From assembly GCA_016865505.2 (NCBI GenBank), contig AP025252.1, positions 868,001 to 932,000 of the forward strand: 64,000 bases of DNA, in the 5' to 3' direction. Origin of the DNA: Bryobacterales bacterium F-183 (GTDB taxonomy: Bacteria > Acidobacteriota > Terriglobia > Bryobacterales > Bryobacteraceae). Positions 1-64,000 of this stretch are shown here, piece after piece. The notes beneath the pieces are model-generated. The model had not been told where the DNA came from. It saw only the letters and a program-made list of their open reading frames with translations, and made no database searches. A program made the position numbers and the translations under genes. Numbering within the stretch: the stretch's first letter is position 1; every line of letters begins with the position of its first letter.

Positions 1-1087
1 AAGCGATCAGACAGCACGCTGCTACCGCCGCAGCCACCCACGACACTCGCTTTGGCGTAATCGGCGGACGCAGCGCCGCCGCGAACTCCTGCGCCGAGGC
101 GAACCGCAACTTCGGATCCGCCTGGATTGCCTTCTGCAGCGCCTTTTCCCAACGCCGGCTCACCCCCGGCAACCACTGCCGTACCGGCACTGCCTGATTG
201 AGCGACTTCTGCTCGTCCATCTGCTCCGGTGTCGTCGCCGTGAACGGACCGCGCCCGCACACCATCTCGTACAGCATGATGCCCGCCGCATAGAGGTCTG
301 TCGAAGGCGTAAACGGATGGTCGCGCCGGAACTGCTCGGGAGCCATGTAGGCAGGCGTACCGGCGGAGATCGTCGAGTCCTTCGTATCGCCGGAGGTCGA
401 TGTACGCGCCGCCACACCAAAGTCCGTAACCACCACACGCTGCTCCGGCTGATTCGCCAGATAGATATTGGACGGCTTCAGATCACGATGCAGCACCCCG
501 CGCTCATGCGACGCGGCAAGTGCCGACAGTACTTGCTCAAAGATGCGCCACGCATCGGCCTCGCTCAACCGCCCCTGGCGATCGAGCAGTGCCCGCAACG
601 TCTCACCATCCAGCAACTCCATGGTGAGAAACAGCTCATTGTCCTGACGTTCGAGGTCAAAAATCCGGCAGACGTTGGGATGGTTGATCGACCTCGCCAA
701 CTGCACTTCCTGCTTGAACTGTTCGACGGCCTGCGTGTTGGCAGCAAACGCGCGATGGATGGTTTTGAGTGCTACCGGCGTATTCAGCTCAAGGTCTGTC
801 GCGCGGTACACCTGCCCCATGCCGCCTTCGGCAATCAGTGCATCGATGCGAAATCGCCCGCCGGACAAAGTATCCCCGGCCTTGTACGCAAGCCGTGCCG
901 GACGCGCGCGCAGGTCGACATCGAGCAGCGCCGCGCCATCCCCCACGGACAGCATTTTGAGCACTTCCCAGCGAATCGAGTCCTCTTCACCCGACTCATA
1001 CACCAGCCGCTCCCGATCTTCTGCGGGAGCTTGTTCGACGAATTCAAAGAGCCGCTCGATTCGCCCCCACTGGTCGGGAGTCAACAC
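1..1087 (-). CDS. Serine/threonine protein kinase, 3' end cut by window edge
   Basis: A Hanks-type protein kinase is read on the minus strand; about 362 residues are visible and the rest lies left of base 1. The kinase signatures occur in order: a glycine-rich loop (EGGMGQVY), the VALK lysine, the catalytic HRDLKPSN loop, DFG, and GTPAYMAPE. Kinase homology begins about 70 residues from the start, after a short acidic N-terminal region. Near the left edge a hydrophobic stretch (VAAAVAACCLI) looks like the transmembrane segment that normally follows the kinase domain in PknB-like receptors. The start is a GTG at 1087 with an alternative TTG at 1084; an in-frame TGA lies just upstream, so no longer start is possible. 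The gene is divergent from the nuclease at 1151. The family phosphorylates Ser/Thr residues; the target is unknown. Confidence 0.9.
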   Translation of the reverse strand, partial: MLTPDQWGRIERLFEFVEQAPAEDRERLVYESGEEDSIRWEVLKMLSVGDGAALLDVDLRARPARLAYKAGDTLSGGRFRIDALIAEGGMGQVYRATDLELNTPVALKTIHRAFAANTQAVEQFKQEVQLARSINHPNVCRIFDLERQDNELFLTMELLDGETLRALLDRQGRLSEADAWRIFEQVLSALAASHERGVLHRDLKPSNIYLANQPEQRVVVTDFGVAARTSTSGDTKDSTISAGTPAYMAPEQFRRDHPFTPSTDLYAAGIMLYEMVCGRGPFTATTPEQMDEQKSLNQAVPVRQWLPGVSRRWEKALQKAIQADPKLRFASAQEFAAALRPPITPKRVSWVAAAVAACCLIA

Positions 1088-1150
1088 AGAGGTTATTTTA
1101 CTGACAATTCATGGCGAATTGACGAAATTTCCGGCTAAGCTAAGGGCAGG

Positions 1151-2128
1151 TTGAGCAATCCAGCAAAGCAAGCCGATAATCTGTTGCATCACCCTGACGC
1201 GCGGGCCTTGTCGCTCGACCTGTTGGGGATGTGCCTCGATCTAGCGGGTCTCGTCGATCCCACGCCCACGTCCGACGCAGCAAGCGCCATCCTGTCGCTC
1301 GTGCGTGGCAACTGGCTCGATGCGGCCATCAGCGGCGTCAGCATGGTGCCGTACGTCGGAGACCTGGCCAAGGCCGGCAAGTTCCCGCGCTACCTGCGTA
1401 CGGTAGAGCGCGCCATCAATCTCGCGCGTGAAAGCACCGTAGTCGCCGATGCGTTACGCCCGGTCATGCAGCGGCTGGACCAACTGCTGGACCTTCTGCC
1501 GAGCGGCAGCACCGACGTCCAACGCCTGCACGCCAAAGTACGCCAGTTCCTCACCGAGAATCGCGTCACTCGCGTCGCCGTACGCATCCTGCCGGACATC
1601 AGCCGACACTTCAGCTACCGTCAGTTCACGCATCGCGGCAACACCATCCGCGAGGCTTCGGGCCGCCTCGGCGTACCCGGGCAGGTGATGCAGCATCGCA
1701 GCAGTACTGCCCAGCGCGGTGTATCAAGCGGTACGGGCGACGATGCCGGACACCTCATCGGCAATCGCTTTGGCGCCTCTGGAGGGCCCGAGAATCTATC
1801 GCAACAGAACTGGGTGCAAAATCGCGGCGGTGGTACGTTTCACGATCTAGAGAACGAATGGGCAGCGAGCTTGCACGGCGGCACCGGCATCGTGGCCCGT
1901 GTGCAGGATGTGATGCGTCCCGGCGAAACTCGCCCGTTTATGCGCCGCGTGCAATGGTCCGAGGTGGACTCGGCCGGGCGCATCACGCATCACGAACGCG
2001 TCTTCGCGAATCCACACTCAACGCGAAGCCGGAATGCGCAGGACATCCCCACCGAAGTCTTTCCGCCCGGGCACATCGCCCAGGTCATCGACCTCAACGC
2101 CTTCCGCGCCAGCCGCCACCAGCCCTAG
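1151..2128 (+). CDS. Toxin-like DNA/RNA non-specific endonuclease with pre-toxin region
   Basis: The 325-residue protein has two parts. Residues about 25–90 (LDLLGMCLDLAGLVDP, then VSMVPYVGDLAKAGK) resemble the pre-toxin linkers found ahead of nuclease domains in polymorphic toxins. The C-terminal part carries DDAGHLIGNRFG (D198, H201) followed by PENLSQQN, NRGGGTFHDLENEW and a conserved tail, the pattern of the Endonuclea_NS_2 type of DNA/RNA non-specific nuclease. There is no signal peptide, RHS repeat or other delivery domain, and no neighbouring same-strand gene that could be its immunity protein. The start is TTG at 1151 behind an AGGGCAGG-like ribosome site. Its stop overlaps the convergent gene's stop at 2125–2128. 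The nuclease assignment is good; a toxin role is inferred. Confidence 0.7.
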   Translation: MSNPAKQADNLLHHPDARALSLDLLGMCLDLAGLVDPTPTSDAASAILSLVRGNWLDAAISGVSMVPYVGDLAKAGKFPRYLRTVERAINLARESTVVADALRPVMQRLDQLLDLLPSGSTDVQRLHAKVRQFLTENRVTRVAVRILPDISRHFSYRQFTHRGNTIREASGRLGVPGQVMQHRSSTAQRGVSSGTGDDAGHLIGNRFGASGGPENLSQQNWVQNRGGGTFHDLENEWAASLHGGTGIVARVQDVMRPGETRPFMRRVQWSEVDSAGRITHHERVFANPHSTRSRNAQDIPTEVFPPGHIAQVIDLNAFRASRHQP

Positions 2129-2736
2129 TCGCGCAGCAGCCGGATGGACGCCGGTACCGGTGAGAACAAACGTCCGCGATTGCCGTGAATGGCGATCTCC
2201 ACCGGGAACAAACCGCTAACGCCGTCCACTTGCCCAATATGCGTCACCGTACCTTGCAGCACGGTGTTCGGCTGCATCGTAACCTGCGCGCGCTGCCCTT
2301 CATGCACGTTCGCCAGATCGCCAGCCGTCACGGTAGTATGCGCGGACAGGATGCCCGGGTCCGGCGCGATCCCCAACCGCCCCTGCTCCGCTTGGACCAG
2401 AATCCCGCGTACCGGCGCGCGCACCGCCACACTTGTCACCGACCCCGGATCTGCCGGCGTCGTACCCACCACAGCGCCCGCCGCCACAGGTTCGTTCAGC
2501 TTGGCCACCAGTTGCAGCTTATCGGTGGATACCGGGATCGCCGCGGCCACAGCCGGAATCACGCGGCCTTCCAGCACAATCGGCTGCGGCGATGGATTCG
2601 CTTTCGCCTTCACTTTCTTCACCACCGGAGGATTGTTGCGAGCGTTTGTTGTAGACGGAGAACCGAGAACAGCGAGTAGGGCCGTCAGCCCCAGAGTCGC
2701 TGCCAGAAACCAATTGCGTTGTTGTGCCGCGCTCAT
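2125..2736 (-). CDS. Small HlyD-like membrane-fusion-type protein
   Basis: This is a 203-residue protein with an N-terminal membrane anchor (WFLAATLGLTALLAVLG), a low-complexity KKVKAKANPSPQP linker, and a barrel-sandwich-like region containing VRAPVRGILVQAEQG, followed by a VHEGQRAQVTMQPN beta-barrel-like region. These resemble the lipoyl/barrel parts of HlyD/RND periplasmic adaptor proteins, but the long coiled-coil hairpin is missing and no transporter gene is adjacent. The ATG at 2736 is preferred because it follows an AGCAGGT ribosome site and places the hydrophobic segment at the N-terminus; the frame stays open to 2886. Its substrate and partners cannot be inferred. Confidence 0.55.
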   Translation of the reverse strand: MSAAQQRNWFLAATLGLTALLAVLGSPSTTNARNNPPVVKKVKAKANPSPQPIVLEGRVIPAVAAAIPVSTDKLQLVAKLNEPVAAGAVVGTTPADPGSVTSVAVRAPVRGILVQAEQGRLGIAPDPGILSAHTTVTAGDLANVHEGQRAQVTMQPNTVLQGTVTHIGQVDGVSGLFPVEIAIHGNRGRLFSPVPASIRLLRD

Positions 2737-2884
2737 ACCTGCTAGATCCGTCAGCCAGGACAAATGCTTCGGGTCACCCTGCGGCAAATCGCGCACACCC
2801 AGTAGCGCAGGCGCGTGTAAGTACTGAAAATACAGCACCGGACTACGGTCACACGCGTGCACAGTAATACAGCGGAGGCCCGAC

Positions 2885-3751
2885 ATGTTGCCATTCCGAC
2901 GCGTTTTGTTCCCCGTCGACTATTCGCACAACTGCGAAGCGACGGTACCGTATGTCATCGATTGGGCGGACCGCTTCGGCGCGTCCATTAAGCTTGTCCA
3001 CGCCTGTGGCGCGATCCTGAACATCCCGTATGACCTCATGGTAGAGGCCGCCGTCACCTGGCCCGAGGATGTCATGGACTACGAGAAGGATCGTCTCGCC
3101 GAGTTCGCGGCCAAGCACTTCCCCGGCCGTGAAGTCGAGATGGTGGTGGAGCGCGGAGAAGCCGCCGCCGGCATCCAGGAAGTGATCTCCCGCGATGGGA
3201 CAGACCTCATTATGATGCCCACTCACGGCTACGGCCCGGTGCGGAAAATGCTGCTCGGCTCCACCACGGCAAAGCTCTTGCACGACGTCACCACACCCCT
3301 TTGGACCGCGTCCTACAAAGTCCTTGACCGCGAAATCCCAAGTATTCCGGTGCAGTCCATCGTCTGCGCCGTCGACGAATCCGAAGAGCATGAAGCAGTC
3401 GCCGTTGCTGGAGACCGCATCGCGCACCGCCTGGGTGCCAAGCTGTCGCTGGTTCGGGCGTCCTTTCCCGTACCGGGCTTCCCCGAAGTGGACGCCACCA
3501 ACTATCAGCGCGAACTGGTCGCGGTCTCGGCAATGGAGTTGGGGCGCGTCAAAGAAGCGCACTGCGGCGATAGTGCAACACTTACGGTCGCCATCGCACC
3601 CGTGCTGTATGCGGTATGCGATGAGGTCCGCCGCACCAAAGCGGACCTGCTGATCGTCGGCCGCGGCAAGAGCCACGATGCTTTCGCGCGGGCGTTCTCC
3701 AGCCTCTACCCGATGATTCGGGACGCCGGCTGCCCAGTGCTAAGCATTTAG
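2885..3751 (+). CDS. Universal stress protein with two UspA domains
   Basis: The 288-residue protein is a tandem of two UspA folds. The first begins FRRVLFPVDYS and ends with DLIMMPTHGYGPVRKMLLGSTT, which contains the G-x2-G-x9-G-S/T ATP-binding signature of ATP-type Usps. The second begins QSIVCAVDES; its end (LIVGRGKSHDAFARAFSS) has lost most of that signature, so it may not bind nucleotide. The ATG at 2885 follows a GGAGG site. The gene stands alone between two minus-strand units. Such proteins are cytoplasmic and aid survival during stress; the specific trigger is unknown. Confidence 0.88.
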   Translation: MLPFRRVLFPVDYSHNCEATVPYVIDWADRFGASIKLVHACGAILNIPYDLMVEAAVTWPEDVMDYEKDRLAEFAAKHFPGREVEMVVERGEAAAGIQEVISRDGTDLIMMPTHGYGPVRKMLLGSTTAKLLHDVTTPLWTASYKVLDREIPSIPVQSIVCAVDESEEHEAVAVAGDRIAHRLGAKLSLVRASFPVPGFPEVDATNYQRELVAVSAMELGRVKEAHCGDSATLTVAIAPVLYAVCDEVRRTKADLLIVGRGKSHDAFARAFSSLYPMIRDAGCPVLSI

Positions 3752-3770
3752 CACAGAGGTGAAAGATGCG

Positions 3771-4688
3771 CTACGCAACTTTGGTTTTCCGCAGATTCTC
3801 GAAGCTCAGACGAATACTGGCTAGAGGATCGCGCTGCGTCTGGTCCTGCTCCACCAGATAATGTTTTACTCCTGCCTTGGCGCAGGCGCGCAGGATGGGT
3901 TCCCATTCGAGTGTGCCTGCGCCCACTTCTTTGAACGCTTCCGGCTTCACCGATTCCACAAACTGCTGCGGCGTACCCCACGCTTTGTCCTTCAGGTGGA
4001 TCAGCGGCATACGGCCCGATAGCTGCTTGATCACTTCGATCGGCACCAGGCCGGCTACGCTCACCCAGAAGATATCGAGTTCGAACTGGACGAGTTTCTT
4101 ATCGAAGCGTTCCACCATCACGTCCCAAATGCGCTGGCCGGGTTCGCCTTTGAACTCAAACGCGTGGTTGTGATAGCAGACGGTGATGCCGGCCTTGGCG
4201 GTCTGTTCACCAGCCTTGTTGAGGTCGTCGGCAAACTTCTTGAAGTAGTCCAGGTCGCCGCGTTCGTTGGGCCGCACATACGGCGCCACGATGTACTTCA
4301 TACCCAGCTTGTGGCAGTCCTCGATGGCCTTATCGAGCGTGTAGTCGGCCGGTACACCCTGCCATGCCGGACCCTTGGTGAGGATGGGCGTTTCAAAGTG
4401 GCCGGACACCGGTTTCAGGCCGTATTTGTCATAAAACGGCTTCTGCGCCCACATGCTGCCGCGCAGCACTTCCACTTCCTTGTAGCCGATGTCGGCGACG
4501 GATTTGAGGACGTTGTCGGTGTCGTTGTTGATGACAAAGCGCAGCGTATAGAGCTGCACGCCGAGCGGCTTGTCGAACATACCTTTGTTCGCTCCAAAAG
4601 CGGTGGCAGCGGCAGCAGCGGACGTAGCAGCAGCGATGGCTTGGCGTCGGGTAAGCGTCGTCTTCGTGGAGACCGGCATGGAGGTCAT
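3771..4688 (-). CDS. Tat-exported sugar phosphate isomerase/epimerase (AP endonuclease 2 fold)
   Basis: This 305-residue protein is a xylose-isomerase-like TIM barrel. The N-terminus has a twin-arginine-type signal (TLTRRQAIAAATSAAAAATA), then GVQLYTLRF. Candidate metal ligands lie in CYHNHAFEF, VQFELDIFWVS, PLIHLKDK and YLVEQDQTQ, as in IolE-like isomerases and dehydratases. The ATG at 4688 shares an ATGA overlap with the stop of the upstream gene, which points to translational coupling; an ATG at 4679 is the alternative. It is the last gene of a minus-strand operon beginning at 7918. The export signal suggests it acts on a sugar or keto-sugar in the periplasm. The substrate is not identifiable. 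Confidence 0.85.
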   Translation of the reverse strand: MTSMPVSTKTTLTRRQAIAAATSAAAAATAFGANKGMFDKPLGVQLYTLRFVINNDTDNVLKSVADIGYKEVEVLRGSMWAQKPFYDKYGLKPVSGHFETPILTKGPAWQGVPADYTLDKAIEDCHKLGMKYIVAPYVRPNERGDLDYFKKFADDLNKAGEQTAKAGITVCYHNHAFEFKGEPGQRIWDVMVERFDKKLVQFELDIFWVSVAGLVPIEVIKQLSGRMPLIHLKDKAWGTPQQFVESVKPEAFKEVGAGTLEWEPILRACAKAGVKHYLVEQDQTQRDPLASIRLSFENLRKTKVA

Positions 4689-5260
4689 TGTACCGGAGTC
4701 TCGGATTGCCGTTGTTCGAATACCTGCAGAACGTAATATCGGCCCGGTTCCGGCTGTTCCTTGGCGCATCGATGTGCAAATGCCACTGCGGCTTCTTGTG
4801 TTGCGAGCAGGCAGTGTTCGTTGATTTCCGCGACTTCGTTTGCCATGCCATTGCAGGACAGCGGGGAGCACTCGAAATACGACGAGATACTACGGCTCAC
4901 GACGTCGAATCCAATCGTACAAAAGGAAGCGTCGAGTGGCTCGGCGGGCGGTTCACCGGGCGCAAGCTCGATGGGATGTGAACCTTCAGGATCGAAATAA
5001 GCGAGCAGCAAGCTGTACGCAAACAGACGGAAGTCGGCGGCATCGGGCAACTCGTTGACGATTGTCCACGCCACGGCGGGTGTGTCGTAGTAGCCCCAGT
5101 CATTGTGCTTCCACAAGTGGATCCACTCCCGGCTTGGACCGTTAATGCAAGCGCTGACGCTGCCAATGCGCACGACATTCGGTGGCGATGGAAAATTCGC
5201 AGGCAGCGAGGGTTTCTTCGGAAAGTAGCCCAGCAGTACGCTATCCAAACAATGTTCCAC
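4685..5260 (-). CDS. Conserved hypothetical protein in sugar-oxidation operon
   Basis: I do not recognise a named domain in this 191-residue protein. It is soluble, has no signal peptide, and is rich in aromatic residues and cysteines (WIHLWKHNDWGYYDTP; FECSPLSCNGMANEVAEINEHC). It overlaps the upstream FAD-dehydrogenase gene by 20 bases and the downstream isomerase gene by 4 bases (ATGA), so it is almost certainly co-translated with both. Regular codon use and these couplings indicate a real gene. A cytoplasmic product inside an operon with exported partners is unusual. Confidence 0.7.
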   Translation of the reverse strand: MEHCLDSVLLGYFPKKPSLPANFPSPPNVVRIGSVSACINGPSREWIHLWKHNDWGYYDTPAVAWTIVNELPDAADFRLFAYSLLLAYFDPEGSHPIELAPGEPPAEPLDASFCTIGFDVVSRSISSYFECSPLSCNGMANEVAEINEHCLLATQEAAVAFAHRCAKEQPEPGRYYVLQVFEQRQSETPVQ

Positions 5261-6593
5261 GGCCCAAGCGCCAGTCGGGGTCGAACCGCGACTTCACAGC
5301 CTTCATCGCGTCGATGTATTGGGATTCGTACTGCACCGGCAGGAACCTCGCCTTGCGCTTGCCCAGCCCATGCTCCGCCGCGACGGACCCGCCGAGCGAT
5401 GCTGCTTTTTTAGCAAAGGTCATCAACGCCTCGTACCCTTTGTCGTACTCCACCTGCGACGCCGGCAGCATGTTCACGTGCGGATGCGCGTCCCCGGCGT
5501 GGCCAAAGATGCAGTAGTGGCCGGGCATGATGGCGTCCATCGTTTCGCGATAAAACGCCAGCATTTCGCGATGCTTTTCCACCGGGACTGAAAAGTCCGT
5601 ACCCAAAGACGGGAAGCCGTTGCGTTCTGAAATCGCCAGCGACGTTTCCGGCAGCGCGTGGCGGAACTTGCGGAAGCGTTCACGGTCGGCATCGGAAGAT
5701 CCAAACCAACTCTGCTCTTCCAGCGCGCCATATTGCGCCAAGCGCTCAGCCCACGCGTCAATATCGGCGTCCGATTCGATGATCTGCTCCACAATGAGCG
5801 CAGCTTTGGCGTTGGCAGGCACGTCGGGATAACGCTGGCTGATCATGCGTAACGCCGGGTCGTCCACCCATTCGAGCATCCGAAGGTTGGGTACTGTACG
5901 CCAACCCTCCAACGCGTTTTGGGACGCTTCATCGGACGGGAAGAACACGATGCCATTGAGCAACTGCGGCGGGTTCGGCAGCAACCGTACTTCCGCCTCG
6001 ATCACAATGCCCAGCGTACCTTCAGAGCCAATGAACAGGTCCACGTAATCCATGCCCGGCTTCAACGCATAACCGCAGGAATGCTTCTTGGCAGGCGGTT
6101 GCGGGATCTCGGGTACTTCAAAGTCGATGGGCTGGCCACGGCGTACGTCGAGCACTTCGCCTTCGGGGAGTGCTACACGCAAGCGTTCCACCCAGCGCCG
6201 CGTCGCGCCGTATTTGAAGCTGCGCGACCCGCTGGAATTGCAAGCGATCGTACCGCCGAGGAAGGCCATGGTCTCGGTCGGGTCCGGTGGATAAAACTGC
6301 CCGGTGGCACGTGCCGCGGCGTGCAACTCGTGCAGAGTGACGCCTGCCCCTACAGTGGCAGTGCCGCGCCCGATGTCGAGCTTGCGGAACTTCTCCATCG
6401 AGATCACCCAGCCGCCGTTGGGTACGCGGCCGCCGGTGAGTCCGCTGCCGCCTCCGGCGATGGTGATGACGGCTTTCGCCTGCCGTGCTTCGTCGAGCAG
6501 CGACAGCAGTTCCGCTTCATCTTTTGGTACGCAAATGCGGTCAGCGGTACCCTTGGCGCCGCTTGCGTCTTCTAAATATCCCCAGCCTGCCAT
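5241..6593 (-). CDS. FAD-linked oxidase, GlcD/D-lactate dehydrogenase-like
   Basis: This 450-residue flavoprotein belongs to the vanillyl-alcohol oxidase superfamily. The FAD-binding PCMH domain is near the N-terminus (VITIAGGGSGLTGGRVP, later GGTIACNSSGSRSFKYG and GSEGTLGIVIEAEVRL). The C-terminal cap contains FGHAGDAHPHVNMLP and the AAEHGLGKRKARFL motif, typical of glycolate oxidase GlcD and D-lactate/D-2-hydroxyacid dehydrogenases. The ATG at 6593 starts MAGWGYLEDASG; upstream extension of the frame lacks homology. It follows the Gfo/Idh/MocA gene by 11 bases. It should oxidise a 2-hydroxy acid or related sugar acid to the keto acid; the exact substrate is unknown. Confidence 0.88.
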   Translation of the reverse strand: MAGWGYLEDASGAKGTADRICVPKDEAELLSLLDEARQAKAVITIAGGGSGLTGGRVPNGGWVISMEKFRKLDIGRGTATVGAGVTLHELHAAARATGQFYPPDPTETMAFLGGTIACNSSGSRSFKYGATRRWVERLRVALPEGEVLDVRRGQPIDFEVPEIPQPPAKKHSCGYALKPGMDYVDLFIGSEGTLGIVIEAEVRLLPNPPQLLNGIVFFPSDEASQNALEGWRTVPNLRMLEWVDDPALRMISQRYPDVPANAKAALIVEQIIESDADIDAWAERLAQYGALEEQSWFGSSDADRERFRKFRHALPETSLAISERNGFPSLGTDFSVPVEKHREMLAFYRETMDAIMPGHYCIFGHAGDAHPHVNMLPASQVEYDKGYEALMTFAKKAASLGGSVAAEHGLGKRKARFLPVQYESQYIDAMKAVKSRFDPDWRLGRGTLFG

Positions 6594-6604
6594 GTGAACT
6601 TGTT

Positions 6605-7918
6605 CTATGCCTTGATGTCGTCTTTGGCGAAGTCCCACTCCACCATGCGATGCTCGCGTACGGAGAGGTTTACCATGTGCGCGCACGCCGCGGCGTGATG
6701 TCCAGCGCTTGCGTCTTCCCAATACGGTTTGCGGGTACGCATCGATTCCAGGAAGTGACCCATATGCGCCACTGTCGAATCCTGCCCTTCGGACTGCCAA
6801 ACCGTGCCGCCGGGCACCGCTCGCTGCTTCCAGGTGGATGGCACCTCTGCCGCCTGCACCTTGGGATCGGCGTAATACTTGCCTTCGAGCGCGCTCGACC
6901 AACTGTCCACCACCCATTGATTGTCCTCTTGCGAGCGTTCGGGTGAAAACGTCAGTTTGTCACCGCCAAGCGACAGACTGCCCTTGGTGCCCAAAAAGTC
7001 AAAACTGCCCTGAAAACCGCTCTGATTGTTGAAGGTGGAGCTAAGATTCACCGCGAACTGTTCCGGATACTGCAGCATCGCGTTGAGCGTATCCGGCACC
7101 TCGCGGCTTTCCTTCCAGCGATACAGCTGCCCCATCGCCATCGCATGCGACGGCATCTTGGCATCCATCAGGAAGTGGATCGTCGTGCAGAGATGTACAA
7201 AGAGATCGGTGGCGATGCCGCCCGAATAATCGTTGTAACAACGCCAGCGGAAGAAGCGTTCGAGCGAGAACGGATGCTTGTTCGCTACCGGACCTTGAAA
7301 CGCGTTCCAATCCACGGTCTTGTCGGAGGCATCGGGTGGGATCGGGTAGATCCAGGCGCCGCTGGCGGTATTGCGGTTGTATGCCGCGCGCACCATGGTG
7401 ATCTGTCCCAAGGCGCCGGATTTGATGATTTCCTTGGCCTTCTGCTGCAGCGCGCTCGACATGCCTTGTGAGCCGATCTGCAGTACACGGCCGGTCTTGC
7501 GAGCAGCGGCGATAATGTCCGCGCCTTCTTTGGCCGTGTAGGTCATCGGCTTTTCGCAGTACACATCTTTGCCGGCATTCAGAGCTTCGAGAATCATCGT
7601 CTTGTGCCAGTGGTCCGGCGTGGCGATGACGACGCCGTCGATGGACTTGTCGGCAAGAATCTGGCGATAGTCCTTGATGGCTTTGGCACGGCCTTTGGTG
7701 CGTTCGATTGCGCGTTCCACACGGCCTGTGTAGGCGTCGCACACAGCTACGATTTCGACATTCGGATTGGCCTGAACGGCCTGCATGAGTTCCTGCCCGC
7801 GCGCGCCGGTGCCGATGCAGCCAAGCTGAATCCTGCCGTTGGCGGCAGACGAAGTGGTTTGGGCGGCGGCAGCAGCGGTTGCCACGCCGGTGGAATGCAG
7901 AAAAGTACGTCGGGTCAC
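6605..7918 (-). CDS. Tat-exported Gfo/Idh/MocA family oxidoreductase
   Basis: The 437-residue protein starts MTRRTFLHSTG, a twin-arginine signal, followed by a Rossmann fold (QLGCIGTGARGQELM, EIVAVCDAY) and the family motif YCEKPMT. The large C-terminal domain matches the family of exported Gfo/Idh/MocA oxidoreductases common in Acidobacteria and Planctomycetes. These enzymes carry tightly bound NAD(P) and oxidise or reduce sugars, often at C3. It is the first gene of the operon running to 3771 and is divergent from the P-type ATPase. The family call is secure; the substrate is not. Confidence 0.92.
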   Translation of the reverse strand: MTRRTFLHSTGVATAAAAAQTTSSAANGRIQLGCIGTGARGQELMQAVQANPNVEIVAVCDAYTGRVERAIERTKGRAKAIKDYRQILADKSIDGVVIATPDHWHKTMILEALNAGKDVYCEKPMTYTAKEGADIIAAARKTGRVLQIGSQGMSSALQQKAKEIIKSGALGQITMVRAAYNRNTASGAWIYPIPPDASDKTVDWNAFQGPVANKHPFSLERFFRWRCYNDYSGGIATDLFVHLCTTIHFLMDAKMPSHAMAMGQLYRWKESREVPDTLNAMLQYPEQFAVNLSSTFNNQSGFQGSFDFLGTKGSLSLGGDKLTFSPERSQEDNQWVVDSWSSALEGKYYADPKVQAAEVPSTWKQRAVPGGTVWQSEGQDSTVAHMGHFLESMRTRKPYWEDASAGHHAAACAHMVNLSVREHRMVEWDFAKDDIKA

Positions 7919-7946
7919 GATGTGCTTACAAAGTTATCATCTTGTG

Positions 7947-9785
7947 ATGGTGAAATCCGCGTGGATTGCCGCCGGCGCGCTGCTTGCTGTTGCGGCTCAC
8001 CTGGTGCTGCGTTTTGGGATGCAGGCAGCAGAAGAAACGCAGCGTATCCCGCTTTTGATCGCAATCGTTCTGGGTGGCCTGCCGCTGATTTACGACTTGG
8101 CCCGCAAGGTATTTGCCGGGCAGTTTGGTGCGGATTTGTTGGGCGGCATCTCGATCGCCACCTCCTTACTGCTGGGCGAGTTTTTGGCGGGCACCATCAT
8201 CGTGTTGATGCTCGCGGGTGGCGAGGCGCTTGAAGAGTACGCATTGCGCAACGCGTCCTCCGTACTCGCGGCGTTGGCCAAACGCATGCCATCCATCGCG
8301 CATCGTAAGAACGCGGACGGCTCGATTGTGGACGTCGCGCTGAATGAGATCGCGGTAGGCGACACGTTGGTGATTTACCCGCATGACATCTGCCCGGCCG
8401 ACGGTTTGGTGATCGAAGGCAACGGCACGATGGACGAGTCCTATCTGACCGGCGAGCCCTTTCAGATCCGCAAGACAGCCGGGGCGACCGCGATATCCGG
8501 CGCGGTGAATGGCGACGCTGCGTTGACGATTCGCACGACCAAGGTGGCGGCGGACTCGAGGTACGCGAAGATCATGGCGGTAATGCGCGAGTCCGAATCG
8601 ACGCGCCCGCAGATGCGCCGGTTGGGAGATCAACTCGGCGCGCTGTACACGCCGCTGGCGCTGGTGGTGGCGGGAGTCGCTTGGTGGATGAGCGGTGAAC
8701 CGATTCGTTTTTTGGCAGTGCTGGTGATCGCGACGCCGTGCCCGTTGTTGTTGGCGATTCCGATTGCGATCGTGGGGTCGATTTCGTTGTGCGCGCGACG
8801 GTCGATCATCGTCAAACGGCCGACGGTACTCGAGCAGATCACCGGTTGCCGTACGGCTATCTTCGACAAGACCGGAACGCTGACATACGGCGAACCGGCG
8901 TTAACCGAGCTGATGCTCGCGCCGGGTTTTGAACGCAAAGAAGCGCTGGGATTGGCGGCGAGCCTTGAGCGCTATTCGAAGCATCCACTTGCCACTGCAG
9001 TACTGGCGGCAGCGGAGGCGGAAGGTGTTGCGGTGAGTGAAGCTGCAGCCGTGAGCGAACCTCCGGGCCAGGGGCTGCGAGGGACGGTAGAAGGACGCGA
9101 GTTGCAGGTAACCAGCAGGTCCAGCCTAATCGCGCAGGGGATCGCAAAGGCGGAAGAAATCCCGCCGATTGGTGGAGGTTTGGAATGCGCGCTGGCAATC
9201 GACGGGCGGTTCGCGGCGCTGCTGCGGTTCCGCGATGCTCCTCGCACGGAAAGCAAGCCGTTTGTGAAGCATCTGGGTCCACGGCATCAGATTGACCGGG
9301 TGATGATTGTGTCGGGAGACCGCGAGTCGGAGGTGCGGTACCTGGCCGACGAGGTGGGGATCAAAGAGATTTACGCGAGCAAAAAGCCGGAGGAAAAGCT
9401 GCAGATCGTACGGGCGGAGACGGCCAAGGCCAAGACGCTGTACGTGGGCGACGGCATTAACGATGCACCGGCGATGATGGCAGCGACAGTCGGGATCGCG
9501 GTGGGTCGCGGGAGCGAAGTGACGGCGGAGGCGGCGGGTGCGGTGATCATGGACGAGGCGATCACCAGGGTGGACGAGTTTTTGCACATCAGCCGACGGA
9601 TGCGCACGATCGCGTTGCAGAGTGCGGTGGGGGGTATGGCCTTGAGTGCTATCGGGATGTACTTTGCGGCGACGGGGCAGTTGGATCCGGTGAAAGGGGC
9701 CATCTGCCAGGAGGTGATCGATGTGTTCGCCGTGTTGAATGCTTTGCGCGCGGCGTACCCTCCGAAGGTGCTGCACGATTTGTAA
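7947..9785 (+). CDS. Heavy-metal P1B-type ATPase without N-terminal metal-binding domain
   Basis: The 612-residue membrane pump has all P-type ATPase signatures: LTGEPFQ in the actuator domain, TPCPLLLAIPIAI in the metal-binding helix (C265-P266), DKTGTLT (phosphorylated Asp 307), SKHPLATAV in the nucleotide domain, and VGDGINDAPAM. It lacks the N-terminal HMA/CxxC domain of CopA or ZntA and begins directly with transmembrane helices. The CPL form of the metal site differs from the CPC and CPH sites of Cu and Zn pumps, so the transported ion is uncertain. The ATG at 7947 (MVKSAWIAAG) is preferred over the upstream extension, which overlaps the divergent gene. Confidence 0.9.
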   Translation: MVKSAWIAAGALLAVAAHLVLRFGMQAAEETQRIPLLIAIVLGGLPLIYDLARKVFAGQFGADLLGGISIATSLLLGEFLAGTIIVLMLAGGEALEEYALRNASSVLAALAKRMPSIAHRKNADGSIVDVALNEIAVGDTLVIYPHDICPADGLVIEGNGTMDESYLTGEPFQIRKTAGATAISGAVNGDAALTIRTTKVAADSRYAKIMAVMRESESTRPQMRRLGDQLGALYTPLALVVAGVAWWMSGEPIRFLAVLVIATPCPLLLAIPIAIVGSISLCARRSIIVKRPTVLEQITGCRTAIFDKTGTLTYGEPALTELMLAPGFERKEALGLAASLERYSKHPLATAVLAAAEAEGVAVSEAAAVSEPPGQGLRGTVEGRELQVTSRSSLIAQGIAKAEEIPPIGGGLECALAIDGRFAALLRFRDAPRTESKPFVKHLGPRHQIDRVMIVSGDRESEVRYLADEVGIKEIYASKKPEEKLQIVRAETAKAKTLYVGDGINDAPAMMAATVGIAVGRGSEVTAEAAGAVIMDEAITRVDEFLHISRRMRTIALQSAVGGMALSAIGMYFAATGQLDPVKGAICQEVIDVFAVLNALRAAYPPKVLHDL

Positions 9786-9824
9786 GTTATTGCAGGATTA
9801 GGGAAGATTTGAAATGAGGTGTCG

Positions 9825-9863
9825 TACCCTCAGAGGGTATTTACGTACCCATTTTGGGTATTT
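9825..9863. terminator. Two tandem hairpins between convergent genes
   Basis: Two short inverted repeats follow each other: TACCCT/AGGGTA at 9825–9839 and TACCC/GGGTA at 9846–9860, each followed by TTT. They lie between the end of the P-type ATPase gene and the end of the HEPN remnant, where a terminator is expected. The stems are only 5–6 base pairs, so efficiency is uncertain. Confidence 0.45.
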
Positions 9864-9871
9864 GCCGTCGC

Positions 9872-10087
9872 TTAGGCGTCGCGCAGTTGCTCTTTCACCC
9901 AGGCTAGGAGACATCACAATAACTCGCGGGTTTCGGCGCGGTTCAGGCTTCGCGCGGCATCGTCGTACTCACGGCCCAGGCCACTCCAAGGGGCGCTAGA
10001 AAAATCAAGATTACGGGACTCGATTACCTCGTCGAGATGGGCTTCGTCCTGAGCAGCCTTGCGCAAAAACAGCAGCGCCTGCTCACG
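9872..10087 (-). pseudogene. HEPN-domain toxin remnant (internal deletion and premature stop)
   Basis: Immediately after the MNT gene the minus strand encodes REQALLFLRKAAQDEAHLDEVIESR, a typical HEPN N-terminus, then jumps to YDDAARSLNRAETRELL, typical of the HEPN C-terminus. The middle of the domain, which should hold the HCQQAAEK-type helix and the Rx4–6H RNase motif, is missing. A TGA at 9914–9916 interrupts the frame, and reading continues as CLLAWVKEQLRDA to a TAA at 9872–9874. The expected GTG start overlapping the MNT stop is one base out of frame. It is therefore a dead HEPN toxin left beside its MNT partner. Confidence 0.65.
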
Positions 10088-10406
10088 CCTTTTGATACAG
10101 CACCTGCCCTGTCTTGTCAGCCTCGTAGTAGACATTGCCGGGCGTTTCGCGCCAGTACTGAAACTTTTCGGCGCTGACCACCAGGAGGTCTACGGCTATC
10201 TCAAATGGGCGGAGCAACCGGTTCAGGCGGACCATCTCTGCAAACCGGTCGACGGGTTGATTCTCGACGACCATGATGTCAAAGTCGCTGTCAGGGGACT
10301 CGTCACCCCGTGCCTGGGAGCCAAAGAGTAGAATTCGTTCGGGATCTGCAGCTTGTACCAACACATCGGTCAACTGGTTGACTATTTGTTGATTCGCAGG
10401 GCTCAT
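10083..10406 (-). CDS. Minimal nucleotidyltransferase (MNT antitoxin type)
   Basis: This 107-residue protein has the polymerase-beta-type nucleotidyltransferase signature GSQARGDESPDSDFDIMVV, with the GS motif and paired metal-binding aspartates, and a later third acidic strand (EIAVDLLVV). In intact HEPN/MNT systems the MNT protein neutralises the HEPN RNase by AMPylating or nucleotidylating it. The start at 10406 (MSPANQQ) is chosen because the longer frame is simply translation through the tRNA-Ala gene. Its HEPN partner just downstream is broken, so this antitoxin is now an orphan, though the catalytic residues are intact. Confidence 0.82.
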   Translation of the reverse strand: MSPANQQIVNQLTDVLVQAADPERILLFGSQARGDESPDSDFDIMVVENQPVDRFAEMVRLNRLLRPFEIAVDLLVVSAEKFQYWRETPGNVYYEADKTGQVLYQKA

Positions 10407-10432
10407 TGCCGACAGCGCTTTGCAGGATTTTT

Positions 10433-10508
10433 TGGTGGACCTGAAGGGATTCGAACCCTTGACCTCTTCCATGCCATGGAAGCGCGCTCCCAACTGCGCC
10501 ACAGGCCC
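10433..10508 (-). tRNA. tRNA-Ala (anticodon GGC)
   Basis: The minus strand folds as a complete cloverleaf. The acceptor arm GGGCCTG pairs with CAGGTCC, with one G·U pair. The D-arm contains GCGC..GTTGGGA..GCGC. The anticodon stem CTTCC/GGAAG encloses loop ATGGCAT, giving anticodon GGC. The T-arm has the GGTTCGAATCC signature, and the 3' end is A followed by an encoded CCA. GGC decodes alanine GCC/GCU codons. The decayed HEPN/MNT pair begins 27 bases downstream. Confidence 0.95.
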
Positions 10509-10517
10509 ACGCCTGTA

Positions 10518-10543
10518 TCCCGCGGGGGGTGCGGGACTTTTTT
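10518..10543 (+). terminator. Terminator-like hairpin next to tRNA-Ala
   Basis: TCCCGC and GCGGGA form a 6-bp stem with a G-rich 7-base loop, followed by CTTTTTT on the plus strand. No plus-strand gene ends here, so it may only block read-through into the HD-domain gene at 10582, or be a relic. Confidence 0.4.
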
Positions 10544-10581
10544 AGAATACCACGTGGCTTTGCGCGCTTACAATACTACCT

Positions 10582-11154
10582 ATGAACCGGCAACAGGCGT
10601 GGGAGCTGCTTTGCGAATTTACTCAATCCGAAGGACTGCGGAAGCATGGGCTTGCCGTGTCCATTTGCCTGGAGGCGTATGCTCCGCGGTTCGGGGCGGA
10701 CCCCGAGACTTGGGCCGTTACCGGGTTGCTGCATGACTTTGACTGGGAGGTTCACCCGCAGCTTCCTGATCACCCGGATAAGGGGTCGCTGATCCTGGCC
10801 GAGCGGGGTGTGAGCGAGGAGATCCGGCAGGCCATTCTGTCCCACGTGCCCGATCGCGGTGAGCTTCGGACGACGCCACTCGCCAAGGCGCTGTTCGCTT
10901 GCGACGAACTGTCCGGACTGCTCACCGCGATCTCCTACGTAAAGCCTACGCGCAGCATCCATGACGTGGATGTGGCGTCGGCGCGTAAAAAGATGAAAGA
11001 TAAAGCTTTTGCGCGCGCAGTGAGCCGTGAAGACATCATCAACGGCACGGCGGAACTGGGGGAGGACCTGGATACGCATATCGCCTTCTGTCTGAAGGCG
11101 ATGCAGGCTCGGGCGGAGGAGTTGGGTCTCGCCGGGTCTGCGGGACCCGGCTGA
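10582..11154 (+). CDS. HD-domain hydrolase
   Basis: The 190-residue protein is a compact HD phosphohydrolase. Metal-binding candidates are KHGLAVSICLEAYA (first His), GLLHDFDWEVHP (the HD pair) and a later SHVP and ACDELSG (terminal Asp). This matches the HDIG-type family of small cytoplasmic proteins acting on nucleotides or phosphate esters. The ATG at 10582 closely follows a promoter-like AT-rich stretch. The stop abuts the convergent gene at 11155. The substrate is unknown. Confidence 0.85.
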   Translation: MNRQQAWELLCEFTQSEGLRKHGLAVSICLEAYAPRFGADPETWAVTGLLHDFDWEVHPQLPDHPDKGSLILAERGVSEEIRQAILSHVPDRGELRTTPLAKALFACDELSGLLTAISYVKPTRSIHDVDVASARKKMKDKAFARAVSREDIINGTAELGEDLDTHIAFCLKAMQARAEELGLAGSAGPG

Positions 11155-12417
11155 CTAGACCGCCTGGGCAATCTGTGCGGACTGGGATGATGATGAGTTG
11201 CTGGTAGCCGTGCCGGCCGGCATACGGTTGCGGCGGGCATCGCGGGTTTCGCGCATCTGCTCAATGGCCGAGGCCACCACATCGTTCAAGCGTTCGGCGC
11301 TGCCGCGACCCTCTTTGCCGCCCCAGGCGAACTGGATGTTCAGGCTGCCCATGGAGCGCAACTGGAAGTCCCAGAGCTTTTCGGTGATGCGGGCGAGGCG
11401 CCGCTGGGCAGCGTCACCCGAGATGTCGCTGGAGACGAGCAGGAACTGATCGCTATCGGACCAGCAGGCGAAGTCCGTGGCATCCATGAGCGAACCCAGG
11501 AAGCCGTGTACGATACCGACGTGTTCGCGATTCACCGGGCTCATGCCGATGGAGACGATCAGGCCGTTGAAGGTCTTGCCTTCTGCTGCTTGCTTTTGGA
11601 GGACACTGTAGTCGAACAGGCCTGCGGGTAGCTGGGCGGGTTCGTTGATGCGGAGTTCCCGGAACTCGATGACGTTGCCGTTGGGCGATGCCGGGGAATG
11701 CGCGGCGGCGGCGGAAGGGGCCGAGGCCGGAGCGGCGTTGCCACCCTTGTGCGCGGTGAGAATCTGGTTCCAGTTCTTCTTGGACGCTTCGAGCGAGGGC
11801 GGCACGGGTTCGACGATTGGGATACGGATGGTGGTCTTTTCGCCGGGCAGCTTGCTGCTGGACGGATTGGCAACTGGGGTGGGCGCGGGGGCCGGTGCGG
11901 CAGCCTTCGGCGCGGCTTCTGCTACCACAACCACCGGTTCCGGAGCGGGCGTTGCCGGGCGGAACGTATTGTTGGCCATGCGCTGGGCGACCGATTCGGC
12001 CACTGCGGCGACGGCGGGGGACATGCGGCGGGCAGGCTTTTCGATGGGGGTAGGAGCGGGAGCCGGAGCTGGAGCGGCGGCGGCTGCGGGTGCAGGCGCC
12101 GGATGCTTTTGCGTGATAACCGCCACTTCGGGACGTCCATCGCGAACGCCTTCCGGCAGCAAGGCGCGTTCCATCACCGGCGGCGCGATGCCTGCGGTGG
12201 CCATGGCCGTCATGGGCTGCTGCTGATGCGTGAGGATGAGTTCGAGGCTGCGGATGTGGGTTTCCGCCGCTTCCTTGCGAGCCTTGAGGTCGATGGCGAC
12301 CTCGCGGAGCTGGTCCACGTTGCCCTTGAGCAGGTCCACGATGAAGGCCAAAACGATGGCCGCGAGGATGACTGCGACGATGAAGTAGACGGAAAGTGCC
12401 TGCGGACTCAGGTCCAT
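11155..12417 (-). CDS. Membrane-anchored protein with degenerate GGDEF-like domain
   Basis: This 420-residue protein has one N-terminal transmembrane helix (VYFIVAVILAAIVLAFIVDLL) and a short coiled coil (QLREVAIDLKARKEAAETHIRSLELIL). A long proline/alanine-rich linker follows (about residues 90–260), then a C-terminal domain of about 140 residues. The C-terminal pattern (SDSDQFLLVSSD, RLARITEKLWDF, NIQFAWGGKEG, DVVASAIEQMRETR) resembles GGDEF domains, but the GG(D/E)EF signature is replaced by SDSDQF, so cyclase activity is unlikely. It may be a scaffold or sensor. The fold assignment rests on pattern only. Confidence 0.6.
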   Translation of the reverse strand: MDLSPQALSVYFIVAVILAAIVLAFIVDLLKGNVDQLREVAIDLKARKEAAETHIRSLELILTHQQQPMTAMATAGIAPPVMERALLPEGVRDGRPEVAVITQKHPAPAPAAAAAPAPAPAPTPIEKPARRMSPAVAAVAESVAQRMANNTFRPATPAPEPVVVVAEAAPKAAAPAPAPTPVANPSSSKLPGEKTTIRIPIVEPVPPSLEASKKNWNQILTAHKGGNAAPASAPSAAAAHSPASPNGNVIEFRELRINEPAQLPAGLFDYSVLQKQAAEGKTFNGLIVSIGMSPVNREHVGIVHGFLGSLMDATDFACWSDSDQFLLVSSDISGDAAQRRLARITEKLWDFQLRSMGSLNIQFAWGGKEGRGSAERLNDVVASAIEQMRETRDARRNRMPAGTATSNSSSSQSAQIAQAV

Positions 12418-12512
12418 ACTCTGACTGTAAGGACTATGTCAGAAGTGACCAATAGACCGAACGGACCATTCCCCCTAGACGAACAACCTAGACTAAGGTA
12501 CCTAGCCCCGTA

Positions 12513-13319
12513 CTAGTACGGGAACCGCGATCCGGTCGTTCCGCGACCGCCAGGTACCTGATTTTGCATACGTTTAGACGGCAGGGGACCACCGCCATTG
12601 GAAAATCCGGAGCGGCCGTTGGTGCCGGCGAAGTCGAGTTCGGTTTCTTCGAAGGAGAGGTTACGGTCGAGTACCATTTCGAGGGTCGTACCCTTGGCGA
12701 GGACGGCGTCTGGACCACGGGTGAGGAGTACGCCTAGGAGTCCGGCGGCGGCTCCGGCCGCTGCGCCGATGCCCGCTCCCATGCCGAGGTTGCCGCCGAC
12801 GCTGCCGCCGAGGGCACCTACGCCGGTGCCGACCATGACGGTTTCACCCACGGTCTTGGCGTCGCCACCTTTGTTGCCTTCGCTGACGATTTTGCCTTCC
12901 TCTTTGTCGAGGGTTTCGACGGCGCGGCCGTCGAGGTTGGTGACCTGGGCTCGGAAGTCCCGGGTGGTGCCGTTGGGGAGGGTTAAAGAGTCAAACTTCA
13001 GGAAGAATTCGCCACGACCCTTGACGCGGCCGGGGCGCTTGACGCGGATGACGGTGCCTGCCACGTAGCTGCCGGGCGGGATGACCATACGCTTGCCGGA
13101 CATGACCGGAAAGACCGTTTCCAAATAGACGCGGTCGCCGTCGGCAGCCGTTTTGGTGCTGACGGAGTTGATCATGCTCAGCAGGATTTGCGTACCTTTT
13201 TCCACCTTGTACGGTGTTGTGACCGGGGCGGGCGCCGGAGTGGTTGCCGCTACCTCCTGCGCGGGCAGCAAGGCAACTGCCGCGGTTCCCAAACACAACG
13301 CAAACGCAAAGCTTCGCAT
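12513..13319 (-). CDS. Secreted glycine-zipper protein of unknown function
   Basis: The 268-residue protein has a signal peptide (MRSFAFALCLGTAAVALLPAQ). A beta-rich domain with VEKGTQILLSMINSVSTKTA and DRVYLETVFPVM follows, resembling periplasmic domains that wrap hydrophobic or trafficked ligands. A glycine-zipper stretch (GVGALGGSVGGNLGMGAGIGAAAG, about residues 165–190) could insert in a membrane. The tail is disordered. The ATG at 13319 gives the signal peptide directly; the longer frame does not. This type is common in Acidobacteria without a defined role. Confidence 0.65.
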   Translation of the reverse strand: MRSFAFALCLGTAAVALLPAQEVAATTPAPAPVTTPYKVEKGTQILLSMINSVSTKTAADGDRVYLETVFPVMSGKRMVIPPGSYVAGTVIRVKRPGRVKGRGEFFLKFDSLTLPNGTTRDFRAQVTNLDGRAVETLDKEEGKIVSEGNKGGDAKTVGETVMVGTGVGALGGSVGGNLGMGAGIGAAAGAAAGLLGVLLTRGPDAVLAKGTTLEMVLDRNLSFEETELDFAGTNGRSGFSNGGGPLPSKRMQNQVPGGRGTTGSRFPY

Positions 13320-13423
13320 AAACAACAAGACCCCCTCAATTGTACTGTGCTGTAGTGCGGGACGCTCGCGGCAAAGCGGGCGTTTCGAAAGCAATGTGGA
13401 AATCACGCGGTAAAATATAGGAT

Positions 13424-15499
13424 ATGCCGCTGTTTCGCAGATGCCGCCGCGTTGTGCTGCTGACGCTTGTTTGTGTGGTTGGGATCGCTTTTGGTCAAAA
13501 GAAACCGTTTGACCTGACCGCGATGCTGCGGCTGAACCGCATCTCAGACCCGCAACTGTCACCCGATGGAAAGATGGTGGCGTTTACCGTCATGACCATC
13601 GATGTCGCGGCCAATACCAAGCCCCGGCAGATCTGGATTGTGCCGCTGGAAGGCGGCGGTGAACCTCGCCAGTTGACCCGCGAAGGCAACAACGAACGTC
13701 CAAGGTGGACGCCGGATTCGAAGTCCATTTTGTTTGTGTCGACACGAAGCGGGGCGCAACAGATTTGGAGCATGGAACCGGATGGGTCGAAGCCCAAGCA
13801 ATTGACGTCGATTGTGACGGAAGCGAGCGGCGTCACGATATCGCCGGATGGCAAGCGGATGATCTTTTTGAGCAGCGTGTATCCGGACTGCCTGGACGAG
13901 GCTTGCAACAAGCGGAAGCTTGACGAAGAAGCGGCGTCGAAGGTGAAGGCTCGTGTGTACACGTCGCTGCTGTATCGCCACTGGACCGAGTATCAGGGCA
14001 AGCGTCGGCAACATCTGATGTCCGCTGCGATTGACGGGGGCGATGTCAAAGATCTGACGCCGGGCCCGCGTGATGTTCCTCCGTTTTCGTTGGGTGGGCC
14101 AGACGACTATGCGATTTCGCCGGACTCGCGCGAGGTCGCGTATGTCATGAACGGCGATGAGAATCTGGCCACGAGTACGAACGCGGATATCTATGTCGTG
14201 CCGCTGGAAGGTGGCGAGAGCAAGAAGATTACGAATAACCCGGGTGCGGATTTGTCGCCTGCGTATTCGCCAGATGGCAAGTACCTGGCGTATCGTTCAC
14301 AGACCAAGGCCGGGTACGAAAGCGACCGCTGGCGGCTGACGGTGCTGGATCGTACAACAGGCCGTTATGACTCGATTACCGACGGCGTAGATCGCAATGT
14401 GACGAGCTTTACTTGGACTTTGGATTCGAAGCGCTTCTTCTTCGTCACTGAGGATCGTGGACGGCACAATGTCCAGCAGATTGCGTCGACAGGCGGCGGG
14501 TCGCGACCGATTATCACGGGGTCGATTTCCGCGGATGATGTGCAGTTCACACGCGATGGCCGCACGATCGTGTACACCGAAATGAGCGGATCGAAGCCGA
14601 CGGAGATCATGAAGGCGACGTCGGGCGGGAGTCCGGTGCCGCTGACGCGGTTGAATGAGGCGATACTGGCCGAGTACGACGTACGGCCGCTGGAAGAGAT
14701 CTGGGTGGACGGCGCGGAGAAGGCTCGGGTACACAGCTTTCTACTAAAGCCGCCGGCGTTTGATGCAAAGAAGAAGTACCCGGTGCTGTTCCTGATCCAT
14801 GGTGGTCCGCAGGGGGCGTGGGGGGAAAGCTGGTCCTACCGGTGGAATCCGCAGGTGTTCGCGGCGGCAGGGTTTGTGGTGGTGATGCCGAATCCGCGTG
14901 GGTCGACGGGGTATGGGCAGAAGTTCACCGATGACATCAATGCCGATTGGGGCGGCAAGGTGTACGAGGACATCATGGCGACGGTGGATCGCGTTGCGAC
15001 TGAGCCCTGGGTGGATAGCGAGCGGATGGCCGCGGCGGGCGGATCCTACGGCGGGTACATGGTGAATTGGATGCTGGGGCATACGAACCGCTTTAAGGCG
15101 TTTGTGTCGCATGCCGGGGTGTACGATTTGCGTAGCATGGCGGGAGAGACCGAGGAGCTGTGGTTCCCGATTTGGGAGTTCCGAGGGATGCCTTGGGAGA
15201 ATCCGGAAGTGTACGAGAAGTGGTCGCCGAGTTATTTTGTGCGGGACTTCAAGACGCCTACGTTAGTGCTGCATGGGGAGCTGGATTACCGGGTTCCGGT
15301 GGGCCAGGGGATGCAATTATTTACTGGTCTGCAATTGCAGAAGGTGCCGTCGAAGATGGTGCTGTTCCCGGATGAGGGTCACTGGATTGGGAAGCCGCAG
15401 AATACGGTGCTGTGGTACCAGACGTTCCTCGATTGGGTGATCGAGTGGACGAAGAAGCAGCAGACGCCGCCGGCTGTTCCGGCGACGCCTGCTCAGTAG
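13424..15499 (+). CDS. Secreted S9-family prolyl oligopeptidase-like peptidase
   Basis: The 691-residue protein has an N-terminal signal peptide ending near GIAFGQ. A TolB-like beta-propeller with repeated LSPDGK and WTPDSK blades (about residues 40–400) is followed by a C-terminal alpha/beta-hydrolase domain. The catalytic triad is visible: Ser 541 in GGSYGGYM, Asp 621 in GELDYRVP and His 653 in EGHW. S9C-type enzymes cleave short peptides or acyl-amino acids, and the propeller restricts entry to small substrates. The gene is divergent from the glycine-zipper gene and convergent with the MFS gene, from which it is separated by 5 bases. Confidence 0.93.
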   Translation: MPLFRRCRRVVLLTLVCVVGIAFGQKKPFDLTAMLRLNRISDPQLSPDGKMVAFTVMTIDVAANTKPRQIWIVPLEGGGEPRQLTREGNNERPRWTPDSKSILFVSTRSGAQQIWSMEPDGSKPKQLTSIVTEASGVTISPDGKRMIFLSSVYPDCLDEACNKRKLDEEAASKVKARVYTSLLYRHWTEYQGKRRQHLMSAAIDGGDVKDLTPGPRDVPPFSLGGPDDYAISPDSREVAYVMNGDENLATSTNADIYVVPLEGGESKKITNNPGADLSPAYSPDGKYLAYRSQTKAGYESDRWRLTVLDRTTGRYDSITDGVDRNVTSFTWTLDSKRFFFVTEDRGRHNVQQIASTGGGSRPIITGSISADDVQFTRDGRTIVYTEMSGSKPTEIMKATSGGSPVPLTRLNEAILAEYDVRPLEEIWVDGAEKARVHSFLLKPPAFDAKKKYPVLFLIHGGPQGAWGESWSYRWNPQVFAAAGFVVVMPNPRGSTGYGQKFTDDINADWGGKVYEDIMATVDRVATEPWVDSERMAAAGGSYGGYMVNWMLGHTNRFKAFVSHAGVYDLRSMAGETEELWFPIWEFRGMPWENPEVYEKWSPSYFVRDFKTPTLVLHGELDYRVPVGQGMQLFTGLQLQKVPSKMVLFPDEGHWIGKPQNTVLWYQTFLDWVIEWTKKQQTPPAVPATPAQ

Positions 15500-15504
15500 T
15501 TCTG

Positions 15505-16803
15505 TTAGTGCGCTTCTTCTGCTTCTAGCGGAGTTACCGGGTCGATGAACGGCCACACGATGGCTCCCACGAGATACACGCCTGCCATCAGGTACATGAA
15601 CATGTGGTAGTCCTTGTTGTAATTCTGCAGGATGTAGCCACCAACTGCAGGGGCCACGCCGCCTGCGAAGTTGCCCATCATGTTCATGGAGCCGGAGACG
15701 GTTCCGGCGTACTTGCCGCCGATGTCCATGCAGCTACCCCAGGCACCGGGCATGTTGAGGTCGTTGCAGAAGCTTGCCATGCCCATCGCTACCATCGCCC
15801 AAAGCGGGTCTGCGGTGTGGATACAAACCAGTAAGAAGATGCAGCCACCGAGGAATCCGGTGACGCTCAGGATCTTGCGTCCTACGGATACGCTGCCTAC
15901 GCTTTGATTGACCTTGGCAGCGATAAAGCCTGCGAAAAGCGAACCGAAACCACCGAACAGCAGCGGCAGTACGGCGTAGGTGGAGGCGGTCTTTTCATCC
16001 AGCTTGCGGTATTCCATCAGGTACTTCGGAAGGAAGGTGATGAAGAAGTACCAGGGGAAGGACGTGCAGAAGTATTGCACCCAAAGCAGCCAAACGGAGC
16101 GTGAGCTGACCAGCTTTGACCAGGGTACGTTGCCGTGTCCTTCCGTTTGGCCCGACACCTCGCGCAGAAGGGCGCGTTCGCCCTCGTTTACAGAAGGATG
16201 GTCGAGAGGGCTGTCACGGTACCACCAGGCGAACACAGCGACCCAAATGACGCCCAGGAATCCATAGAGGACGAAGGCCGAGCGCCAGTGCATGTACTGA
16301 AACGTCAGAACAACCAGCGGCAGGCTGAACGCTCCACCCCAACGGGCGAAGGCCCACATGATGCCTTGCGACTGTACTCGTTCCTTTTTGGGCAGCCACA
16401 CGCTGAAGGCTTTGGTGAGATTGGGAAAGCATCCCGCCTCGCCCGCGCCGAACAGGAATCGCACCACCAGCATCGATCCGTAATTCCAGGCGGCACCCGT
16501 TAGCGCAGTGAATGCGGACCAACTGAGTACGATACGGATGAGCACTTTTTTGGCACCCATGTAATCGCCAAGCCAGCCACCGGGGATTTCAAACGCTGCG
16601 TAGGCGATCGCAAATGCACTAAAGACCCAGCCGATTTCCTGATCGTTCAGGTTCAGGTCCGCCTGGATACGCTTGGCGGCCTGCGCAATGCAAACACGAT
16701 CAATGTAGGCGAGGATGGCAAGGGTGATCGCGAAAACAATGACCCAATTGCGGGCGCGCGATGGCGGTTGTTGGAGGGACGAGACTCGCTGCGGAACGGT
16801 CAT
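15505..16803 (-). CDS. MFS transporter, anion:cation symporter-like
   Basis: The 432-residue protein has about twelve transmembrane helices and begins with a short hydrophilic N-terminus before RNWVIVFAITLAILAYIDRVCIAQAA. The loop after helix 2 carries GGWLGDYMGAKKVL, the MFS signature. The AILAYIDRVCIAQAA start and GAGEAGCFPNLTKAFSVW segment match the ACS subfamily (hexuronate, glucarate, phthalate and related organic acids). An organic acid or sugar acid is the likely substrate, taken up with protons. The neighbouring genes do not identify it further. Confidence 0.88.
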   Translation of the reverse strand: MTVPQRVSSLQQPPSRARNWVIVFAITLAILAYIDRVCIAQAAKRIQADLNLNDQEIGWVFSAFAIAYAAFEIPGGWLGDYMGAKKVLIRIVLSWSAFTALTGAAWNYGSMLVVRFLFGAGEAGCFPNLTKAFSVWLPKKERVQSQGIMWAFARWGGAFSLPLVVLTFQYMHWRSAFVLYGFLGVIWVAVFAWWYRDSPLDHPSVNEGERALLREVSGQTEGHGNVPWSKLVSSRSVWLLWVQYFCTSFPWYFFITFLPKYLMEYRKLDEKTASTYAVLPLLFGGFGSLFAGFIAAKVNQSVGSVSVGRKILSVTGFLGGCIFLLVCIHTADPLWAMVAMGMASFCNDLNMPGAWGSCMDIGGKYAGTVSGSMNMMGNFAGGVAPAVGGYILQNYNKDYHMFMYLMAGVYLVGAIVWPFIDPVTPLEAEEAH

Positions 16804-16820
16804 GCAGGCACTATGCTACA

Positions 16821-17159
16821 TCATGTCGGGTCTTGCGGGGGTGTAGGGAGATTCTGGTCGAGCCAATCGAGGTAAGACGCAGCACCGTCGAGGATGGGGA
16901 CACCGATGAGTTCCGGCACCTCGTAGGGGTGTATGGAAGGTAGATGCTGCTTGAGGTTCTCAAACAGGGGCGCACTGGTTTTGATGAGCAGCAGCCATTC
17001 GGAAGCTTCCTCCACTTTTCCCTTCCAGCGGTATACACTCTGGATGGGCGGCAGTATGTTGACGCAGGCCGCCAGGTGACGGTCCACGAGATCGCGGGCG
17101 ATGCGTTGGGCGTCCGCCTGTGAATCTGCTGTGGTAAACGCTAGAATTTTATCCGTCAT
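16821..17159 (-). CDS. cutA: Divalent-cation tolerance protein CutA
   Basis: The 112-residue protein matches CutA1 in length and sequence: AFTTADSQADAQRIARDLVDRHLAACVNILPPIQSVYRWKG and HPYEVPELIGVPI are family signatures. CutA forms a very stable PII-like trimer and is linked to copper and divalent-metal tolerance, though its exact role remains unclear. It lies 17 bases after the MFS gene's start, in the same direction and upstream of it, so the two may be co-transcribed. Confidence 0.93.
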   Translation of the reverse strand: MTDKILAFTTADSQADAQRIARDLVDRHLAACVNILPPIQSVYRWKGKVEEASEWLLLIKTSAPLFENLKQHLPSIHPYEVPELIGVPILDGAASYLDWLDQNLPTPPQDPT

Positions 17160-17246
17160 AATTGTTGGCTTTTATACTCTGAACGGATTATAAACAAAGT
17201 AGGGCATTAGTCTTAGTACTTGCCCCTTGAGCCGGCGTACTGCTGC

Positions 17247-17588
17247 ATGCAACTAAAGAATCACAAGATGAGCTGGATCGTAGGCGCACTGGTCGTGGCC
17301 TGCGGTTTCAGCGCCGTGCGTGGATTGCAGGGCGGAGCGGGTCCATTCGAAATTTTTCAGCAAATTCGCGAGATGCAGAAGCAGAATCGCGAACTTGAGA
17401 TCCAGATCGACGAGAAGCAGGAACGATTGCGGCGCTTTGCCGAAGGTCCTAGCGAGTCGGAGTTGGAGGTCAAGCGGAGATTGAAGTATCTCAATCCTGG
17501 AGAGCGTCAGGTGGTGTTGCCGGATGGCACCACCGGTCAGCAGGAACAGCAACAGCAACAGCCGCCATCGGCGAATCCAAAGCCTTAA
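17247..17588 (+). CDS. FtsB/DivIC-type septum formation initiator protein
   Basis: The predicted 113-residue protein has a short cytoplasmic N-terminus, one transmembrane helix (MSWIVGALVVACGFSAV), a coiled coil (EIFQQIREMQKQNRELEIQIDEKQERLRRF) and the end motif YLNPGERQVVLPDG, which matches the FtsB pattern. FtsB-like proteins link FtsQ and FtsL in the division complex. The C-terminal tail is glutamine/proline-rich. The ATG at 17247 is favoured; a TTG at 17220 and an ATG at 17268 are alternatives. No other division gene is adjacent. Confidence 0.75.
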   Translation: MQLKNHKMSWIVGALVVACGFSAVRGLQGGAGPFEIFQQIREMQKQNRELEIQIDEKQERLRRFAEGPSESELEVKRRLKYLNPGERQVVLPDGTTGQQEQQQQQPPSANPKP

Positions 17589-17887
17589 CGGAGGCCGCCG
17601 GAGTTCGCACGACAGCGGAACCCCAGCAGCCTACACCCCCTGCGAATCGGGGAAATCTCTCACCGCCGGCTCTACTTTAGGAGTTTTCAGGCGTTGGATG
17701 GCCAGTCAAGACGAGAGCCCCCACAGAGTTAGGCGCTGTCTTGGGACAAATCTGGTCTACTTTTTTCAAGAAAAATTCTTCGAATCGACATACGATCCGA
17801 AGCTTGCGCAATCGCCGGGTCACCGACGGTTATCGAAACGGGATTGTGAGGCGCCGTATCTAACTGGGCAGAGAGGAAATCGATTCG
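17589..17887. other. Gene-free interval, no recognisable feature
   Basis: This 299-base stretch between the FtsB-like and lipoprotein genes contains no convincing reading frame with family similarity, no clear hairpin with a T-run, and no repeat. An A/T-rich segment near 17760–17790 may hold the promoter of the downstream lipoprotein gene. Confidence 0.4.
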
Positions 17888-18202
17888 ATGGTGAAATCCA
17901 TTCTGGCCACTGGCGGACTCTTTACCCTGTTGCTTGTCGGCACTGCATGCGGTGGCGGTGGAGGGTACTATCGGAGCGGCTACTACGTAAACACGCCTCC
18001 TCCCCCGCCTCGCGTCGAATACTATGGCGCACCGCGGCCCGGCTACGCCTGGCGTGGTGGTTACTACACGTATCGCGGCAATGCGTACCGCTGGAATGGC
18101 GGCCGTTGGGTGCGTCCCCCTCGCCGGGGTGCCGCCTGGGTACCCGGACAGTGGGTACAGACGCCGCGCGGCTGGCAGTATCGCGACGGCATCTGGCGCT
18201 AG
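17888..18202 (+). CDS. Small lipoprotein with WxxGxW/YxWxGG-type repeats
   Basis: The 104-residue protein has a lipoprotein signal ending in the lipobox LVGTAC, so it should be anchored to a membrane by a lipidated cysteine. The mature part is rich in Tyr, Trp, Gly and Arg, with repeats such as YAWRGGYYTYRG, YRWNGGRWVRPP and WVPGQWVQTPRGWQYRDG. These resemble YXWXGX and WXXGXW repeat families in Gram-negative envelope proteins of unknown function. The ATG at 17888 is followed directly by the signal peptide. Confidence 0.8.
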   Translation: MVKSILATGGLFTLLLVGTACGGGGGYYRSGYYVNTPPPPPRVEYYGAPRPGYAWRGGYYTYRGNAYRWNGGRWVRPPRRGAAWVPGQWVQTPRGWQYRDGIWR

Positions 18203-18205
18203 TAT

Positions 18206-19006
18206 CTAGTCTCTGAAGATTTTGGCTTCGTCCCACTTGCGGATGGTGTCCCGCACCAGGCCGGCTACTTTGTCCGCCACTGCTTTATAGTAGGCGTCCG
18301 CCTTGCCTTGATCGAACTTCACATAGCCTTGCCCAGGCTGGTAAAGGATGATCGAGGAGGGGAACGGATAGGCGGACCAAGTGCCGGCGGGGGGCCGCGG
18401 GGTGGCGAGCGAGTCCTTGTAGCGATCCTTTTGAATGAGCTTGGCGTCAATTGCCTGGATAAAGGCATTTTCGTTGATGCCCGCGTGTCCGCCGTCCTCG
18501 CCGAAGATCTTGAGGGTGAGGTCGGAGCAGTAGGCCCACCAGTTGACGACGAGGGTTCGCACCTTCATTTCCCTACCAATCTGTTCGCCGAGGGCTTCCA
18601 GGGCGGCCGTGTTGCCGCCGTGTCCGTTGACGATGATGATGTTCTTGAAGCCGTTGCGGGCGAGTCCACGGAGGATGGAAGCGACGAAGGGACGGTAGGC
18701 CTCATCAGGGATGGTCATGCCCCCGGCAAAGCCGTCAAGACGTCCGGTGATGCCGTAGGGCAGGACCGGCGCGACCATGGCGTTGAGGGAAGGCGCAATC
18801 GTCCGGGCGAGGGCGAGTGGGGCGGTGTTGTCGGCTCCGTTGTTGGCGACGCCGTGAGCTTCCATGGTGCCGACGGGAAGGAGTACGGTATCGACTTTGG
18901 AGGGGACGACTTCGCGGAACTCCATCCAGTTGATGTCGTTGAGTTCGCGGGTGGATTGGGAGTGGGTGAGGAGGAGCGGAAGAAGGGCGAGAGTGGTGGA
19001 GAGCAT
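18206..19006 (-). CDS. Secreted creatininase-family amidohydrolase
   Basis: The 266-residue protein has an N-terminal signal sequence (MLSTTLALLPLLLTHSQS) and then the creatininase fold. Metal-binding motifs are present: LPVGTMEAHG, NGADNT, IIVNGHGGN and GEDGGHAGINENA. The family includes creatininase and formamide hydrolases of cofactor biosynthesis, but exported versions in Acidobacteria are uncharacterised. It is a stand-alone gene, converging with the lipoprotein gene. Confidence 0.87.
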   Translation of the reverse strand: MLSTTLALLPLLLTHSQSTRELNDINWMEFREVVPSKVDTVLLPVGTMEAHGVANNGADNTAPLALARTIAPSLNAMVAPVLPYGITGRLDGFAGGMTIPDEAYRPFVASILRGLARNGFKNIIIVNGHGGNTAALEALGEQIGREMKVRTLVVNWWAYCSDLTLKIFGEDGGHAGINENAFIQAIDAKLIQKDRYKDSLATPRPPAGTWSAYPFPSSIILYQPGQGYVKFDQGKADAYYKAVADKVAGLVRDTIRKWDEAKIFRD

Positions 19007-19113
19007 TGGAGGTTAGGATATCGCGGGGATTGCGATAAACAGGACGGCCGGGAAGCCGTCTTACCACCTTGGGAGATCCGCTTGCCCGGCCCTGGTCTTG
19101 ATTGGAAGTAGAG

Positions 19114-19704
19114 TTACTTGGACATCCGCTTGCGCGCCGCCGCCAGTCCGATAGTGCATGCCAGCGCCCAACCTAACGAGCTTGGCTCGGGGACGGTAGT
19201 GAGAGCGACTGGGGTAAAGGACACCCCTGCTAGACCGAGGGAGTTAGATCCATACTTGGTGCCGGACGTTTGAAGAGCATTTACGCCGGCCGGAAGTATC
19301 CAGTCACCGAATGGGCCCCGCGTCTGTACGGTGCTATTGATGCCAAATGCTTGAGCGGGAAATGTTAGGCTAGTTGCGGCAAAGTATACAAAGCTGGTGA
19401 TGCTGCCGTTGGTGACGGTGAACGAATTGACTGGCTGGAATGCCCAGGAAGTTACCGTGTTGCCGGCCGTGAACACGTCAAAACCGGCAGGGACAGAGGT
19501 GAGCGTTACCACGCTAGCTGCGCCAGTCCCGCTACCACCCGCAGAGACAAAGGGTAAGAGTAGGTTCCCCGTAATCATACCTTGGGTAAGACCACCATTT
19601 AGTGTGATGGTGAAATCGAACGCCAGGTCTGCCTTTGCGCTTGGCATTACCGCCAGTCCAAGCAGAAGAGGCATGATCCTTGCTGCGTATCTAGATAAGT
19701 TCAT
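19114..19704 (-). CDS. PEP-CTERM sorting-signal protein
   Basis: The 196-residue protein has a signal peptide (about residues 1–25, ending SAKA), a beta-rich Ser/Thr/Gly-rich body, and the C-terminal tripartite PEP-CTERM signal: VPEPSS, a hydrophobic helix (LGWALACTIGLAAA) and basic RKRMSK. Such proteins are processed by an exosortase and exported to the cell surface or extracellular matrix; no exosortase gene lies in this window. The start at 19704 lies in the second of two tandem 20-bp copies of the ribosome site and start codon. Body function is unknown. Confidence 0.88.
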   Translation of the reverse strand: MNLSRYAARIMPLLLGLAVMPSAKADLAFDFTITLNGGLTQGMITGNLLLPFVSAGGSGTGAASVVTLTSVPAGFDVFTAGNTVTSWAFQPVNSFTVTNGSITSFVYFAATSLTFPAQAFGINSTVQTRGPFGDWILPAGVNALQTSGTKYGSNSLGLAGVSFTPVALTTVPEPSSLGWALACTIGLAAARKRMSK

Positions 19705-19734
19705 TTCAATCCTTATAAGTTCATTTCAATCCTT
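19695..19734 (-). repeat. Perfect 20-bp tandem duplication covering ribosome site and start codon
   Basis: Two identical adjacent copies at 19695–19714 and 19715–19734 each contain AAGGATTGAA followed by ATGAACTTAT on the minus strand. The downstream copy supplies the real start at 19704. The upstream copy forms a three-codon minigene (Met-Asn-Leu-stop, 19713–19724), whose TAA overlaps the second ribosome site. Confidence 0.9.
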
Positions 19735-19792
19735 TTGCAAGGGCAACTTCGTTCCATCGTTGTCCCTACATGAGCGGTAGTGTACCGCATTT

Positions 19793-19812
19793 GTCTTACA
19801 TTTATGTAAGAC
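19793..19812. promoter_or_regulatory. Perfect 8-bp inverted repeat upstream of PEP-CTERM gene
   Basis: GTCTTACA and TGTAAGAC form a perfect inverted repeat with a 4-base TTTA spacer, 88 bases upstream of the PEP-CTERM start codon and in the gap shared with rplU. It has operator-like geometry and no T-run. The regulator is unknown. The rest of the interval up to 19996 shows nothing else definite and presumably holds the rplU promoter and leader. Confidence 0.45.
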
Positions 19813-19996
19813 GTCCAGTACGACTGGGCTGTTCTTGGGGCTTGCTTCAGCCAGTGCGGTTGCGTTTTCGACAGGCTGTGTTGTACTCTAGAGTTTTGTG
19901 GCCTGTCCCCAGGTGTGCGAACCGTCGCGCGTCTACGTAGTTTGGCAGTCCCCTCCAAGCAAAACGCAGTAGTAACTTCTGAAGGATCAACAGATT

Positions 19997-20305
19997 ATGT
20001 ACGCAGTAATCGAAACGGGCGGCAAGCAGTACCGCGTTCAGCCGGGCCAGACGGTGGACGTCGAGACCCTGGCAGGCGAAGTTGGCGCCTCTGTCGAGCT
20101 GGGCCGTGTGCTCGCCGTCTCCAAGGACGATCAGCTGAGCGCCGGTAGCGCGGTTGGTTCGGCCAAGGTCACGGGCACGATTGTTAGCCATGGCCGCGGC
20201 GACAAGGTCATTGTCTTCAAGTTCAAGCGCAAGAAGCAGTATAAGCGCACCATCGGTCACCGCCAGAACTTCACCCGCGTGAAGGTTGAGGAGATCGTAG
20301 GCTAA
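19997..20305 (+). CDS. rplU: Ribosomal protein bL21
   Basis: The 102-residue protein matches bL21 throughout: [18 protein letters not shown] at the start and [26 protein letters not shown] at the end. It binds 23S rRNA in the large subunit. It heads the conserved rplU–rpmA–obgE cluster. Confidence 0.98.
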
Positions 20306-20323
20306 GCGCCTGAGGTAAACGTC

Positions 20324-20587
20324 ATGGCAAGTAAAAAAGGTTTAGGTTCCAGTAAAAACGGGCGCGATTCGCATGCTCAGCGTCTGGGCGTGAAGCGCTT
20401 TTCCGGCGAACTCGTCACTGGCGGTTCGATCATCGTGCGTCAGCGTGGTACCCCCATCAAGGCCGGCCTGAATGTCGGCGTGGGCAAGGACGACACGCTG
20501 TTTGCCAAGATCGGCGGCATCGTCGAGTTCCGCGATCGCGGCCGCATGGGCCGTTTTGTGAACATCCTGCAGCCGCAGCAGGCGTAG
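20324..20587 (+). CDS. rpmA: Ribosomal protein bL27
   Basis: The 87-residue protein is bL27: [26 protein letters not shown] is the conserved flexible N-terminal arm that reaches the peptidyl-transferase centre, and [11 protein letters not shown] is a family signature. It follows rplU by 18 bases with a GAGGTAA ribosome site. There is no N-terminal cleavage extension of the Firmicutes type. Confidence 0.98.
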
Positions 20588-20625
20588 GTTCCTCTTTTCC
20601 GTCAACGATATATTCCCCGCAAGTC

Positions 20626-20668
20626 AAAACGGGAGCCGTACCGGTTGTTTTGGGGCGGTTCCCGTTTT
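20626..20668 (+). terminator. Terminator-like hairpin after rpmA
   Basis: AAAACGGGAGCCG and CGGTTCCCGTTTT form a 13-bp stem with one G·T pair, followed by CGTTTTCC. It sits between rpmA and obgE and probably attenuates read-through, allowing less Obg than ribosomal protein. Confidence 0.65.
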
Positions 20669-20708
20669 CGTTTTCCTGTTGTCTGTTCTGTTCGTAGTCT
20701 GAATTCCC

Positions 20709-21737
20709 ATGTTTATCGATGAAGTTCGAATCTCGGTGAAGGCCGGTGATGGCGGCAACGGCTGTCTGGCTTTCCGGCGAGAGAAGTTTGTGCCCAAGGG
20801 CGGACCCAGCGGCGGCGACGGTGGTCGCGGCGGCAATATCTATATGGTCGCGTCGCAGCACTACAACACGCTGCTGCACTTTCGGTTCAATCCGGAACAT
20901 AAGGCCGACCGTGGGCGTCACGGCGAGGGCAGCAACAAGAAGGGTCGCGATGCCGAACACATCGAGTTGCCGGTGCCGGTGGGTACGGTGGTGTACGACA
21001 ACGAGACGGGCGACCTGATCCACGACTTTACCGTCCCTGGCGAGAAGTTTATGGTGGCGCGCGGGGGTCGCGGCGGACGCGGGAATCAGCACTTTGCGAC
21101 GCCGACGCATCAGGCTCCGACAGAGCATGAACCGGGACGCCCGGGTGAGGCCAAGACGCTGCGGTTGGAGTTGAAGCTACTGGCCGATGCGGGGCTTGTC
21201 GGGTTCCCGAATGCCGGCAAATCCACCCTGATTTCGCGTATTTCGGCTGCACGGCCGAAGATCGCCGACTATCCGTTTACGACATTGGAGCCCAATCTGG
21301 GCGTGGTGTCGCATGAGGACCGCACGTTTGTTGTCGCTGACATTCCGGGGCTGATCGAGGGTGCGCACGAGGGTCATGGCTTGGGCATCCGGTTCCTGAA
21401 GCACATTGAGCGGACCAAGCTGCTGGTGCACCTGGTGGATGTGTCGGAAGGGTCGGGTCGCGACCCGGTGGAAGATTTTAAGGTCGTGCTGAATGAGCTG
21501 AAGAGCTTTAGCGAGGAACTGCCGACCAAGCCGATGATCGTGGTGGCAACCAAGATGGATTCGGCGCAGGATCCGGATCGGGTGAAGAAGCTCAGCGCGG
21601 CGGCCAAGCGTCGCAAGATGCCGTTCTTCAAGATTTCCGCTGTGACGGGTGAGGGTCTGCCGGAGCTGTTGAAGGCTATGGCGGAGCAGATCTTTGCGGC
21701 TGCGGATACGGCCGCCATCGCTGACGCTGAAGTCTAG
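20709..21737 (+). CDS. obgE: Obg/CgtA GTPase
   Basis: The 342-residue protein has the glycine-rich Obg fold at the N-terminus ([36 protein letters not shown]) and a GTPase domain with P-loop GFPNAGKST, switch II DIPG and base-recognition VATKMD. It is an essential GTPase in 50S assembly and stringent-response control. There is no long C-terminal acidic domain. It lies 122 bases after rpmA. Confidence 0.97.
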
Positions 21738-22153
21738 ATAATCCGTCGTTCTGTTTCTGCAATAGGCGCGTCATTGATACTGGCGCGCCTTTCGCGCATC
21801 AGGCCGTTCTCATCAAACTCCCATAATTCATTGCCGTAGGAGCGGTACCACTGTCCCGCGTCGTCCTGCCATTCGTACTCGAAGCTGACGGCGATGCGGT
21901 TGTCGTGGAATGCCCACAGCGTCTTGCGGAGACGGTAATTGAGCTCTTTGGCCCATTTCCGGCGGAGGAAGGCCTTGATCTCGTCACGGCCGTTGAGGAA
22001 CTCGGAGCGGTTCCGCCACTTCGAGTCCTCGGTGTAGGCGAGCGCGACCCTTTCCGGATCGCGCGAGTTCCAGGCGTCTTCTGCCAGTTGGACTTTGCGT
22101 TGTGCCGTTTCCAAAGTGAACGGCGGCGCGAGGATCAGCGGCGGGGTCGACAT
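21734..22153 (-). CDS. DUF1348 / SnoaL-like (NTF2-fold) protein
   Basis: The 139-residue protein shows the DUF1348 pattern: [82 protein letters not shown]. The fold is an NTF2-like cone used for small-molecule binding or catalysis; activity is unknown. The ATG at 22153 is 5 bases behind the stop of the CMD gene, so the two form an operon. Its stop overlaps the 3' end of obgE. Confidence 0.88.
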
Positions 22154-22158
22154 TGGCG

Positions 22159-22704
22159 TTATGCCTCCACTTTCGGGAAGTCTACTACGGTTTTGACAGC
22201 CTCGTTGAAGTAGTTGGTGAGTACGTTGAGGGCGACGTGGGCGATGATCTCGGCGATGGCCGCGTCGTCCCAACCGGCGGCTTTGACCTCCGCGAACGCT
22301 TCGTCGGAGATCTTGCCGCGCATGACGACGAGAGCTTGGGCAAAGCGGAGTCCGGCGTCGATCTTGGGGTCCTGCGGGGAGCGGGCCTGGCGGCTGTCGG
22401 CGATCTCGTCGGGGTTGAGGCCGACCATCTTGCCGATGGTGGAGTGGGCGGAGAGGCAGTAGCTACAGCCGTTGGCCTGCGAGACGGCGAGGGCCAGTTG
22501 TTCGCGGAACTTAGGGTCGAGGACGCCGGTGGAGAGGGCGTTGTTGAAGCTGAGGTAGCCGTCGAGTAGGGCGGGGCTGACGGCCATGGTCCTCATCATG
22601 TTGGGGGCCTTGCCGAACTTGGCTTTGACGGCGTCGAGTAGCTGTTTTGCTTGGCCTTGTGCCTGAGCGGGGTCAATGGCGGGGATGCGTTGTTGGGTTT
22701 GCAT
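22159..22704 (-). CDS. Carboxymuconolactone decarboxylase/AhpD-like peroxidase-related protein
   Basis: The 181-residue protein has the AhpD/CMD fold with the redox motif [11 protein letters not shown], whose two cysteines and histidine match the AhpD catalytic site. It likely reduces peroxides or related electrophiles. ATG 22704 follows AGGAGG at good spacing. It is divergent from the GAF/sigma-54 activator, a common arrangement of regulator and target, and is followed by the DUF1348 gene. The protein at 54804–55403 is a selenocysteine relative in the same superfamily. Confidence 0.88.
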
Positions 22705-22716
22705 GCCTCCTAGGTG

Positions 22717-22732
22717 TGCACGGGTCGCGCCA
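22717..22732 (-). promoter_or_regulatory. Possible sigma-54 –24/–12 promoter before CMD operon
   Basis: The minus strand reads TGGCGCG-N4-GTGCA, close to the sigma-54 consensus TGGCACG-N4-TTGCA with correct GG to GC spacing. It lies opposite a sigma-54 activator gene. However, the predicted transcription start would fall inside the ribosome site of the CMD gene, which weakens the call. Confidence 0.3.
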
Positions 22733-22843
22733 TCTTGCTTTCTGAGTGAAATCAACGCGTTAGATCGACTTGGTAGGTCTCGATATTTCGCGTGTCACGA
22801 TTTTTCAGGAGCTTCTCGCGATATTTTGCGATAGTATGGCGTC

Positions 22844-24403
22844 ATGCGACTCGAACCGCTTCCGTCGATTCTGTTGGCTTTGGCGGAGCAGCGATCGCTG
22901 GCTGAGGTACTGCGGCAGATTGTCGAGATCGTGGCGCGCCAGGATGGCGTGGCGATGGCTCGGGTGTGGCTACGGGAGCCGGGCGACGATGGGGCGCTGC
23001 ATCTGCGGGCTAGCGCGGGACGGTCGATCACCGGGGCGGATTGGAGCCGGATTGACGGTACGTTCGCCCGGGTGGATCTGGCCAACACCAAGCTGAAGAT
23101 CGCGCATATGGCGCTGACGGGCGAGTCGATTCGGATTCCCGATTTGACGCAGGATCACGCGTGGGTGCGGCATCCGGAATGGGCGCAGGCCGAGCAACTG
23201 GTGAGCTTTAGCGGGCATGCGCTGGTGTTCCGTGGGGAGTCCCTGGGAGTACTGGCGGTGTTCCGCCGGGTGGCGTCCGGCGACGATTGCTTTGCGTGGC
23301 TGGGTACGATGGCCAATGCTGCGGCGATCGCGATCGCCAATGCGCGGGCGTTTGAAGAGAACGAGAGGCTGCGGCGGGAGTTGGAGCAGGAGCGCGACTA
23401 CCTGATGGAGGAAGTGGAAGCGACGGGGTCGTTCGGGGAGATTTTGGGCAAGAGTCCGGCGCTGTTACGGGTGTTGCATCAGGTGGAGATGGTGGCGCCG
23501 ACCGGAGCGAATACGCTGATTTTGGGCGAGAGCGGTACGGGTAAGGAACTGGTGGCGCGGGCGATCCATCAGCGGAGTCCCAGGGCGAAGAAGCCGCTGG
23601 TGAAGGTGAACTGCGGTTCGATCCCACGAGAGCTGTTTGAGAGTGAGTTCTTTGGGCATGTACGGGGGTCGTTTACCGGGGCGGTGCGGGATCGTGTGGG
23701 GCGGTTCCAACTGGCCGATGGGGGCACGCTGTTCCTGGACGAAGTCGGCGAGATCCCGCTGGAGTTGCAGACCAAGCTATTGCGGGTCCTGCAGGAGGGC
23801 GAGTTCGAGCCGGTGGGCGATGATCGGACACGCCGGGTGAACGTACGGGTGATTGCCGCTACGAATCGGGATTTGCGGAAAGAGATCGACGCCGGGCGGT
23901 TCCGCCTGGACTTGTATTACCGCCTGGCGGTGTTCCCGATTGAGCTGCCGCCGTTGCGCGAGCGTAGTGAGGACATCCCGGATCTGCTGTCGCACTTTGT
24001 ACGGCAGGCGGCGGAGAAGTTCCACATGGCGGCTCCGGCGATTCCGCAGCGAGAAGTGGAACGGGCGCGGGCGTACGCGTGGCCGGGGAATGTCCGGCAG
24101 TTGCAGAATGCGGCGGAGCGGGCGGTGATCGTGTCCTCGGGCGGCGGACGATTGGCGCTGGATCTGCCTGTGGCGGCGAAGACGGTTGCGGCTGCGGTTC
24201 CGCGGGTTTCCGTGGCGGGTGAAGTGATTCCGGAGGAGCGGTGGCGCGAGATGGAGAAGGCCAACATCGAAGCGGCGCTGGCCCAGTGCGGGGGCAAGAT
24301 TTCGGGGTCGAGCGGGGCGGCGGAGTTGTTGGGGTTGAAGCCGGGGACGCTGGCGTCGCGGATGAAGGTGTTGGGAGTCAAGCGTACTCACGGGCACGCC
24401 TGA
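22844..24403 (+). CDS. GAF-domain sigma-54-dependent Fis-type transcriptional activator
   Basis: The 519-residue protein has an N-terminal GAF sensor domain (about residues 10–165), a short coiled-coil linker (ENERLRRELEQERDYLMEEVE), an AAA+ domain with Walker A GESGTGKE (228–235) and Walker B GGTLFLDEVGE, and a C-terminal Fis-like helix-turn-helix ending KVLGVKR. The sigma-54 contact loop reads GSFTGA (275–280) instead of the usual GAFTGA. It should activate sigma-54 RNA polymerase in response to a small molecule bound by GAF. The divergent CMD–DUF1348 operon is a candidate target. Confidence 0.92.
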   Translation: MRLEPLPSILLALAEQRSLAEVLRQIVEIVARQDGVAMARVWLREPGDDGALHLRASAGRSITGADWSRIDGTFARVDLANTKLKIAHMALTGESIRIPDLTQDHAWVRHPEWAQAEQLVSFSGHALVFRGESLGVLAVFRRVASGDDCFAWLGTMANAAAIAIANARAFEENERLRRELEQERDYLMEEVEATGSFGEILGKSPALLRVLHQVEMVAPTGANTLILGESGTGKELVARAIHQRSPRAKKPLVKVNCGSIPRELFESEFFGHVRGSFTGAVRDRVGRFQLADGGTLFLDEVGEIPLELQTKLLRVLQEGEFEPVGDDRTRRVNVRVIAATNRDLRKEIDAGRFRLDLYYRLAVFPIELPPLRERSEDIPDLLSHFVRQAAEKFHMAAPAIPQREVERARAYAWPGNVRQLQNAAERAVIVSSGGGRLALDLPVAAKTVAAAVPRVSVAGEVIPEERWREMEKANIEAALAQCGGKISGSSGAAELLGLKPGTLASRMKVLGVKRTHGHA

Positions 24404-24414
24404 CTCCCATTGGA

Positions 24415-25314
24415 TTATTTGGCTGCGCCGAGGTAGCCGGCCATCGTCTTGGCGAAGTGCGGAAACGCGATTTCCGGGTCTTCGATTTCCGGGTGCCAGC
24501 GCTTTTCCCACTCGTAGCAGTAGTAGCCTTTGTAGCCGCTCTTTTGCAGGAGCGCCACTGTTTCCTTCATGGGCAGGGCACCGGTGCCGGTCAGGACGTA
24601 GCGGCGGCCGCCTTTGCCGTCCGGGACCGAGTCCTTGAGGTGAACGTGGCGGGTGTACTTGCCTAGGGTGGACCAGGTGGTTTCGGGCTTTTCTCCCGCT
24701 ACGATCGTGTGGTGCGTGTCCCAGAGGAACGCGACGTTCTTGGATACGTTCATCAACGGGGCCAGCAGGTCCTTGTTGGTGAACTCGCCGTGCGATTCCA
24801 CGATGATCGTGACCTTGGCCGGCTTGGCGTAGTCGCCGAGTTCCTTGAGGCCTTTGGCGATGCGGTCCATGGTTACTTGTTTGTCCTCGCCCTTCACCAA
24901 CTGGTTGGGGAAGACGCGGACGTAGGGGACCTTCATCTGATGCGCGAGGTCGATGAAGCGCTTGGCTTCGTCCATGTGCGCAGCGTGCTTCTTGGGGTCC
25001 GGCTCATGCATCTGGGTGGAGGCGCCGAGGTCCGAGACTTTGAGTCCTAGAGCGTCGAGGTCCTTCATGGTGCCGGCCAGTTGGGTGCCGCTGAATTCGG
25101 GCACTTTGGTCAGGTCCATCACGTTGAGGACGCCGCGGAGTTCGAGGGCGGAGTAGCCGCTTTCCGAGGCGTTCTTGATGATGGTCTTCCAGTCCCACTT
25201 AGGGCAGCCGAGGGTGGAGACGGCGAGGGGAAGGCGCTTCGAAGAGTCCTTGGCGGTGAGGATCGCCGGGAAGGCGACTGCCGCTGCTGTGCTTAGAAAA
25301 GACCGTCTGTTCAT
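24415..25314 (-). CDS. Tat-exported sugar isomerase/epimerase (TIM barrel)
   Basis: The 299-residue protein starts [21 protein letters not shown], a twin-arginine signal, then a xylose-isomerase-like TIM barrel with candidate metal ligands in IIVESHGEF, FLWDTHHT, HVHLKDSV and CYEWEKRW. Its start overlaps the stop of the upstream subunit-3 gene (TAATG), so the proteins are made together. The operon with a GMC oxidoreductase implies action on an oxidised sugar in the periplasm, for example isomerisation or elimination of a keto-sugar. The substrate is inferred only in class. Confidence 0.87.
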   Translation of the reverse strand: MNRRSFLSTAAAVAFPAILTAKDSSKRLPLAVSTLGCPKWDWKTIIKNASESGYSALELRGVLNVMDLTKVPEFSGTQLAGTMKDLDALGLKVSDLGASTQMHEPDPKKHAAHMDEAKRFIDLAHQMKVPYVRVFPNQLVKGEDKQVTMDRIAKGLKELGDYAKPAKVTIIVESHGEFTNKDLLAPLMNVSKNVAFLWDTHHTIVAGEKPETTWSTLGKYTRHVHLKDSVPDGKGGRRYVLTGTGALPMKETVALLQKSGYKGYYCYEWEKRWHPEIEDPEIAFPHFAKTMAGYLGAAK

Positions 25315-25919
25315 TACTCGCTCATTCCTTTCATGGCGTGATCCATGGACGCCTGCGGGACCTTGAATTCCGACATTCCCTTGTTCCCCTTATAGCCGAG
25401 TTCGCGGACTCCCGCGGGGCTTGTGTAATAGGCGTCGACGGCCATGCGGCGGGCCCATTCGAAGAACTTGATGCCCGGGCCGAGGGTCTTGTCTTTGTCG
25501 AAGCTTTCGCGATAGGCGATGAGGTCGAGCAGTTGGGTCTGTTCGGCGGGCTTGAGGGCGGCAAAGCCGTTGGTGTTCGCGAAGCGCTTTTCGCATTCAC
25601 GATCGGTCCAGGCGAGGCCGCCGGTGAAGATCGCTTTGAGTTCCGCGTTGTTGCTGGACAGCAGGTCGATGAACTCGAAGGCTCCGCCTTTGCTGACGGC
25701 GCCGGGACAGGCGAGTTCCAACAGCACACGCAGGTTCTTCTCTTCAGCCGCAGTAAAGGCCTTTGCTTTGTACGGTGCATTGGCAGCGGGCTTGGCCGCG
25801 GCGGTTTCGTGATGGACGTGCTGGGCGTCCGCCTGCGAGACGGTTCCGAGCGCGGCCGCACTGGTGGCGATCTGCACCAGCATGTTTCGACGGGATGTCG
25901 TGGCGTGTTGATCAGACAT
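25314..25919 (-). CDS. Gluconate 2-dehydrogenase subunit 3-like protein
   Basis: The 201-residue protein begins with a twin-arginine-type signal ([25 protein letters not shown]), then [34 protein letters not shown], typical of the gluconate 2-dehydrogenase subunit 3 family. Such small subunits accompany GMC flavoproteins and help their export through the Tat system, since the large subunit here lacks its own signal. It overlaps the GMC gene by 8 bases and the isomerase gene by 1 base. Confidence 0.87.
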
Positions 25920-27621
25920 TGCCTTTTCTCATTTCTTCGGCGAGGTATTCGCTGGTGCGCCATGCCAGGGCGCAGATGGTGAGCGTCGGGTTCTTGTCGG
26001 GGTTGGAGACGAACGGGGCGGCGTCGGCCACGAAGAGGTTTTTGACCTCGTGCGCCTGACAGTACTTGTTGAGGGCCGACTTGTTGGGGTCGTTACCCAT
26101 GCGGATGGTGCCGAGTTCGTGGATGATTTCGCCGCCGAGCGAGATCTTGCGCTTGGCATCGCCGGGGGCGATCTGAACGGTGCCTCCGACGGCTTCGAGC
26201 ATCGCCTTGAAGGTGCGCTCCATGTGGTCCACCATCTTGTATTCGTGCTCGCTCCACTTGAAGTGGAACTTCAGCACGGGGATGCCGTACTGGTCGACGA
26301 CGTTGGAGTCGATTTCGGCGTAGGTGTCCTTGTTGGGGATCATTTCGCCGCGGCCGGCGAGGTTGATCCAGGTGCCGTAGTCGGCCTTGATGGCGTCCTT
26401 GAGCTTTTGGCCGTAGCCCTGGTTGCGGGCGCAGACGCCGGTAAAGCCGCCGATTTGCGGCATGCCGAAGCCACCGCCGATTTCGATGTGATAGCCGCGC
26501 GGGAAATCCTTGTTCTGCTTGGCCCATTCCCACCACGGTACGTAGACGTGCATGCCGCCCATGCCGTCGCTGTCGTAGATGGGCATGCCTTCGAGCGCGG
26601 GTACGTGGGCGCGCATCGAGAAGCCGACGCTATCGGTGAGGTACTTGCCAACGACACCGGAGCCGTTGGCCAAGCCGTCGCGATGGCGGGCGGACTTGGA
26701 GTTCAACAACAAACGCGTGGATTCGAGCGCGGAGGCTGCGAGGACGACGGTACGGCAGCGGATCTGGCGTTCGGTGCGGGTGGCCTTGTCGATGTAGGAA
26801 ACCGCTACGACCTTGCCCGAAGAATCGGTGATCAGTTCGCGAGCCATGGCGCCGGTCATCAGGGTGACGTTGCCGGTCTTCATGGCGGGCATGATCTGCA
26901 CCTGGCTCGAAGAGTAATTCGACGCCGTGATGCAGCCACGTCCGCACTGGCCGCAGTAATGACAGGCCGCGCGACCGTTGTGGTTCTTGGTGATGATGGC
27001 GAGTCGCGACGGGATACAGGGGATGCCAAGGGTCTTGCAGGCCACCTGCATACGGCGTTCGTGCGCGCGGGGCGGCGGGCAGGGCTGAAAGATGCCATCG
27101 GGAGCCGACCGGATGCCTTCTTTGGTGCCGGTTACGCCGATGAACTCTTCGGCCTTGTCGTAATAGGGCGCGATGTCTTCGTAGGTGATGGGCCAGTCGT
27201 CGCCGAGGCCGTCGGTGGAGTACGGCTTGAAGTCGTAATCGGCGAAGCGCAGGGTGATGCGTCCGTAGTGGTTGGTGCGTCCGCCGAGGATACGCGAGCG
27301 GAACCACATGAACTTCGAATCGGGTCCGGTGGTGTAGGGTTCGCCGGGGATCTGCCAGAAGCCGTTGGGGGCCAGGAAGTAGCCGAACGGGTACGGGTTG
27401 CCGAAGTAGAAACGGGCATCGTCGCCAGCGCCGCGGTGGGGGACTTGGAAGGGCCACATGTGCTCTTTGTAGTCCTTGGCGGGGTTGAGCATCGGGCCGG
27501 CTTCCATGAGGGTGACTTTGACGCCCATGTCCGCGAGGACTTTGGTGACCGTACCGCCTCCAGCACCGGAGCCGATGACGACCACGTCATGCACTTTGGG
27601 GCTGCGGATGACTTGTGGCAT
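25912..27621 (-). CDS. GMC-family FAD-dependent sugar dehydrogenase, large subunit
   Basis: The 569-residue flavoprotein has the N-terminal dinucleotide fold [21 protein letters not shown], the [10 protein letters not shown] substrate-flap region, a cysteine cluster [11 protein letters not shown], and the C-terminal GMC_oxred_C domain with [10 protein letters not shown] and [25 protein letters not shown]. This is the class of glucoside 3-dehydrogenase, sorbitol and gluconate dehydrogenases. It pairs with the subunit-3 gene and passes electrons to the respiratory chain, probably through a cytochrome c that is not in this window. It leads the operon ending at 24415. Confidence 0.92.
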
Positions 27622-27884
27622 ATCAATGTAAGTCTATACCCAGAGCACCCCAAAGGCGTATCACGTACCTTCGATCCACGGCGTTGGCGCGAAGTTTTCG
27701 TAGGCCTAGTGTTTTATGCCTTACCACCGTTCCAGAACTGTAAATTTCACCGCATACTGCATCAAGAACACCGCAAAACATTGGGGAAAACAAGCCAAAC
27801 CAGGGCTGTGTTCCTGATTGCTGGCAGCGGCGTTCTGGCACCGTGCAGAGTACATCTGCCCGGTTGAGGTGAACCAAAACAAGC

Positions 27885-28445
27885 ATGTTTATACCGATTC
27901 GCATTGCGGCCGGCGTCCTTGGCGTGACGCTGGCTGCGGACCCCTGCCTGCTCATGGCGGCAGATCAGAACAAAGCGGCGCGGGAGGCTCAACAAGGGTC
28001 CCCGAAGCAGCAACAACAAACGAAGGAACGGAAAGCAGCAGCAGCCCCGGCTCGAGAGAAAGCCAAGGGGCAAGGTACTGCAGCACAGGGAGCCGTGATG
28101 GTTCGGGACGCGGAGACTGGAGAGCTTCGTCCACCGACCGAAGAAGAGTTCCGGGAATTGCAGGCTCCGGTGACCCGGCGGCCCTTGGATGGCGACGCAG
28201 GTGAGCCCGAGCGTGCTGCCGCCTCGGCGGCGCGAAAGTCGCCGAGTCCGCGTCCATCCCAGCCGCTCGAAGTGGAGCATCCGGACGGCGCGGTGAGCAT
28301 CACGCTGGATGAGAGCATGACCAGCTATACGGTGGCGCGGCGTACGGCGGACGGCAAGATCGTCAAGACCGAAACCACCGGCGTAAAGGCTGCAAACGCG
28401 GCTGTATCGCAGGGCGCGAAGAAGGCGGTGACCCATGCGAAATAA
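27885..28445 (+). CDS. Small secreted protein, post-PEP-CTERM-1 type (copy 1)
   Basis: The 186-residue protein has a signal peptide (about residues 1–26), a lysine/alanine/glutamine-rich low-complexity stretch, the segment VRDAETGELRPPTEEEFRELQ, and a C-terminal conserved block (EVEHPDGAVSITLDES, RRTADGKIV, KAANAAVS). Copy 2 at 30824–31336 shares both blocks. I recall this pattern from the NCBI family name post-PEP-CTERM-1, but cannot verify it here. Its end overlaps the protease gene by 11 bases, so the two are translationally coupled. The function is unknown. Confidence 0.7.
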   Translation: MFIPIRIAAGVLGVTLAADPCLLMAADQNKAAREAQQGSPKQQQQTKERKAAAAPAREKAKGQGTAAQGAVMVRDAETGELRPPTEEEFRELQAPVTRRPLDGDAGEPERAAASAARKSPSPRPSQPLEVEHPDGAVSITLDESMTSYTVARRTADGKIVKTETTGVKAANAAVSQGAKKAVTHAK

Positions 28446-29874
28446 GGCACCGTTGGCGTGTGTCGCGCTGCTTTGCGCGGGGTCTGCCGTGACGGCAAAT
28501 GCCGCGGCGACGATTGTGATTGCGGTGGCGGACGGACCGAATGTCGGGTTCAACGATCCGACGCCGGTGAGTCCTGTGGGTGGCAATAGCGGCCGTACGC
28601 TGGGAGAGCAGCGTTTGAAGGTGTTTCAAGAAGCCGCCCGGATTTGGGGACAGGCGCTGACGTCGCGCGTACCGATCATCGTGTCGGCCGGATGGCAGGC
28701 GCAGTCGTGCACGGCGAATAGTGCGGTGCTGGGGTCGGCGGGTGCGGTTGCGGTGTTCCGCGATTTTGCCGGGGCTCCGGTGCGCGGCACCTGGTACCCG
28801 GTGGCGCTGGCGAATGCGCTGGCCGGTGTGGACCTGATGCCGTCTTTAAACCCGGCCAATGCGCCGGACATCACGGCGCGGTTCAACGTCAATCTGGGTA
28901 AGCCGGGTTGCCTGACGGGCATGCCGTTCTATCTGGGCCTTGACAGCAACGAAGGGTCGTCAGCGGTGGATCTGCTGGCGGTGCTGCTGCACGAGCTGGG
29001 ACATGGCCTCGGCTTCCAGACCTTTACGAATCCGCAGACTGGTGCGCCGTTGAACAATCTGCCGAGCGTGTGGGACCACTACCTGACCGATGCGTCGCTG
29101 AACCGTACGTGGGCCCAGATGACCAATGCGCAGCGCGTAGCCTCGGCAACTCGCACGACGCAGTTGGTGTGGGGCGGTACGCAGGTGAATGACGCGGCAC
29201 GTAGCATTCTGACGGCGGGCGCTCCGGCGCTTACGGTGAGCGCTCCGGCCAATGTGGTTGGCAGCTATCAGGTGGGTACGGCGACGTTTGGTCCGGCGTT
29301 GTTCTCGCCGGGGATCGCGAACCGGCAGATCATGCCGGTGGTGGATCAGCCGAACGGTACCGGCCTTGCCTGTACCGCATTGTCGGCGGCCAATGTCGCG
29401 GCGGTGTCGGGCAAGATCGCGCTGGTGGATAAAGGTACCTGCGCGAATACGGTGAAAGCGGCCAATGTACAGGCGGCGGGCGCGGTGGCGATGATCGTGG
29501 TGGACACCCTCGATACCTTGCCTCCGGCGACTCTGACCGGGACTGACGCCAGTATCCGCATTCCTTCGGTGAACATTGCGCTGTCCGACGGCAACAAGCT
29601 TAAGACGGCGCTGGCTTCGCGGACGCGGACGTCGTCCAACGTGGTGGCGACGGTAGGCATCGACCTGACGCGCCGCCGCGGAATGGATACCGCGGGGCGA
29701 ATTCTGATGTACGCTCCGAATCCGGTGCAGCCGGGATCGTCGGTGTCGCACTTTGATGTCACGGCGACGCCGAACCTGCTGATGGAGCCGGCGATCAACC
29801 GGGACCTGGGTTCTTCGGTGACGCTGCCGCAGGATCTGACGTACACACTGTTGCGGGAGATCGGCTGGCGCTAG
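28435..29874 (+). CDS. Secreted metzincin-like metalloprotease with inserted PA domain (copy 1)
   Basis: The 479-residue protein has a signal peptide ending at TANA and then a domain beginning PNVGFNDPTPVSPVGGN. The zinc motif is HELGHGLGF (His 186, Glu 187, His 190). A protease-associated (PA) domain of about 130 residues follows (including GKIALVDKGTC and QAAGAVAMIVVD), then SHFD and LLMEP, which look like the third zinc ligand and Met-turn of leishmanolysin-like metzincins. The PA domain thus lies between the zinc helix and third ligand. The start overlaps the small-protein gene by 11 bases. Substrate unknown. Confidence 0.85.
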   Translation: MRNKAPLACVALLCAGSAVTANAAATIVIAVADGPNVGFNDPTPVSPVGGNSGRTLGEQRLKVFQEAARIWGQALTSRVPIIVSAGWQAQSCTANSAVLGSAGAVAVFRDFAGAPVRGTWYPVALANALAGVDLMPSLNPANAPDITARFNVNLGKPGCLTGMPFYLGLDSNEGSSAVDLLAVLLHELGHGLGFQTFTNPQTGAPLNNLPSVWDHYLTDASLNRTWAQMTNAQRVASATRTTQLVWGGTQVNDAARSILTAGAPALTVSAPANVVGSYQVGTATFGPALFSPGIANRQIMPVVDQPNGTGLACTALSAANVAAVSGKIALVDKGTCANTVKAANVQAAGAVAMIVVDTLDTLPPATLTGTDASIRIPSVNIALSDGNKLKTALASRTRTSSNVVATVGIDLTRRRGMDTAGRILMYAPNPVQPGSSVSHFDVTATPNLLMEPAINRDLGSSVTLPQDLTYTLLREIGWR

Positions 29875-29901
29875 TCGCGCTTTTATAGATCGTTGGTAAT
29901 G

Positions 29902-29945
29902 GAGGGAGCCGTGGGGGTAATGCCCCGGGCTCCCTCTTTTGTTTT
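29902..29945 (+). terminator. Terminator after protease copy 1
   Basis: GAGGGAGCC at 29902–29910 pairs with GGCTCCCTC at 29928–29936, with an inner GGGG/CCCC extension, followed by TTTTGTTTT. It is a strong factor-independent terminator and is similar in sequence to the one after copy 2. Confidence 0.88.
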
Positions 29946-30123
29946 AGTACCAGTACCAGCTAAGTGGGTGTCGGTGGAAAAGTGTCTTACGACAGTGCGA
30001 AATTTTCCTAGGCTCTGGGCCATTCCGGACGAAGTTGACGCATACTAGGCGATAGGCCATATGAGAGACAGGGGATAGCCCACAGTTCTCGGATGGACTA
30101 TCTTGCAACTCGGAGGAAAAGTT

Positions 30124-30819
30124 TTGCGATTCATACAATCCGGAACTCTGTTAAAGCTGGTCCCGTTGATGCTCCTGGGCTCTGCGGGCCTGCGCGCTGA
30201 CGTGGTTCTGCTCAGCGAAAATTTTGATGACATCTCGACCCTGACAGGGAACGGTTGGACACTCTCCAACCAGAGCACACCGGCGGTTGGTGTGAACCCT
30301 GGTTGGTTTCAGGGTGAGCCCAACACGTTCGCAGCGCGCAGCGGCGCGGCGAATTCCTACATCTCGGCAAATTACCTGAACGCCAGCGTTGGCGGTAACG
30401 TCAGAAACTGGCTGATTCTGCCCCAACTTACGGTTGGGCCGAACACCGTCCTGACGTTCTACACGAGCACGGACACCAGCTTGTTCCCGGGTGACGTCCT
30501 GACGGTACAGGTGGCGGCGGCCGGAAGCGGCACCTACAACACACTGCTCACGATCGGTGACCCGAACTCGGCTGCCTACCCGACCGGGTGGACCAAGTAC
30601 AGCGTCAACGTGGGCGGTGCGGTGCCGGCCAATGTGGATATCGCGTTGGTTTACAGCGTCCAGGACACCAGCATCAACGGCAACGTGATCGGCATTGATG
30701 ACCTGAGTGTGGTGAATGTCACGTCGGCCGTGCCGGAACCTGGCGCCTGGCTGACCTTGTCTGTGATGTTGACCGGCGTAGCACTGCGCAAGCGCCGCCA
30801 GCAGAAGGAAGGGGTGTAA
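30124..30819 (+). CDS. PEP-CTERM protein with choice-of-anchor-J-like domain
   Basis: The 231-residue protein begins at a TTG (30124) six bases behind GGAGGA, an ideal spacing that gives a signal peptide (RFIQSGTLLKLVPLMLLGSAGLRA). The body opens with LLSENFDDISTLTGNGWTLSNQS and has NWLILPQLTV and NVIGIDDLSVV, the pattern of cleaved-adhesin/choice-of-anchor-J beta-sandwich domains. The end is a PEP-CTERM signal: VPEPGAW, hydrophobic helix, RKRRQQ. It precedes the second small-protein/protease pair by 4 bases and is probably co-transcribed with it. Confidence 0.87.
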   Translation: MRFIQSGTLLKLVPLMLLGSAGLRADVVLLSENFDDISTLTGNGWTLSNQSTPAVGVNPGWFQGEPNTFAARSGAANSYISANYLNASVGGNVRNWLILPQLTVGPNTVLTFYTSTDTSLFPGDVLTVQVAAAGSGTYNTLLTIGDPNSAAYPTGWTKYSVNVGGAVPANVDIALVYSVQDTSINGNVIGIDDLSVVNVTSAVPEPGAWLTLSVMLTGVALRKRRQQKEGV

Positions 30820-30823
30820 CAAC

Positions 30824-31336
30824 ATGAGGAAAAAGATAGTTACCAGTGTCGTAGGAATCGCCCTGGCCGCTGCGCCGTTTGCGGTGGCGCAGAGCAAGAA
30901 GCCGGCGCCGAAGAAGCCTGCCGCGGCGGCTCCTGCTGGAAAGGCAAAGTCCTCGACAAGTTCGGGGATGGTGGTGGTGAAGGATCCGGTGACGGGCGCG
31001 CTGCGCGCTCCGACGGCCGAAGAGTATCAGGCGCTGACGAACGGAGGTACCGTGAGCGGCGGCACCAGCCGGACCTCGGGTCCGCAGACCGCTGTGAAGG
31101 GTGGCGGAGCGGTTGCTGAGGCCGCTGTGGGCACGCAGGTACTGCATCCGGACGGGACGGTGAGCGTTCGCTTAGACGATAGCCATGCGGTGTTTGCGGT
31201 GGCAACCCGCACGCCGGACGGCAAGATCGTGCTGGGCGAGGTGACGGGAATCCAGGCGGCCAACGCTGCCGTCTCGAAGACAGGAAAGGCAAAGACGGCA
31301 GCCAAGGGAAAGGCGGATGCTTCGAATGAGAAATAA
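30824..31336 (+). CDS. Small secreted protein, post-PEP-CTERM-1 type (copy 2)
   Basis: The 170-residue paralogue of 27885–28445 has a signal peptide (MRKKIVTSVVGIALAAAPFAVAQ) and a Lys/Pro/Ala-rich region. The block VVKDPVTGALRAPTAEEYQAL follows, and then a conserved C-terminal region (VLHPDGTVSVRLDDS, RTPDGKIV, QAANAAVS). It lies directly after a PEP-CTERM gene, which fits the family's name. Its stop overlaps the protease start by 11 bases, exactly as in copy 1. No enzyme motif is visible. Confidence 0.72.
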   Translation: MRKKIVTSVVGIALAAAPFAVAQSKKPAPKKPAAAAPAGKAKSSTSSGMVVVKDPVTGALRAPTAEEYQALTNGGTVSGGTSRTSGPQTAVKGGGAVAEAAVGTQVLHPDGTVSVRLDDSHAVFAVATRTPDGKIVLGEVTGIQAANAAVSKTGKAKTAAKGKADASNEK

Positions 31337-32744
31337 GACATTGGCCCTGCTGACCGGGGCGTTTCTTTGCGGTGCTTCGCTTTCGCAAGCGGCTGCAACG
31401 GTGACGATCGTCAACAATGACGGTCCCGGGGTGGGCTTCAATGACCCGACTCCGGCGTTGCCGGTGGGTGGCAACGACGGGACAACCCTGGGTCAACAAC
31501 GGCTGAACGCATTTGAGTTTGCAGCGAGGAAATGGGGCGCGACGCTGACATCCGTGCCGACGATTCGGATACGTGCTAACTGGCAGGCCCTCGCCTGTAA
31601 TGCGGGCTCGGCGGTGCTCGGGGCTGCTGGTGCCACATCGGTGTGGCGCAACTTTGCGGGCGCCCCGCGCGTGAATACCTGGTATGGCGCCGCGCTAGCG
31701 AATGCTCTATCTGGCGCAGCGCTTGACCCTGGAACTCCGGAGATCCTGGCGCGCTTCAATATCGATCTTGGAAAGCCGGGCTGCTTAACCGGCACGTTTT
31801 TCTACCTGGGGCTCGACAACAACGCTGGAAGTTCTGTGGACCTGGTTGCGGTTTTGCTCCATGAACTCGGACATGGGCTGGGCTTCCAGACGTTTACCAA
31901 TGGCTCGAATGGAGCTCAGCTCCTAGGGTTTCCGTCGGTTTATGATCACTTTCTGTTAGACTCATCCCTCAACAAAACCTGGGTCAACATGACGAACGCG
32001 GAGCGGGCGGCATCGGCAATCCGGACGGGCGGTCTGGCTTGGAGCGGCCCGATCGTGAACGATGCAGCGATAAACGTCCTGACCCCCGCTCCAGGTCTGA
32101 ATGTAACGGCACCGTCGAGCGTCGCCGGCAGATACTTCGTCGGAACCGCATCGTTTGGTCCGGCGCTGAACACGACGGGCGTGACGGCGCAGGTTATGCC
32201 GGTGGTGGACCAGGCGGATGGCAGAACTGGTTTGGCGTGTACGACGTTGTCGGCCGTAAACCGAGTGGCTGTGGCGGGCAAGATCGCGCTGGTGGACCGT
32301 GGAACTTGCACGTTCAACGTGAAGGCGCAGAACGTACAGGCGGCTGGTGCCGTGGGCATGCTGGTGGTGGACAACGTGGCAGGAACGGGAGTGCCTCCGG
32401 GGCTGGGTGGCATTGATCCCTTGGTCACGATTCCGAGCGTTCGCATTCTGCAGTCCGACGGGAATGCGTTGAAGGCGGCATTGGTGACACGGTCGCGCAC
32501 GTCGTCGCCAGTGGTGGCGACGCTTGGCATCGACTTGCTGCTGCGCCAGGGAATGAATCGCAACGGCAAGATGCTGATGTACGCGCCGAACCCGTTCCAG
32601 GGTGGTTCTTCGGTGTCGCACTTTGACACTTCGGCCTCCCGGAATCAGCTGATGGAACCGAGCATCAACGCAGATCTGACGCATGAAGTGAAGCCTCCGC
32701 AGGACCTGACGTACAAGCTGTTGCAGGAACTGGGCTGGCAGTAG
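31326..32744 (+). CDS. Secreted metzincin-like metalloprotease with inserted PA domain (copy 2)
   Basis: The 472-residue protein is a close paralogue of 28435–29874. It has a signal peptide (MRNKTLALLTGAFLCGASLSQAA), the opening PGVGFNDPTPALPVGGN, the zinc motif HELGHGLGF (His 179, Glu 180, His 183), the PA-domain segment GKIALVDRGTC and QAAGAVGMLVVD, then SHFD and LMEPS. The start ATG 31326 mirrors copy 1 (MRNK, 11-base overlap); the frame also opens three codons earlier. Residues are conserved over the whole length, so both copies look functional. Confidence 0.86.
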   Translation: MRNKTLALLTGAFLCGASLSQAAATVTIVNNDGPGVGFNDPTPALPVGGNDGTTLGQQRLNAFEFAARKWGATLTSVPTIRIRANWQALACNAGSAVLGAAGATSVWRNFAGAPRVNTWYGAALANALSGAALDPGTPEILARFNIDLGKPGCLTGTFFYLGLDNNAGSSVDLVAVLLHELGHGLGFQTFTNGSNGAQLLGFPSVYDHFLLDSSLNKTWVNMTNAERAASAIRTGGLAWSGPIVNDAAINVLTPAPGLNVTAPSSVAGRYFVGTASFGPALNTTGVTAQVMPVVDQADGRTGLACTTLSAVNRVAVAGKIALVDRGTCTFNVKAQNVQAAGAVGMLVVDNVAGTGVPPGLGGIDPLVTIPSVRILQSDGNALKAALVTRSRTSSPVVATLGIDLLLRQGMNRNGKMLMYAPNPFQGGSSVSHFDTSASRNQLMEPSINADLTHEVKPPQDLTYKLLQELGWQ

Positions 32745-32768
32745 ACGTTCGCTAGTTGAGAAGTGAGA

Positions 32769-32810
32769 GAGGGAGTCCGGGGTGAATGCCCTGGGCTCCC
32801 TCTTTGGTTT
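32769..32810 (+). terminator. Terminator after protease copy 2
   Basis: GAGGGAGTCC at 32769–32778 pairs with GGGCTCCCTC at 32793–32802, with one G·T pair, followed by TTTGGTTTT. It resembles the copy-1 terminator, showing that the duplicated unit included the terminator. It also lies at the 3' end of the minus-strand gene ending at 32814. Confidence 0.85.
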
Positions 32811-32813
32811 TGC

Positions 32814-35800
32814 TCAGAAGATGAGCGCAGGAGAGAAGTAACCCGTAACGTCCAACAAAAGGTGAGTAGGGCTGGATGTGAACGCACGGATGACTGGCGG
32901 GAACACACTGGTGGGGACCAGCACGCTGTTGGACGTGATTGCGCCATCGACCGCGTTGAGCGTAGAAACCAGTGGCATTGGCAGGACCGGGCTATAGAGT
33001 GTCAGATAGCCAAACGAGCCGCTGGGCACAACGGTCGCGTTCAGGGTAAGGGCGAGGCTTTCCAGTGGTGTGCCGCACCGCGTACCCTCGAATAGCCGGT
33101 TCTCTCCAGCATCCATGGGCTGCCCTCCGGCGTCCAGCCGAGTGTCGGCCATCCGGCATGGGTTGATGGTGTAGTACGGGAGGGTGGCGGCACCAGCGAC
33201 GTCGATGTCAAAGTACCCGGTGACATCCACCAGCAGGTCTGTGTCTCCATTTGCAAAGACATCGATCGAGCCATTGGAGCCAGCAACCGTAATCGCGCCG
33301 TTGGCCGTTATAGCTCCGGTTGGAGCATTCAAGGTCGACACGACAGGTTGCGGTTGGCCGGTGGGCCAGACAGTGAGGTAGCCAAGAGTGGTTCTGGGGA
33401 TGGCCGTGATGTTCAACGCATAGGCTTTGGCGGACGCCGGAATCGAGCAGTTGCCGGCGATGGCGATGGTACGAGCGACACCCGCCTGAAGTGCGGGTCC
33501 ACCGCGAGGGCCGTTGGGGTTACGCGAATCCAGAATCCGGCATGACGGAAGAACGGGACGGAAACCCAGGCCCTGCTCCTTGCGTGGTGCAAAGTAGCCA
33601 TTGATATCGAGCAGCACATGGGTGGTGCCAGTGGCGAACACCGTGACGCCGCCATTTGGGCCGGCACGAAGCACGGTTGAGTTCGCTTTGATGCGTCCAT
33701 CCAGTGAGTTGAGCAGCGACACGACGGGTCGGGGTTCACCGGCAGGGTAGATGGTGAGGTAGCCGAGCGGCCCTTGCGGGACGACCGTAACATTCATGGA
33801 GTACGCCACGGCATCGGCGGGCACTCCGCAGGGGCTACTGAGAACCGGAAAGGTACGCTCTGTCTGTGCGGATACCAGTGGCTGTCCGAGGGGTCCAGGG
33901 GCGTTGCGGGTGTCGGCCACGCGGCAGGGTGCGAGCGGATAGAACTCTAGCGGCTGTTGGCCGGATTGGACTACGGTGTAGGTGGCTCCGTTGACGTTGA
34001 TGAGGGCGGTACGGGCCAATTGACTTGGGTTCACCGAAGCCGCGACCGTGACCGCGCCGTTCCCGTTGCCGGAGGGGGATCCTGAGATTTGAAGCCAGGT
34101 AGCGTTGCTGGTGGCAGTCCAGGTTCCGGTAGCGGCGAGAGCGATCTGCGCAGTTCCGCCGCCGCCTGGAAGTATGGTGCCGGTGGACGTAAAGCGCAGC
34201 GTGCTGCCGTCACCGCCGGCTTGGCGCACCAATACGGACACGCCGCCGATAGAGAGCGTCGCGAATCTGGCGGGGCCAGAGTTCGCTGCGACATTGAGCA
34301 CAAGAGTAGCGGAGCCGGTGGCGGATCCAGTGCCCGCAGAGAGGAAACTCGCGCCACCTTGTACGCGCCATCCCAGCAGCGGATTCGATGCAGTGACCGT
34401 TAGGGTTGGGCTGGAAGCGGTAGCGGGTACATCCAACACCTGGGGACTTGCCGTGAGGGTGCCCGGATTCCCCGCCTGCGTGATTACGGCCGTTTGTGAG
34501 CCGACGCGAATGCTAATGCGACGAATCGCGCTGGAAGAATTGCCGGCGACACTAAAGGTAACCGGGCCGCTGCCCGAGCCCGAAGCGGTGGCGAGCGTGG
34601 TCCAGTTATCACCGGCGGTCGCGATCCAAAGGCAGTTGTTCTGAGTGGTGACGTTGAGCTGTCCGGTGCCGCCCGTGTAAGGGATTGCTAATGTCGACGG
34701 GGATAGCGTGTAGGTGCAGTTTCCCGGCGGATTCACCCGGACCAAGCCGTCTATCTGGGCTGAGCCACCAACCGACTCAATCACGACCGCATAGAGAGTG
34801 GAGCCATTGGCCGACCAGAATACCTGTCTGCCTTGTGAAAAGGTGACGTCCGCAACAGCTGCCGGTATGGGCACCGACCCGCGAACTGTGAGCGTAGAAT
34901 CGTCCCAAACCTCGACCCGACTCGGCTGATAATTGACCACCGCGAGGGCCCGTTGCGAGGCGGAATGGTCGACGAAGCCGAACGATATGTTGCCCACTTC
35001 AAGGCCATCTTCACCCGGCACATCGGACGCGATGTACGCCTTTGCGCAACCATAGGTGCGTGTACCTGCTTCATTTGCCCATACCGCATCGCAGTTTGAA
35101 ACGCGTTCGATGCGCACGGGAATGCCGTTGGTGATGTCCCACTTCACACCCTGCCAGTAGATGGCTTTGCGGGCGGGCACAACCGTCATCGGCGAATTTT
35201 CGGACGGCGGCGCGGACACGAATCCCTCTTGTCCGCTCGTCAGGTTGCGCCAGTAGAGTCCTCGGGTGTCGGACGCCGCGTGAGCGTAGAGGTAACCATT
35301 GCCGGGCAGTGCCACACCTCGTACGCGCAAGGGTACTTTGACGGTCGATCCAGGGGCGACGGCCGGGTTCAGGCGAACGATGGATACAAAGCCCGCATGG
35401 CCGACTGCGGCGTAGTCGCCATTGGGTTGTACGCCGACGGCAAGGCCGCCCAAAGGCAAGTTCTCTACGGAGTATTGGAGTGTTGCCGGGTCATAAATCG
35501 GTAAAACGTTGAGTTCCGGCGCGGTAACCAGGAGAGTGTCGTTTGCTTTGCGGTACGCCAGGGCGCTTACTTCAAAGCCAAACTTATGGCCAGGGTCGGC
35601 GGAGGATGGTTGCTGGGTCAATATAGTCGTACTGGTGCCAGCGGTGATGGTGGCCGTACGTGGCGCGCCCGTGCGGTTGGTCTCCGCGAACATCTGGAGG
35701 TCAGAAATGCCGCTGGCGCGTGTGGGTGTCATCAGGCGCAACCAACTGGCGCTGCTTTGTACGGTGTACTGGCAGTCCGGTGACGCAAGGATGATGAGGG

Positions 35801-36797
35801 GATAGAGCCCTCCGTCACGGTGAACGGGTGGCGCTTGAGTGCCGAGGTCCGGCGCGCAGGACGGGCCGTTGGCGGTCCAGTTCGAGATTCGCACTTCATA
35901 GTTCCCGTTGTTATTCGAGACTGTGTAGAGCCTTTGGCCACTGTTGTCGAAGAAGACAAAGACTGGCGTCGCACCTGGAGCAACTCGATGTGTGTAGACC
36001 AGGTTGTAGTGATCGCGATGATAGATGCCGACGATCCCCCCTGTAGAGAGGAGTGCTGTATATGGAGTGGAGAGAGACTCAAACGAGGCCACAACATTAA
36101 TGCCGTATCTGCCGGTAAGGACGGTTGCGTAGTATTCGGGAGAAGGGGTCGACGGCGCATAAATCTCACCATAGAAGTTGTAAAGACGTCCAGTGGCCTG
36201 ACCGGCGGCAACGCCGTACCCCCAGATTCCCGGCAATAGGGTCCGGCTGGTGATGGGTCCAGTGGAAATGTCGTAACGATACAACTCACCGGTCGAGGCG
36301 GCTGCGGCTGCGTAAAAGACGGAATTGCCGGGTCCCCTGGCGATTGCGTCCAGTTCCACGCCGTTAGGTACAGTAACGATCGCATTGTCAGCGATACGGA
36401 TGGACATACGACCACCGATGTGCACCCACTCGGGCGTCAACAAGATTCCGAAGTTCGATCCGTTGGTGACCGGCGCTCCGTTCAGGTTTTGGGTGGCAGC
36501 CAAAGTGTTTAGGTCAAATATGGTGACGCTATCGGTGAAGCGCACGGCAGCGCGATTCCCTAGTACGGAAAGAGACCAAGGGGCGGAGATCAGATTGACG
36601 CTTTGAATACTGGGGCCGACAGGGTCATACACGTGCAATTGAGGTGGGTTTGTGGATGTGAAGACGATTTTGTCTAAGGCAGAGCTGTATTGCGCGGCGA
36701 TGGGTTGAAAATTCAAAGTCCGTAGCTGGGCGAATGCCAGTAGGGATGAGAAGAGAAACAATAATGACTTGGGCACGAGTCCGAAGGCTAACACCAT
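32814..36797 (-). CDS. Large secreted protein with beta-propeller-like, BACON and CRVADTR-type repeats
   Basis: The 1327-residue protein has a signal peptide (about residues 9–23). The N-terminal two thirds look like propeller repeats broken by BACON-like beta-sandwich domains (CQYTVQSSASWLRL; NCTYTLSPSTLAIPYTGG with NNCLWIATAGDNW). The C-terminus has three repeats of about 115–120 residues, each opening with PCRVADTR, SCRILDSR or PCRMADTR and closing with LDINGYF, VDVTGYF or LDVTGYF. These modules are common in acidobacterial surface proteins and are thought to bind glycans or support adhesion. The start overlaps the YkgJ-like gene's stop by 10 bases. Confidence 0.78.
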   Translation of the reverse strand: MVLAFGLVPKSLLFLFSSLLAFAQLRTLNFQPIAAQYSSALDKIVFTSTNPPQLHVYDPVGPSIQSVNLISAPWSLSVLGNRAAVRFTDSVTIFDLNTLAATQNLNGAPVTNGSNFGILLTPEWVHIGGRMSIRIADNAIVTVPNGVELDAIARGPGNSVFYAAAAASTGELYRYDISTGPITSRTLLPGIWGYGVAAGQATGRLYNFYGEIYAPSTPSPEYYATVLTGRYGINVVASFESLSTPYTALLSTGGIVGIYHRDHYNLVYTHRVAPGATPVFVFFDNSGQRLYTVSNNNGNYEVRISNWTANGPSCAPDLGTQAPPVHRDGGLYPLIILASPDCQYTVQSSASWLRLMTPTRASGISDLQMFAETNRTGAPRTATITAGTSTTILTQQPSSADPGHKFGFEVSALAYRKANDTLLVTAPELNVLPIYDPATLQYSVENLPLGGLAVGVQPNGDYAAVGHAGFVSIVRLNPAVAPGSTVKVPLRVRGVALPGNGYLYAHAASDTRGLYWRNLTSGQEGFVSAPPSENSPMTVVPARKAIYWQGVKWDITNGIPVRIERVSNCDAVWANEAGTRTYGCAKAYIASDVPGEDGLEVGNISFGFVDHSASQRALAVVNYQPSRVEVWDDSTLTVRGSVPIPAAVADVTFSQGRQVFWSANGSTLYAVVIESVGGSAQIDGLVRVNPPGNCTYTLSPSTLAIPYTGGTGQLNVTTQNNCLWIATAGDNWTTLATASGSGSGPVTFSVAGNSSSAIRRISIRVGSQTAVITQAGNPGTLTASPQVLDVPATASSPTLTVTASNPLLGWRVQGGASFLSAGTGSATGSATLVLNVAANSGPARFATLSIGGVSVLVRQAGGDGSTLRFTSTGTILPGGGGTAQIALAATGTWTATSNATWLQISGSPSGNGNGAVTVAASVNPSQLARTALINVNGATYTVVQSGQQPLEFYPLAPCRVADTRNAPGPLGQPLVSAQTERTFPVLSSPCGVPADAVAYSMNVTVVPQGPLGYLTIYPAGEPRPVVSLLNSLDGRIKANSTVLRAGPNGGVTVFATGTTHVLLDINGYFAPRKEQGLGFRPVLPSCRILDSRNPNGPRGGPALQAGVARTIAIAGNCSIPASAKAYALNITAIPRTTLGYLTVWPTGQPQPVVSTLNAPTGAITANGAITVAGSNGSIDVFANGDTDLLVDVTGYFDIDVAGAATLPYYTINPCRMADTRLDAGGQPMDAGENRLFEGTRCGTPLESLALTLNATVVPSGSFGYLTLYSPVLPMPLVSTLNAVDGAITSNSVLVPTSVFPPVIRAFTSSPTHLLLDVTGYFSPALIF

Positions 36798-37228
36798 TCC
36801 GATAGCGGCTTGGTGGAACCTAATTCGGCTGCTTCAGAGTCGAACCTTGCGTGATTGCCCCATAGGACCGGCGCGTCTGATAGCGCCTCAATTCGATAAC
36901 ACCCCAAAACCTTGTCTCGCTCCGCGTAATACCCATAAGTCCGGCAGGCAAGCGGACGGACGGCGTACACTAGGCAGGCTCCGGTGGCGAGGTCCAGTAG
37001 CGGGCAGGTGACCGGGCGAGGAGCATTGGCACCGGTCGCAATGCGCTGCTTCAAATCCGGGGTCAGGACCGGTTCGAGCAGCCGCCACTCCGGCTCGGAA
37101 AGCAGAGGCTCGGACGCGAGGCTACGGCAGCAGTCGTCGCAACCCTTGCGGCAGGGCCAATCGGGGTGGGAGTCGCGAATGGATTGGGTGCGATGTTCGA
37201 CGCTCGATTGGATCTTGTACAACAGCAC
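36788..37228 (-). CDS. YkgJ-type cysteine-cluster protein
   Basis: The 146-residue protein has the YkgJ/zinc-iron-chelating pattern: WPCRKGCDDCCRSL near the N-terminus, then TCPLLDLATGACLVYAVRPLACRTYG. The eight or so cysteines are arranged to bind a metal or Fe–S centre. The function of the family is unsettled. It lies upstream of the large surface-protein gene and overlaps it by 10 bases, so they are transcribed together. Confidence 0.83.
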   Translation of the reverse strand: MLLYKIQSSVEHRTQSIRDSHPDWPCRKGCDDCCRSLASEPLLSEPEWRLLEPVLTPDLKQRIATGANAPRPVTCPLLDLATGACLVYAVRPLACRTYGYYAERDKVLGCYRIEALSDAPVLWGNHARFDSEAAELGSTKPLSEWC

Positions 37229-37362
37229 GGCTAAGCATCTTTATAACGCGGTTGGTCCGGAACTTTCCGCAGGCTTCGGCGTCTACTTTGCTATAGACCG
37301 CTATACTGGAGGCTGGCTGGTGATCCCACGCCAAGTTCCCATATCGCAGGAGTTTTACGAAA

Positions 37363-37650
37363 ATGGCATTGCGTCCACTGCACGACCGGATTGTCGTGCG
37401 CCGCGTTGAAGAAGGCGAACAGATGCGCGGAGGCCTGTACATCCCCGATTCCGCCAAGGAAAAGCCGCAGGAAGGCGAAGTGCTCGCGGTGGGGGCGGGA
37501 CGCCTCGATGCGAAGGGCAAGCGTCTGACGCTCGAAGTGAAGGCCGGCGATCGCGTCCTGTTCGGCAAGTATTCCGGAAACGACGTAAAAATCGATGGCG
37601 AAGATGCAATTATCATGCGTGAGGACGAGGTTCTGGCAGTTCTCGGCTAA
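37363..37650 (+). CDS. groES: Co-chaperonin GroES
   Basis: The 95-residue protein matches GroES over its full length: [43 protein letters not shown], with the mobile loop, and [32 protein letters not shown]. It caps GroEL in protein folding. The ATG at 37363 follows CAGGAG. No groEL follows; the next gene is a Skp/OmpH-like protein. No CIRCE element was found in the 134 bases upstream. Confidence 0.96.
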
Positions 37651-37689
37651 AATCGAGGAAGAGAAGGACCCTTCAGGGATATTCAACTA

Positions 37690-38217
37690 ATGTCGTTGCC
37701 GTTCAAAAAGATTGCGATGCTGGCCGCGCTTGCCGCCGCATCGATCCAACTCGCACCCGCACAACAGAAGGTTGCTGTGATCAAGCTGCAGGAAGGCTTG
37801 CTCGCGACCGCGGAAATGAAGAAGGCGCAGGCCGATCTGCAGGCGAAGTACAAGCCCCGTCAGGACTCTTTGGAGCGCCTGCAGCGGGAAATGGAAGCGA
37901 TTTCGGCCAAGCTGAACAACCAGGCGGAAGTCTCGAAGCTGAGCCAGGCCGGTGTGGCCGACTTGCAGGCCCAGGGCCAGCGCAAGCAGCGCGACGCCCA
38001 GCGCATCCAGGAAGATCTGGAGCAGGATTTCAATCGCGACCGCCAGGACATTCTGGCCCGCGCCGGACAGCGCATCGGCGACATCGTGAAGAAGGTGGCC
38101 GAAGAGAAGGGTTTTGACGTGGTGATGGACATCAACAACACCATTTACTTCAAGCCCGCTCTGGACATCACCAACGAAGTGATTGCCGCCTACGACAAGG
38201 CGTACCCGGCCAAGTAA
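37690..38217 (+). CDS. Skp/OmpH-family periplasmic chaperone
   Basis: The 175-residue protein has a signal peptide (about residues 1–24, ending APAQ). The mature part opens with KVAVIKLQEGLLAT, continues as long charged coiled-coil helices (EMKKAQADLQAKYKPRQDSLERLQREMEAI and a QGQRKQRDAQRIQEDLEQDF region), and ends with IGDIVKKVAEEKGFDVVMDI, the core strand of Skp. It guides unfolded outer-membrane proteins. It follows groES by 39 bases; both are chaperones and may be co-expressed. Confidence 0.9.
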   Translation: MSLPFKKIAMLAALAAASIQLAPAQQKVAVIKLQEGLLATAEMKKAQADLQAKYKPRQDSLERLQREMEAISAKLNNQAEVSKLSQAGVADLQAQGQRKQRDAQRIQEDLEQDFNRDRQDILARAGQRIGDIVKKVAEEKGFDVVMDINNTIYFKPALDITNEVIAAYDKAYPAK

Positions 38218-38242
38218 GGCCAGGCCAAGCAAGAGAGGCTTT

Positions 38243-38755
38243 GTGTCCAGCAACAATCCGGCAGACGATTATCTCGGTACATACGGCGTTAAGGACGCCA
38301 AACGGGAGAAGCGCTTTTACCGGATCGTAGGCAGCGTTTTGGGCGCGGCACTGCTGGGCACGATCCTTTGGTATTACTTCCGCACTTGGGGCGAAGAACG
38401 AGCCGTCAAGCAGTTCTTCGCCAACCTCCAATCCAAAGATTACAAGGCCGCGTACGCGCAGTTTGGCTGTAGCGACGCTTCGCCGTGCCGAGACTACGCT
38501 TTTGACAAGTTCCTGGAAGACTGGGGCGAAAAGAGCGAGTTCGGCGATCCGGCACAGGCGAGCTTAGGGCTCGTCGAGCCTTGCGGCAATATGGTTTGGA
38601 TCGAGGTGACGCGCCCGAACAAGCCTCGCATCGGCCTAGCCGTGGACCCGCAGAGCAAGACGGTCGGTTACGCGCCTGCCGCGCGCTGCCCTGGTGTATG
38701 GCGCGTTCGCGATTTTCCCGCAAAGCTCATGGCGTACATCAAGCGCCGCGTCTGA
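38243..38755 (+). CDS. Single-pass membrane protein of unknown function
   Basis: The 170-residue protein has a short cytoplasmic N-terminus, one transmembrane helix (IVGSVLGAALLGTILWYYF, about residues 27–45), and an extracytoplasmic domain with RAVKQFFANLQSKDYKAAYAQFGC, which resembles NTF2-like or DUF4878-type domains. Cysteines at SDASPC, EPCGNM and RCPG could form disulfides. The GTG at 38243 behind AGAGAGG is preferred over the ATG-like extension. It is 25 bases downstream of the Skp gene in the same direction. Confidence 0.68.
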   Translation: MSSNNPADDYLGTYGVKDAKREKRFYRIVGSVLGAALLGTILWYYFRTWGEERAVKQFFANLQSKDYKAAYAQFGCSDASPCRDYAFDKFLEDWGEKSEFGDPAQASLGLVEPCGNMVWIEVTRPNKPRIGLAVDPQSKTVGYAPAARCPGVWRVRDFPAKLMAYIKRRV

Positions 38756-38762
38756 GCTGTCT

Positions 38763-40025
38763 TTAATCCCACAACAGTTCTACGATATTCAGTTCGTTCG
38801 GCGATGCTGCTGGACGGGCCCGAATCACTTCGTCGCGCAGCTTGACCGTTACGCCTTTCGTCACCGTCACGCCTACGGCATCGCGCGTGGGGACGCCGGG
38901 CAGCAGTGCTTCCACTGCGGCACCGTCGATGGTTAGAGCATCGCGACCCTTGGACAGATAGCCTTGCGGGCGGTGGATGATCAGGTTGCCCTTTTCGCCA
39001 GGAGTCGGCGTAGCAAAGCGGAAGTTGAGGATGCTTGTGGTACGCAGCAGGCCGGACTTGAAGTACGTCACAGTGCGGCCGTCCTTTTCGAGTACGAATT
39101 CGTAATTGCGGCGGGGGTCGACGGTGAGGGGTCCCCAGGCACCGGTTGCAGTGGTGACGATGTCGAGAAGCGGCGCGCCGTCGCGATCGGCGGAGTCCTG
39201 CTGTAAGGCGTAGACGCGGAAGCGAACACCGGCCATGGGGCGATTGGTGGCGGCCATGCCGGCATAACTGGTGATGAGTCCAGAGACGGCGGGCGAGGCT
39301 TCTGCGGCAGGGGTCATCACTTTGGGCTTGGCTCCGGTGATGAAGCGGTACATCTCGGCGAAGGCTAGCGGATGGAAGGCGACCTCGCGATGGTCGAGGT
39401 CGGGGAGCACGACGTTCTCTGCGCCCTTCAGTTCCGGTCCGTCGTAGCCGACGTTGCGCTGCGCGTACTTGTCGTTCTTGTCGCTGCGAATGGTCAGGAA
39501 GCGGACGCCGTCGACAACCTCTGAACCTTCGTTGAGCTGTTTGACGAAGTGTCCTTTGCCGTTGAACTCGCCATCGAGCCCGGCGTCCATGGCGAAGACG
39601 CCGTGGTTGGGGGTCCCGCAGAGGATCGCATGGGAGACTACGGCCGCGCCACCGGCGTTCTTGACGTAGTTGCGAATGGTGAGTCCGCCACGGCTGCTAC
39701 CGACCAGAATCACCTTGGAGGATTTGGTTTGCAGCAGGACGCGAGTCACAAAGGCGCTGAGTTCACTGGCCTGGTCGGTGGTGGAGGAGCGGAACTCTTC
39801 AGCCTTTGAGTCCTCACGGCGAGCGGAAGGATCGGTGAAGCGGATGGCGTGCAGGCGGTCTGCAGGATAGCCGTTGGACTCAAACATCCAGATGACGGGG
39901 AGCCACTTGGTGGCGTCGTCGCCGTTGCCGTGTACAAAGACGATGGGGGTTTCCGCGGCCGCCGCTGCCACGGCAGCAATCAATACCAGAAGAAGACAAC
40001 GAATCATATGGAACAGAAGAGACAT
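38763..40025 (-). CDS. Secreted alpha/beta-hydrolase (lipase-like)
   Basis: The 420-residue protein has a signal peptide (IRCLLLVLIAAVAAAAA), then TPIVFVHGNGDDATKW (oxyanion region) and the nucleophile elbow ILVGSSRGGL (GxSxG). A loop DLDHREVAFHP holds a candidate catalytic His. The C-terminal half (GVRFRVYALQQDS, TTSILNFRFATPTPGEKG) looks like a beta-rich accessory domain. The protein resembles extracellular lipase or polyhydroxyalkanoate depolymerase families. The ATG at 40025 follows GCGGGG; an ATG at 40007 is the alternative. Confidence 0.8.
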   Translation of the reverse strand: MSLLFHMIRCLLLVLIAAVAAAAAETPIVFVHGNGDDATKWLPVIWMFESNGYPADRLHAIRFTDPSARREDSKAEEFRSSTTDQASELSAFVTRVLLQTKSSKVILVGSSRGGLTIRNYVKNAGGAAVVSHAILCGTPNHGVFAMDAGLDGEFNGKGHFVKQLNEGSEVVDGVRFLTIRSDKNDKYAQRNVGYDGPELKGAENVVLPDLDHREVAFHPLAFAEMYRFITGAKPKVMTPAAEASPAVSGLITSYAGMAATNRPMAGVRFRVYALQQDSADRDGAPLLDIVTTATGAWGPLTVDPRRNYEFVLEKDGRTVTYFKSGLLRTTSILNFRFATPTPGEKGNLIIHRPQGYLSKGRDALTIDGAAVEALLPGVPTRDAVGVTVTKGVTVKLRDEVIRARPAASPNELNIVELLWD

Positions 40026-40086
40026 ATTACCCCGCGCAGCGCCGTATTTGTTGAGTGAGTGATAGCATGATGGGACAGACTTCACC

Positions 40087-41136
40087 ATGTCCCAAATCCA
40101 AGGTCCTGCCCTGTTTCTCGCCCAGTTCATGGGCGATGCCGAACCCTACAATTCCCTGCCGAACATCACTGCCTGGGCCAAAGGTCTAGGCTACAAGGGT
40201 GTGCAAGTGCCGTCGTGGGACGGCCGCCTGTTGGACATCGCCAAGGCGGCGGAATCCAAGACGTACTGCGACGATCTGAAGGGCCAGACCAATGGCCTGG
40301 TGATCACCGAGCTGGCCTCGCACCTGCAAGGGCAGCTGGTAGCCGTACATCCGACGTTTGACGAGATGTTCGACATCTTTGCGCCGGAGAATCTGCGGGG
40401 CAATCCCAAGGCTCGTACGGAATGGGCCATCAACCAGTTGAAGCTGGTGGTGAAGGCATCTGCGAACCTGGGTCTGACCGTGACGCCGTCGTTTACCGGC
40501 GCGCTGGTGTGGCCGATGATGTACCCGTGGCCGCAGCGTCCTGCGGGGCTGGTGGAAGAAGGCTTCAAAGAGTTGGCCAAGCGCTGGAAGCCCATCCTGG
40601 ATTTTGCTGACGAACACAACGTCGACTTTGCGTACGAGATCCATCCGGGCGAAGACATGCACGACGGCGCGACGTTTGAGATGTTCCGCGAGTACTGCGG
40701 CAACCACTCGCGCGTCTGCATCAACTACGATCCGTCGCACTTTGTCCTGCAGTGTCTGGACTATGTGGGCTTTATCGATCTCTATGCGCCGTACATCAAG
40801 GCCTTCCACGTGAAGGATGCCGAGTTCCGGCCGTCGGCGCGCTCGGGCGTGTACGGCGGGTTCCAGAACTGGAAGGATCGTCCGGGCCGCTTCCGCAGCT
40901 TGGGCGACGGCCAGGTGGACTTTAAGCAGGTGTTCACGCGCCTCACCGCCGCCGGGTACAGCAGCTGGGCCGTGCTGGAGTGGGAGTGCTGCTACAAGGA
41001 CGCTGCACAGGGTGCTGCCGAAGGCGCGCCGTTCATCCAGTCCATGCTGATCGATGTTCCGAAGAAGGCGTTCGACGACTTTGCCGGCGCCGCCAGCGAC
41101 ACGGTTCGCAACCGCCGTCTGCTGGGTCTCGATTAA
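40087..41136 (+). CDS. Cytoplasmic sugar phosphate isomerase/epimerase
   Basis: The 349-residue TIM-barrel protein lacks a signal peptide, unlike the two exported isomerases in this window. Family features are VQVPSWDGRLLDI, FAYEIHPGEDMHDG, CINYDPSHFVLQ, KAFHVKDAEF and AVLEWECCYKD, which carry the expected His, Glu and Asp metal ligands. It is 6 bases from the SIS-domain gene, so the pair is likely an operon for a sugar or amino-sugar. The substrate is not defined by the sequence. Confidence 0.87.
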   Translation: MSQIQGPALFLAQFMGDAEPYNSLPNITAWAKGLGYKGVQVPSWDGRLLDIAKAAESKTYCDDLKGQTNGLVITELASHLQGQLVAVHPTFDEMFDIFAPENLRGNPKARTEWAINQLKLVVKASANLGLTVTPSFTGALVWPMMYPWPQRPAGLVEEGFKELAKRWKPILDFADEHNVDFAYEIHPGEDMHDGATFEMFREYCGNHSRVCINYDPSHFVLQCLDYVGFIDLYAPYIKAFHVKDAEFRPSARSGVYGGFQNWKDRPGRFRSLGDGQVDFKQVFTRLTAAGYSSWAVLEWECCYKDAAQGAAEGAPFIQSMLIDVPKKAFDDFAGAASDTVRNRRLLGLD

Positions 41137-41142
41137 TCCTCT

Positions 41143-42186
41143 ATGTCCAAAATGCTCGAGGAGGTCCGCCAACAGCCCACAGCGCTGGAGCGGACCCTCC
41201 GCAGTGAATTGAAGAAGGCCGAAAAGCTTCGGGCGTACTTTGCCAAGAACCGCCCGAAGCTGATTATGCTGGCGGCGCGCGGTACGTCCGACAATGCCGC
41301 GCAGTTCGGCCGTTATCTGCTCGAAATCACCACCGGCATCCCGGTGTCGCTCTCTGCGCCGTCGATCGCCACGCTGTACAAAGCCAAGCTCGATTATTCG
41401 GGGGCGTTGTGTGTGGCGTTGTCGCAGTCCGGTGAATCGACAGATACGAACGTCGTGCTGGAAGCGGCCAGCGCAGGTGGCGCGATGATGACCATTGGCA
41501 TCACCAATGAAGCCGAAAGCAGCATGGCCAAGATCGCCGGCGACGTGTTCCTGGTTCGCGCCGGCAAAGAGAAGAGCGTCGCCGCGACCAAGACGTACAC
41601 CGGGCAGTTGCTGTGCTTTTACTTGCTCGCCTACGCTTTGGGTGCGGACCTGAAGCTCGACGACTTCCGCAAGATTCCGGAGTTCGCCGCCAAGGCGCTG
41701 ACGCTCGAAGCTGAGATCGCGCAACGGGCCCAACGGTACCGCTTTATGGAGCATGCCGTCGTGGTGGGTCGCGGGTTGAACTACTCGAACGCCTTTGAGT
41801 TCGCACTCAAGATGATGGAGACCTGCTACGTCGTGGCTGAGCGCTTTTCGTCTGCGGACTTCCAGCATGGCCCGATCGCGATGGTCGAACAGTCGTTCCC
41901 GATGTTCCTGTTTGCGCCGACCGGGGTAACGTGGAAGGGCGTGAGCGAGATGCTGGCCAAGCTCAATACGCTGCAGGCGGAGATACTGCTGATTCGGGAT
42001 CAGTCGAACAAGGAGGCGGCGAAGCTGAAGAATCATCAGATCGCGCTGCCGATGGCGATTGACGAGCTGTACACGCCGATTCCGTACATCATTCCGGCGC
42101 AGTTGTTCGCCGGTAGCCTGGCGGCGGTGAAGGGTCTGAATCCAGATCAGCCAAGGACGATTCAGAAGGTCACGCAGACACTGTAG
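41143..42186 (+). CDS. SIS-domain sugar isomerase/deaminase (GlmS C-terminal-like)
   Basis: The 347-residue protein has two SIS domains, like the isomerase half of glucosamine-6-phosphate synthase. Motifs are MLAARGTSDNAAQFGRYLLE, VALSQSGESTDTN, SVAATKTYTGQ, VVGRGLNYSNAFEFALKMMET and SSADFQHGPIAMVE. There is no glutaminase domain, so it probably deaminates or isomerises a phosphorylated amino sugar. It is co-transcribed with the isomerase gene ahead of it. Confidence 0.9.
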   Translation: MSKMLEEVRQQPTALERTLRSELKKAEKLRAYFAKNRPKLIMLAARGTSDNAAQFGRYLLEITTGIPVSLSAPSIATLYKAKLDYSGALCVALSQSGESTDTNVVLEAASAGGAMMTIGITNEAESSMAKIAGDVFLVRAGKEKSVAATKTYTGQLLCFYLLAYALGADLKLDDFRKIPEFAAKALTLEAEIAQRAQRYRFMEHAVVVGRGLNYSNAFEFALKMMETCYVVAERFSSADFQHGPIAMVEQSFPMFLFAPTGVTWKGVSEMLAKLNTLQAEILLIRDQSNKEAAKLKNHQIALPMAIDELYTPIPYIIPAQLFAGSLAAVKGLNPDQPRTIQKVTQTL

Positions 42187-42195
42187 ACTCGTTAT

Positions 42196-42250
42196 TAAAG
42201 GATATGGCGTTTTGCTTTAATAGCGTGTTATGCTATTCAAGTATCCTTTA
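42196..42250 (+). promoter_or_regulatory. Nested inverted repeats upstream of the Fic gene
   Basis: TAAAGGATA (42196–42204) and TATCCTTTA (42242–42250) are perfect inverted copies 37 bases apart. Inside them AATAGC (42219–42224) and GCTATT (42232–42237) form a second inverted repeat. The region is strikingly AT-rich for this chromosome and ends 14 bases before the Fic start codon. The layout suggests an operator, perhaps bound by the Fic protein's own C-terminal winged-helix domain. Confidence 0.6.
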
Positions 42251-42264
42251 TTAGCGAGCATCTC

Positions 42265-43452
42265 ATGCAGAATCATAGGCTTGGACGGTACGAACACGTC
42301 TCCGCAGTAGGCGGAGAGGTCGTCCGAGCCTTTATTCCGCCTCCGCTACCCCCCAATCCGCCGGTCCGGTTGGACGGGATGCATGTCCTGCTGGAGCAGG
42401 CCAACCAGTCCCTAGGAAGGCTAGACGGACTGGCCGAAGTGATCCCGAACATCTACCTTTTTCTGTACTCCTACGTGCGGAAGGAGGCGGTACTGTCCTC
42501 GCAGATTGAGGGCACGCAATCGTCTCTCACGGACCTGTTGTTGTACGAGAACGAGGCTGCCCCCGGCGTACCCGTGGACGACGTTTCGGAAGTGTCGAAC
42601 TACGTGATGGCCCTGGAGTACGGGCTGACGGCGTTGCCGCGGCTGCCGATGTCGTTGCGGCTGATCCGTGAGCTTCATGCTGTCCTGCTGTCGGACGGGC
42701 GGGGCGCGGACAAGACGCCGGGGGAGTTCCGGACATCCCAAAACTGGATCGGTGGAACGCGGCCGGGCAATGCGACCTACGTCCCGCCGCCTGCCAGCTA
42801 CGTTATGGAATGCCTCGGCGATCTGGAGAAGTTCATTCACGACGATACGCAGGACATGCCGGTGCTGATCCGGGCTGGATTGGTGCACGTCCAGTTTGAG
42901 ACGATCCACCCGTTCCTGGACGGCAACGGACGTCTTGGCCGCCTGCTGATCACGTTCCTGCTGTGTGCCAGCGGCGCGTTGCGCAAGCCGATGCTGTACT
43001 TGAGTCTGTATTTCAAGACGAATCGAGACGAGTACTATCGCCTGCTCAATGAGGTTCGCCGTACAGGCGACTGGGAAAGCTGGATCCGGTTCTTTCTGAT
43101 CGGCATCCGCGAGACGGCAGACAAAAGCGTCGCTACTGCGCGGCGGCTGTTAGAGCTGTCGAATACGGATCGCCGGCGGATCGAGCAACTGGGCAGGGCA
43201 GCAGGATCGGCCTTACAGGTGTTTCAGTACGCGCAGGAGCGCCCGGTGTTTCGTGTGGAGGAAGTGGCGCGGCAGTCCGGCCTTTCGATTCCCACGGTCA
43301 CCAAGTCCATCCAGGAGCTGACGCAACTGGGAATGGTGACGGAGCTCACGGGACGAAAAAGGGACCGTGTCTTCGCCTATCAGGCCTATCTGGCCATCTT
43401 GAGCGAGGACACGGCCCCTTTAGCTGCCGTGAATCGAAGCGCCTCGGTTTAG
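42265..43452 (+). CDS. Fic-domain AMP-transferase with C-terminal winged helix
   Basis: The 395-residue protein has the Fic catalytic motif HPFLDGNGRLGR (His 215), which transfers AMP or another nucleotide moiety to target proteins. The inhibitory helix motif S-x3-E-G (Ser 78 to Gly 83, SSQIEG) is N-terminal to the Fic core, giving a class II auto-inhibited enzyme. The C-terminal 80 residues (VFRVEEVARQSGLSIPTVTKSIQELTQLGMV) form a winged-helix domain that could bind DNA. The gene is alone, with its own AT-rich promoter region containing nested inverted repeats. Confidence 0.93.
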   Translation: MQNHRLGRYEHVSAVGGEVVRAFIPPPLPPNPPVRLDGMHVLLEQANQSLGRLDGLAEVIPNIYLFLYSYVRKEAVLSSQIEGTQSSLTDLLLYENEAAPGVPVDDVSEVSNYVMALEYGLTALPRLPMSLRLIRELHAVLLSDGRGADKTPGEFRTSQNWIGGTRPGNATYVPPPASYVMECLGDLEKFIHDDTQDMPVLIRAGLVHVQFETIHPFLDGNGRLGRLLITFLLCASGALRKPMLYLSLYFKTNRDEYYRLLNEVRRTGDWESWIRFFLIGIRETADKSVATARRLLELSNTDRRRIEQLGRAAGSALQVFQYAQERPVFRVEEVARQSGLSIPTVTKSIQELTQLGMVTELTGRKRDRVFAYQAYLAILSEDTAPLAAVNRSASV

Positions 43453-46400
43453 AAGTAGAACTTCGCTCCCAACACGACGCGGCGGGCGTCCAGCGTGGAC
43501 GTGTACTGTCCAAACGTTCCGCTCACCTGGTTTCCAGCGTTGTCGAAACGAGCTGTCGTGTCGACACCCTGGAAGCTGGCGTGGTTGAAGAAGTTGTAGA
43601 ACTCAAACCGCAGCTGCAGGCGGCGGACTTCCGACTTGCCGAACGGAATGTTCTTGATCATCGTGACGTCAAAGACGTTGATGCCAGGTCCGCGCAGCAC
43701 GTCCTTCGGCGCGTTGCCGATGCCGAAATCCGCACGCGAGGGAGGCGCAAAAGCCGTCGTGTCGAAGTGGCGCAGTTCCGTGCGCTGATCCTTCGGCAGG
43801 ATCGGGTTCTTGAGCATCACCACGCGGCTGTCGATGCCGGCGCCGGACGCACCCACAAGGTCCGCACCGCTCACCAGGCTGTAGCCGATACCCAACGGCG
43901 CGCCGCTGGTAAAGGTGGTCAGACCGGAGAGCTGCCAGTTGCCGAGTACACCTTTGGCCACCGCGTTGTTAGTGACTTTGGCGATGTTCGGCAGGTCGTA
44001 GAGATAGTTGAAGACGAAGTTGTGCGTACGGTCAAAGCCCGCACGGCCGTAGTTGCGCATGCGGTAGTCGAGGTACGGGTTCACCGCGTCGCCGTTGCCG
44101 TTGACGATGGTCATGGCCTTGGACCAGGTCCAGGACACGCCGAACTGCAAGCCGCGGCTGAAGCGCTTGTTGATCTGCGTCTGCAACGAGTGGTAGTTGG
44201 AGGTACCGGCGAGTTCGATGTACTGGATGTCGCCGTAACCGGGCAGGGGCCGCAGGAAGTTATCCGGCAGCGGGCTGTTGCCCGTGGTGGGGTCGATGCT
44301 GCTGGCCTGGAAGCGCGTGCCGTACGGCAGCGCGTTCAAGCTGCGGCGCTGCATGAGGCGGCGTCCGACGTTTCCGACGTAGGCCACATCAAGCACGGTA
44401 CCGAAGCCGACATTCTGCTGGACACCGAAGCTCCAGTTGTAGACCGTCGGCGGGCGGAAGTCGCGCTGGATGGTGGTGACGTTGGGCGGGCTCGAACGGA
44501 AGGGGCTGCTGAGAAGATCGGCGATCGTGGTGTTGAACGCCGTGTTCGTGACGACGGTGGGCGGCAGTTCGCGATGGATCAGCACCTGGTCGTCGTTGAA
44601 GCGGTCGTAGAAGATACCAGCGCCGCCGCGGATCGCGGTTTTGCCGTTTCCAAAGACATCGAGAGCGAAGCCGAGGCGAGGAGCAACCTGGATGGGCGGG
44701 GTGTTCTGCAGGCGTTCGTTAAACTGCAACATGCCTTGGAACGGGGCGACGCCGGAGGCGAACTGGCCGATGGATGCTGCAGAGACGAGCTGTCCACTCA
44801 CCGGGTCGCGACCGACGCGAGCGCCTGCCGCGTTGCGGAAGGGCTGGATCAGTTGCGGCTGCTTGGTACGGTCGTAGGTCGCGATATCGAAGGCCGACAG
44901 GACGTCGTCATCCGACCAGGTGGGCTGGATGAAGTAGAAGCGTACACCGGCGTCGATCGTGAAGCGGCGGGTAACCTTCCAGGTGTCCTGCGCGAACCAT
45001 TCGACGTTGAGGTAGCGAGCATGGCCCGCGAGCTTGGCCGTTGCTTCGGTGTAGCTCTGCACGCTGCCGAGCAGCGCGTTCGAGTACGCCCAGTTCGTGT
45101 CGAACGGGTTGTTGACGTCGCGGTTGAAGTTGAAGGTACCGTTGAAGGCCGAACCACGGGCCGCGTTGCGGGTGGTGCGTTCCACATAGATACCGAACTT
45201 CATGTTGTGCGTACCCATGATCTTGGAGAGGTTGTCGGACCAGTTCCAGATGTTGTTGGTGCCGAAGAACGGGTAACGCGCTTCGATGTTCAACACCGCT
45301 GCGTTCGGCACGCCGCCGAAGTTGGCGTTGGGGATCAGGTTGCTGGGGTTGGCCTGCGGATAGAACTGCGGCAGGTTCGGGGTGACCTTGGCGCGCGTGT
45401 TGCGATCCAGACCTTCCTGGGTGAGCGGGTCGATGGTCTGCTTGGCGCGGTTCACGCCGAAGGTGAATTCATTCACCATGGTCGGCGAGAAGGTGTGGAT
45501 CAGGGTGGACACCATACCAGCCGAACGGATCTGGTACTTCAGCGGGAGCTGCGGCCAGCTGCTGGAGGCGAGCACGAAGTCGAAGTCGCCCTGGTAGGCT
45601 TCATAGTCGTTGATGCCGCGCCAGTAGAACTGGGTGCGTGGTCCGAGGTTGTAGTCGACGCGCAGAATCGAATCGCGGCGAGGCTGGGTGATGGGCGCCT
45701 GAATCAGCGCGTTGAAGTTGTTGGTGGGGTCCGTGGCGTTGGGCAACGGGAAGATATTCAGCAGCGCCTGGCCGTTACGGTCGATGCGGCTGGCCGGAAT
45801 GATGTTGCCCGCAAACGGGATCTTGTTGTTGAGCGGATCCTGAATCGGGATCAGCGCGCCGTTGGTGTCGCGCGTTTGCGAATAGTCGCCATTGCGCTGT
45901 GCTTGCGTCGGGAACGTGCGACGCTGCAGCGACGACGGATAGTTGCGCGGCAGGAATTCCTGGCTCCAGAAGAAGAACAGCTTGTCGCGATTCTTGTTGA
46001 AGCTGCCCATGGGTACGGGGCCGCCGATGAAGTAGCCGGGGTAGTTGAAGCGGTACTGCGGCTTGGCGAGACGATCGCGATTCCGGAAGAATTCGTTGGC
46101 ATTTAGCGCTTCATTGCGCAGAAAGTAGTACGCGCCACCGTGGAATTCCTTTGTGCCGCTCTTGATGACGGTGTTGATGGTGCCGCCCGAAGAGCGTCCA
46201 TATTCCGCCTGGTAGTTGGTGAGCAGCACCTTTACTTCGGCCACCGCGTCCACCGAAGGAGCGAGGTAAGGTCCGCCCATCGAGCCGGTGTCGAGCGACG
46301 AGATACCGTCGAGCGTGAGGTTGATGGTGCCCTGACGATTGCCGTTGATGGTGATGCCACCGAGATTGTTCCAGCCCGGAGCGTTGCGGTTGGCCGTATC

Positions 46401-46895
46401 GATGACGCCAGGCAGCAGCTTGACGAGGCCAAGATAGTCGCGGCCCTTGAGCGGTACGTTCTGGGTCTGTTCGAGCGAGATAAGACCGCTGCGCTCTGCC
46501 GACTGTGTTTGCAGTCGCGCAGTTTCGGCCGTTACTTCGACGGTCTGCGAAAGTTCACCAACCTGCAGTTCTGCACGCTTGAGTACGACGCGTTCTGTAG
46601 CGGTCAGTACGATGTCGGTCTGCTCGTAGCGCTTGAAGCCTTTGGACGTGACGACGAGGCGATAGGTGGATGGCAGGAGCTGGGTGAATACGAAGTCACC
46701 ACTGGGATCGGATTGCAGGGTACGGGATTGATTCGTACCCATGTTGGTGAGGACCACTTCCGCGCCGGGAATGGGAGCACCGGACGGGTCGGCCACACTG
46801 CCAGAGATGGAGCCTGTCAGGCCTTGGCCGGATAGTAGAGAAAGTGCGGAGGAAATTGCCAGCATCCATGAGACGCGAGCAAGCTTAGTCGACAT
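43449..46895 (-). CDS. TonB-dependent receptor, Oar-like, with carboxypeptidase-regulatory domain
   Basis: The 1148-residue outer-membrane protein has a signal peptide ending near LLSGQG and an N-terminal carboxypeptidase regulatory-like domain (GSISGSVADPSGAPIPGAEVVLTN). A plug domain follows (VPLKGRDYLGLVKLLPGV, DGISSLDTGSMG, VLLTNYQAEYGRSSGGTINTVIKSGTKEFHG). The long beta-barrel ends in an aromatic VVLGAKFYF. Oar-type receptors in Acidobacteria import large or oligomeric substrates with TonB energy. The ATG at 46895 follows GGGGTAG. No linked SusD-type gene is present. Confidence 0.92.
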   Translation of the reverse strand: MSTKLARVSWMLAISSALSLLSGQGLTGSISGSVADPSGAPIPGAEVVLTNMGTNQSRTLQSDPSGDFVFTQLLPSTYRLVVTSKGFKRYEQTDIVLTATERVVLKRAELQVGELSQTVEVTAETARLQTQSAERSGLISLEQTQNVPLKGRDYLGLVKLLPGVIDTANRNAPGWNNLGGITINGNRQGTINLTLDGISSLDTGSMGGPYLAPSVDAVAEVKVLLTNYQAEYGRSSGGTINTVIKSGTKEFHGGAYYFLRNEALNANEFFRNRDRLAKPQYRFNYPGYFIGGPVPMGSFNKNRDKLFFFWSQEFLPRNYPSSLQRRTFPTQAQRNGDYSQTRDTNGALIPIQDPLNNKIPFAGNIIPASRIDRNGQALLNIFPLPNATDPTNNFNALIQAPITQPRRDSILRVDYNLGPRTQFYWRGINDYEAYQGDFDFVLASSSWPQLPLKYQIRSAGMVSTLIHTFSPTMVNEFTFGVNRAKQTIDPLTQEGLDRNTRAKVTPNLPQFYPQANPSNLIPNANFGGVPNAAVLNIEARYPFFGTNNIWNWSDNLSKIMGTHNMKFGIYVERTTRNAARGSAFNGTFNFNRDVNNPFDTNWAYSNALLGSVQSYTEATAKLAGHARYLNVEWFAQDTWKVTRRFTIDAGVRFYFIQPTWSDDDVLSAFDIATYDRTKQPQLIQPFRNAAGARVGRDPVSGQLVSAASIGQFASGVAPFQGMLQFNERLQNTPPIQVAPRLGFALDVFGNGKTAIRGGAGIFYDRFNDDQVLIHRELPPTVVTNTAFNTTIADLLSSPFRSSPPNVTTIQRDFRPPTVYNWSFGVQQNVGFGTVLDVAYVGNVGRRLMQRRSLNALPYGTRFQASSIDPTTGNSPLPDNFLRPLPGYGDIQYIELAGTSNYHSLQTQINKRFSRGLQFGVSWTWSKAMTIVNGNGDAVNPYLDYRMRNYGRAGFDRTHNFVFNYLYDLPNIAKVTNNAVAKGVLGNWQLSGLTTFTSGAPLGIGYSLVSGADLVGASGAGIDSRVVMLKNPILPKDQRTELRHFDTTAFAPPSRADFGIGNAPKDVLRGPGINVFDVTMIKNIPFGKSEVRRLQLRFEFYNFFNHASFQGVDTTARFDNAGNQVSGTFGQYTSTLDARRVVLGAKFYF

Positions 46896-47096
46896 TGACG
46901 ATCTACCCCTTTGAATTTTGCGAACGCTGCGTTGGATTAACATATCAGATCGCGAGTACCGTTGCTGACGTCTTGGAAAAAATCCATGTGCGCGTTCCAA
47001 AAATAGGGGCCAGCCCAAAAGCAGAAGGGGGGCATATCGTCGCAATCTGCGAACAAAATGCTCCCCTTGCCGGGTTGTTGGAGTGGACTACCGCAG
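46896..47096. other. Intergenic region between recA and TonB receptor
   Basis: The 201 bases hold the promoter and leader of the receptor gene on the minus strand and the 3' flank of recA. No hairpin with a T-run and no conserved motif could be recognised. Confidence 0.35.
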
Positions 47097-48191
47097 TTAG
47101 GCGTTGCCGGCCTTTGCGCGAGGCGACCGAATCGGAGTGGCGCCTGCGGCATCTTCGCCGGCGGCGGCGGTGGTGCTTTCCCCGCCTTTGACAAGGCCCA
47201 GCGCGACACGCAACTGGCCGTCAATACGAACCGCGAGATCCGAATGATCTTTCAGGAACTGGCGGGCGTTTTCGCGACCCTGTCCAATCCGTTCGCCCTC
47301 GTAGCTATACCAGGAGCCGCTCTTTTCGACGATGTTGTGCTGCACGCCCAGGTCGACCAGGTCACCTTCACGCGAAATTCCTTCGCCGTAAATGATGTCG
47401 AACTCCGCTTCGCGGAACGGCGAGGCGACCTTGTTCTTCACCACCTTCACCTTGGTCCGGTTGCCGGTGACGACATCACCGTCCTTGATGGCGGCAATGC
47501 GGCGGATGTCCACACGCACCGACGAGTAGAACTTGAGCGCGCGGCCACCAGTGGTGGTTTCCGGGCTGCCGAACATCACGCCGATTTTTTCGCGGATCTG
47601 GTTGATGAAGATGAGACAGGTGTTGGAACGCGCCACCGCACCGGTGAGCTTACGCATCGCCTGCGACATCAGGCGGGCCTGTACGCCCACGTGCGAATCG
47701 CCCATTTCACCGTCGAGTTCGGCCTTAGGAACGAGCGCTGCGACTGAGTCGACCACAAGTACGTCGATGGAGCCGGAAGCGATGAGAGCGCCGGTGATTT
47801 CGAGCGCCTGTTCGGCAAAGTCGGGCTGCGAGACGAGGAGGTTGTCGATATCGACACCGAGGGCCTTGGCATACAACGGGTCGAGCGCATGTTCGACGTC
47901 GATGTACGCGGCCATGCCGCCCTTGGCCTGCGCCTGCGCAACGACCTGCAAGGCGATGGTGGTTTTACCGGACGATTCCGGGCCGTAGATTTCGCAGATA
48001 CGGCCGCGAGGGAACCCGCCGACGCCGAGCGCCCAGTCCACCGAGATGGACCCGGAGGAGATAGCGGAGACGGGTACAACCGCCTCATTGGAGCCTAAGC
48101 GAAGAATCGATCCTTTGCCAAACTGTTTTTCAATTTGGCCCAAAGTGACGCCGAGCGCGCGCGCCCGGTCTTTATCTTCGGGGAGGGGCAT
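47097..48191 (-). CDS. recA: RecA recombinase
   Basis: The 364-residue protein matches Rec[16 protein letters not shown], Walker [59 protein letters not shown], and [26 protein letters not shown] (loop 2). It carries out strand exchange and activates the SOS repressor. A basic disordered tail follows the core. The ATG at 48191 has GAGGTG eight bases upstream; the GTG at 48203 does not. No SOS box could be recognised upstream. Confidence 0.97.
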
Positions 48192-48291
48192 GTGTAGAGA
48201 CACCTCTAGCGACTGGAATTTCTCGGGGGGTTGCTTTCAAGTATAGCAGGAGGTTAGAACATTTTCTCAGCGGCGTGTGAGGTAACATCAG

Positions 48292-48310
48292 TATACGCTC
48301 AGCGCGTATA
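48292..48310 (+). promoter_or_regulatory. Likely toxin–antitoxin operator
   Basis: A perfect 7-bp inverted repeat, TATACGC-TCAGC-GCGTATA, ends 10 bases before the GTG start of the RelE-like toxin. The size and position fit an autoregulatory site for the Xre-type antitoxin. Confidence 0.65.
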
Positions 48311-48320
48311 GTGGGACGTA

Positions 48321-48674
48321 GTGACACGTGAACTGTTCACCGTCGTCGAGACGCCGACATTTTTGCGAAAGGCAGAGAAGATCCTAAACGAACAGGATCG
48401 TGCTGAACTAATTCTTGCTATTGCGCAGGCGCCTGAGATTGGAGAAGTCATTCCGGAGACTGGGGGCGTGCGCAAAATGCGGTGGGCGTTGGAAGGCAGA
48501 GGCAAGAGCGGAGGTGCACGCGTGATCTACTACTTTCACAGTGAACGGATGCCCATCATTCTCTTGAGTATCTACGCAAAGAATGTGGCGGTGAATATCT
48601 CAAAGGCGGAGAAAAACACCTTGCGACAACTCATGCCACAACTGGTTCGACAGTTCATCGGAGAAGCAAAGTGA
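48321..48674 (+). CDS. RelE/HigB-like toxin
   Basis: The 117-residue protein has the RelE-superfamily pattern: FTVVETPTFLRKAEKILNEQDRAELI, a GVRKMRWALEGRGKSGGARVIYYF core with basic residues needed for mRNA binding, and ILLSIYAKNVAVNISKAEKNTLRQL. Such toxins cleave mRNA at the ribosome. The start is a GTG. The antitoxin gene overlaps the end by 4 bases (48671–48674), a toxin-first order as in higBA. Confidence 0.88.
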   Translation: MTRELFTVVETPTFLRKAEKILNEQDRAELILAIAQAPEIGEVIPETGGVRKMRWALEGRGKSGGARVIYYFHSERMPIILLSIYAKNVAVNISKAEKNTLRQLMPQLVRQFIGEAK

Positions 48675-48991
48675 AGAAAACCAGCAAGAAGCAGGCAACC
48701 GTCGGACAAGACATCATCGCCAGTGTGCAGGAAGCCATCGCATGGGCCGAAGGCAAAAGCAGCGACGCGCGCGCGACCCAGGTGGAAGTTCCTCTGGTGG
48801 ACGTACGTAGTTTGCGGCGGAAACTGCGCCTCAGCCAGAGCCAGTTCGCCTTGCGATTCGGCTTTGCCGCCGCTTCCGTCAAGAACTGGGAGCAAGGGCG
48901 CACAAGGCCGGAAGGTCCTGCGCGCGTTTTACTGGCGGTGATTGCAAAGCATCCAGAGGCAGTCGAAGATGCTCTGCGGCGGGCGTCCTAA
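48671..48991 (+). CDS. HigA/Xre-type antitoxin
   Basis: The 106-residue protein has a lysine-rich N-terminus, a linker, and a helix-turn-helix domain (VRSLRRKLRLSQSQFALRFGFAAASVKNWEQGRTRPEGPARVLLAVI), which binds DNA and represses the operon. It is translationally coupled to the RelE-like toxin (ATGA-type overlap). Its 3' end overlaps the convergent Hsp70-like gene's stop by 4 bases. Confidence 0.9.
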   Translation: MKKTSKKQATVGQDIIASVQEAIAWAEGKSSDARATQVEVPLVDVRSLRRKLRLSQSQFALRFGFAAASVKNWEQGRTRPEGPARVLLAVIAKHPEAVEDALRRAS

Positions 48992-50307
48992 GCTTGCCTT
49001 GGACTTGCGGCGTGTAACGCCAAGCCCCTAGCCACGGATGTGAACTCGTTGCCGGATCGGATGCGATCCGCGCCACCGAAGCGGCTTTCAAAGATCCGCC
49101 GTACAGCGGGCACGAACGACGTACCTCCGGTGAGGAACACGCAGTCCACGTCTTTGCCGTCCACCTTGGCGGATTGCAGCAGACCACTCACGGTGTCCTC
49201 GATCTTTCGCAGTTCATCCGAGATCCACTCTTCGAACTCTGCGCGACGGATGATGCTCTGCAACTCGATGCCAGGATCGGCAAAGCGGAACTCCGCTTCA
49301 TCAAACGCCGATAGCGCGACCTTCGTCTTCTGCACGGCGCGATGCAGTCGATAACCCGCGTCGCTATCGATGAGGTGGATCAAAGCGTCGATCTGATCTG
49401 GCTCTAACGACTGCGCCCGTACGCTCTGCAGCAGGTTCGTCACTTCGCGCGTCTTCAGGAACGACAGATGGTGCCAGCGCTCGAGGTTGGCGTACAGCCA
49501 CGTCGGCGCAGGCAGCACCTTGCCTCCCACCGAACGGATGGCCGAGCCTGCGCCAAGCGCCGGCGACACGGCATGCCGGACGATCTTGGCATCGAACGCA
49601 TCACCCGCAAGGCCAAGACCCGCGTTGCCGAGGATGCTCGTACCCTTGGGGCCGACACGCACCAGCGAGAAGTCCGACGTACCGCCGCCGAAGTCGCCGA
49701 TGAGAATCAGTTCTTCATGGTCGAGGGTCGAGGCATAGTATTGCGCGGCAGCGATGGGCTCGAGTTCGAACTGCACGGTCTCAAAGCCCGCCAGCTTGCA
49801 GGCTTCGGCCAGGCGGCCTTCTGCATATGTGTCGCCTTCGTCGTCATTCGATCCCACAAAGCGTACGGGACGGCCAAAGGTGGCAGACGTAACCGGCATA
49901 CCGAACTGCTTTTCCGCCTCCGCGCGAAGGTCAGCCAGGATGCGGGAAATCAACTGTTCGAGCGATCGCTTCTGTCCAAAAACATCCGTGACCTTGAGGC
50001 TCTTGCTGCTCAGGAACGACTTCAACGACTGCATCAGGCGGCCTTGTTCCGGCTCGCGATCGGGATCGAGATACCGTTCGATGCCGAAAGGTCCGCTCCA
50101 GGACTTGAGCGTCAAGCGGCCTTGTTCGCGATGCTGTTCGAGGTACAGCAACGAGCGATAGGATTCCGTCGGATCGCCCAGCAGGGTGAACTGCGCCAGC
50201 CGAAGTCCACCTGCGGGAGTTACGAGAGCAATGGAGCTGTTGGTGGTGCCAAAATCGATACCGATTCCAACGGCATCACGAACTTTCAACGAACGGCTGC
50301 GGCGCAC
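48988..50307 (-). CDS. Hsp70-family actin-like ATPase (YegD-type)
   Basis: The 439-residue protein is an Hsp70 nucleotide-binding domain without a substrate-binding domain: VGIGIDFGTTNSSIAL (phosphate 1), LELEPIAAAQYY-like FELEPIAAAQYYAS (connect), LIGDFGGGTSDFSL (phosphate 2) and VFLTGGTSFVPAVRR (adenosine). This matches the YegD group of short Hsp70 proteins of unknown role. GTG 50307 is used; a TTG at 50328 and a TTG at 50289 are alternatives, none with a clear ribosome site. It follows the TonB receptor gene closely on the same strand. Confidence 0.85.
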   Translation of the reverse strand: MRRSRSLKVRDAVGIGIDFGTTNSSIALVTPAGGLRLAQFTLLGDPTESYRSLLYLEQHREQGRLTLKSWSGPFGIERYLDPDREPEQGRLMQSLKSFLSSKSLKVTDVFGQKRSLEQLISRILADLRAEAEKQFGMPVTSATFGRPVRFVGSNDDEGDTYAEGRLAEACKLAGFETVQFELEPIAAAQYYASTLDHEELILIGDFGGGTSDFSLVRVGPKGTSILGNAGLGLAGDAFDAKIVRHAVSPALGAGSAIRSVGGKVLPAPTWLYANLERWHHLSFLKTREVTNLLQSVRAQSLEPDQIDALIHLIDSDAGYRLHRAVQKTKVALSAFDEAEFRFADPGIELQSIIRRAEFEEWISDELRKIEDTVSGLLQSAKVDGKDVDCVFLTGGTSFVPAVRRIFESRFGGADRIRSGNEFTSVARGLALHAASPRQA

Positions 50308-50331
50308 ACTAACCAGTTTCGCGCACAAACG

Positions 50332-53300
50332 CTAGAAGACCAGCTTTAGGCCGAATTGGAACAGGCGCGGCGAACCCGCTTCCACGATGCGGCCAAAGTT
50401 GGGCGAGTTGAGGTCGCTGATGGGGACGAAGAAGTTCGCGTGATTGGCGACGTTGAAGCATTCGGCACGCAACTGCAGATTGAGTCCCTCACGAAGGCGG
50501 AAGCTGCGGAACAGCGATGCGTCCACGTTCACCAAGCCGGGTCCACGCGCGATGTTGCGGCCAGCAGTGCCAAAGCGGCCAGCGTCGGCTACCGGATCGA
50601 GACGGCGGAAGGCGGACCGCAGCAGCCACTGTTGCGGCGTACGCGGACCGGCGTTGGGGTCGCCAATCAGGTCCGGGCGGCTACCCGAGTAACCGCTAAT
50701 CGGCGGGTGCGAGCCTTGCTGCGAGACGTTGGTGGTGTCGAACACCGTGAACGGCGTGCCCGAGTTAACAGAGCTGATCACGTTCGCTTGCCAGCCGCGG
50801 AAGATCCACGGCAGTTGGTAGCTGCCGCTGATGGCCAGGCGATGTCGTGCGTCAAACAGCGATGGACCACGTTCGGCGCGCAGGTCAAACGGGTTCTGCG
50901 CAATGTCGTTTTCGCCGGCTGTGGGACGTGCCGCAGCGCCGCCGAGGTTCATGGCCGACAGATAGTCGAGCGTCTTTGAGAACCAGTACGAGACGTTGAA
51001 GCCCAGTCCATTGGAAGCACGCCGCGTAAGGCTCAACTGGCCTGCATGATACGTAGAGTTGGTGATGTAGCTGAGCTTGGCCACGTGAGTGAAGTCGCAT
51101 GTACCAACCGCTGGACAGTTGGCGTAAATGCGGCGCCTGTCGGCATTCGCGGCAGTGGAGCCGGGCCCGAAAACAGCAGGGTTCGCCTCGATATTGCGCG
51201 GCAGATGCGTACCCTTGGTGCCGATGTAGCGGGCTTCGAGTACATGGTTCTTGCCCAGCGCCCGCTGGATGCTGAAGTTCCAGTTCTGCGCATATGGCGG
51301 GCGTGCTTTCTCGTCGAGCACGATCAAGGTCAAAGGCCGGGGAAAGCTGAGGGGTTCTGGCTTGCCGGAACTGGCGTACGGGTTGGCAAAGTTCACGCCG
51401 GGTCCGCTGAACTGAATCAACTGGGTCCACGGCAGCGAACTTACGGGCACCTGGCTTGCAGTGCCGGAGCCATTGGACATCGGGTCAAAGAAGATGCCGT
51501 AGCTGGCGCGGATGCTCATCACGCCACGTCCATCGGGGTTCCACGCAAGGCCCACACGCGGCATGACAGCACCGTAAAACGTGGGTGCGATGCCACGGGC
51601 GATGCCCGGGTCACCGGGAAACAGCAGACCCTTCGGCGCATCCGGGCGTACGACCGATTGCACGCCAGGAACAAACGCATTGAAGCGATCGCGTACTTCG
51701 GTGAACGGTGTATTCACTTCCCAGCGCGCGCCGTAGTTGAAGGTCAGCTTGCGGCTGAGTCGCCATTCATCCTGCAAAAACAGGGCATTCTCCCAGCCGC
51801 GAACGCCGCGGGAAAGGTCGCCGAGGCCTTGATAGAACACTAGCGGGCGTCCGAGCAAGAGGTTGGCGAAACCATCATTGGTGGGGAAGGAAGGGGTAAA
51901 TACAAAGAACGCGTTAGGCGCAATGGCCTGGAACATATTCAGCCAGGTGTGGCGCATTTCCGCGCCGGCCTTGACCGAATGAGAACCGCGAATCCAGTTG
52001 ATGGCGCCGTACACTTCGCCGGAGGTCTGGGCCGATGTGCGGGGTCCGGTGATGGCGCCGCCAACTGGTGAATAGCCGTTGACGTTGAAGAACGGGTAGC
52101 TCTTGCCGGCTTGCGATGCGGATTCATATTGAAAGCCGAGGTCGCTGGGCGGGGCCTGATTCAGGCGTTGGTCGAAGTTGAAGATGTGACGGAAGAACGC
52201 AGCCCGTACAGAGGAGATCAGGCCCGGGCTCCACACATGCGTCTCCGCCAAAGCCAGCGAGTGCGTACGCAGATCGTCGCGTACGGGAAAGCCCGGCAGG
52301 TCGGACCCGCGAATCGAGATGGGATTGACGTTGTAGCCGTCCGAGAACGAATAGCGCGCGAACCAGCGGCTGGCGTCGGACGCGTTCCAATCCACGCGAC
52401 CTCCCGTCTGATCTGTGTTGTTCTGAATCACCGTCGTGCTTGTGTACACGGTGGGCGCCGTGTTGGCCACAGGGTACAACTGTGCGACGCGTTGCCCCAG
52501 GGCGCTCAGCAACTGCGTGGGGAGCTTGTTGCCGGCAAACGGTACGCCGCCGCTGGCAAGGTCCAGCAGCGGGGTGGTGCGTTCCGAAAAGTCACCGGAG
52601 CGCTGCAGCACAGTGGGTACAGTGCCAGATCGGGTGACGCCCTGGCGATTGCGGAAGCCTTCGTAATAGCCGAAGGCGAACAGCTTGTCTTTGCGGATAG
52701 GTCCGCCAACCGTGCCGCCGAATTGATTCTGCTTCAACGGCTCAACGTCCTTGGAAAAGAAGTTGCGCGTATCGAAGATGTCGTTGCGAAAGAACTCGTA
52801 CAGCGACCCGTGCACGGAGTTCGCGCCGCTCTTGGTCACCACACTGGTGGTGGACCCAGAAGTCCCGCCGTACTCCGGTGGCGCCGTATGCGTGAGAATA
52901 CGGAACTCGGCAATCGCATCGACGGGCACGCGTAGCGCAAAGCCGCCATCCATGCGGTTGATGTTCTTGGCACCGTCGACAAGGAAGCTGTTCGACTCGG
53001 GACGCTGCCCGTTCACCGCATACGATTGCCCGCTGCGCAAGCTGCCTCCGGATGTCGCGACGCCGCTGGGCAGTGCCGCGACGCCCGCTTGCAGAAGGCC
53101 CAACTGTGCGAAGTTGCGGCCGTTCAACGGCAGGTCGAGGATTTCACGCGTGGTCACCGTTTTGCCCATCGCATTGCTGGACGTATCCACCGCCGCGACT
53201 TCCGCTGTCACCACAACGGACTCCTTGGACGAGGCCACCTGCAGCTTGATGGCCACCGCCACAACGTCGCTGACGCCCAGCGCGATGGACTGCTGTTCAA

Positions 53301-53547
53301 ACGTCGCAAAGCCCGGCGCTTCCACGCGCAGCAGGTATGTACCAACCGGGAGCAATGGCAAGCGGAACTCGCCCGAAGGTCCTGTATTGACGGTACGGCT
53401 GGCACCGGTGGCGATGAGCCGTGCGGTGACCGAAGCATTGGCCACAGCACGATCGGAAGCATCGCGAACCGTGCCTTCCAAAGTGGCGGCGGTGTCTTGG
53501 GCCAACAAAGCAAGCGGTGAAAGCAACGCGAACAAAAGCGTTTTCAT
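50332..53547 (-). CDS. TonB-dependent receptor, Oar-like (second)
   Basis: The 1071-residue outer-membrane receptor has a signal peptide (MKTLLFALLSPLALLA) and a carboxypeptidase-regulatory domain (ATLEGTVRDASDRAVANASVTARL). The plug region carries LPLNGRNFAQLGLLQAGV, VDGAKNINRMDGG and TKSGANSVHGSLYEFFRND, and the barrel ends in a C-terminal LFQFGLKLVF with terminal phenylalanine. It is the third Bryobacterales-like hallmark in this window and presumably imports a substrate with TonB energy. It overlaps no neighbour and runs upstream of the Hsp70-like gene. Confidence 0.92.
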   Translation of the reverse strand: MKTLLFALLSPLALLAQDTAATLEGTVRDASDRAVANASVTARLIATGASRTVNTGPSGEFRLPLLPVGTYLLRVEAPGFATFEQQSIALGVSDVVAVAIKLQVASSKESVVVTAEVAAVDTSSNAMGKTVTTREILDLPLNGRNFAQLGLLQAGVAALPSGVATSGGSLRSGQSYAVNGQRPESNSFLVDGAKNINRMDGGFALRVPVDAIAEFRILTHTAPPEYGGTSGSTTSVVTKSGANSVHGSLYEFFRNDIFDTRNFFSKDVEPLKQNQFGGTVGGPIRKDKLFAFGYYEGFRNRQGVTRSGTVPTVLQRSGDFSERTTPLLDLASGGVPFAGNKLPTQLLSALGQRVAQLYPVANTAPTVYTSTTVIQNNTDQTGGRVDWNASDASRWFARYSFSDGYNVNPISIRGSDLPGFPVRDDLRTHSLALAETHVWSPGLISSVRAAFFRHIFNFDQRLNQAPPSDLGFQYESASQAGKSYPFFNVNGYSPVGGAITGPRTSAQTSGEVYGAINWIRGSHSVKAGAEMRHTWLNMFQAIAPNAFFVFTPSFPTNDGFANLLLGRPLVFYQGLGDLSRGVRGWENALFLQDEWRLSRKLTFNYGARWEVNTPFTEVRDRFNAFVPGVQSVVRPDAPKGLLFPGDPGIARGIAPTFYGAVMPRVGLAWNPDGRGVMSIRASYGIFFDPMSNGSGTASQVPVSSLPWTQLIQFSGPGVNFANPYASSGKPEPLSFPRPLTLIVLDEKARPPYAQNWNFSIQRALGKNHVLEARYIGTKGTHLPRNIEANPAVFGPGSTAANADRRRIYANCPAVGTCDFTHVAKLSYITNSTYHAGQLSLTRRASNGLGFNVSYWFSKTLDYLSAMNLGGAAARPTAGENDIAQNPFDLRAERGPSLFDARHRLAISGSYQLPWIFRGWQANVISSVNSGTPFTVFDTTNVSQQGSHPPISGYSGSRPDLIGDPNAGPRTPQQWLLRSAFRRLDPVADAGRFGTAGRNIARGPGLVNVDASLFRSFRLREGLNLQLRAECFNVANHANFFVPISDLNSPNFGRIVEAGSPRLFQFGLKLVF

Positions 53548-53583
53548 GGGTCCGCTCAGGCTATCCGCGGACGCCGTAGGGGA

Positions 53584-54807
53584 TCAATAACTGGAATCTA
53601 CTAATGGCTTGGGTTCGCGCAGCAGCAGCATAAAGATGGCAGAAACCACGGTCAAACCTGCGCCGGCCATCAGCACCAGCGCGTACGAACCCGTCTGATC
53701 AAACACGCGCCCGAAGACGACCGGCCCGGCGGCTCCCGCTAACGCGTAGAACGTCCAGGTGAGCCCGTAGAGGAGCGAAAAATTTAGCAGTCCGAAGTAG
53801 CGCGACAGCAGGTACGGCGTCACATCCGCCTCGCCACCCAGTCCGATGCCGATCAGGATCGCCGACAGAATCGCCACGGGAAGTGATGCTGCCTCGCGAG
53901 CGAACATCATGCCCATGGCCATCAGGATGAGCAACACAAACGATAGCCTGGGGCCCGAGTAACGATCCAGCAGCCAGCCCGTCAGGAATCTGCCAATGAG
54001 GTTCGCGGCACCGAGTAGCCCGGTCACCAAAGCCGCGCTGCCAGGCGTCAGGCCGCGATCGGTAAGGTGCGCCGCCATGTGCGTGAGAGACCCATTGGCC
54101 GCCATCGAACTTAGGAACAGCGTGAGCACCAGGAACCAGAACTCGCGCGACGCCAAAGCCTCACGGACGCTTGCGCCCGGCTTTTCCGGCAAGCTCTTGG
54201 AAGCCACAACGGCGGGCCTGCGGCGTACCCACAGCGCGGTGAGCGGGATGCCGCACACCAGAATCATGCCGCCCAACAGAAGGTACGCCGCCCGCCACCC
54301 GTAGTTGCTGATCATCCATTGGCTCAACAGTGGATGCAGCATCGACCCGACGCCGACGCCGCCCGTCACCAGCGCCAGTGCCACGCCGCGACGTTTGGTG
54401 AACCAACTGGACACCGCGCCGGAGTAGCCCATCTGCGTGGTGGCGTTGGCGAAGAGTCCAATGACAAGCAGCGTGAGATAGAACTGCGCGAGGCTGCCCT
54501 GCAACAGGCTGAGCGCAGCGACGCCGCAGCCGAAGATCACAAAGGCGGGCAGCAGGATCTTGCGCGGCGCCATACGATCGAGCGCGCGGCCCAACAACGG
54601 CGACGCGACCGCTACGCTCAACGCCGCTACCGCGAAGCCTCGCGACGCTTCCTCGCGCGACCATCCGAACTCTGCCGTCAGCGGCTTGAGGAACACGCTG
54701 AACGTGTAGACGAACAGCGACCCAAAGCTCACCATCGCGCCCAATGCGCCTGCAGCCACGACCTTCCAGCCGTGGTACGAGGGCGACGATTCGGACGCGA
54801 CCGTCAC
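53584..54807 (-). CDS. MFS transporter, monocarboxylate/oxalate-type
   Basis: The 407-residue protein has twelve transmembrane helices. It starts with SPSYHGWKVVAAGALGAMVSFGSLFVYTFSVFLKPLTAEFGWSREEAS, the signature of the oxalate:formate antiporter/monocarboxylate branch, and has LLGRALDRMAPRKILL between helices 2 and 3. The GTG start at 54807 overlaps the stop of the selenoprotein gene (GTGA), so expression is coupled. A small organic acid is the likely cargo. Confidence 0.88.
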   Translation of the reverse strand: MTVASESSPSYHGWKVVAAGALGAMVSFGSLFVYTFSVFLKPLTAEFGWSREEASRGFAVAALSVAVASPLLGRALDRMAPRKILLPAFVIFGCGVAALSLLQGSLAQFYLTLLVIGLFANATTQMGYSGAVSSWFTKRRGVALALVTGGVGVGSMLHPLLSQWMISNYGWRAAYLLLGGMILVCGIPLTALWVRRRPAVVASKSLPEKPGASVREALASREFWFLVLTLFLSSMAANGSLTHMAAHLTDRGLTPGSAALVTGLLGAANLIGRFLTGWLLDRYSGPRLSFVLLILMAMGMMFAREAASLPVAILSAILIGIGLGGEADVTPYLLSRYFGLLNFSLLYGLTWTFYALAGAAGPVVFGRVFDQTGSYALVLMAGAGLTVVSAIFMLLLREPKPLVDSSY

Positions 54808-55403
54808 TTGCGTACGTACCCCACCGTGGCGCTGCGCTTGCCGCCTTCGCGATGCGCCTCTTCACACATGGGATGTACACCGGTGGCGTCAATCCAACGG
54901 TTGTAGAAATTGAAGAGAGCGCACACCGTGATGGCGTAGAAAATCTGTTCGTCGTTCCAGCCCGCCGCGTACAGAGGCTGCATGTCGTCCGGCGTGATCT
55001 CCGGCGAGTTCAGGTTGACCCTGTCGACAAAACGCAGCAGCACCTTTTCGGGCTCCGTCAAAGAGGAGGACTCCATGTCCTGCATCACCTCGCGCACCAA
55101 CGCTTCGTTCTGCAGCAATTCCGCCGCGACCGCGGCGTGCGAGTTGGTTCAAAACGGGCAGTGATTGCGGCGCGACGTATAGGCTGCGATGAGTTCGCGC
55201 AACCCCGGCGTCAGCGGCGCTTCTTCGCGCATGATCTCCTGCGTGAACCGCGCCAGATGCTCACCGGCGGTGGGTTTGAAGGCAAACAGATGCCAGATCT
55301 GCGGGTACTCTTTGCCCTGTCGCTTCATGCCGTCGATCGCGGTCGAGTAGGGCGATGGCTTGGGGTCGTTCTCGACACCCGGCAGGAACATCGGCTTCAT
55401 CAT
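54804..55403 (-). CDS. Selenocysteine-containing CMD/AhpD-like protein
   Basis: The frame is open from ATG 55403 to TGA 54804 apart from one in-frame TGA at 55149–55151. The protein of 199 residues begins MMKPMFLPGVEND and contains FKPTAGEHLARFTQEIM, LTPGLRELIAAYTSRRNHCPF, then the TGA, then TNSHAAVAAELLQNEALV and a CMD-like C-terminus. The TGA occupies the second cysteine of the CxxC redox motif seen in AhpD-like proteins, giving Cys82-Pro-Phe-Sec85. A SECIS-like hairpin follows the TGA. AhpD-type selenoproteins with CxxU motifs are known. It likely reduces a peroxide or disulfide, and precedes the MFS gene with a GTGA overlap. Confidence 0.82.
55122..55151 (-). promoter_or_regulatory. Bacterial SECIS-like element at the in-frame TGA
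   Basis: On the minus strand the TGA at 55149–55151 is followed after 17 bases by a perfect hairpin: CGCCGC (55132–55137), loop GGTC (55128–55131) and GCGGCG (55122–55127). Bacterial SECIS elements have an apical loop starting with G, often GGU, placed 16–37 bases after the UGA. This one fits, supporting selenocysteine insertion by SelB. Confidence 0.75.
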
Positions 55404-55464
55404 AGGACTGTTAGCATACTGGCGGGCAGTCCGGCGCGGCAATAACGGGTTTCGACTAGGAAAG

Positions 55465-55495
55465 CGAAAGGCGCTCCATGGTGGGAGCGCCCTTT
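55465..55495 (-). terminator. Terminator of the 2-oxoglutarate decarboxylase gene
   Basis: GGCGCTCC and GGAGCGCC (55470–55477 and 55484–55491) form an 8-bp stem with a 6-base loop. On the minus strand a short T-rich run (TTTCGCTTT) follows, 20 bases after the stop of the fused decarboxylase at 55517. Confidence 0.7.
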
Positions 55496-55516
55496 TATCT
55501 TTGACTGGAACGAGGT

Positions 55517-58500
55517 CTACTTCTTGGCCTTCTTCAACCGCACCGGCACGCGGCGACGGCGGACGATCGGAGCGGGCGAGAACGCATCCTCGATCACGTC
55601 CAACTGTTCCTGCGTATGCCGCTTCAGCGAACCTGCAGCGGGGCTGGCCGATTCCGGACGTCCCACATAGCGCAAGGTGCGACGGGTCGGTTCCAGCAGC
55701 GGCTGGATCTGGTCGTGCATGAACCGCCACGGTCCATAGTTCTTCGACTCTTCCTGCACCCAGCAGACTTCCGCCGTAAACGGATACCGCGACAGAATCG
55801 CCGAGAAGTCGGCGGCGGCAAACGGGTACAGCTGTTCGACGCGCAGGATTGCCACGTTCTGCAAACCGCGCTTTTCGCGCTCGGCTGCGAGTTCGTAGAA
55901 GATCTTGCCCGAACAGATCAGCACACGATTGACGCGGCTGGTGTCCAGGTTCGCTGGATCCGACAGGATCTCCTTGAAGTTGCCACGCGTGAACTCCGAG
56001 AGCGGCGACACAGCCTTGGGGCTGCGCAGGATGCTCTTGGGCGTCATGATGATCAGCGGCTTGCGCGTACCGCGACGGTCGTTGCCACCGTGGATCTGAC
56101 GGCGCAGGATGTGGAAGTACTGCGCGGGCGTCGTGCAGTTGGCCACAATCATGTTGTCTTCGGCGCACAACTGAAGGAAGCGTTCCATGCGGGCCGATGA
56201 GTGTTCCGGACCCTGACCTTCCTGGCCGTGCGGCAACAGCAGTACCAAGCCCGAAGGCTGGCCCCACTTCGATTCTGCGCTCGAAATGAACTGGTCGATC
56301 ATGATCTGCGCGCCGTTGACGAAGTCGCCAAACTGGGCTTCCCACATCACCAGAGCGAGCGGATCGGCCACTGAGTAGCCGAACTCAAAGCCCATCACCG
56401 CGTACTCGGACAGGGACGAATCCCACACTTCAAAGCGTGCCTGATCCGGCGCCAGATGCTTCATCGGCACATGCTGCTTGCCGGTTTCGTAATCGTACAG
56501 TTCCAGGTGACGCTGGCTGAACGTACCGCGGCCGACGTCCTGACCGGACAACCGAACCGGCGTACCTTCGAGCACCAGCGAACCAAACGCCAGCGCTTCC
56601 GCCGTCGCCCAATCGAGCGCGCCGCCTTCGGTGGGAATTTCCTTCACCAACTCGCGACGCTTGTCCAAAAAGCCCTTCAGCTTGGGATGCGGCTTGAACC
56701 CTTCCGGATAGGACGTGATACCCGTCAACACGCGTTCAATGGTGACGCCGTCGATGGTGGTCTGCGGGCGGAGCTTCGGAAGGTCGTCCGCATTGATCGG
56801 CGTCACTTCCTGCAGTTCGTATTCGGTCTTGTTGCGCTGCGCCTCGTCATAAACAAGGTTCAGCTTTTCCACCACGCGCTTCTGAATGGCTTCCACTTCC
56901 GCCTTGGTGAAGACTTTTTCGCGAACCAGGCGTTCGGTGTACTGCTTGACCACCGACTCCTGCTCCTTGATCTTCTTGTACATCAGCGGCTGCGTGTACG
57001 AAGGATCGTCCGTCTCGTTATGACCATGCTTGCGATAGCAGATCATGTCGATGACAACGTCCTTCTTAAACTGCTGGCGGAAGTCGTAGGCCAACTGGAT
57101 GACGCGGATGCAAGCTTCCGGATCGTCGCCGTTGACGTGGAAAATCGGTGCCTGCACTGTACGCGCGACGTCCGTACAGTACGTCGATGAGCGGGACTCA
57201 ATCGGGTTGGTGGTGAAGCCGATCTGGTTGTTGATCACCAGGTGGATCGTGCCGCCGGTCGAATAGCCTTCGAGCTGCGAGAGGTTGAGCGTTTCCGCCA
57301 CCACACCCTGGCCGGCAAACGCCGCGTCGCCGTGGATCAACACGGGGATGACGCGTTCGCGCTTGGTGTCGCCCAGGCGATCCTGCTTGGGACGTACGAT
57401 GCCTTCCACCACAGGGTTTACAGCTTCGAGGTGCGACGGGTTGAACGCGACCGACACCGTGATTTCACGGCCCTGCGAACTGCGGCGGACACCGGTAGCG
57501 CCCAGGTGGTACTTCACGTCGCCCGAACCCTGGATGGAGTCCGGATCGACATCGCCTTCAAACTCGCCAAACAACTGCTGCATGCTCTTGCCCACCACTT
57601 GGGTGAGCACGGTGAGGCGGCCGCGATGGGCCATGCCGATCACCGCTTCATGCACCTTGGAATTGGCAGCGCGCTCGAGCAACTCGTCGAGGACGGCGAC
57701 CGTGGATTCGCCGCCTTCCACCGAGAAGCGCTTGGCGCCCTTGAAGCGGTTGTCCAAAAAGCGCTCGAACTCTTCCGCGTCAATCAACCGTTCGGCGATG
57801 CGGCGCTGCGTTTCCGGCTCCAGCTTCCACAGGTTGGCCGTGGGTTCCATGCGGGATTGCAGCCACTGCTTTTCCGCTGGATGCTGAATCATCATGTACT
57901 CGCAACCGATGCGCGCGCAGTACGTTTGACGCAGCGTATCCAGGATCTCGCGCAACGTCAGCACAGGACCGCGGCCGAGCACGCCACCGGCGTAGAACGG
58001 ACGATCCAGATCCCAAATCGACAGGCCGTAGCTCGAGGGGTCGAGCTCCGGATGATACAGCGGTTCGTGGCCGAGCGGATCGGTATTGGCGATCAGGTGG
58101 CCGCGTACGCGATAGGCGTGGATCAACTGCGATACCGCAAGTTCCTTCTGTACATCGGCGGCGGAAGACGAAGCCGTTGGCAGCGCCGCCTGCAGAGGCA
58201 GCAACGCATTGGGAGCCTGCTTGCTCGCGTCTTCAAACTTTACCGGCTGATAGGGAATGTGCAGGTCGCGGAAGATGTTCTCGTAGAACAAATCCGCCCC
58301 ATCGAGCAGTTCCTGTACGCGAGCCAGGAACATGCCGGATTCGGCGCCCTGGATGACGCGATGGTCGTACGTACACGTCATGCCCATCACTTTGGTGATG
58401 CCGAGCATGGCGCGAACCTGTTCGGTAACGCCGGAAAACTCCGCCGGATAATCGATGGCGCCGGTAGCGATGATCGCGCCCTGGCCAGGCATCAGGCGCG

Positions 58501-59440
58501 GCACGGAGGACACCGTACCGACCGTGCCCGGGTTGGTCAAAGAAAGCGTTGTGCCCTGGAAGTCCGGCACGGTCAGCTTGCCGTTGCGGGCGCGCACCAC
58601 GATGTCGTCATAGGCGGCCAAAAACTGCGCAAAATCGAGCGTGTCGGCCTTCTTGATGTTCGGCACCATCAGAGACCGGTTGCCGTCCTTGCCGGCGACG
58701 TCCACTGCAAGGCCGATGTTGACGTGCTGGTGGACGACGCGGAAGCCTTGTCCGTCCTTTTCCGTAAACGCGGTGTTGATGGACGGGATCTTTTCGCAGG
58801 CCTTGATGAGTGCGTAGGCGATGAGGTGCGTGTACGACACCTTGCTCTTGCCCGCGAGCGACCGCTGCTGGTTGATCAGGCGGCGATTCTCGTCAATCAG
58901 CTTGACTGGAAGAATACGTTGCGACGTCGCCGTGGGAATCTGCAGGCTGATCGTCATGTTTTCCGCAATGCGGGCGGCAGCGCCCTTGAGCGGAACCAGA
59001 TTGTCGCCGGACTTGGCCTCGCCCGTACCTTCCTGCTTCACGGGCGCCTGTTCGGGAGCCGTAATGCGGGCGGCTTGCGGAGCCTCGGGCGACGGAGCGG
59101 GAATCGTGCCTGCGGGGGCAGGGGTCGGCGACACGCGCGAAGGCGTTTGCGCAGTGTTGTCGTGTGCGGAGTCCGCGTTCAAAACTGGAGAGCTAACCGG
59201 CGCGGCAGGCGCCGGAGCGGAGGCAGCAGGCGTCAACGGTTCCAGCTTGGCCGCAAAAGCGCTGCCGTTCTTCCCGCCACCGTTCGTGCCGTTCGTTTCG
59301 CCGTTGGCGGTCTCGAACTGAGTTTTCCAGGCTTCGTCAATGCCCGTCCGGTCGTGACGATATTGTTGGTACAGCTCTTCTTCTAGCCAACTGTTGATGC
59401 TAGCGGCTGAGCCCGGCTTGGGGCTGGCGGGGGAGGACAT
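55517..59440 (-). CDS. kgd: Fused 2-oxoglutarate dehydrogenase E2o/E1o (alpha-ketoglutarate decarboxylase type)
   Basis: The 1307-residue enzyme joins a dihydrolipoyl succinyltransferase catalytic domain (about residues 125–390, including TYDHRVIQGAESGMFLARVQELL with the catalytic His) to a full thiamin-dependent E1o. The E1o part has IHGDAAFAGQGVVAETLNLSQLEGY, VINNQIGF and PRLMPGQGAIIATG in the E2 part. The extreme N-terminus matches the E1o/E2o docking segment (INSWLEEELYQQYRHDRTGIDEAWK). The lipoyl domain is absent. This architecture is the actinobacterial OdhA/Kgd type and converts 2-oxoglutarate in the TCA cycle. Confidence 0.93.
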   Translation of the reverse strand: MSSPASPKPGSAASINSWLEEELYQQYRHDRTGIDEAWKTQFETANGETNGTNGGGKNGSAFAAKLEPLTPAASAPAPAAPVSSPVLNADSAHDNTAQTPSRVSPTPAPAGTIPAPSPEAPQAARITAPEQAPVKQEGTGEAKSGDNLVPLKGAAARIAENMTISLQIPTATSQRILPVKLIDENRRLINQQRSLAGKSKVSYTHLIAYALIKACEKIPSINTAFTEKDGQGFRVVHQHVNIGLAVDVAGKDGNRSLMVPNIKKADTLDFAQFLAAYDDIVVRARNGKLTVPDFQGTTLSLTNPGTVGTVSSVPRLMPGQGAIIATGAIDYPAEFSGVTEQVRAMLGITKVMGMTCTYDHRVIQGAESGMFLARVQELLDGADLFYENIFRDLHIPYQPVKFEDASKQAPNALLPLQAALPTASSSAADVQKELAVSQLIHAYRVRGHLIANTDPLGHEPLYHPELDPSSYGLSIWDLDRPFYAGGVLGRGPVLTLREILDTLRQTYCARIGCEYMMIQHPAEKQWLQSRMEPTANLWKLEPETQRRIAERLIDAEEFERFLDNRFKGAKRFSVEGGESTVAVLDELLERAANSKVHEAVIGMAHRGRLTVLTQVVGKSMQQLFGEFEGDVDPDSIQGSGDVKYHLGATGVRRSSQGREITVSVAFNPSHLEAVNPVVEGIVRPKQDRLGDTKRERVIPVLIHGDAAFAGQGVVAETLNLSQLEGYSTGGTIHLVINNQIGFTTNPIESRSSTYCTDVARTVQAPIFHVNGDDPEACIRVIQLAYDFRQQFKKDVVIDMICYRKHGHNETDDPSYTQPLMYKKIKEQESVVKQYTERLVREKVFTKAEVEAIQKRVVEKLNLVYDEAQRNKTEYELQEVTPINADDLPKLRPQTTIDGVTIERVLTGITSYPEGFKPHPKLKGFLDKRRELVKEIPTEGGALDWATAEALAFGSLVLEGTPVRLSGQDVGRGTFSQRHLELYDYETGKQHVPMKHLAPDQARFEVWDSSLSEYAVMGFEFGYSVADPLALVMWEAQFGDFVNGAQIMIDQFISSAESKWGQPSGLVLLLPHGQEGQGPEHSSARMERFLQLCAEDNMIVANCTTPAQYFHILRRQIHGGNDRRGTRKPLIIMTPKSILRSPKAVSPLSEFTRGNFKEILSDPANLDTSRVNRVLICSGKIFYELAAEREKRGLQNVAILRVEQLYPFAAADFSAILSRYPFTAEVCWVQEESKNYGPWRFMHDQIQPLLEPTRRTLRYVGRPESASPAAGSLKRHTQEQLDVIEDAFSPAPIVRRRRVPVRLKKAKK

Positions 59441-59687
59441 ATTTCGAATTCGTACTTTCCATCCGGCCGAGATTCAAGGAGTGAACGCCGTCAAAAAGAG
59501 GCCGGACCGGCGCCTTCTCCTATGATACAACCCGCGCCGCAACAAAAATGGACACCTACGGCACTAGAACTTGTCCCGTGCGCCGTCACAACTTTGGGGC
59601 TTGCAGCCGAACTGTAACGCGCGTAGTGTCTATGTATGCCGCAACCCGATGCGGCGATTTCCACAGAATTTTCAGGAGTACACGATC

Positions 59688-59915
59688 ATGAATGGAATGC
59701 TGCGGCTTCTCACCGCCGGAACCTTCGCTGCCGCTCTCGCCAGCGCCGACACTATCACCCTGGTCGGCAACGCCGCCGCCAAGGCTGTGACCCACGGACT
59801 GTCGCGAGCCCTCGTCGCCGCTCCCGTACCGGAACCTTCCGCCTTCGTCGTCCTCGGACTCGGCGTCGCCCTGGCCGCCGGATTCCGCCGCCATCGCCGC
59901 ACTCCACAGGCTTAG
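59688..59915 (+). CDS. Small PEP-CTERM protein
   Basis: The 75-residue protein has a signal peptide (MNGMLRLLTAGTFAAALASA), a very short mature region, and a PEP-CTERM signal: VPEPSAF, a hydrophobic helix (VVLGLGVALAAGF) and RRHRRT. It may be a minimal exported peptide, since almost nothing lies between the two signals. ATG 59688 follows AGGAG. It is followed by the Fe–S scaffold gene after 59 bases. Confidence 0.75.
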   Translation: MNGMLRLLTAGTFAAALASADTITLVGNAAAKAVTHGLSRALVAAPVPEPSAFVVLGLGVALAAGFRRHRRTPQA

Positions 59916-59974
59916 GGTTCAATTGGGACTAGAAAAGTCTGGTATAGTGTCTCTGAGAGGTACTCTTTACAATC

Positions 59975-60325
<351 letters not shown>

Positions 60326-60345
60326 TCCGTTTCCTGAGTTTTCCC

Positions 60346-60378
60346 AAAAAGGCGGCAGCTTCCAAGGCTGCCGCTTTT
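60346..60378. terminator. Bidirectional terminator between Fe–S carrier and ThuA-DUF1080 genes
   Basis: GCGGCAGC (60352–60359) and GCTGCCGC (60367–60374) form a perfect 8-bp stem, flanked by AAAAA on the left and TTTT on the right, so it can stop transcripts from both convergent genes. Confidence 0.88.
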
Positions 60379-60379
60379 C

Positions 60380-61855
60380 CTATTTCGTCTTCACTTCGCG
60401 AATCCGGATGTTGCGGAACATCACGCTCGAAAACTGATCGTGCAACTGCAGCCCGATCGGACCTACTTTCGATCGTTCCGGGTCGCCCGGATGCTCCGCC
60501 ACCTGCACCCCGTTCACAAACGTCCGGATCATCCCGTTGCGCGACTGTACTTCCAGGCTGTTCCACTGCCCACCGCGCTGCATCCCCGTCTTGGCAGCCT
60601 GAAACAGGTAGACGCTGCCCGTCGGATACTTGTCGCCGGTACCTTCCAGCAACTGGATCTCGTACCCGATATGCGACGGCGTCGTTTTGGGGAAGCTCGC
60701 CAAATCCGGCCGGTCCGCATCGGACTCACCCACCGCAAAGTGCGCCCGGGACTTGTCCCGAATCGACACACCGCCGTTGCCACCAATCGGCAGCAGATAT
60801 TCGACGTGCAGATCGAACTCGCCGTACTCTTTCTGCGTGTACAGCCAGGCCTGACGATAGAGCCATTTGTCGAACGCCTTACGATCCACCGGCCAGGCAT
60901 CGCCAAACGCACCCGTCGCGCTCACATGCCTGCGCTGCCCCATGAGCACGCCGTTCTCTTCATTCACCGTCCAGATGCCGTCGCCACGAACTTCCCAGCC
61001 GTCCAGATTCTTGCCGTTGTAGAGCGACTTCCAGCCGAGGTCGGCGGGTAGAGTCACCTTGCCCGTGGCGGCCCACTCGACACCGCGTGCCAGCAAAGCC
61101 TGAAAATGCAGATCCTCGAGGTTGGGATTCGGCTCGTTCTTCCAGGTGTGACCCAGCATTGTCGTATACACACGACCCTTGCCGTAGTTGCGAACCCAGT
61201 CCATCGGCTCGCCCTGCCGCGACACTTCGGAGTACGCATACGTCAACACATCCAAGCCTTCGGCTGGACCATGCTGACCGTGAGTCAGTTGCTCGTGCGG
61301 ATGTAGCCAGTATTGCGGCAATCCATTGGTGATCGGGTGCCGAGGCTCACGGACGAACACGCGAAAATCCTGCCGCGGACCGTGCCCCGGCTTCAACCCC
61401 GCGCCCTTGGGAATCTTAGTGACAGCCCCGCCGCTCCCCACTGCCAGACCGGCGCCAAACGATGGCTCACGCCAGCCGAGCCCGATCATGTCGTTGTACT
61501 CGCGCCATTCGAGGAACGCATTGTTGGCCGCATGAAAGATGACGAGTCCGCCGCCGTTGCGGACGTACTGCACCAGCGCGGCTTCAGCCTGCTTGGGCCA
61601 TCGCGTACCTTCCACCGTATGCCCGCCGTTAAAGTTGTTGACGATCGCCGCGTACTTCGAAAGGTCCGGCGGAAGCGGAGCCGGGTACGTGCAGACGTCC
61701 ACGCGAAAGTGTCCCGTACCTTCGAGCACGTTGCGGATGTACCGCGTACCGGCTTCCCAATCATGATTGTTGACGCCGTCGATGATCAGCACCGGCAAGG
61801 GTGCTTGCGCAGTACACACCACCGCGGCAAACACTGCAAGACAAGACAAACGCAT
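60380..61855 (-). CDS. Secreted ThuA–DUF1080 fusion (3-keto-glycoside hydrolase type)
   Basis: The 491-residue protein has a signal peptide (MRLSCLAVFAAVVCTAQA). The ThuA-like domain (about residues 20–275) shows VLIIDGVNNHDWEAGTRYIRNVL, GGGLVIFHAANNAFLEWREYNDMIGLGWRE and GKGRVYTTMLGHTW. The DUF1080 domain (about residues 280–490) shows WKSLYNGKNLDGWEVRGDGIW and RNIRIREVK. DUF1080 proteins act on 3-keto-disaccharides, while ThuA-like domains bind or process trehalose-type sugars. It faces the BNR-type gene. Confidence 0.88.
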   Translation of the reverse strand: MRLSCLAVFAAVVCTAQAPLPVLIIDGVNNHDWEAGTRYIRNVLEGTGHFRVDVCTYPAPLPPDLSKYAAIVNNFNGGHTVEGTRWPKQAEAALVQYVRNGGGLVIFHAANNAFLEWREYNDMIGLGWREPSFGAGLAVGSGGAVTKIPKGAGLKPGHGPRQDFRVFVREPRHPITNGLPQYWLHPHEQLTHGQHGPAEGLDVLTYAYSEVSRQGEPMDWVRNYGKGRVYTTMLGHTWKNEPNPNLEDLHFQALLARGVEWAATGKVTLPADLGWKSLYNGKNLDGWEVRGDGIWTVNEENGVLMGQRRHVSATGAFGDAWPVDRKAFDKWLYRQAWLYTQKEYGEFDLHVEYLLPIGGNGGVSIRDKSRAHFAVGESDADRPDLASFPKTTPSHIGYEIQLLEGTGDKYPTGSVYLFQAAKTGMQRGGQWNSLEVQSRNGMIRTFVNGVQVAEHPGDPERSKVGPIGLQLHDQFSSVMFRNIRIREVKTK

Positions 61856-61901
61856 ACTAGTCTCCGCATCATATGCTGAACGCTACAATCAGCGCAGTAT
61901 C

Positions 61902-63260
61902 GTGATTCGTCTTTTCCTCTTTCTCGCCGTCGCCGCATGGGCCGAACAACAGCAACCGACAGACACCGGCTACCGCGGCATCTGGTACTTCAACCAGCCC
62001 TCCGGAGACCAGTACGCCTACAAGTACAGCGGCGGCTTTGCGACGTATCCGCAGCAGCAGGGTCCCATCGCCATCTACGCTCCCAAGGTGAACCGTACGT
62101 TCTTTGTATACGGCGGCGTCAATAGCGCCAACAGCCTGCTCCACATGGTGTCGTACTTTGACCATAAGACCGGCACCGTCCCGCGTCCCACCATCCTGCT
62201 CGACAAGAAAACCAACGACGCGCACGATAACCCCGTGCTGTCCATCGATGCCGAAGGCTATTTGTGGGTGTTTTCGAACTCCCACGGCGTCGAGCGGCCG
62301 TCGTACATTCACCGCAGCCGTAAGCCGTACGACATCGCCGCGTTCGACCTCATCCGCACCACTAACTTCTCCTATGGGCATGTCTGGCATGAACCAGGCA
62401 AGGGCTTTTTGCTGTTGCACACGCTATACGAAAACAAAGGCCGCAGCATGTACCTTTCAACAAGCAGCCCCGACGGGCGCGAGTGGGCGAACCCGACACT
62501 GATGTCGCGCTTTGACCTCGGCCATTACCAACTCACCGCACACGCCCCCGGCCGCACCGCCACCGCATTCGACTACCATCCCGACCCAGAAGGCCTCAAC
62601 TCGCGAACCAATATTTATTACCTCGAAACGCGCGACCACGGCCGCACCTGGCAGAACGTCAAAGGTGAAGTCGTCAGCCTGCCCGTGCGCGACAAGAACA
62701 ACATCGCGCTGGTGAAGGACTACAAGGCCGAAGGCTTAAAGGTCTATCTGAAAGAGGTCGCGTTTCAGCCCGACGGTAACCCCGTGATGCTGTACTTAAC
62801 CACAACCGGCTACGAATCCGGCCCGAAAAACGGGCTCCGCAAGTGGTACACCGCCCGTTGGACCGGCACCGAATGGAAGATCCAACCGTTCACCACCAGC
62901 GACCATAACTACGACCACGGCGGCTTGTGGATCGAGTCCAACGGCGATTGGCGAGTGATCGCGCCGACCGCCGCGGGTCCGCAACCGTACACCACAGGCG
63001 GCGACATGGTGCTGTGGCAATCCAAGGATCAAGGCGCGACGTGGAAGCAGCTCAAGCAACTGACGAACTCGCGCACGGTGAATCACACGTACGCCAAAAA
63101 GCCCGTCAACGCGCATCGGGATTTTTACGCGTTCTGGGCCGATGGCGACACGCTCAAGCGGGGTCCGTCCCAACTGTACTTCGCCAATCGCGACGGGGAT
63201 GTGTTTGTGCTGCCCAGCGTCATGACGGGCGAGACAGCCAAGCCCGTACGAGTCCGCTAG
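61902..63260 (+). CDS. Secreted BNR-repeat-4-type protein
   Basis: The 452-residue protein has an N-terminal signal peptide (IRLFLFLAVAAWAEQ) and a beta-propeller-like body. It contains GYRGIWYFNQPSGDQYAYKYSGGFATYP, PVLSIDAEGYLWVFSNSHG, YGHVWHEPGKGFLLLHTLY, STSSPDGREW, ETRDHGRTWQNVKGE and QSKDQGATWKQL. The pattern matches BNR_4 proteins, a group that includes polysaccharide lyases and sialidase-like enzymes; catalytic residues were not identified. GTG 61902 is used to open with the signal peptide. It is divergent from the ThuA-DUF1080 gene and shares its sugar-related theme. Confidence 0.75.
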   Translation: MIRLFLFLAVAAWAEQQQPTDTGYRGIWYFNQPSGDQYAYKYSGGFATYPQQQGPIAIYAPKVNRTFFVYGGVNSANSLLHMVSYFDHKTGTVPRPTILLDKKTNDAHDNPVLSIDAEGYLWVFSNSHGVERPSYIHRSRKPYDIAAFDLIRTTNFSYGHVWHEPGKGFLLLHTLYENKGRSMYLSTSSPDGREWANPTLMSRFDLGHYQLTAHAPGRTATAFDYHPDPEGLNSRTNIYYLETRDHGRTWQNVKGEVVSLPVRDKNNIALVKDYKAEGLKVYLKEVAFQPDGNPVMLYLTTTGYESGPKNGLRKWYTARWTGTEWKIQPFTTSDHNYDHGGLWIESNGDWRVIAPTAAGPQPYTTGGDMVLWQSKDQGATWKQLKQLTNSRTVNHTYAKKPVNAHRDFYAFWADGDTLKRGPSQLYFANRDGDVFVLPSVMTGETAKPVRVR

Positions 63261-64000
63261 CGGGTAGCGTCAAGCTTCTTCTTCACCCGCTCTACAATCG
63301 CCGTCCGCGCGCGTACCATGCCCGCGTTGCCTTCCTTCGCCTTGGCCAATGTTTCCGGGTTCGCGACGCTCGGATGCCCGGACTGGAACGGCGGCGCCGG
63401 GTTGTATTCCAACTGCAGTTGAATCATCCGCGCCTCCGCCTCACCTCGTAGCTCGGCGGCCAAACGCAGCGCAAAGTCGATGCCGGCCGTAACGCCACCA
63501 CCGGTGATGCGGTTGCGATCCACAACGATGCGATCCGTCTTCGGCGTCGCGCCCAAAGCCGGCAGAAAGTCAATGGACGCCCAATGCGTGGTGGCGTTGT
63601 AACCGCGCAGCAACCCCGCCGCGCCCAACACCAGCGCGCCCGTACACACGCTGGTCATGTACCGCGCCTTGCCGCTCTGCGCCCGCAGAAACGCCAGGAC
63701 CTCTTCGTCCTCCATCAGAGCACCCACGCCCGGTCCACCAGGTACGACGATGACATCCAACTGCCCCGCTTCGGCAAAGGTCATGGTGGGCATCAGGATC
63801 AGCCCACTATCACTGCGTACGGCCTGCGAGCGATCCTTCCACAGCAAGTGGATTTCGGAGTTCGACAAGCGGCTGAGCACTTCGTACGGCCCCGTCATGT
63901 CCAACTGCGTGATGCGTGGAAACACCAGCAGTCCAATCCGCAAAGGCGACGTAGCGGCAGCAGCGGCAGCAGCGGCACCAGCCTGCAACAACAGGCTCCG
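63257..64000 (-). CDS. Exported DJ-1/PfpI (GATase1-like) protein, start beyond window edge
   Basis: The visible 247 residues begin mid-gene; the frame continues past base 64000 as RSLLLQAGAAAAAAAATSPL, the end of a twin-arginine-type signal. The domain is DJ-1/PfpI-like: LRIGLLVFPRITQLDMTGPYEVLSRL, VIVVPGGPGVG and the nucleophile elbow TSVCTGALVLGAAGLL (Cys in SVCTGA), then RITGGGVTAGIDFALRL. This resembles isonitrile hydratase/GlxA N-terminal domains. Its stop overlaps the convergent BNR-type gene's stop. Confidence 0.87.
   Translation of the reverse strand, partial: RSLLLQAGAAAAAAAATSPLRIGLLVFPRITQLDMTGPYEVLSRLSNSEIHLLWKDRSQAVRSDSGLILMPTMTFAEAGQLDVIVVPGGPGVGALMEDEEVLAFLRAQSGKARYMTSVCTGALVLGAAGLLRGYNATTHWASIDFLPALGATPKTDRIVVDRNRITGGGVTAGIDFALRLAAELRGEAEARMIQLQLEYNPAPPFQSGHPSVANPETLAKAKEGNAGMVRARTAIVERVKKKLDATR

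Follow-up and report, generated by a model that had tools for sequence, protein, structure and literature searches.

A predicted AhpD-like selenoprotein gene with a C-P-F-U active-site motif in a Bryobacteraceae-type acidobacterium

The window, i.e. the whole 64,000-nucleotide stretch of DNA analyzed here, very probably carries on its minus strand a gene for an AhpD-like, TIGR01926 (peroxidase-related) selenoprotein, in which Sec85 would be inserted at a UGA by means of a hairpin and would act in a thiol/selenol oxidoreductase of the AhpD fold. What was computed directly comprises the reading frame with its conserved TGA, the genomic Sec machinery, selection on the hairpin at the RNA level, and the protein's family, fold and conserved relay residues. 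We infer from the sequences that UGA codon 85 is almost certainly read as selenocysteine (Sec). The features referred to below are as follows.

54804..55403, minus strand: predicted Sec-containing AhpD-like (TIGR01926 peroxidase-related) gene, start at ATG 55403 or 55400
55149..55151, minus strand: in-frame TGA, codon 85, predicted Sec (80 distinct full-length homologues: 68 with TGA, 12 with Cys)
55122..55137, minus strand: putative apical hairpin of a bacterial SECIS, with 6 bp, a GGUC loop (55131-55128) and covariation
55158..55160, minus strand: codon of Cys82, first residue of CxxU, invariant
55137..55139, minus strand: invariant codon of His89, which matches His137 of M. tuberculosis AhpD (PMC3141380)
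55194..55196, minus strand: codon of Glu70, equivalent of AhpD Glu118, invariant (PMC3141380)
53584..54807, minus strand: MFS transporter gene, GTGA overlap with the stop of the Sec gene, neighbor at 27 homologous loci

Reading frame and conservation of the in-frame TGA

The gene runs from 55403 to 54804 and specifies 199 residues, Sec85 included; the initial annotation had given its coordinates (54804-55403) correctly and had omitted the strand. Translation bore out the single continuous frame described there: it is open from the ATG at 55403 to the TGA at 54806-54804, no frameshift is present, and the lone in-frame TGA (55151–55149) is codon 85, immediately after C-P-F. The active-site motif is NHC82-P-F-U85-TNS-H89 (C82-P-F-U85-x3-H89). 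A second ATG is located at 55400, and this start is better supported than that at 55403: of the 67 homologues that reach that far, 65 have ATG at the aligned codon. Under ordinary ORF calling the gene comes out split or truncated, as had been expected of standard gene callers: the C-terminal part was returned as a 104-aa ORF with a TTG start (54804-55118), and the N-terminal part was hidden inside a spurious 398-aa ORF.

Sixty relatives and a species-genome collection were searched for homologues, and 80 distinct full-length sequences were obtained from Acidobacteriota, Gemmatimonadota, Myxococcota and Planctomycetota. Codon 85 was TGA in 68 of these, Cys (TGC or TGT) in 12, and nothing else in any of them, which upholds the earlier placement of the TGA at the second Cys of a CxxC motif. 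The two most divergent Cys sequences, second copies in L091 and L108, are paralogues; without them, 10 Cys orthologues are left. The terminal stops of the homologues are mixed (TGA, 35; TAG, 32; TAA, 14); therefore, the TGA-only rule is particular to the active-site codon.

These data bear on two other accounts of the TGA. According to the first, it is a nonsense mutation, real or artefactual, in a Cys gene, i.e. the locus is a pseudogene or contains a sequencing error. The truncation of the frame by standard gene callers is the only point in favor of this account, which we regard as exceedingly improbable and rejected because the TGA is conserved in related species: 68 distinct genes from several phyla share the codon, purifying selection is evident on both sides of it, and the hairpin described below is under selection at the RNA level. 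When the window gene was compared with its relatives, dN was mostly 0.1–0.2 of dS on either side of the TGA; for the congener, dN/dS was 0.078/0.57 before the TGA and 0.105/1.03 after it. An assembly error at this codon is very unlikely because 67 further genes carry the TGA. According to the second account, the TGA is recoded by other means, such as a reassigned code or SECIS-independent readthrough that inserts Trp or another residue. Nothing specific was found in its favor, and it is scarcely credible, given that homologues lacking the TGA have Cys and never Trp at codon 85 and that the genome holds a complete Sec trait. Moreover, an alternative genetic code was rejected because TGA is a genuine terminal stop in the window gene and in 35 homologues, where others have TAA or TAG.

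Selenocysteine machinery and the SECIS hairpin

The initial annotation had noted that the absence of selB or selC from the genome, or homologues with neither Cys nor Sec at the TGA position, would argue for a pseudogene, and had proposed a genome search and an alignment; neither circumstance was encountered, and the selenoprotein interpretation given there is upheld. The genome search returned tRNA-Sec(UCA) (74.9 bits; gathering score, 47), SelB (387 bits; cut-off, 242), SelA (456 bits; cut-off, 268) and SelD (374 bits; cut-off, 125), all above curated cut-offs. ARAGORN agreed on the tRNA (tRNA-SeC, anticodon tca).

The distribution of the two forms across species was used as a control. The set included nine genomes having only the Cys form (L091, L094, L096-L099, L101, L103 and L108); these were searched for selA and tRNA-Sec, and neither was found in any. 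Of the 10 Cys-form orthologue loci, nine reside in genomes that lack selA and tRNA-Sec. The opposite exception is L049 in G044, where selA accompanies a Cys form. Among the 14 TGA-form genomes tested alongside, selA was detected in 12 and tRNA-Sec in the remaining 2. The TGA form is held by 26 members of the 61-genome set, and selA was above the cut-off in 24 of them. In G007 selA is broken across contig ends, and G031 has tRNA-Sec with no selA match; all three TGA-form genomes without a selA match have tRNA-Sec. One TGA copy and one Cys copy are present in each of G015 and G031.

The hairpin at 55137-55122 (C-GCCGC-GGUC-GCGGC-G) comprises six perfect pairs and a GGUC loop, and the UGA-to-loop spacing is 17 nt; a perfect hairpin with this loop had been annotated originally. 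In bacterial SECIS elements this distance is 16-37 nt (PMC10778597), and a G is located in a small apical loop (PMC1088965); here, G occupies loop position 2 in all 68 Sec genes. The loops of these genes were GGUC (45), AGUU (17), CGGU (3), AGGU (2) and GGGU (1). The SECIS of E. coli fdhF also has a GGUC apical loop, the G and U of which contact SelB.

In the fold test that had been suggested, a hairpin was predicted, and its loop shows compensatory change, but the folding energy alone was not exceptional. Compared to shuffled sequences, z ranged from -0.6 to -1.6, no better than expected of GC-rich sequence, and synonymous resampling resulted in a mean z of -0.83 in the Sec genes and of -0.24 in the Cys genes. 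Energy was not significant and was dropped as evidence.

The comparative evidence, rather than energy, argues decisively for the putative SECIS. The outer loop bases fall at synonymous third positions of Ala codon 91 and Val codon 92. GCG was always accompanied by GTC and GCA always by GTT (62 of 62 genes in which codon 92 is Val; no mixed cases), with a coupling of about 0.17 per gene expected by chance from these genes' own codon usage. On a tree built without the loop-coding columns, 11 changes were counted for each trait, and the seven well-supported independent pairs were all coupled (sign test, p 0.016). When pairs were counted, 95% of the cells were paired and 17 double changes were present, more than in any of 500 shuffles. 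Third-base entropy in the Sec genes was 0.3-1.1 bits in codons 90-94, compared to values typically of 1.3-1.7 elsewhere. Neither this extra silent-site conservation nor the coupled-loop signature was found in the Cys genes. The stem is weakened in one homologue (L058).

A search of the locus against Rfam returned no matches. When a SECIS model was run over the genome, only the AhpD-like locus scored strongly (61.3 bits); none of the five weak matches (best E, 0.2) had a convincing Sec frame.

Family, fold and predicted activity

The assignment to an AhpD-like domain made in the initial annotation is supported by family models and by the fold. The protein scored above the cut-offs of TIGR01926 (95.9 bits; cut-off, 81.8) and PF02627 (33.6 bits; cut-off, 23). 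It fell below those of the (seleno)protein models NF041238 (AhpD_rel_CFYUT; 43.5 bits vs. 175), NF053654 (YciW-related; 26.8 bits vs. 310) and NF041047, and in this it is distinct from the proteins that those NCBIfam models describe. The AF2 (AlphaFold) model (mean pLDDT, 96.5; pTM, 0.92) and the alignment have the all-helical AhpD fold with CxxC/U and a following His. Over its whole length (183-185 residues), the model matched the peroxidase-related AhpD-core structures 6k40, 2prr, 2oyo, 3c1l and 2pfx at Z 20-22; sequence matches to such structures had E values from 1e-10 to 6e-16. Those with printed alignments differ from the window protein in being Cys enzymes.

The fold is shared with M. 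tuberculosis AhpD (Cys130/Cys133), although identity is 13% and Z about 10. The AhpD proton relay is Glu118-Cys130-His132-Cys133-His137 (PMC3141380). Judged by motif spacing, four of these five positions have counterparts: Glu118, Cys130, Cys133 and His137 correspond to Glu70, Cys82, Sec85 and His89. The window protein differs in having Sec for Cys133, Phe84 for His132 and helices ordered differently around the motif. Conservation of His132 among AhpDs is not absolute, and 2GMY has Phe there (PMC3141380). E70, C82, U/C85 and H89 are invariant in 35 homologues and paralogues.

A mechanism can be proposed on this basis. SelB carrying Sec-tRNA-Sec would bind the hairpin just 3' of the UGA, placing Sec at residue 85. 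Sec85 would take the place of the Cys133-type residue of AhpD, with Cys82 as its selenenylsulfide partner and Glu70 and His89 as the proton relay. The Sec85 selenolate may then attack a peroxide-like substrate, Cys82 may resolve the selenenic acid that results, and the Cys82/Sec85 pair may be restored by a cellular dithiol system. The substrate reduced is most likely a hydroperoxide or a related oxidized compound; peroxidase activity is a prediction.

The MFS gene downstream starts with GTG at 54807, within the GTGA overlap with the Sec gene's stop, as reported initially. The transporter is monocarboxylate/oxalate-formate-like, matching L-lactate/oxalate-formate models below their specific cut-offs. 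It adjoins at 27 homologous loci including the window's, those of Cys form among them, which suggests a shared pathway; we infer a functional link between the two genes. Beyond the MFS gene, nothing consistent was shared among neighbors in other phyla.

This neighbor is relevant to a different view of the substrate. The protein could be a selenoprotein and yet not a peroxidase, i.e. an AhpD-fold selenol reductase with another task (for example, reductive dehalogenation, as in Bmp8, or service as a thiol-disulfide adaptor), whose substrate or product would be carried by the MFS protein. The conserved pairing with a transporter of a carboxylate-type branch is consistent with this possibility, as is the breadth of the AhpD fold, which also includes the sestrins and the debrominase Bmp8 (Z 16 in the fold list). 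However, the similarity to the peroxidase-related proteins is greater (TIGR01926; Z 20-22), and the AhpD relay residues are intact except for the His132-to-Phe84 change. We consider this view possible but unlikely. A narrower proposal, that the CPFU clade is a distinct AhpD-fold selenoenzyme that acts with the MFS transporter on a particular carboxylate or halogenated substrate and is not a general peroxidase, is doubtful. The hydroperoxide-reducing selenoenzyme is the reading preferred here.

Known relatives and gene surroundings

AhpD-like CxxU selenoproteins (COG2128/TIGR01926) are, as had been stated, an established class: 27 sequences were predicted in the Sargasso Sea study of 2005 (PMC1088965), they were counted by hundreds in GOS (PMC2398784), and the family is contained in later catalogues (PMC2398784, PMC9312934, PMC13188914), the current one listing it as TIGR01926, CxxU (PMC13188914). 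A few selenoproteins were already known in Acidobacteria (PMC1794560). A literature search for an AhpD-like CxxU gene in Bryobacteraceae found no paper. The window gene shares with the known family its model, the CxxU motif with Sec second and a bacterial SECIS just after the UGA; it differs in its host, a Bryobacteraceae-type acidobacterium, and in belonging to a CPFU clade that has a uniform xGUy apical loop and is often MFS-paired. That it adds one member to an already predicted class is well supported. The gene provides firm evidence that Bryobacteraceae-type Acidobacteriota use Sec, and that Gemmatimonadota, Myxococcota and Planctomycetota do so as well. With its coupled synonymous switches in the loop and its division into Sec and Cys forms that goes with loss of the Sec trait, the family offers a natural and clean case on which to test SECIS prediction and the replacement of Sec by Cys. 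No phage copies of the gene were found.

Several related genes were observed. A second CMD/AhpD-family gene of the window (22159-22755, minus strand; PF02627, 56.1 bits) carries a conventional Cys-S-Y-Cys motif without a TGA; the genome thus uses the Cys form as well as the Sec form. A different AhpD-like TGA gene, with C-H-Y-U and about 30% identity, occurs in L052 (1570-1935), L053 (1486-1938) and several other genomes of the same order, and is probably another AhpD-like selenoprotein subfamily. One to three tandem Cys-type CMD paralogues (CYFCQ/CYYCQ) lie beside the Sec or Cys gene, upstream in L078, L087, L094, L098 and L108 and downstream in L091, L099 and L101.

Upstream of the Sec gene, a multifunctional KGD-type 2-oxoglutarate dehydrogenase is encoded at 55517-59440 (minus strand; NF008907, 1734.9 bits), and a terminator-like hairpin with a T run (55470-55491) follows its end, between the genes. 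M. tuberculosis AhpD is served by the 2-oxoglutarate dehydrogenase complex. A link to the adjacent dehydrogenase was considered here and rejected, as the two genes were seen to adjoin only within the genus and the terminator-like site separates them. HSP70-family proteins are encoded near the Sec gene in the window (48988-50328, minus strand) and in L071 (3669-5234, plus strand), which may be coincidence. Close to the Cys-form gene of L099, a T4_deiodinase-domain protein is encoded at 2126-2839 (minus strand; PF00837, 136.8 bits); deiodinase-like proteins are a Sec-prone family.
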